DNA of 19,083 nucleotides, taken from contig DIEK01000022.1 in the NCBI GenBank assembly GCA_002418595.1, positions 692 to 19,774 of the forward strand. The letters are read 5' to 3'. Shown here piece by piece: positions 1 through 19,083 of the stretch. Source of the DNA: Candidatus Omnitrophica bacterium UBA5776 (GTDB lineage Bacteria; Omnitrophota; Gorgyraeia; Gygaellales; Profunditerraquicolaceae). The notes under the pieces are model-generated. The model was not told the origin of the DNA and made no database searches. It saw nothing but the letters and a program-made list of their open reading frames with translations. Made by a program: the position numbers and the translations under genes. Numbering within the stretch: the first letter of the stretch is position 1; each line of letters starts with the position of its first letter.

Positions 1-342
1 CGGAGGCAATTTAAGCCCGAAGGCTTTTATCAATTTGATCCCTTTAAGACCGGCGCAGTATTCCGGAGTTTCTTTCCCGTGCAGTTGCACAGCGTCGAGG
101 GCGCAATCCTTCACCGCTCTCAGGATGCGCGCCTTAGGAGCATCCACGAAAACTCCGACCTTCAATATCTTTTCCGGCAGCGAAGAGATTATACGCGCGG
201 CTTTCGCCGGAGTGATGTAACGCGGGCTTCCGCGGTAGAAAATAAACCCCACCGCGTCGCAACCGGCTTCGACTGCGGCAAGCGCGTCCCGCAAACCGGT
301 TATACCGCAGATCTTGACCAGCGGACGCTTCAACGCTACCAC
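1..342 (-). CDS. trpF: phosphoribosylanthranilate isomerase, N-terminal part (cut by window edge)
   Basis: This enzyme converts N-(5-phosphoribosyl)-anthranilate to CdRP, the third step from chorismate to tryptophan, in the cytoplasm. My translation of the minus strand gives 114 codons of a protein that is usually about 200-215 residues long. It shows the family motifs KICGIT near residue 10, AVGFIFYRGSPRYI near residues 32-45, VGVFVD, and VQLHG. Two starts are possible. GTG at 342 overlaps the trpC stop by 7 bp and has GAGGTG five bases upstream. TTG at 333 lies just after the trpC stop, but its ribosome site would be 14 bases away. I prefer GTG. The overlap with trpC suggests translational coupling in a trpGDCF operon. 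The barrel core is intact as far as it can be seen, and the C-terminal half lies outside the window. Confidence 0.9.
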   Translation of the reverse strand, partial: MVALKRPLVKICGITGLRDALAAVEAGCDAVGFIFYRGSPRYITPAKAARIISSLPEKILKVGVFVDAPKARILRAVKDCALDAVQLHGKETPEYCAGLKGIKLIKAFGLKLPP

Positions 343-1121
343 CCCATCACCTCGTTCACTTTGGCGCCGATATCCGCGCTCTCCATAAAAACGGAGCCGA
401 TGAGCACCGCGCTCACTCCCAGCACTTTCAGGAAAAGCACGTCGGAACGGCTGCGTATTCCGCTCTCCACCGCCACATTCCTGTCTTTCGGCACAAGGGG
501 ATAAAGCCTCTCCGTGGTTTTAATGTCCACTTCCAGGGTGCGCAGATCGCGGTTATTCAATCCCAGCAGGGGAAATTTCAAAGAGACCGCTTTCTTCAAA
601 TCCTTTTCTCCGTGCGACTCTATCAGACAGTCCATCCCCAGGCCGGAGGCGATACCGTAGAGCTCGCTCAACTTGTCTTTGGAGAGCAGGTCGGCGATCA
701 GGAGTATAGCGTCGGCCCCCAGCATGCGCGACTCGTAAACCTGATAGGGTTCGAGGAGAAAGTCCTTGCGCAGCACCGGGATCTTGACGCTTCTCTTGAT
801 CTCCTGCAGATAAACGGGCGAGCCGTAAAAAAAATCTTCTTCGGTAAGCACGGAAAGCGCCTGGGCGCCGGCCTGTTCGTAAGCAGCGGCTATCTCAACC
901 GGGAAAAACCGTTCCCGTATCACTCCTGCCGAAGGGGAAGCTTTTTTCACCTCGGCGATAAGAGAGATCTCCCTCGGCTTTACTATCGCCTGCCTGAACG
1001 GCAAAGGCGGCGGTATATCCTTAAGCCTGGCCTTGACTTCCTCTTCCGGCAGCTGCTCCATAGCCGCAGCCAGCCTTTCTCTCTTGCGCTTTACTATATC
1101 TTTCAAGATATCTTTCTTCAT
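336..1121 (-). CDS. trpC: indole-3-glycerol phosphate synthase
   Basis: TrpC closes the indole ring, converting CdRP to indole-3-glycerol phosphate with loss of CO2 and water. The 261-residue protein has the usual length for a stand-alone enzyme. Its beta/alpha-barrel motifs are in order: LIAEVKKASPS (54-64, with the catalytic Glu/Lys pair), LTEEDFFYGS (92-101), PVLRKDF (115-121, catalytic Lys), LGLNNRDL (186-193) and VAVESGI (216-222). Translation starts with ATG at 1121, which overlaps the trpD stop in an ATGA junction. Its own stop overlaps the preferred trpF start. It is not fused to trpF, unlike the E. coli bifunctional protein. Identification is secure. Confidence 0.97.
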   Translation of the reverse strand: MKKDILKDIVKRKRERLAAAMEQLPEEEVKARLKDIPPPLPFRQAIVKPREISLIAEVKKASPSAGVIRERFFPVEIAAAYEQAGAQALSVLTEEDFFYGSPVYLQEIKRSVKIPVLRKDFLLEPYQVYESRMLGADAILLIADLLSKDKLSELYGIASGLGMDCLIESHGEKDLKKAVSLKFPLLGLNNRDLRTLEVDIKTTERLYPLVPKDRNVAVESGIRSRSDVLFLKVLGVSAVLIGSVFMESADIGAKVNEVMGW

Positions 1122-2137
1122 TTTTTCTCCTGTTGGGAGGTAAATTCTCTCAAGAGGTTGAACTTTTCCAGCGCCCTGCCTGAATCCAGCGCGCTGACCG
1201 CCTTCTGCATCGCTTCCTCCAGGGAAGACGCGGCGTCGGCGGCGTAGATAGCGGCGGCGGCGTTCATCAGCACGGTGTCGCGGTAAGCGCCGGAGGCCCC
1301 TTTCAATACATCGAGCATTATAACGGCGTTCGCTGCCGGCCCGTTGCCGGCAATGGAAGAGAGCCCCTGTCTCGAAAACCCCATGTCTTCGGGGGATATC
1401 TCGAATTCGCGCAGATTACCGCGGTTGAATTCGCAAACATAAGTGACTCCGCCGATGGTTATTTCGTCCAGCCCGTCGCTGCCGTGCACCGCCAGGACAT
1501 GGAGTGAACCCAGATTGGCCAGCACCTCGCAGACAAAACAGGTCTTGTCGCGCTCGTAGACGCCTACGAGCTGGTGCCTGGTCCCGGCGGGATTGACCAG
1601 AGGCCCGAGGAGATTGAAAATAGTCCTGCCTTTTATCTGCCTGCGGGCGGGCATGGCATACCTGACCGAGGGATGAAAAGCCGGGGCGAAAAGAAAAGCG
1701 ATCCCGGTCTTCAAGAGACATTCTTTAGTCTGTTCCGGTGAGAGGGAGATGTTGATGCCGCAGGCCTCGAGGATATCGGCGCTGCCGCAGTTGCTGGAAA
1801 CCGAACGGTTGCCGTGCTTGGCCACGGTGATGCCGCAGCCGGCCGCCACGAAAGCCGCGGCGGTGGAGACGTTGAAAGTCCCTTTCTTGTCCCCGCCCGT
1901 GCCGCAGGTGTCCAGCACGTCGGCCCTTCCGGTATGTATTTTCAGGCAATGCCCGCGCATAACTTCTGCGGCGGCCGTGACTTCTTCCACGGTCTCGCGG
2001 CCGGACAACGCCCGCAGGAAATCCGCGACGGCATCCGTCCCTTCGGATCCGGACATTATGGTCTCCATCGCCTCCGCCATTTCCGCGGAAGAAAGGACCT
2101 TCCCTTCAAGCAGCAGTTGTGTGTATCTTTCTATCAT
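1118..2137 (-). CDS. trpD: anthranilate phosphoribosyltransferase
   Basis: TrpD transfers the phosphoribosyl group of PRPP to anthranilate, the second step of the tryptophan branch. The 339 residues match the family length. The PRPP/glycine loop CGTGGD is at 78-83, followed by NVSTA (89-93) and the KHGNRS anthranilate/phosphate motif (107-112), and [17 protein letters not shown] sequence appears near 168-180. It is a single-domain enzyme; the glutamine amidotransferase is the separate trpG gene immediately upstream. The ATG at 2137 overlaps the trpG stop by 4 bp, and the stop overlaps trpC by 4 bp, so these genes are almost certainly co-translated. Confidence 0.97.
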
Positions 2138-2697
2138 ATGGCCAAGAAGTTCTTCAGAAGTTGTTTCCCGCAGCCGGTCAATATCGATTCCGGATGGAAC
2201 TGCACGCCGTAAACTTTGTATCTCCTGTGCTGCAGCCCCATGATCTCCCCGTCCTTCGTCCTGGCCGTGACCTCCAGGCAGCGGGGCAAGGATGTTTCTT
2301 CCACCGCCAGAGAATGATACCTGGTCGCTTCGAACGGATTAGGCAGGCCCTTGAACACCCCTTTGCCGCGGTGATAAATGCGCGAGGTCTTTCCGTGCAT
2401 GATGGATTTGGCGTGCACTATTCTTCCGCCGAAAACCTGTCCTATGCACTGGTGCCCCAGGCAGACGCCGAGGATAGGTATCCTGCCGGAGAATTCCGAG
2501 ATCAGGCCGCAGGATATTCCCGCGTCCCGGGGAGCCCCGGGGCCCGGAGAGATGACCAGGCGTTCCGGGCCAAGACGCCGCACTCCCGCGGCATCTATCT
2601 TATCGTTCCTGATCACCTTGACCCGGCAGCCGAGATCAGCCAGGTACTGGACTATATTATAGGTGAAGGAATCGTAATTATCTATCATCAAGACCAT
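2134..2697 (-). CDS. trpG: anthranilate/aminodeoxychorismate synthase glutamine amidotransferase subunit
   Basis: This is a class I glutamine amidotransferase that supplies ammonia to an anthranilate synthase (TrpE) or aminodeoxychorismate synthase (PabB) partner. The 187 residues are typical. [11 protein letters not shown] opens the protein (4-14), the oxyanion loop SPGPGAP is at 50-56, the nucleophile lies in GVCLGHQ (Cys79), and the GVQFHPES motif provides His168 and Glu170. The family cannot be split into TrpG and PabA by sequence alone, and one protein often serves both pathways. The position at the head of trpDCF favours TrpG. AAGGAG lies seven bases before the ATG. No trpE is next to it: the gene upstream is murA. 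Confidence 0.93.
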
Positions 2698-2716
2698 CTT
2701 GCCGCTCCTTGGTAAA

Positions 2717-2753
2717 CGCCCGCCTTTAGATAAAAACCTTTCCGCTGCGGGCG
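2717..2753 (-). other. inverted repeat in the murA-trpG spacer
   Basis: The 57-bp gap between the murA stop and the trpG start holds a perfect 7-bp inverted repeat, CGCCCGC at one end and GCGGGCG at the other, with a 23-base spacer. The spacer includes a T5 run and a GCGG that can instead pair with CCGC at the murA end. The two pairings exclude each other. It could be a weak terminator or a leader structure for trpG, but no strong U-tract follows the longer stem, and no tryptophan-rich leader peptide is visible. The role is unproven. Confidence 0.3.
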
Positions 2754-2754
2754 G

Positions 2755-4017
2755 TTATTCCTTCTGGCGCCGGATCCTGGCGCCCAGGTTCCTGAATTTC
2801 TCCTCTATGCCCTCATAACCGCGTTCCAGGTGGTATATCCTTGAAATAGAGGTCTTGCCGCCTGCCACCAGCCCGGCAAGGACCAAAGAAGCCGAAGCGC
2901 GCAGGTCTGAGGCCATTACCGGCGCCCCGGAAAGCTTCTTTACTCCTTCCACGATCACGTAAGGCCCTTCACGCTGGATGCGCGCGCCCATGCGGTTAAG
3001 CTCGGCAACGTGCATAAATCTGTCCGGATATATTTTTTCGGTTATCACGCTGATACCCGGGGTGACGCACATCAAGCTCATTATCTGCGCCTGCATATCG
3101 GTAGGAAAGCCCGGGTAAGGAAGCGTGGTTATGTTGAGCGGTTTCAAATCCTTTTTAAGGGAAGCGCGCACCATATGGTCATGCCGCTGCAGCGAAGCGC
3201 CGGACTGGATCAATTTATCGAACATCGCTCCCAGATGCTCCGGCATCACGTTCCTCAGCTTGATATCGCCTTTGGTGATCAAAGCCGCCAGTATGAAAGT
3301 CCCGGCCTCTATCCTGTCGGGTATAATCCTGTGTTCGGCTCCGCGCAGGGATTTCACCCCTTCGATCTCTATAACCGGAGTCCCGTGGCCTTTGATTCTG
3401 GCGCCCATTTTGATCAGGAACTCCGCCAGGTCCGCCACTTCCGGTTCGCAGGCGGCCGATTCTATCACGGTCTTTCCCGGGGCAAGCACGGCCGCCATCA
3501 TCACGTTATCGGTGGCCAGCACCGAAGAGCCAAAAACTCCGCCGAGATAAACATACCCGCCTTTCAGCCCGGAGGCGTCGGCGACCACGTAGCCGCCCTG
3601 CACGTCGATATCGGCTCCCAGAGCCTGCAGGCCCTTGATATGCAGGTCCACCGGCCGAAGTCCGATGACGCAGCCGCCGGGCAGGGACACTTTCGCCTTC
3701 TTGAGCTTGCCGAGCAGCGGGCCGAGGACGCAAAAAGAAGCGCGCATGGTGGAAACCAGCTTATAGTCGGCTACATGCCCGCAATGCTTTGTCGCCAGTA
3801 TGCGCACCGTGCCTTTATCATATTCGACGTTCTTGCCCAGGGAACGCAATATCTTCAGCATGGTCATGGTATCCCTGAGGTTCGGGACCCTCTTGAGCAC
3901 GCAGGGTTCGTCGGTAAGCAGGGTTGCCGCCAGTATGGGCAGAACCGAATTCTTGGCCCCGGAAACGCTCACTTCTCCCTTCAGCCTGACCCCGCCTTCT
4001 ATGATGAGCTTATCCAT
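2755..4017 (-). CDS. murA: UDP-N-acetylglucosamine 1-carboxyvinyltransferase
   Basis: MurA transfers enolpyruvate from PEP to UDP-GlcNAc, the first committed step of peptidoglycan synthesis, in the cytoplasm. The 420 residues match the family. The SGAKNS motif supplies Lys22 and Asn23. PGGCVIGLRPVDLH carries the PEP-binding Cys116 and Arg121; a cysteine here, rather than aspartate, is the form usually sensitive to fosfomycin. The conserved FPTDMQAQ motif with the general-base Asp is near 305. ATG at 4017 is preceded by AAAGGAG eight bases upstream. The gene follows prmC after a 273-bp gap, the largest in the window, and precedes trpG. The order prmC-murA is part of a widely conserved housekeeping block. 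Confidence 0.97.
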   Translation of the reverse strand: MDKLIIEGGVRLKGEVSVSGAKNSVLPILAATLLTDEPCVLKRVPNLRDTMTMLKILRSLGKNVEYDKGTVRILATKHCGHVADYKLVSTMRASFCVLGPLLGKLKKAKVSLPGGCVIGLRPVDLHIKGLQALGADIDVQGGYVVADASGLKGGYVYLGGVFGSSVLATDNVMMAAVLAPGKTVIESAACEPEVADLAEFLIKMGARIKGHGTPVIEIEGVKSLRGAEHRIIPDRIEAGTFILAALITKGDIKLRNVMPEHLGAMFDKLIQSGASLQRHDHMVRASLKKDLKPLNITTLPYPGFPTDMQAQIMSLMCVTPGISVITEKIYPDRFMHVAELNRMGARIQREGPYVIVEGVKKLSGAPVMASDLRASASLVLAGLVAGGKTSISRIYHLERGYEGIEEKFRNLGARIRRQKE

Positions 4018-4087
4018 CTATACTTCTCCTTTAGTAAATTCCGGTTACGGCTAAGGTAACCAAGCCCGTGCACAGAACAATCGAGAG

Positions 4088-4130
4088 TCGAAAACCGAGA
4101 TTTAATACAATGGAGATTCTCGATTTTCAA
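4088..4130 (-). other. 13-bp dyad flanking the candidate murA promoter
   Basis: The minus strand reads TTGAAAATCGAGA (4130-4118), 17 bases, then TCTCGGTTTTCGA (4100-4088). Eleven of 13 positions are Watson-Crick complementary, and the other two are G-T pairs, so as RNA the whole 13-bp stem could form without a mismatch. The arms bracket the -10 element and cover the -35 element. This is compatible with an operator or with a structured RNA. No U-tract follows, so an intrinsic terminator for prmC is unlikely. Confidence 0.45.
4102..4130 (-). promoter_or_regulatory. candidate sigma70-type promoter for murA
   Basis: On the minus strand TTGAAA (4130-4125) and TATTAA (4107-4102) are separated by 17 bases, a reasonable but imperfect match to the -35 and -10 consensus (5/6 and 4/6). 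Transcription would start near 4095, giving a leader of roughly 75-80 bases before murA. The elements lie inside a 13-bp dyad, which could be an operator or an RNA stem. The A+T-rich context raises the chance of a false match. Confidence 0.35.
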
Positions 4131-4290
4131 ATACCGATAAACAAGTTTTAATATCGGTTACGGTAACGTTAATAAACCGTAACTGTTATACGATAGACGA
4201 AACGGGCATCGTAACCGTAACCGCTACAAGATCCAAAACCCGGTAACAACAAAACATTCGGGAATCAACAAACAATCCTGAAATCCGCTT

Positions 4291-5067
4291 CTATGTTCGC
4301 CTGCGGGCTACAACAACCCGTTCTATTCCCGCGTAATCTTTAACGGTATCTTCCACTTTCATCCCGGGCGCGGAAGAAATCAGGGCGCGCACGTCTTGCG
4401 CCCGGCCGTATCCTATCTCTACAATCAGCAGGCCGGAAGAAACCAGGCGGCCGGCGCAGCCGGCGCAGATACGGCGGTAAAAATACAGCCCGTCATCACC
4501 TCCGCTGAGGGCCTGCCGCGGTTCAAAAAGCACCTCGCGCTGCAAAGACCCCAACTCCCCATCCGGAATATAGGGCGGGTTGGAAACTATGATGTCAAAC
4601 TTCCCGTCTCCCGGAGGGAATAAATCTGCGTTCAGGAAATCCACCCTGCAGCGGTTGGCGTAGGCGTTTCCCCGCGCCACCTGAAGCGCCGCCGCGGAGA
4701 TCTCCACGGCGCAGACAGCGCTTCGCGGCAGATAATGGGCCAGGCTGACCGCCACGCACCCGGAACCGGTGCCTATATCGAGGATGCGCAGGCGGGCTCC
4801 TGCCTTACCGGCATGCCCCAGGACGGTCTCCACCAGTATCTCGGTCTCCGGCCTGGGAATAAGCACATCGGGAGTGACGCGAAAATCCAACCCCATGAAT
4901 TCAGTCCTGCCGAGTATGTACTGCAACGGTTCGCCTTTAATACGCCTTCTCAGGACGCCGGCGATCAAACTCCCCTTGTCCTGCGGCAGCTTTTGCCTGC
5001 CGCCGGTATAAAGGGATGTCCTGCTGCATCCCAGCAACCCGGTGAATAAAAGTTCCGCTTCGTTCAT
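4291..5067 (-). CDS. prmC: peptide chain release factor N5-glutamine methyltransferase
   Basis: PrmC methylates the glutamine of the GGQ loop of class 1 release factors using S-adenosylmethionine, which raises termination efficiency. The 258-residue protein has an N-terminal helical domain containing IPRPETE (70-76), the SAM-binding motif LDIGTGSG (96-103), and the catalytic motif NPPY (163-166) that defines N5-glutamine methyltransferases. It follows prfA, its substrate gene, after 13 bp, which is the usual pairing. ATG at 5067 is preceded by a T7 run and lacks a clear ribosome site, so translation may rely on reinitiation from prfA. Confidence 0.96.
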   Translation of the reverse strand: MNEAELLFTGLLGCSRTSLYTGGRQKLPQDKGSLIAGVLRRRIKGEPLQYILGRTEFMGLDFRVTPDVLIPRPETEILVETVLGHAGKAGARLRILDIGTGSGCVAVSLAHYLPRSAVCAVEISAAALQVARGNAYANRCRVDFLNADLFPPGDGKFDIIVSNPPYIPDGELGSLQREVLFEPRQALSGGDDGLYFYRRICAGCAGRLVSSGLLIVEIGYGRAQDVRALISSAPGMKVEDTVKDYAGIERVVVARRRT

Positions 5068-5080
5068 AGCAAAAAAATGG

Positions 5081-6151
5081 TCATTCCTGCTTTTCCCTTA
5101 GTTTAGCTTCTTTTTCCGCTTTAAGCAATGCCCCGGATATCTCTTCCAATTCCCCCTCCAGCACCGCTTCCAGCCTGTGAACCGTGAAATTGATACGATG
5201 ATCCGTGACGCGGCGGTCGGGATAATTATAAGTTCGGATCTTCTCGCTTCTCTCTCCGGAACCGATCTGAGAACGCCGTTCGGTAGTTACCTTCTTCCGC
5301 TCTTCCTCCTGTTTCTTTTCCAGGATCTTGGCGCGCAGTATCCTCATCGCCTTGTTCTTGTTCTTCAGCTGGGAGCGCTCGTCCTGGCAGGATACCACCA
5401 CGCCGGTGGGGATATGCGTGATCCTGACGGCGGAATCGGTTTTTTGCATATGCTGGCCGCCGGGGCCGGAGGATCTGTAGGTATCTATCTTCAGGTCTCC
5501 CGGGTCTATCGCCATTTCCACGTCTTCCGGTTCCACCAGCACCGCCACCGTAGCCGTGGAGGTGTGTATCCGTCCCTGGGACTCCGTCTCAGGGACGCGC
5601 TGCACACGGTGCACCCCGCTCTCAAAACGCATGCACCTATAGGCGCCTTTGCCGCTGATGCTGAAAACGACCTCTTTAATCCCGCCCAGCTCGGTTTCGC
5701 TCACCGACATGGGCTCCACTTTCCAGCCCTTGCCGTCGGCGTACTTGTTATACATACGGTAGAGCACCGCCGCGAACAGCGCGGCCTCCATACCGCCGGT
5801 GCCCTGGCGGATCTCGACGATGATATCCCTGTCGGCATTGCCGTCCTCTTCCTCCAGCATCGACTGCAAACGCTCTTCAAACCCGGCGAGCTTTTGTTTA
5901 AGCGCGTCTTCTTCCCGGTTGACCAGTTCAGCCATCTCCCGGTCTTCGTGCCCGTGCCGCATCTGCTTCAGCTCTTCCAGTTCGGCGGAGAGTTTGCGAT
6001 GCAAACGCAGCAGCCTCACGGGCTCCTGCAATTCCGCAAGCTCCCTGGCGTATTTACTGCACTTTTCCAGGTCGGAGACGACTTCGTCGCTGGCGAGCAA
6101 TTCTTCCAGCCGGCGGTAGCGTTCTTCGAGCTTCTCCAGATGCTTCAGCAT
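5081..6151 (-). CDS. prfA: peptide chain release factor 1
   Basis: RF1 recognises UAA and UAG in the ribosomal A site and triggers release of the finished polypeptide. At 356 residues it has normal length, with a coiled N-terminal domain (1-105). The codon-recognition tripeptide is PET at 187-189 within RVPETES, the PxT form that distinguishes RF1 from RF2 (SPF). The catalytic SSGPGGQ loop is at 227-233. The GGQ glutamine is the expected target of PrmC encoded next door. ATG at 6151 lies 7 bp after the rpmE stop. Confidence 0.97.
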
Positions 6152-6158
6152 ACGCCTC

Positions 6159-6365
6159 TCAGGCCTTTTTCCTGCCGTACTTCTTTTCGAACTTGTCTAC
6201 CCGCCCGGCGGAATCCACGAACTTCTGCTTTCCGGTAAAGAACGGGTGGCATTTCGAGCAGACTTCCACCCGGATGTTTTGTCTGGTGGAACGGGTATGT
6301 ATGGTGTTGCCGCATGCGCAGACAACCACGCTTTCTTCGTATTTGGGATGTATCTTTTCTTTCAT
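6159..6365 (-). CDS. rpmE: 50S ribosomal protein L31, zinc-binding form
   Basis: L31 is a small protein of the large ribosomal subunit that bridges to the small subunit. The 68 residues include the four zinc ligands of the C+ form: Cys16 and Cys18 (CAC) and Cys36 and Cys39 (CSKC). The conserved [20 protein letters not shown] segment follows. AAGGAG lies nine bases before the ATG. It sits between rho and prfA, a position conserved in many bacteria. Because it keeps the cysteines, it is the zinc-dependent paralogue rather than the zinc-starvation type. Confidence 0.97.
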
Positions 6366-6399
6366 TTCTTCCTTCTCCTTTTTCGTTCGATAACTCCTG

Positions 6400-6416
6400 C
6401 CCCGCGCAACGCGGGG
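6400..6416 (-). other. GC-rich hairpin between rho and rpmE
   Basis: CCCCGCG and CGCGGGG form a perfect 7-bp stem with a 3-base loop, two bases after the rho stop codon. It is followed by CAGGAG and no U-tract, so it is not a standard intrinsic terminator. It could slow decay of the rho mRNA 3' end, mark a processing site, or reduce read-through into rpmE. Confidence 0.5.
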
Positions 6417-6418
6417 TT

Positions 6419-7678
6419 CTATTTCTGGTTCATACTGTTTAAAAACTCTTCGTTGTTCTTGGTCTTGGCCAGTTTCTCTATCAGCAGTTCCATAGCCTCC
6501 ACGTTGCTCAATTCATTAAGCACTTTGCGCAGTATCCAGACCCGCTGAAGTATTTCCGGCTTCAACAGCAGTTCCTCGTGCCTGGTGTTGGAACGCTTTA
6601 TGTCTATGGCGGGGTATATCCTGCGCTGGAACAGGTTCCTGTCCAGTTGCAGTTCCATATTGCCGGTCCCTTTGAACTCCTCGAAGATCACGTCATCCAT
6701 GCGGCTGCCGGTGTCCACCAGCGCGGTGGCTATGATAGTGAGGCTCCCTCCCTCCTCGATCGCTCTAGCCGCTCCGAAGAAACGCTTTGGTTTCTGCAGG
6801 GCGTTGGAATCGATACCGCCCGACAACACCTTGCCGCTATGCGGCACCACGGAGTTATAGGCGCGGGCCAGACGCGTGATACTGTCCAGCAGGATCACCA
6901 CGTCCTTCTTGTGCTCGACCAGACGTTTTGCCTTCTCAAGCACTATCTCGGAAACCTGCACGTGCCTCTCCGGCGGCTCGTCGAACGTGGAGGAGATAAC
7001 CTCCCCCTGGACGTTCCTTTGCATATCGGTGACCTCTTCCGGCCTTTCGTCAATGAGCAAAACGATCAGCACCACGTCCGGGTGATTGCCGGTGATGGAA
7101 TTGGCCAGACGCTGCAGGAGCACGGTCTTGCCGCTGTAGGGCGGCGCGACTATAAGGCTACGCTGCCCTTTGCCGATGGGGGCCAGCAGGTCTATGACTC
7201 GCGTCGATACTTCCTCCGGTTTGCGTTCCAGCATAAATCTTTCATGCGGATAGACCGGGGTCAAATTGTCGAAAAACACCTTGTCCTTGCAGGTTTCCGG
7301 GTTCTCGAAATTGACCGCTTCCACCTTCAGCAAGGCGAAATATTTCTCACCTTCCTTCGGGGGGCGTATCTCACCGCTGACCGTATCCCCGGTCTTTAAA
7401 TCGAATTTTCTTATCTGCGAAGGGGAAATATATATGTCGTCCGGACAGGGCAGATAATTGTAATTCGGTGAACGCAGGAACCCAAACCCCTCCGGCAGTA
7501 TCTCCAGTATTCCCTCGCCGAACATCAAACCTTCTTTTTCCGCCTGGGCCTGCAGGACCTTGAATATAAGGTCCTGTTTCCTGATGCCGCTGAAGCCGTT
7601 TATGTTCAGCTCTTTAGCCAGCTTGTTCAGCTCGGTGATCTTCATCTCTTTCAATTTAGTGATATTCAGTTTCTCCAC
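6419..7678 (-). CDS. rho: transcription termination factor Rho
   Basis: Rho is a hexameric RNA-dependent ATPase and helicase that ends transcription of untranslated RNA. The 419-residue protein has no large N-terminal insertion. Order of parts: Rho N-terminal helical domain (1-45), cold-shock-like RNA-binding domain with EGFGFLR (63-69) and [13 protein letters not shown] (80-92), then the RecA-type ATPase. The P-loop reads PPYSGKT (179-185), [13 protein letters not shown] is at 207-219, the Walker B is VVILLDS (260-266), the Q-loop is [10 protein letters not shown] (285-294) and the R-loop region is [13 protein letters not shown] (335-347). It starts with GTG at 7678, set by AAGGAGG five bases upstream, which lies inside the end of coaE. 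The two genes overlap by 13 bp. The tyrosine in the P-loop, where E. coli Rho has lysine, is uncommon. Confidence 0.97.
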
Positions 7679-8292
7679 ACTTTCCTCCTTAGTCTCTCAA
7701 CTTGTCTCCTAGTTTGCTCCAAAGAACCGCTGTTATCTATGATAAAATCGGCCAGGCGCTCCGCTTTCATGACGGAAGGCTGGGCTGCGATTATGCGCGC
7801 CACGAGTTCTTTCTTCATTCCCCTGGAGCGCGAGGCGCGTTCCAGGCGCAGCGCCTCGGGCGCTTTAACGAAAACCAGATAATCCACAAACCGGTGCAGG
7901 CCGGTCTCCAAAAGCAGGGCCGCGTCCAGGACGATCAGCCCGGAGGCATCCTTGAGCCGCCCGCGGATATCTCTTATGATGTAAGGGTGCGTTATGCCGT
8001 TTAACAGGGCGGTTTCCTTACCGCCGTAGAACGCCTCCGCTGCCAGCGCCCTGCGGTTTATGCGGCCGTCCTTTCGGAGTATCCCTTTTCCGAACGCCTT
8101 GAGCAGTTTCTCAAAAGCCGGTTTACCGGGCGCTATCACGCTGTGGGCGACGCGGTCGGCATCTATCACTTTCGCCCCGCCTTTTCTGAGCATGGCAGAA
8201 ATCGCGCTCTTGCCGGAACAGATACCTCCGGTAACGCCTATCACGCAACGTTTACGCGCGGCTGTGAACGCCGCTTTGCAGGATCTTCTCAT
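7666..8292 (-). CDS. coaE: dephospho-CoA kinase
   Basis: CoaE phosphorylates the 3'-hydroxyl of dephospho-CoA, the last step of coenzyme A synthesis. From the ATG at 8292 the product has 208 residues. The P-loop TGGICSGKS is at 21-29, VIDADRVAH follows, and the lid and CoA-binding segments are recognisable, with [11 protein letters not shown] in the middle. The start is uncertain. The open frame extends upstream to 8379, deep inside glgA, without family-like sequence. ATG 8292 overlaps glgA by 41 bp with no clear ribosome site, and GTG at 8244, just after the glgA stop, would begin directly at the P-loop strand. It lies upstream of rho as in many bacteria. CoA made here is also a substrate of AcsB encoded in this window. 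Confidence 0.9.
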
Positions 8293-9655
8293 ATAATGAA
8301 ATATATTCCCCGGCGGACGCCTGCCAGGAGAAACGTTTTTCCATGCCGCGCTCGGCAAGCCGGCGCCATCGGCCGGCATCGGCGTACAAACGCACTGCTT
8401 CTTTAATCTTGACGGACAGTTCCCTTGCCGATATGCCGTTCATAACGAAGCCGTTGTCCCCGGACACGGTATCGGCCAGGCCGCCGGTGCTGCTGACCAC
8501 CGGGACCGTCCCGTAACGCAGGGATATCATCTGGCTCAATCCGCACGGCTCGTAACGCGAAGGCATCAGGAAAATGTCCGAACCGGCGTATATCCTGTGC
8601 GCCAGCGCCTCGTCGAACTTCAAATGCAGGGATACCGCGCCGGGACTGCCGGCCGCGGCCTTGCGCAGCAGAGTCTGGTATTTCTCATCACCCGTGCCCA
8701 GTATCACGAACTGCATACCTTCAGCCGCCAGTTCCGGCAGAAGCGGAACGATAAGATCGACTCCCTTCTGCTCGGCGAGGCGCGAGACCACCGCCAGAAG
8801 CGGCGCCCGGGGATCTTCCCGCAATCCGCATTCCTTCTGCAGGGCCTTTTTGTTCCCCGCCTTGCCTTCCAGTTTTCCCGCGTCGTAGTTAACAATTATC
8901 AAGGGGTCGGAGGAAGGGTCCCAGACCGAATAATCCAGACCGTTCAATATGCCGAGCAGATCGGCGGAACGTTTATTCAACAGGCCTTCCAGCCCGCAGC
9001 CGAATTCCCTGCCCTGTATCTGGCGGCTGTAAGTAGGACTGACCGTGGTCAGTGCATCGGAGAAAATCAATCCCCCTTTCAAAAGATTGACCTTGCCGTA
9101 AAATTCCAGCCCGTCCACAGAGAACATCTCCTCCGGCAGTCCGGTAAAGGGAAAATCCTCCGCCGGAAAGATGCCCTGATAAGCCAGGTTATGTATGGTC
9201 AACACCGAAGCGGTTGACCGAAAGAAAGGATTGCGCATCTGTGCAGACTTCAGGTAAACCGGAGCAAGCGACGACTGCCAGTCGTGGCAATGAAGGATGT
9301 CCGCCCTGAAGCCGAGCTGTTCGAGCAGCCGCAGGCCGCGGCGGCAGAAAAAAGCGAACCGCTCCAGGTTGTCCGGGTAGTCTCCCTCGGACGAACCGTA
9401 GAACCCGTCGCGCAGGAAGTAGCCGTCGTCATGCAGAAAGTAAAAAACCGCCCCGCCTTGCCGGTGAAAAGAAACATCCGGCATTATCCTCTCCGCCCGT
9501 CCTCCGGGAACGTTGAGCTTTCCGTAGGCCGGCAGCAGAACTATCACCTCATTACCGGCTTCGCACAATGCCGGGGCAAGCGCACCTGCCACGTCGGCAA
9601 GGCCTCCTGTCTTGGCGTAAGGAACGGCTTCCGGCGTGAAGAAAGCTATTTTCAT
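8252..9655 (-). CDS. glgA: glycogen synthase (ADP-glucose type)
   Basis: This GT5 glycosyltransferase extends alpha-1,4-glucan chains from ADP-glucose. Its 467 residues match bacterial GlgA. The ADP-glucose-binding KTGGL motif is at 15-19, with HCHDWQ at 122-127 and TIHNLAYQG at 153-161. A second Rossmann domain carries VVSRLAEQKG (289-298), PSRYEPCGLSQM with the conserved Glu369, and STGGLADTV (389-397). The ATG overlaps the polA stop by 4 bp, so it appears to be part of the polA transcript. It sits between polA and coaE, which are adjacent in the commonly conserved order, suggesting insertion into the housekeeping run. No other glycogen gene is visible. Confidence 0.95.
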   Translation of the reverse strand: MKIAFFTPEAVPYAKTGGLADVAGALAPALCEAGNEVIVLLPAYGKLNVPGGRAERIMPDVSFHRQGGAVFYFLHDDGYFLRDGFYGSSEGDYPDNLERFAFFCRRGLRLLEQLGFRADILHCHDWQSSLAPVYLKSAQMRNPFFRSTASVLTIHNLAYQGIFPAEDFPFTGLPEEMFSVDGLEFYGKVNLLKGGLIFSDALTTVSPTYSRQIQGREFGCGLEGLLNKRSADLLGILNGLDYSVWDPSSDPLIIVNYDAGKLEGKAGNKKALQKECGLREDPRAPLLAVVSRLAEQKGVDLIVPLLPELAAEGMQFVILGTGDEKYQTLLRKAAAGSPGAVSLHLKFDEALAHRIYAGSDIFLMPSRYEPCGLSQMISLRYGTVPVVSSTGGLADTVSGDNGFVMNGISARELSVKIKEAVRLYADAGRWRRLAERGMEKRFSWQASAGEYISLYEKILQSGVHSRA

Positions 9656-12192
9656 ATATCCGTCTCCCGGGAAACAGGAACGTAATCTTCGAGATCGCAG
9701 AGATTAGGACCTTTTTTGACGCTCACTTTCAACGGGACCGAAAGCTCCAGCACGTGCCCCATAATCCTCTCCGCTTCCGGAATGAACGTTTCGGCTTCCG
9801 CGCGCGGCACGTCGAAAATCAGTTCGTCGTGCACCTGCAGGAGCATGCGCGACCGGAGTCCCCGTTCGGCAATCAAACGCTGGATGGAGATCATCGCCGC
9901 CTTGATCAAGTCGCTGGCCGATCCCTGTACCGGGGTATTTACGGCCTTGCGCCTGGCGAACTGTCTGACCGCCATATTCCCGCTGTTTATTTCCGGCAGG
10001 TAACGTCTCCTGCCGAGGATCGTGGCAACAAATCCTTCCCTCTCGGCGAAAGCTATACGGCCGTCGATGAATTCCTTCACCCCCGGATAACGCAGGAAAT
10101 AAGCGTCGATGAAAGACTCCGCTTCCCTTACCGTGATACCGAGGTCCTTACCGAGACCGAATCCGCTCTGCCCGTAAATAATACCGAAGTTCACGCGTTT
10201 GGCGGTCTCGCGCATGGCGTCATCCACATCCTTTTCCGGCACGCCGTAGATCAAAGACGCGGTATGAGCGTGGATATCCTTATCTTCGACAAAGGCATTT
10301 ATCATGCCGCTGTCGCCGGAAAGATGCGCCAGTATGCGCAGCTCTATCTGGGAATAATCGCAGGAAAAAAGCTCGTTCCCGGTTTCCGAAGCCACGAACG
10401 CCCTGCGTATCCTGCGCCCGGACTCGCTCCTGACCGGTATGTTCTGCAGATTGGGATCGCTGGAGCTCAAACGCCCGGTCTCGGTGCCGGTTTGGTTAAA
10501 ACACGTATGTATGCGCAGTGTGGCCTTGTCCGCGAGGTTCAGCAGGGCGTCTACGTAAGTGGACTTCAGCTTGGCGAGCTGGCGGTATTCCAGCAGCATC
10601 GCCGGCAGCCTGTGCTCTTCCACGAGCCCGCGCAGGACTTCTTCGTCGGTGGACGGACCGGTCTTGGTCCTCTTACGCACCGGGAGCTTCAGTTTCTCGA
10701 ACAGCACGACCCGCAACTGCTGCGGCGAGTTGATATTGAAACTGCCGCCGGCGCATTCGTAAATATCGGAGGTGAGCGCGAGAATCTTTTTTTCCATCTC
10801 CGAAGAGAGTTCGCGCAGTACCGATACGTCAACCTTGATGCCGTCGGCTTCCATACCGGCGAGGACCTCTGCCAGCGGCATCTCTATTTCTTCAAAAAGC
10901 TTAAGCAGTTCCTTCTCCTCCAGCAAGCGCCGCAGGCGGGCGTTCAATCCCTTTATCCCCTCCGTTCCGGAGGCGCTCCCGGGCAATCCCTCGCCGTAGG
11001 CGCTATAGATATCATCGAAGGAATAGCCGCCGGAGGAAGGATTCAATAAGTAAGCGGCTATCATGCTGTCGAAACGCATCCCGCGCAAGATTATGCCGCG
11101 CGAACGCAGAGTTCCGGCCGCTCTCTTTAAGTCGTGCCCGTATTTGCCCGCTGAGTCCGATTCAAGTATCCGTTTCAGGTTCTCTCCGATCTCGGCCGAG
11201 GAGAAAACCATCCCGCAGGCGTAAATCATAAAGTCGCCTGTGTCCAGCGGCCGGATAACAACATCTCCGTTTCCCGCGCAGGCGGCATCGTCTCCGCCGG
11301 GAACAGGCTGCTCCTGACCCGCGCCGGGCGTCTCAGGCAGCGTCTTGTGCAAAGAGCGGAACTCAAGCCGGGTGAACAATTCGCGCAATTTGCCGTAGTC
11401 GGGTTCTGTTATGCGGCAGGCCTCGGGCTCCAGTTCCACCGGCGCGCTCCCGTCCAGCGTGACCAGTTCCAGATTAAGCCGGATCATATCTCCGCCGGCC
11501 GCGACCGCATTTCTGATCTTTTCCTGCTTTATCCGCTCCGGATGGGCTAATATCTCCTCCAGGGAACCGTGCTCTTTCAAGAGGGCGACCGCCGTCTTCT
11601 GCCCTATGCCGGGGACACCGGGTATATTGTCGCTCTGATCGCCCATCAGAGCCAGGACCTGCGGAACAAGACAAGGGGAAACTCCGAAGTCTTTTTCTAC
11701 CGCCGCCGCGTCATAAAGGACGCCGCTGCCTTTATAAGGGTTCAGCACCAGAGTATGCCCGTCCACCAACTGCAAGATATCCTTATCCGGGCTGACGATG
11801 ACGGTGTTTATGCCTGCCGCCGAAGCTTTTTTACTCAGGGCCGCGAGAAGATCGTCCGCTTCGTATCCTTGCAGCTCGCAGACGCGGAGACGGTAAGCGG
11901 ATACAGCTTCCCTGATCAAAGACAGCTGCGAAACAAGCCCCTCGGGCATCGGCGGACGCTGTATCTTGTATTCCGCGAATTTCTCGGAACGGAATGTCTT
12001 TCGCGAGACGTCGAAACACAGCACGGCAGACTCGGCCTTGCCGGATTTCAACACCTTGTTCAGCATATTGATGAAGCCGTAGACTGCGCCCACAGGCAGC
12101 CCGGAAGAAGTGCTTAATCCCTGAAGGGCGTAAAACGCGCGGTAATAAAATGCGGTGGCGTCAAACAAATACAACTGCTCGAATGTCTGCAT
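9652..12192 (-). CDS. polA: DNA polymerase I with inactivated 3'-5' exonuclease domain
   Basis: PolA fills gaps and removes RNA primers during replication and repair. The 846 residues contain a 5'-nuclease domain (about 1-285; YEADDLLA at 110-117, SPDKD at 134-138, GDQSDNIPGVPGIG at 184-197), a shortened exonuclease-like domain (about 305-440), and a complete polymerase domain. Polymerase motifs: TGRLSSSDPNLQNIP (572-586), motif A DYSQIELR with Asp612, motif B RETAKRVNFGIIYG with Lys665 and Phe669, and motif C VHDE (787-790). The exonuclease motifs are missing: no DxE at Exo I, KRAAG in place of the aspartate-bearing Exo II, and no YxxxD at Exo III. Proofreading is therefore predicted absent, as in Taq or Bacillus subtilis PolA. 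ATG 12192 has no strong ribosome site. Confidence 0.96.
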   Translation of the reverse strand: MQTFEQLYLFDATAFYYRAFYALQGLSTSSGLPVGAVYGFINMLNKVLKSGKAESAVLCFDVSRKTFRSEKFAEYKIQRPPMPEGLVSQLSLIREAVSAYRLRVCELQGYEADDLLAALSKKASAAGINTVIVSPDKDILQLVDGHTLVLNPYKGSGVLYDAAAVEKDFGVSPCLVPQVLALMGDQSDNIPGVPGIGQKTAVALLKEHGSLEEILAHPERIKQEKIRNAVAAGGDMIRLNLELVTLDGSAPVELEPEACRITEPDYGKLRELFTRLEFRSLHKTLPETPGAGQEQPVPGGDDAACAGNGDVVIRPLDTGDFMIYACGMVFSSAEIGENLKRILESDSAGKYGHDLKRAAGTLRSRGIILRGMRFDSMIAAYLLNPSSGGYSFDDIYSAYGEGLPGSASGTEGIKGLNARLRRLLEEKELLKLFEEIEMPLAEVLAGMEADGIKVDVSVLRELSSEMEKKILALTSDIYECAGGSFNINSPQQLRVVLFEKLKLPVRKRTKTGPSTDEEVLRGLVEEHRLPAMLLEYRQLAKLKSTYVDALLNLADKATLRIHTCFNQTGTETGRLSSSDPNLQNIPVRSESGRRIRRAFVASETGNELFSCDYSQIELRILAHLSGDSGMINAFVEDKDIHAHTASLIYGVPEKDVDDAMRETAKRVNFGIIYGQSGFGLGKDLGITVREAESFIDAYFLRYPGVKEFIDGRIAFAEREGFVATILGRRRYLPEINSGNMAVRQFARRKAVNTPVQGSASDLIKAAMISIQRLIAERGLRSRMLLQVHDELIFDVPRAEAETFIPEAERIMGHVLELSVPLKVSVKKGPNLCDLEDYVPVSRETDI

Positions 12193-12232
12193 TATTTAAA
12201 GCATTGAGGAAAGGTATGGTAATCCGCAGTCC

Positions 12233-13051
12233 TTATTGTAAGAGCGTTCTGCGAACCTGCTCAATAAAGGAACTGATCTCCTTATTGGAAGAATCGAGAT
12301 ATTCTGCTACGGTAGCTTCTTTTAATGCGGTCACGTATTCCCCTTTATCGTAACTTTCCTTGGCGCGGGTAAGATAGGTTATCGCCCTGCTCCTGTTGTC
12401 CAGCGATTTCTGGTCCTGGCTAAGTTCATCCTCGAACAGGGTCACGGGGGATTGAGAATAATCGGTCTCGTAGAGATCGCTGTCCAGGTCGCTGTATACC
12501 GCGGCAGCTGCGGCCGGAGAAGCCTGCAGCATCTCTTTCTGCAGATTGGCCTTGTACCGGGCTTCTATTTTACCGTATGCCTCGGGGTATACGCTTGCTA
12601 TACCTTCGAGCCTTTTTTGGGCCTTGTCCGCCCAGGGGTCGCCCGGGCCGCCCAGAGTGGCCCTTTTTATCCAGTAAAGAACGGCGTTAATGTAATCGCC
12701 CTGCCCTTCATATAAAAGTGCCATGTTGGCGTAGCTGCTCGGGTAATTCGGGGCGACCTCGATAGCGCGCAGGTACATATCCTTTGCCTTTTCCAGCCTG
12801 CCGTTGGCTTCATAAAGTATGCCGAGGTCGTTGTAAGCCTCCACGAAATTGGGATTCAGTGAAATGGCCTTCTGGTAACACGCGGAGGCCTGTTCAAGGT
12901 TGTTTTCCTTCTGGTACCGCAATCCCTCCAAACGGTAAGCGCGCGCCTGGTCCTGTAACGTAGCCTGAAGCTGACCGCCGGAAAAAGAAACTGCCTGCCC
13001 GGGGCCCAAGAACACGAATGCCGCCAGAAAACCCGCGATCCTACAAGTCAT
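12233..13051 (-). CDS. exported tetratricopeptide-repeat protein
   Basis: The gene encodes a 272-residue TPR protein of unknown function. The N-terminus (MTCRIAGFLAAFVFLG) looks like a signal peptide, so it probably acts in the periplasm or on the outer side of the inner membrane. Three consecutive TPR units span about residues 36-137, with the typical NPNFVEAYNDLG and APNYPSSYANMA turns. A linker rich in acidic and small residues follows, then one more TPR-like helix pair (222-255). I chose ATG 13051 because GGGGGA stands just upstream and it begins the signal peptide. Earlier starts at 13075 and 13105 overlap the promoter. TPR units usually form protein-protein scaffolds; no partner is evident, and polA follows after 40 bp. 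Confidence 0.8.
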   Translation of the reverse strand: MTCRIAGFLAAFVFLGPGQAVSFSGGQLQATLQDQARAYRLEGLRYQKENNLEQASACYQKAISLNPNFVEAYNDLGILYEANGRLEKAKDMYLRAIEVAPNYPSSYANMALLYEGQGDYINAVLYWIKRATLGGPGDPWADKAQKRLEGIASVYPEAYGKIEARYKANLQKEMLQASPAAAAAVYSDLDSDLYETDYSQSPVTLFEDELSQDQKSLDNRSRAITYLTRAKESYDKGEYVTALKEATVAEYLDSSNKEISSFIEQVRRTLLQ

Positions 13052-13084
13052 CCCGAATCCCCCCGTGTTTTTCATTAAGTTTAT

Positions 13085-13112
13085 ACTATATTTGATTTTG
13101 CGCAAACGTCAA
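13085..13112 (-). promoter_or_regulatory. sigma70-type promoter upstream of the TPR gene
   Basis: On the minus strand TTGACG (13112-13107) and TATAGT (13090-13085) are separated by 16 bases, each a 5/6 match to the bacterial housekeeping consensus. Directly upstream of the -35 is an A/T tract (about 13130-13113, AAATAAAAATTTTTTTTC on the minus strand) that resembles an UP element. Transcription would start near 13078, about 27 bases before the chosen ATG. This likely separates the TPR-polA transcript from the acsB operon. Confidence 0.65.
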
Positions 13113-13141
13113 GAAAAAAAATTTTTATTTGGCGCGCCATA

Positions 13142-15325
13142 TCATAACAACGGCGGCATCTCCAATGCAGGATGCCCGGCTTTCGTGAGGAATTCCAGGA
13201 GTTCCTCGATTTTTACCGCCGCCTCTTCATCGGCTATCTTATCGAACAACCCCGGATCGCCGAGCTCTTCGCAGCGCCGGCGCAGGCGTTCGCCGAGCAT
13301 TTCCTTAAGTTCTCTCGGCATCCAGACCACCCTCTTCAACCCGCCTTCGGCGGAGATGAATTTCCTGCTGGCGATATACAATTTCCCGACCCCGAGGAAA
13401 CCGGGCGTCTGCACTCCTCCTCCCACCGAACCTGCCAGGGTGGTGAACGTCATTCCGCAAGGGGTCATGCCGATATGGTCCCGGTGAACGACCATCACGC
13501 CGTTAGCTTCCGGCAACACGGCCACTATACACTCAAAACACCCGCAGGAGGTCTGCGGGGCGTCCAGCAGAGAATACATGCTTACCTTATCCACGGTTTT
13601 GTTGGACTTCAGATAGACGAATTCATTTATATTCCCCCATTGGCCGGCGCGCTCGTCCAGAATCTTGCCTTTGAGAACGGGCTGGTTGGGGCCGGTGGGC
13701 GTGATCTCATAAGAGGCCTTGGCGTCCAGCCAGGAATACGCGCCGCACAACCCCAGCCTCTCCGGAGTTACTATGCAGACGTGATTGGGGGCGAAAGACT
13801 GGCAGAGCAGACAGGAATAAAAGGTATCCACGCTCTCATCGGTCATCCCGCTTAAACGCTCATCCCTTTCCGCGAAACTCCCGACGGCCGCCGGCAAAAG
13901 CTTTTCCACCTCGGACTTTTCGGTATATATCTTCACCTGCACCTTATCCACTATAGCCTGGTATTCCTGGTGCAGCATGGCGTGCAATATGACACCCAGG
14001 TGCTTGAGACGGAACCCTTTGGAAAAGGCGTCTTTGGAAACACGTATCCAGTTCATATCGCGCTGGCCGACGTGCATTATACCCATGGCGTAATTCACGA
14101 AGCGGTGTATCTGGCGCTCGAGTATGGGCTCAAAATCCTTCTGCATGCGCCTGCCCGCCACCTCCACGATCAAAGCCAGCGGCAGAGACTTACCGCCTTT
14201 CGACAGCGCGTCTATATCCGGCCCGTGTATCTCCACTTTACCGTCTTCCACTTCCCGCAGCGGGCTGCTGTGGAGGTACTCGAAAGCCAGACTGCTCTTG
14301 CCGCCGAACTCCGCGTGAAGCTGATCCCGCCTGACGCGTTCCCCTTCGAAGGCCGCGGCGTAGGGTACCGGAACGGGGACCTCGGAAACCTTGACCTTTA
14401 TGCCGCGCGTCTGTATGCAGGCGGATGCGACGGCGGAATAATCACTCTGGCGCACAAGGGCCTCGTAAAGAGTGGTTTCCAGTTTGGGTACCTCGGGAAT
14501 ATCGAGATCGGTAATTATGGGAAACCCCATAGCAAGGGCCCCCAACCCGGTAGCCGTGATAACCTCGTCCACATGGCTTAGAAGAATAACGAAAGCGGGA
14601 ACCTTCTCTTTTGTATAAGAAAGTATCTCTTTCCACTGTCCGCATTTATGCCCGCCGTAGGTCAGAGGCGCCCTCACCGCCCAGTCCACGGCGTAAATAA
14701 CGGAAAGATAATCCGTGCCCAGGGGCACTATGTAATTGTCCAATCCAACCGCGATACCTGAATCTGCCAGCTGTTTGAGCATGCTCGCGCCGCCGGCGCT
14801 GCCGGCAAGCAGGCTTACGATGCTTTTGGACTGCAGGTCGCGTATCAGGCGCACTGCCGAATCCGCGTCCTTGGCCGGACCGGCGATCACCGCGATACCT
14901 GCAATACGGCCGTCAACCAACTGGATGTCGAGAGAACGAAGCAGGTTATCGGAAAGGAACCCGGCCGTTTCAGGCTGAGGGTGCCCCCCTTCAAGATATT
15001 GGAAGGACGCGAGCAGTTCCTCGCATAAAAGGACTGCCAGTCCTTTGTTCAGCAGGCCCCCCGCCGCCCCGAGAAAAAGACCGTTGCCGGCCGGATTTCC
15101 CGCCGCGAGTTTCTCCGCCTCCGAAATGATGCGGCCGCAGTCGCCCAAAGTGCGCACCTCTTCGTTCAAGAGCGCTTTTATCAAAGGAAGGGAATAATTT
15201 GTCCCCGGTAATTCCAGAGCCGTCCCGGCCCCGCGCCCTTTAACCAGCCTCTCGCTTTCCGCGCGCGTCAAAGCCAGGACCGCTTTCGTCCCTTTTTCCC
15301 CAAGTTCAGCGATTATGGAAGACAT
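13142..15325 (-). CDS. acsB: acetyl-CoA synthase (CO-methylating), CODH/ACS catalytic subunit
   Basis: AcsB joins a methyl group from the corrinoid iron-sulfur protein with CO and CoA to make acetyl-CoA, the final step of the Wood-Ljungdahl pathway. From ATG 15325 the protein has 727 residues, almost the length of the Moorella enzyme (729). All A-cluster ligands are present with a constant offset of one from Moorella numbering: Cys505, Cys508, Cys517 and Cys527 in SCLLCQSFAPNHVC and LGLCGAY, then the Cys594-Gly595-Cys596 motif in QTSCGCFEC that binds the two metals beside the cubane. The full N-terminal half (1-310) is present, so this is the bacterial form that contacts CODH. The open frame extends 49 codons upstream, but GGGAG seven bases before 15325 and the family N-terminus decide the start. 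CODH, CFeSP and methyltransferase genes are not in the window. Confidence 0.97.
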   Translation of the reverse strand: MSSIIAELGEKGTKAVLALTRAESERLVKGRGAGTALELPGTNYSLPLIKALLNEEVRTLGDCGRIISEAEKLAAGNPAGNGLFLGAAGGLLNKGLAVLLCEELLASFQYLEGGHPQPETAGFLSDNLLRSLDIQLVDGRIAGIAVIAGPAKDADSAVRLIRDLQSKSIVSLLAGSAGGASMLKQLADSGIAVGLDNYIVPLGTDYLSVIYAVDWAVRAPLTYGGHKCGQWKEILSYTKEKVPAFVILLSHVDEVITATGLGALAMGFPIITDLDIPEVPKLETTLYEALVRQSDYSAVASACIQTRGIKVKVSEVPVPVPYAAAFEGERVRRDQLHAEFGGKSSLAFEYLHSSPLREVEDGKVEIHGPDIDALSKGGKSLPLALIVEVAGRRMQKDFEPILERQIHRFVNYAMGIMHVGQRDMNWIRVSKDAFSKGFRLKHLGVILHAMLHQEYQAIVDKVQVKIYTEKSEVEKLLPAAVGSFAERDERLSGMTDESVDTFYSCLLCQSFAPNHVCIVTPERLGLCGAYSWLDAKASYEITPTGPNQPVLKGKILDERAGQWGNINEFVYLKSNKTVDKVSMYSLLDAPQTSCGCFECIVAVLPEANGVMVVHRDHIGMTPCGMTFTTLAGSVGGGVQTPGFLGVGKLYIASRKFISAEGGLKRVVWMPRELKEMLGERLRRRCEELGDPGLFDKIADEEAAVKIEELLEFLTKAGHPALEMPPLL

Positions 15326-15350
15326 CCGTATTTCTCCCGTGACAAAACGG

Positions 15351-16286
15351 TCACACGACCGCTTCGGTTTTGCCGGATTCGGCCGCGAGTATCTCATCGG
15401 CGGCTCTGATCCCCTGCAGGCGCGCATCTTCCGCGCCCGATTCAGCCGCGGCCTCCCCGCAGGCAAAAACATTATCGACCCCGGCGCGCAGATTCCCGCC
15501 GGTTTTTATCCGCCCGTTCTCGATTTCCGCTTCTCCTCCGGCGGCAAAATCCATGCAGGGATTACCGCGCCGGCAAAAGATCACGGAAGCTGCCTCGACT
15601 ATCTTTCCTCCGCTCAACCTGACCGCTTTCAATTCTTTTCCCTCTCCGATGATCTCTACAATATCCGTTCCTCCGAGGATCTCCGGATTATCACCCGGGA
15701 GATGGGAGGATTCGCCGCCTTCTTTCAGCAGCAATTTCACCGTCCTGCCTGCGGAAGAAAAAAGGCCGGCAAGCCTCCGGGAGTCATCGGCCCTGCCGCA
15801 AACAACCACGTTGCCGGGTATGGAAAGCCTCCGCCTGATCTCGTCCGCGTCGGAAAGACCGAAGAAAACAAAAACTCCCTCTTTGCCCTTCCCCGGGATA
15901 TCCAGCGCCGGCTTGCGGCCGCCGGCAACGATAAGATAATCGTAAGCCAACCTGCGGTTGTTCTTCAAATATACCCTCTGCCTGGGAAAATCAATCCCGC
16001 TCACCGCGGCGGAACGGGCGAATTCCACGTTATGCCCGGAAAAGAAACCTTCTTCGCATAGCAGAATTTCACGTTTGCTCATTTTCCCTTCCAGGTAATC
16101 CGGCAAAAGGTCGCAGTTATACGGCAAATCATCGTCCTGGGCCAAAAGGGTCACTTTCCAGTCCGGCTTCGCCTCTGATAGACGCCGGCAGGCGGCAAAA
16201 CCGGCATTAGTGGCTCCGATAATCAATACTTGCGGTGTTTTTTGAACAGACATAAATTGGCCCGGGTTATTATATAAATATTGCAT
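15351..16286 (-). CDS. degenerate FAD/NAD(P)-dependent oxidoreductase of the pyridine nucleotide-disulfide family
   Basis: The 311-residue product resembles NADH oxidase/nitrite-reductase-type flavoproteins. Visible parts: an N-terminal Rossmann strand PQVLIIGATNAG (18-29), the linker motif YDYLIVAGGRKP (116-127 region), and the C-terminal FAD motif GVDNVFACGEAA (269-280). The FAD glycine motif is altered (GATNAG rather than GxGxxG), and the second Rossmann motif, expected to bind NAD(P)H, reads VVVCGRADDSRRLAG (160-174) and lacks GxGxxG. No paired redox cysteines (CxxxxC) are seen. It lies 7 bp after metF and 25 bp before acsB, so a redox role in the C1 pathway is plausible but inferred. ATG 16253 (residue 12) is an alternative start that would begin nearer the Rossmann strand; neither start has a strong ribosome site. 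Confidence 0.75.
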   Translation of the reverse strand: MQYLYNNPGQFMSVQKTPQVLIIGATNAGFAACRRLSEAKPDWKVTLLAQDDDLPYNCDLLPDYLEGKMSKREILLCEEGFFSGHNVEFARSAAVSGIDFPRQRVYLKNNRRLAYDYLIVAGGRKPALDIPGKGKEGVFVFFGLSDADEIRRRLSIPGNVVVCGRADDSRRLAGLFSSAGRTVKLLLKEGGESSHLPGDNPEILGGTDIVEIIGEGKELKAVRLSGGKIVEAASVIFCRRGNPCMDFAAGGEAEIENGRIKTGGNLRAGVDNVFACGEAAAESGAEDARLQGIRAADEILAAESGKTEAVV

Positions 16287-16293
16287 ATTCTCA

Positions 16294-17166
16294 TTACCTG
16301 CCCGCCGCTTCCAGCAGGCGCGGCACTATGGAAAACCATCCCGCAGGCATCAGATGTATGCCGGCGCACATCGGTTTGATCTCCCCGATGAGGCGCGAGA
16401 ATATTTTCTCCACAGCGTTCTCGTTATCACCGGAGCTCTCGATCTCTTTTATCAGGCGTTCCGGTACGTTCACTCCCGGCACGCGCCGGTTAAGATACCT
16501 GGCTGTGCGCGCCGATCTCAACGGCAGTATGCCGGCGAGCACTCTGGAGTCTGAAACCGGCTTTCTGCGCATGAACGCGGCGAAAGATTCCGCGTCGAAA
16601 ACGGCCTGAGTCTGAAAAAATTCAGCTCCGGCGGCAGCCTTTTTGGCCATCTTCATCAATTCGAGTTCCTGCGGGTCGGCTCCGGGATTGACCACGGCAC
16701 CGCAAAAGAAATCCGGGGATGCCCCGGACAACGAGCGCCCCCGCATATCCTTGCCCCCGCGCATAGCGGAGAAAACCGACAATAACTGCACGGAATCCAG
16801 GTCGAAAACCGGTTTGGCCTCACGATGATCCCCCAATAAAGGATGATCTCCGGTCAACGCCAGGACATTCTTTATCCCCAATGCCGCGGCGGCAAGCAGA
16901 TCGGACTGCAGGGCAATCCGGTTCCTGTCGCGGCAGGTAAGCTGATATACAGGCTCCAATCCGGCATCCTTCAGCCGCAGGCAAAGCGCCAGCGGACTCT
17001 GCCGCATCACCGCCGCGTGCGAATCTGTGACATTGAAAGCGTCCACTCTGCCGCGCATCGAGGACGCGGCCTCAAGCAGCTCTCCGAAATCCCCGCCTTT
17101 CTGCGGATTGAGTTCGCAGGTGACCACGAATTCCCCGGCTTTTATTTTCTTCCTTAATACGCTCAT
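16294..17166 (-). CDS. metF: 5,10-methylenetetrahydrofolate reductase
   Basis: MetF reduces methylene-THF to methyl-THF, the last methyl-branch step of the Wood-Ljungdahl pathway and also the source of methyl groups for methionine. The 290-residue flavoprotein barrel shows the family residues: Glu18 in VTCELNP (proton donor position), LTGDHP with Asp107, and FFQTQAVFD with Gln187 for folate binding. C-terminal sequence up to GIHLMPAGW matches the family end. ATG 17166 overlaps the DUF486 stop in an ATGA junction. Many acetogens encode a zinc protein MetV next to MetF; none is present here, and the next gene is a flavoprotein. The context with folD, fchA and acsB supports the acetogenic role. 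Confidence 0.95.
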   Translation of the reverse strand: MSVLRKKIKAGEFVVTCELNPQKGGDFGELLEAASSMRGRVDAFNVTDSHAAVMRQSPLALCLRLKDAGLEPVYQLTCRDRNRIALQSDLLAAAALGIKNVLALTGDHPLLGDHREAKPVFDLDSVQLLSVFSAMRGGKDMRGRSLSGASPDFFCGAVVNPGADPQELELMKMAKKAAAGAEFFQTQAVFDAESFAAFMRRKPVSDSRVLAGILPLRSARTARYLNRRVPGVNVPERLIKEIESSGDNENAVEKIFSRLIGEIKPMCAGIHLMPAGWFSIVPRLLEAAGR

Positions 17167-17489
17167 TTCTTAAAGATGAGATATACCGCCGCTACGATCA
17201 AAGCGAAACCGGCCAGATAATTCCATTTCAGCCGTTCGCCGAGATAAAGAACGGAAAAGACCGTAAAAACCGAGAGAGAAACCACCTCCTGTATCGTCTT
17301 CAGCTGCACGGCGGAAAACGCCCGGTAACCGATGCGGTTGGCGGGCACCTGGAAACAGTATTCGGCGAAAGCTATCAGCCAGCTGACCATTATCACCGTG
17401 AACAAGGGGGCCTTGGCGTATTTAAGGTGCCCGTACCAGGCAAAGGTCATGAAAATGTTGGATATCAGAAGCAGAACGACGGTCTTCAT
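17163..17489 (-). CDS. DUF486 family small membrane protein (DMT-like)
   Basis: The 108-residue protein is highly hydrophobic, with four predicted membrane helices (about 3-21, 31-49, 64-84 and 88-106). It matches my knowledge of the DUF486/DMT-like family, which has conserved FMTFAWYGHLK near the start, FEYCFQVPANRIGY-like sequence in the middle (here AEYCFQVPANRIGY, 42-55), QLKTIQEV (62-69) and LKWNYLAGF (87-95). Members resemble half of a drug/metabolite transporter and probably work as oligomers; no substrate is established. The stop overlaps metF by 4 bp, so it is translated with metF. Its place inside a C1 operon is unexplained. No good ribosome site precedes ATG 17489; an AGGAGG lies 26 bases upstream. 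Confidence 0.85.
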   Translation of the reverse strand: MKTVVLLLISNIFMTFAWYGHLKYAKAPLFTVIMVSWLIAFAEYCFQVPANRIGYRAFSAVQLKTIQEVVSLSVFTVFSVLYLGERLKWNYLAGFALIVAAVYLIFKK

Positions 17490-17491
17490 AA

Positions 17492-17638
17492 TCAGTTCGA
17501 CGCACCGCGGCCTGATCCTCCTGCGGGCTTTAACAGTGAGCCTGTGGAATTGCTCAGGACAGACGGGCGTAGTTTGCTCATGATTTTGATGATGGGCGGC
17601 GCGTGTTCGGCGCCGCCGCAGTGTAAATGCTCAATCAT
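17492..17638 (-). CDS. possible small ORF of 48 codons in the folD-DUF486 gap
   Basis: An ATG at 17638 overlaps the folD stop by 8 bases and opens a 48-residue frame (MIEHLHCGGAEHAPP...) that ends two bases before the DUF486 start, thus filling the gap exactly. I recognise no family. It has one cysteine, no membrane segment and a glycine/serine-rich tail. The lack of a clear ribosome site at a useful distance, and the strong hairpin inside it, argue that it may be non-coding. The exact fit between neighbours is the only support. Confidence 0.2.
   Translation of the reverse strand: MIEHLHCGGAEHAPPIIKIMSKLRPSVLSNSTGSLLKPAGGSGRGASN
17595..17617 (-). other. strong GC hairpin after folD
   Basis: GGCGGCGC and GCGCCGCC form a perfect all-GC 8-bp stem with a 7-base loop, about 14 bases after the folD stop. 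No U-tract follows on either strand, so it does not look like an intrinsic terminator. In a co-transcribed operon it could stabilise the upstream mRNA or lower expression of the downstream genes. Confidence 0.55.
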
Positions 17639-18497
17639 TCCTGGGTTGTTTTTTCTGCATGGATGCCGCTTCAAGGAAATTGCGCATAAGAATGGCGGCG
17701 GTCACCGGCCCCACTCCGCCCGGCACCGGGGTTATCCAGGAAGCCCTGGACGCCGCTTCCGCGGTCTCCACGTCACCGACGATCATGCCGTTGCTGCGGT
17801 TTATGCCGACGTCTATCACGACCGCTCCTTTCTTGACCCACTTACCTTTGATGATTCCCGCTTTCCCCACAGCCACAACCAGTATCTCGGCCCGCGAGAC
17901 GTGCTCCTGCAGTTTTCCGGCGCTGTCAGTGCCTATGTGACAGACTGTGACGGTGGCAAGCTTGTCCAAAAGAAGAAGCGCCAGCGGGCGCCCCACTATT
18001 TCGCTGTGGCCGATCACTACCGCTTCCCTGCCTTCCAGCCTGACCCCGGACAACTTGATGAGCTCCATCACCGCCGCCGGGGTGCAGGGAACGATACGCG
18101 GACGGGGAAAGAACATATGTCCTATATTATACGGATGCATCCCTTCCACGTCCTTCAAAGGGGATATCTCCCTCACCGCCGCCAGGTAATCTATCTCGTT
18201 AGGCAGGGGTTTCTGTATAATGATGCCGTTGACCCCGGCGTCGAGGTTGAGCCTGTCGATCAACCCCTTTAAATCTTCCAAGGAGGTCCTGGCTGCCAGT
18301 TTATGCAGGCGGTAATCGAATCCCAGGGCAGAGGCGAGCCTGGACTGCATCTGCGTGTAGGATCCGGCTGCGGCATTGTCCCCCACCTGTATGCCCGCCA
18401 GGGCGGGACGGAAACCGAGCCGGCCTATCCTGGAACGGATCTCCTCTTTGATACGCTCGGCTATTACGCTACCTTTCAATAATCCCGCAGACGCCAT
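17631..18497 (-). CDS. folD: methylenetetrahydrofolate dehydrogenase (FolD family, cyclohydrolase residues altered)
   Basis: FolD normally oxidises methylene-THF to methenyl-THF and also hydrolyses it to formyl-THF; in the acetogenic direction it runs in reverse. The 288-residue protein aligns without gaps to the catalytic segment of E. coli FolD with an offset of three: VGDNAAAGSYTQMQSRLASALGF. Tyr47 (E. coli Tyr50) and Gln95 (Gln98, in IIIQKPLP) are kept. The catalytic lysine (E. coli Lys54) is Gln51, and Asp121 is Glu118 (KDVEGMHP). The Rossmann motif is VIGHSEIVGRP (161-171) and the end motif is TPVPGGVGPVT (256-266). ATG 18497, with GGAG seven bases upstream, overlaps fchA by 29 bp. Dehydrogenase function is likely; cyclohydrolase function is doubtful. 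Confidence 0.93.
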   Translation of the reverse strand: MASAGLLKGSVIAERIKEEIRSRIGRLGFRPALAGIQVGDNAAAGSYTQMQSRLASALGFDYRLHKLAARTSLEDLKGLIDRLNLDAGVNGIIIQKPLPNEIDYLAAVREISPLKDVEGMHPYNIGHMFFPRPRIVPCTPAAVMELIKLSGVRLEGREAVVIGHSEIVGRPLALLLLDKLATVTVCHIGTDSAGKLQEHVSRAEILVVAVGKAGIIKGKWVKKGAVVIDVGINRSNGMIVGDVETAEAASRASWITPVPGGVGPVTAAILMRNFLEAASMQKKQPRND

Positions 18498-19035
18498 CCT
18501 CTATCTCCGTTCTTATCCTCAACATCGACCGCTTCTTGACCGACAATTCCCTGAGCATCCCCCGGGACAACGCCCTGTCGCCGATAATCTTCAAATTTAT
18601 GCGCACGTTAAAATATGCGCCGCGGAAAGCCGCCTCCAGCATGGCCGCGGCGGTGCCGGTATCGGTGCAAAGATTGGGATTGCCTTTTTTCAGCACCTCG
18701 GGGCAGAATTTCATTCCTTCGTAAGAAAGCCGGCAGATAATGAAAGAAATATCCAGTGATCTGCGCATGTCCCTGCCGTTGAAAGCCTCCGCGTCAAGGT
18801 CCGCCAGCTCCAGAAAGCGCGCGCGCAGCCTCTCAGCCGCTCCGAGAATCTCCTTCAGGCGCTTCTCGTGCGCGGCGTAAGCTTTCCTGCCGAGCGAGAA
18901 ATTAAGCACCATGCTTAACAGCGCCGTCCCCATAGCGGCGGCTACCGCTGAGGCGGAACCCCCTCCGGGTACCGCGTTGCCGGCGGCGAGGCAATCGTTG
19001 TATTTCTCCAAGCTCTTGCGGCAGTATCTCACCAT
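18469..19035 (-). CDS. fchA: methenyltetrahydrofolate cyclohydrolase (FTCD cyclodeaminase-like)
   Basis: FchA interconverts formyl-THF and methenyl-THF, between formate-THF ligase and FolD in the methyl branch. The 188-residue all-helical protein belongs to the formiminotransferase-cyclodeaminase C-terminal family. It shows VPGGGSASA (22-30), LDAEAFN (80-86) and NPNLCTDTGTAAAML (119-133) followed by GAYFNVRINL (139-148). The family also includes glutamate formiminotransferase-linked cyclodeaminases, but the position between probable fhs and folD points to FchA. It overlaps folD by 29 bp and starts 7 bp after the upstream stop, with AGGGGG about 13 bases before the ATG. Confidence 0.9.
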   Translation of the reverse strand: MVRYCRKSLEKYNDCLAAGNAVPGGGSASAVAAAMGTALLSMVLNFSLGRKAYAAHEKRLKEILGAAERLRARFLELADLDAEAFNGRDMRRSLDISFIICRLSYEGMKFCPEVLKKGNPNLCTDTGTAAAMLEAAFRGAYFNVRINLKIIGDRALSRGMLRELSVKKRSMLRIRTEIEDGVCGIIER

Positions 19036-19042
19036 GATATCG

Positions 19043-19083
19043 TCAAAGCCCCCTTATCATACCGTTATCGTCCACGTCCATCG
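19043..19083 (-). CDS. fhs: C-terminal end of probable formate-tetrahydrofolate ligase
   Basis: Only the last 12 complete codons and the stop are inside the window. They read MDVDDNGMIRGL, which resembles the typical end of formate-THF ligase (a pattern of the kind IDxDxxGxIxGLF). The next gene is fchA after 7 bp, and folD follows, which is the biochemical order for formate activation. The identification rests on this short tail and the context, so it is tentative. Confidence 0.5.
   Translation of the reverse strand, partial: MDVDDNGMIRGL

Follow-up and report, generated by a model that had tools for sequence, protein, structure and literature searches.

A FolD homologue that lacks the cyclohydrolase lysine and is encoded beside an FchA-family protein in an Omnitrophota one-carbon operon

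Which protein carries out the cyclohydrolase step of folate one-carbon metabolism when a genome's FolD does not have the lysine tied to that step? The question is raised by the right end of a 19,083 nucleotide stretch of the Candidatus Omnitrophica bacterium UBA5776 genome (the window), where folD overlaps a gene, here called fchA, for a protein of the FTCD_C family (Table 1). In a study of Pseudomonas aeruginosa FolD the catalytic residues are described as strictly conserved in orthologues and the lysine as a general acid/base (PMC3338484). We consider it very probable that the window FolD, missing the cyclohydrolase lysine, acts as a methylene-THF dehydrogenase and is paired with FchA in an fhs-fchA-folD-metF-acsB operon. 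FchA, the product of the overlapping upstream gene, would interconvert 10-formyl-THF and methenyl-THF, FolD would interconvert methenyl-THF and methylene-THF, and the two would act between Fhs and MetF/AcsB in the methyl branch. Residues 50, 54, 98, 99 and 121 below are in E. coli FolD numbering.

Table 1. Genes and FolD residues at the right end of the window
Feature	Position	Strand	Description	Basis
folD	17631..18497	-	288 aa, K54-less type (Q51/E118), predicted dehydrogenase only	ORF, Pfam PF00763 + PF02882
fchA	18469..19035	-	188 aa, FTCD_C family, predicted methenyl-THF cyclohydrolase	ORF, Pfam
fchA 3' end / folD 5' end overlap	18469..18497	-	29 bp	ORF coordinates
fhs (formate-THF ligase), 3' end	19043..19081	-	last 12 codons + stop, MDVDDNGMIRGL*; contig end here	by eye
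DMT_6 (DUF486)	17163..17489	-	small membrane protein, between folD and metF	Pfam
metF-type	16294..17166	-	methylene-THF reductase	PF02219
Pyr_redox_2	15351..16286	-	short pyridine-nucleotide oxidoreductase, 311 aa, between metF and acsB	Pfam
acsB	13142..15472	-	acetyl-CoA synthase / CODH complex subunit	Pfam + NCBIfam
FolD Tyr47	18357..18359	-	E. coli Y50, kept	HMMER alignment
FolD Gln51	18345..18347	-	E. coli K54, codon CAG	HMMER alignment
FolD Gln95, Lys96	18210..18215	-	Gln95 = Q98, kept; Lys96 = L99	alignment
FolD Glu118	18144..18146	-	E. coli D121, codon GAA	HMMER alignment
FolD GHSEIVGRP	17985..18011	-	His where K54-type FolDs mostly have Arg of GRS	alignment
FolD His187-Ile188-Gly189	17931..17939	-	K54-type mostly HS/HT then R/K; no basic residue after His here	

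The minus-strand gene order is fhs tail, fchA, folD, DMT_6, metF-type gene, short Pyr_redox_2 gene and acsB. The overlap of folD and fchA has the length that the sequence-only reading had given it, and may couple the translation of the two genes. In a same-genus genome (G001, locus L028) fchA is preceded by a longer stretch of fhs-like sequence whose ending matches. Elsewhere in the window's own genome, L527 (1652 bases) has a match to fhs over 50 residues (28.1 bits against a cut-off of 27), lying 2 bases short of the end of that stretch, which is taken as the end of contig C116. Because of this partial match and the fhs tail at the end of the window's contig, the gene is probably split over two contigs. 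Acetogen Wood-Ljungdahl clusters (fhs, fchA, folD, metV/metF, acs; PMC9040625, PMC10213532) have the same genes for the same part of the pathway, but the window operon adds the DMT_6 gene and the short Pyr_redox_2 gene, and no metV is annotated among its ORFs and Pfam matches. Partial or full Wood-Ljungdahl pathways have been predicted in several Omnitrophota families (PMC10066038).

Three neighbours in this operon deserve mention. A DMT_6/DUF486 gene within the one-carbon operon is found again in some other Omnitrophota loci. A relative of the short Pyr_redox_2 protein, which is perhaps a redox partner of MetF, is encoded downstream of folD in 17 of the 28 Omnitrophota loci with at least 2 kb of downstream sequence. 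The MetF-type protein has its top score against the C-terminal half of PRK08645, a bifunctional homocysteine methyltransferase/MTHFR model, above the usual MetF models.

The window FolD matches both Pfam domains of the family (PF00763, 92.7 bits against a cut-off of 32.8; PF02882, 205.8 bits against 27), and the best Foldseek matches of its AlphaFold model (pLDDT 93.4) are E. coli FolD, with 44% identity to 5o28 in the structural alignment. It shares the fold of bifunctional FolDs (E. coli 1b0a and 5o22, P. aeruginosa 4a5o, human MTHFD1), is homologous to them over the full length and keeps Tyr50 and Gln98, but Gln replaces the K54 of a bifunctional FolD and Glu replaces D121, and of the 30 NCBIfam FolD models matched, all 25 listed give it a score under their cut-off (best 294.4 against 355 bits). 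These four residue assignments were made in the sequence-only reading and stand in HMMER alignments to 1b0a, 5o22 and 4a5o; its claim of a gapless alignment to E. coli FolD holds from Tyr47 to Glu118 but not near residue 26 or in the second half, where there are gaps. Gln is found at position 54 in 110 of 110 sequences readable by a simple motif among the best 120 homologues listed, the window protein included and ten sequences lying outside the motif's reach. A sequencing error or single-case substitution is ruled out, as the FolD of G001 and those of the other Omnitrophota counted (71 in all, described below) agree with the window.

The same pairing was found throughout the phylum. A sample of 286 Omnitrophota genomes, with minimum completeness set at 85, has both PF00763 and PF04961 in 277 genomes and neither in eight; G100 has a weak PF04961 match only, without PF00763. 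Gln54, Gln98 and Glu121 are present in 71 of 71 Omnitrophota FolDs (one per genome), all from genomes with FchA, a count that leaves out G037. The contig C38 of that genome (L002, 1-3180) carries an 8199-aa ORF with a degenerate FolD (aligned T54/D121) and an FchA domain directly after it, and G037 has additional FolD and FchA matches elsewhere. The window's own genome has its FTCD_C-family gene, and a second FolD was not found in it (a single PF00763 match; 1.40 Mb, 131 contigs, 83% complete); a second intact copy doing the main job had been named beforehand as a finding that would speak against the proposed pairing.

Outside the phylum sample, the DNA pattern Tyr-x3-Gln...Gln-x-Pro-Leu-Pro was run over a contig collection of 84,980 species. 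At least 119 stretches match this K54Q pattern; 118 of the 119 listed are FolD (L208 is not), 44 of them from Omnitrophota, and the matches listed also span Clostridium, Planctomycetota, Aerophobetes, Elusimicrobia, Zipacnadia, Ratteibacteria, Desantisbacteria and others. Among the Omnitrophota matches listed, fchA is directly 5' of folD in 38 of 44 loci and 864 bp away in one; it was not found near folD in five, four of which have less than 150 bases upstream, and the genome of the fifth (L134, G315) has PF04961 elsewhere. The 28 of these loci that extend at least 2 kb downstream have a same-strand metF in 22 cases and acsB in 16; all such adjacency counts are limited by stretches of at most 8 kb. 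Over all matches listed, FchA is encoded in the same locus in 49 and not in 69, and a genome-wide search of 50 of these 69 found PF04961 in 42. FchA is thus missing from 8 of 99 K54Q genomes examined among the matches listed (49 in-locus and 50 searched), and seven of these eight have a second FolD with K54; in G322, an Elusimicrobia MAG of 1.2 Mb with a K54-less FolD, neither FchA nor a second FolD was found. Fifteen loci of this K54Q-selected set duplicate genomes of the phylum set. At the N terminus of two K54-less FolDs, L108 1199-2617 (Planctomycetota) and L144 5019-6377 (Elusimicrobia), there is a response-regulator receiver domain (PF00072). Each of these genomes has a further FolD with K54, and FchA was not found in either.

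In 196 Clostridia genomes PF04961 was found in 71 (70 over the cut-off; G468, with a match under it, was counted as FchA-minus) and PF00763 in 185. Among the 127 with a single FolD that were counted, 48 of 48 K54-less FolDs are in FchA-plus genomes and 78 of the 79 K54 FolDs in FchA-minus ones, the exception being G402, which has a K54 FolD and a free FTCD_C protein; no FchA-minus genome of the 78 has a K54-less FolD. By subtraction, these 78 are the ones read of 117 FchA-minus Clostridia with FolD. Outside the count are G357 and G535 (two FolD matches each; the FolD read in G357 has K54), and 19 FchA-plus genomes with FolD unread, two of which (G425 and G509) are without a FolD match. Residue 54 in the 48 K54-less proteins is Ala in 25, Ile in nine, Gln in seven, Leu in three, Val in three and Met in one. 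Many FchA-plus Clostridia (L303, L304, L307 and others in L303-L373) combine A, I, V or L at 54 with F, L or M at 98, which by sequence is a larger remodelling of the site than that in the window FolD. In G535, a K54-type folD (L300, C1:217566-218573) has one in-frame TAA, the genome has another PF00763 match, and its FTCD_C gene is just after an amidohydrolase-family gene.

The Planctomycetota sample (128 genomes; PF00763 in 122, PF04961 in 97) is less clear-cut. Of 83 genomes counted among the 122 with FolD, 35 have a K54-less and 48 a K54 protein, and PF04961 accompanies 33 of the former and 23 of the latter, the other 25 K54 genomes being without it; a K54-less FolD is therefore found in 2 of 27 FchA-minus genomes. 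In these two, G618 and G649, neither FchA nor a full second FolD was found, and G618 has a 79-aa fragment of a second FolD. All 12 PF04961 genes fetched from K54 Planctomycetota encode fused formiminotransferase-cyclodeaminases (FTCD or FTCD_N domains), as do five of six FTCD_C genes fetched from K54-less ones, these 18 having been picked mostly for long ORFs and so not being representative. In nine K54 Planctomycetota the FTCD_C gene is free-standing by ORF length (210-294 aa), and the remaining two of the 23 are unclassified. Since PF04961 is often part of a fused FTCD, it indicates FchA only coarsely in Planctomycetota, among K54 and K54-less genomes alike. Genomes with two FolDs each (G659, G574, G662) are outside the Planctomycetota count, and the fragments L098, L116, L148, L167 and L464 were also left out of the counts.

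These distributions follow a rule that runs one way and has few exceptions: where FolD lacks K54, the genome also encodes an FchA-family protein or a second FolD with K54. The sequence-only reading had proposed that loss of K54 and presence of fchA co-occur, and had accepted that a K54 loss common in genomes without fchA would count against it; such losses are rare, which supports the proposal, but the FchA family does not force the loss of K54. A two-way rule, in which FchA is present if and only if K54 is lost, is ruled out by the 23 of 48 K54 Planctomycetota and by G402, which have the family.

One competitor of the division of labour is co-inheritance, in which K54-less FolD lineages merely travel with FchA in one-carbon operons and residue 54 marks the lineage but is itself neutral. 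A FolD tree of 388 rows and 274 columns (FastTree, trait columns removed) needs four changes between K and non-K and is compatible with loss or gain. Midpoint rooting places the 71 Omnitrophota and 32 of 35 K54-less Planctomycetota, among others, in one clade of 185 rows, and the 48 clostridial K54-less proteins, together with 18 others, in one of 66 rows; two further rows stand singly. Eight supported independent pairs differing in FchA gave a mean of 0.9 in the expected way, 0.0 in the opposite way and 7.1 without difference; a sign test on them is not significant, four changes giving no power, and the distribution counts rest on few deep events because there are so few changes. Fisher tests of K54 loss against FchA (1.8e-34 for Clostridia, 4.3e-6 for Planctomycetota) treat relatives as independent and for that reason overstate the evidence. 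The small number of changes and the outcome for the pairs, together with the adjacency of fchA and folD in Omnitrophota, speak for co-inheritance. Such an explanation sits poorly with the Clostridium K54Q loci, where FchA was not found within stretches of at most 8 kb (by an HMM built from Omnitrophota FchA) and yet PF04961 is present elsewhere in 15 of 15 genomes searched among the matches listed, and with the second K54 FolD in the seven FchA-less genomes among the matches listed.

The linked residues also speak against co-inheritance. In the 388 rows all 135 K54 proteins have Q98 and D121, whereas E121 (183 rows) and replacements of Q98 (53 rows) occur only without K54; the natural variants are Q, A, I, V, L and M at 54, F, L, M, H, S and A at 98 and E at 121. 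Such a pattern would be expected if constraint on the part of the enzyme serving the cyclohydrolase reaction had been relaxed or redirected, and we regard a neutral marker as unlikely. Judged by these data, K54-less FolDs of this kind form an old subfamily that is fixed among the sampled Omnitrophota, and are no peculiarity of the window's own genome. The sequence-only reading had described a bifunctional FolD reduced to a dehydrogenase, its lost step taken over by FchA; the distribution supports such a division, but the tree gives no order in time for the bifunctional and the K54-less state.

Another possibility is that the Q54/E121 FolD is still bifunctional, with another group replacing the lysine and FchA serving as an extra cyclohydrolase for high flux through the methyl branch. 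The lysine had been called essential for the cyclohydrolase reaction, and the mutants divide on this: in E. coli FolD K54N cyclohydrolase is undetectable, dehydrogenase activity is down to about 19% and growth is slow (PMC5688156), but Bombyx mori K53A keeps most of both activities (PMC6443876, Table 2), so loss of the lysine need not abolish cyclohydrolase in every homologue. In the human enzyme the lysine has a part in the dehydrogenase reaction too (PMC3368264). A new lysine, Lys96, does stand beside Gln95 in the window FolD, and the nine Planctomycetota with K54 beside an apparently free FTCD_C gene indicate that both can coexist. Lys96 is present in only 2 of the 71 Omnitrophota counted, both of the window's genus, which rules it out as a relocated catalytic lysine for the whole group. 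Retained bifunctionality would further leave unexplained both the near absence of K54-less FolDs from single-FolD genomes without the FchA family in Clostridia and Planctomycetota and the second K54 FolD in seven of the eight exceptions, and we think it distinctly improbable.

The window FchA retains the invariant columns of a 32-sequence alignment, matches FTCD_C with 139.9 bits (cut-off 24.5), is 80% identical to a Candidatus Omnitrophota FchA (P0124), and differs from the family in its loop after residue 86, which has roughly 20-25 fewer residues. Its AlphaFold model has a pLDDT of 96.9. That it is instead a formiminotetrahydrofolate cyclodeaminase, FolD relying on spontaneous methenyl-THF hydrolysis, is very unlikely: the Pfam family does span both enzymes, the protein is under the NCBIfam FchA equivalog cut-off (NF045657, 112.7 against 275 bits) and its model is as near the Thermotoga maritima cyclodeaminase 1o5h as the M. 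extorquens FchA 7vg4_A (query-normalised TM 0.92 to both), but the gene is placed between fhs and folD, 7vg4 is the top-scoring solved chain by sequence, and the formiminotransferase domain PF07837 (FTCD_N) has no match in the 83% complete genome. The authors of the E. coli K54N study state that the methenyl-THF reaction can proceed spontaneously (PMC5688156), and since that mutant is also viable, cyclohydrolase may not be strictly needed.

The split between a dehydrogenase and a separate cyclohydrolase that we favour has parallels. Aluri et al. (2016, Microbiology 162:145) reportedly found that Clostridium perfringens FolD is a dehydrogenase only, that FchA supplies the cyclohydrolase and that both together replace E. 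coli FolD, which would be the same division of labour as that proposed for the window. With this one biochemical precedent, the division-of-labour reading is well supported by the distribution. The C. perfringens study is cited, with a one-line mention, in PMC7219735; a link between residue 54 and FchA was not found in the openly licensed literature, subscription journals being mostly outside the search. The clostridial K54-less FolDs, compared here from the sequences read (C. perfringens itself not identified among them), fall in another clade; nearly all have D121 (47 of 48) and most retain the basic residues of the cofactor site, in contrast to the E121, GHSE, HIG and overlapping fchA of the window. 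Yeast Mtd1 (1edz) is a monofunctional NAD-dependent dehydrogenase (Wagner et al. 2005, cited in PMC11064299); it is a FolD-family, dehydrogenase-only protein, but eukaryotic and distant from the window FolD (phmmer 56 bits, partial).

The cofactor site differs in the same group of proteins. GRS is present in 131 of 135 K54-type FolDs, and in 117 of 135 the His is succeeded by Ser/Thr and then Arg/Lys; clostridial K54-less FolDs keep the Arg in 43 of 48 and the Arg/Lys in 42 of 48. Omnitrophota FolDs have Arg at the first of these places in 2 of 71 and Arg/Lys at the second in none of 71. We take the GRS and HS-R positions to bind the 2'-phosphate of NADP, and window-type FolD would then probably use NAD(H) over NADP(H). 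What this analysis adds is that the change extends through the whole phylum sample, goes along with E121 and an altered cofactor motif, and is one case of the one-way rule.

Two Peptococcaceae MAGs, G314 (L246, 502-2337) and G325 (L249), both among the seven FchA-less genomes with a second FolD, carry tandem Q54 and K54 FolDs. In both, the cofactor motif is normal in the Q54 copy, and the K54 copy has GFSIEIGKP and a gap where HSR/HIA stands, without the His-x-x residues; both G314 copies match both Pfam domains. The simplest reading is that one copy would be a dehydrogenase and the other a cyclohydrolase.

We tentatively put forward a wider view, possible but less likely than not: residue 54 could be a genome-readable switch, a non-lysine there indicating that the folate one-carbon branch runs on a split pair. 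Omnitrophota and other anaerobes would then have an old, NAD-linked E121-type FolD, distinct from the clostridial one and translation-coupled to FchA; the split may predate the bifunctional enzyme or be of equal age, and the tandem Peptococcaceae pair would be the same split inside the FolD family. If residue 54 does mark the split, many anaerobe FolDs are misannotated and metabolic models assign to them a reaction that they do not perform. The natural variation at 54, 98 and 121 would be a ready set for the residue needs of each half-reaction, and in the tandem Q54/K54 pair nature would provide a direct test of the way in which a single active site is partitioned.
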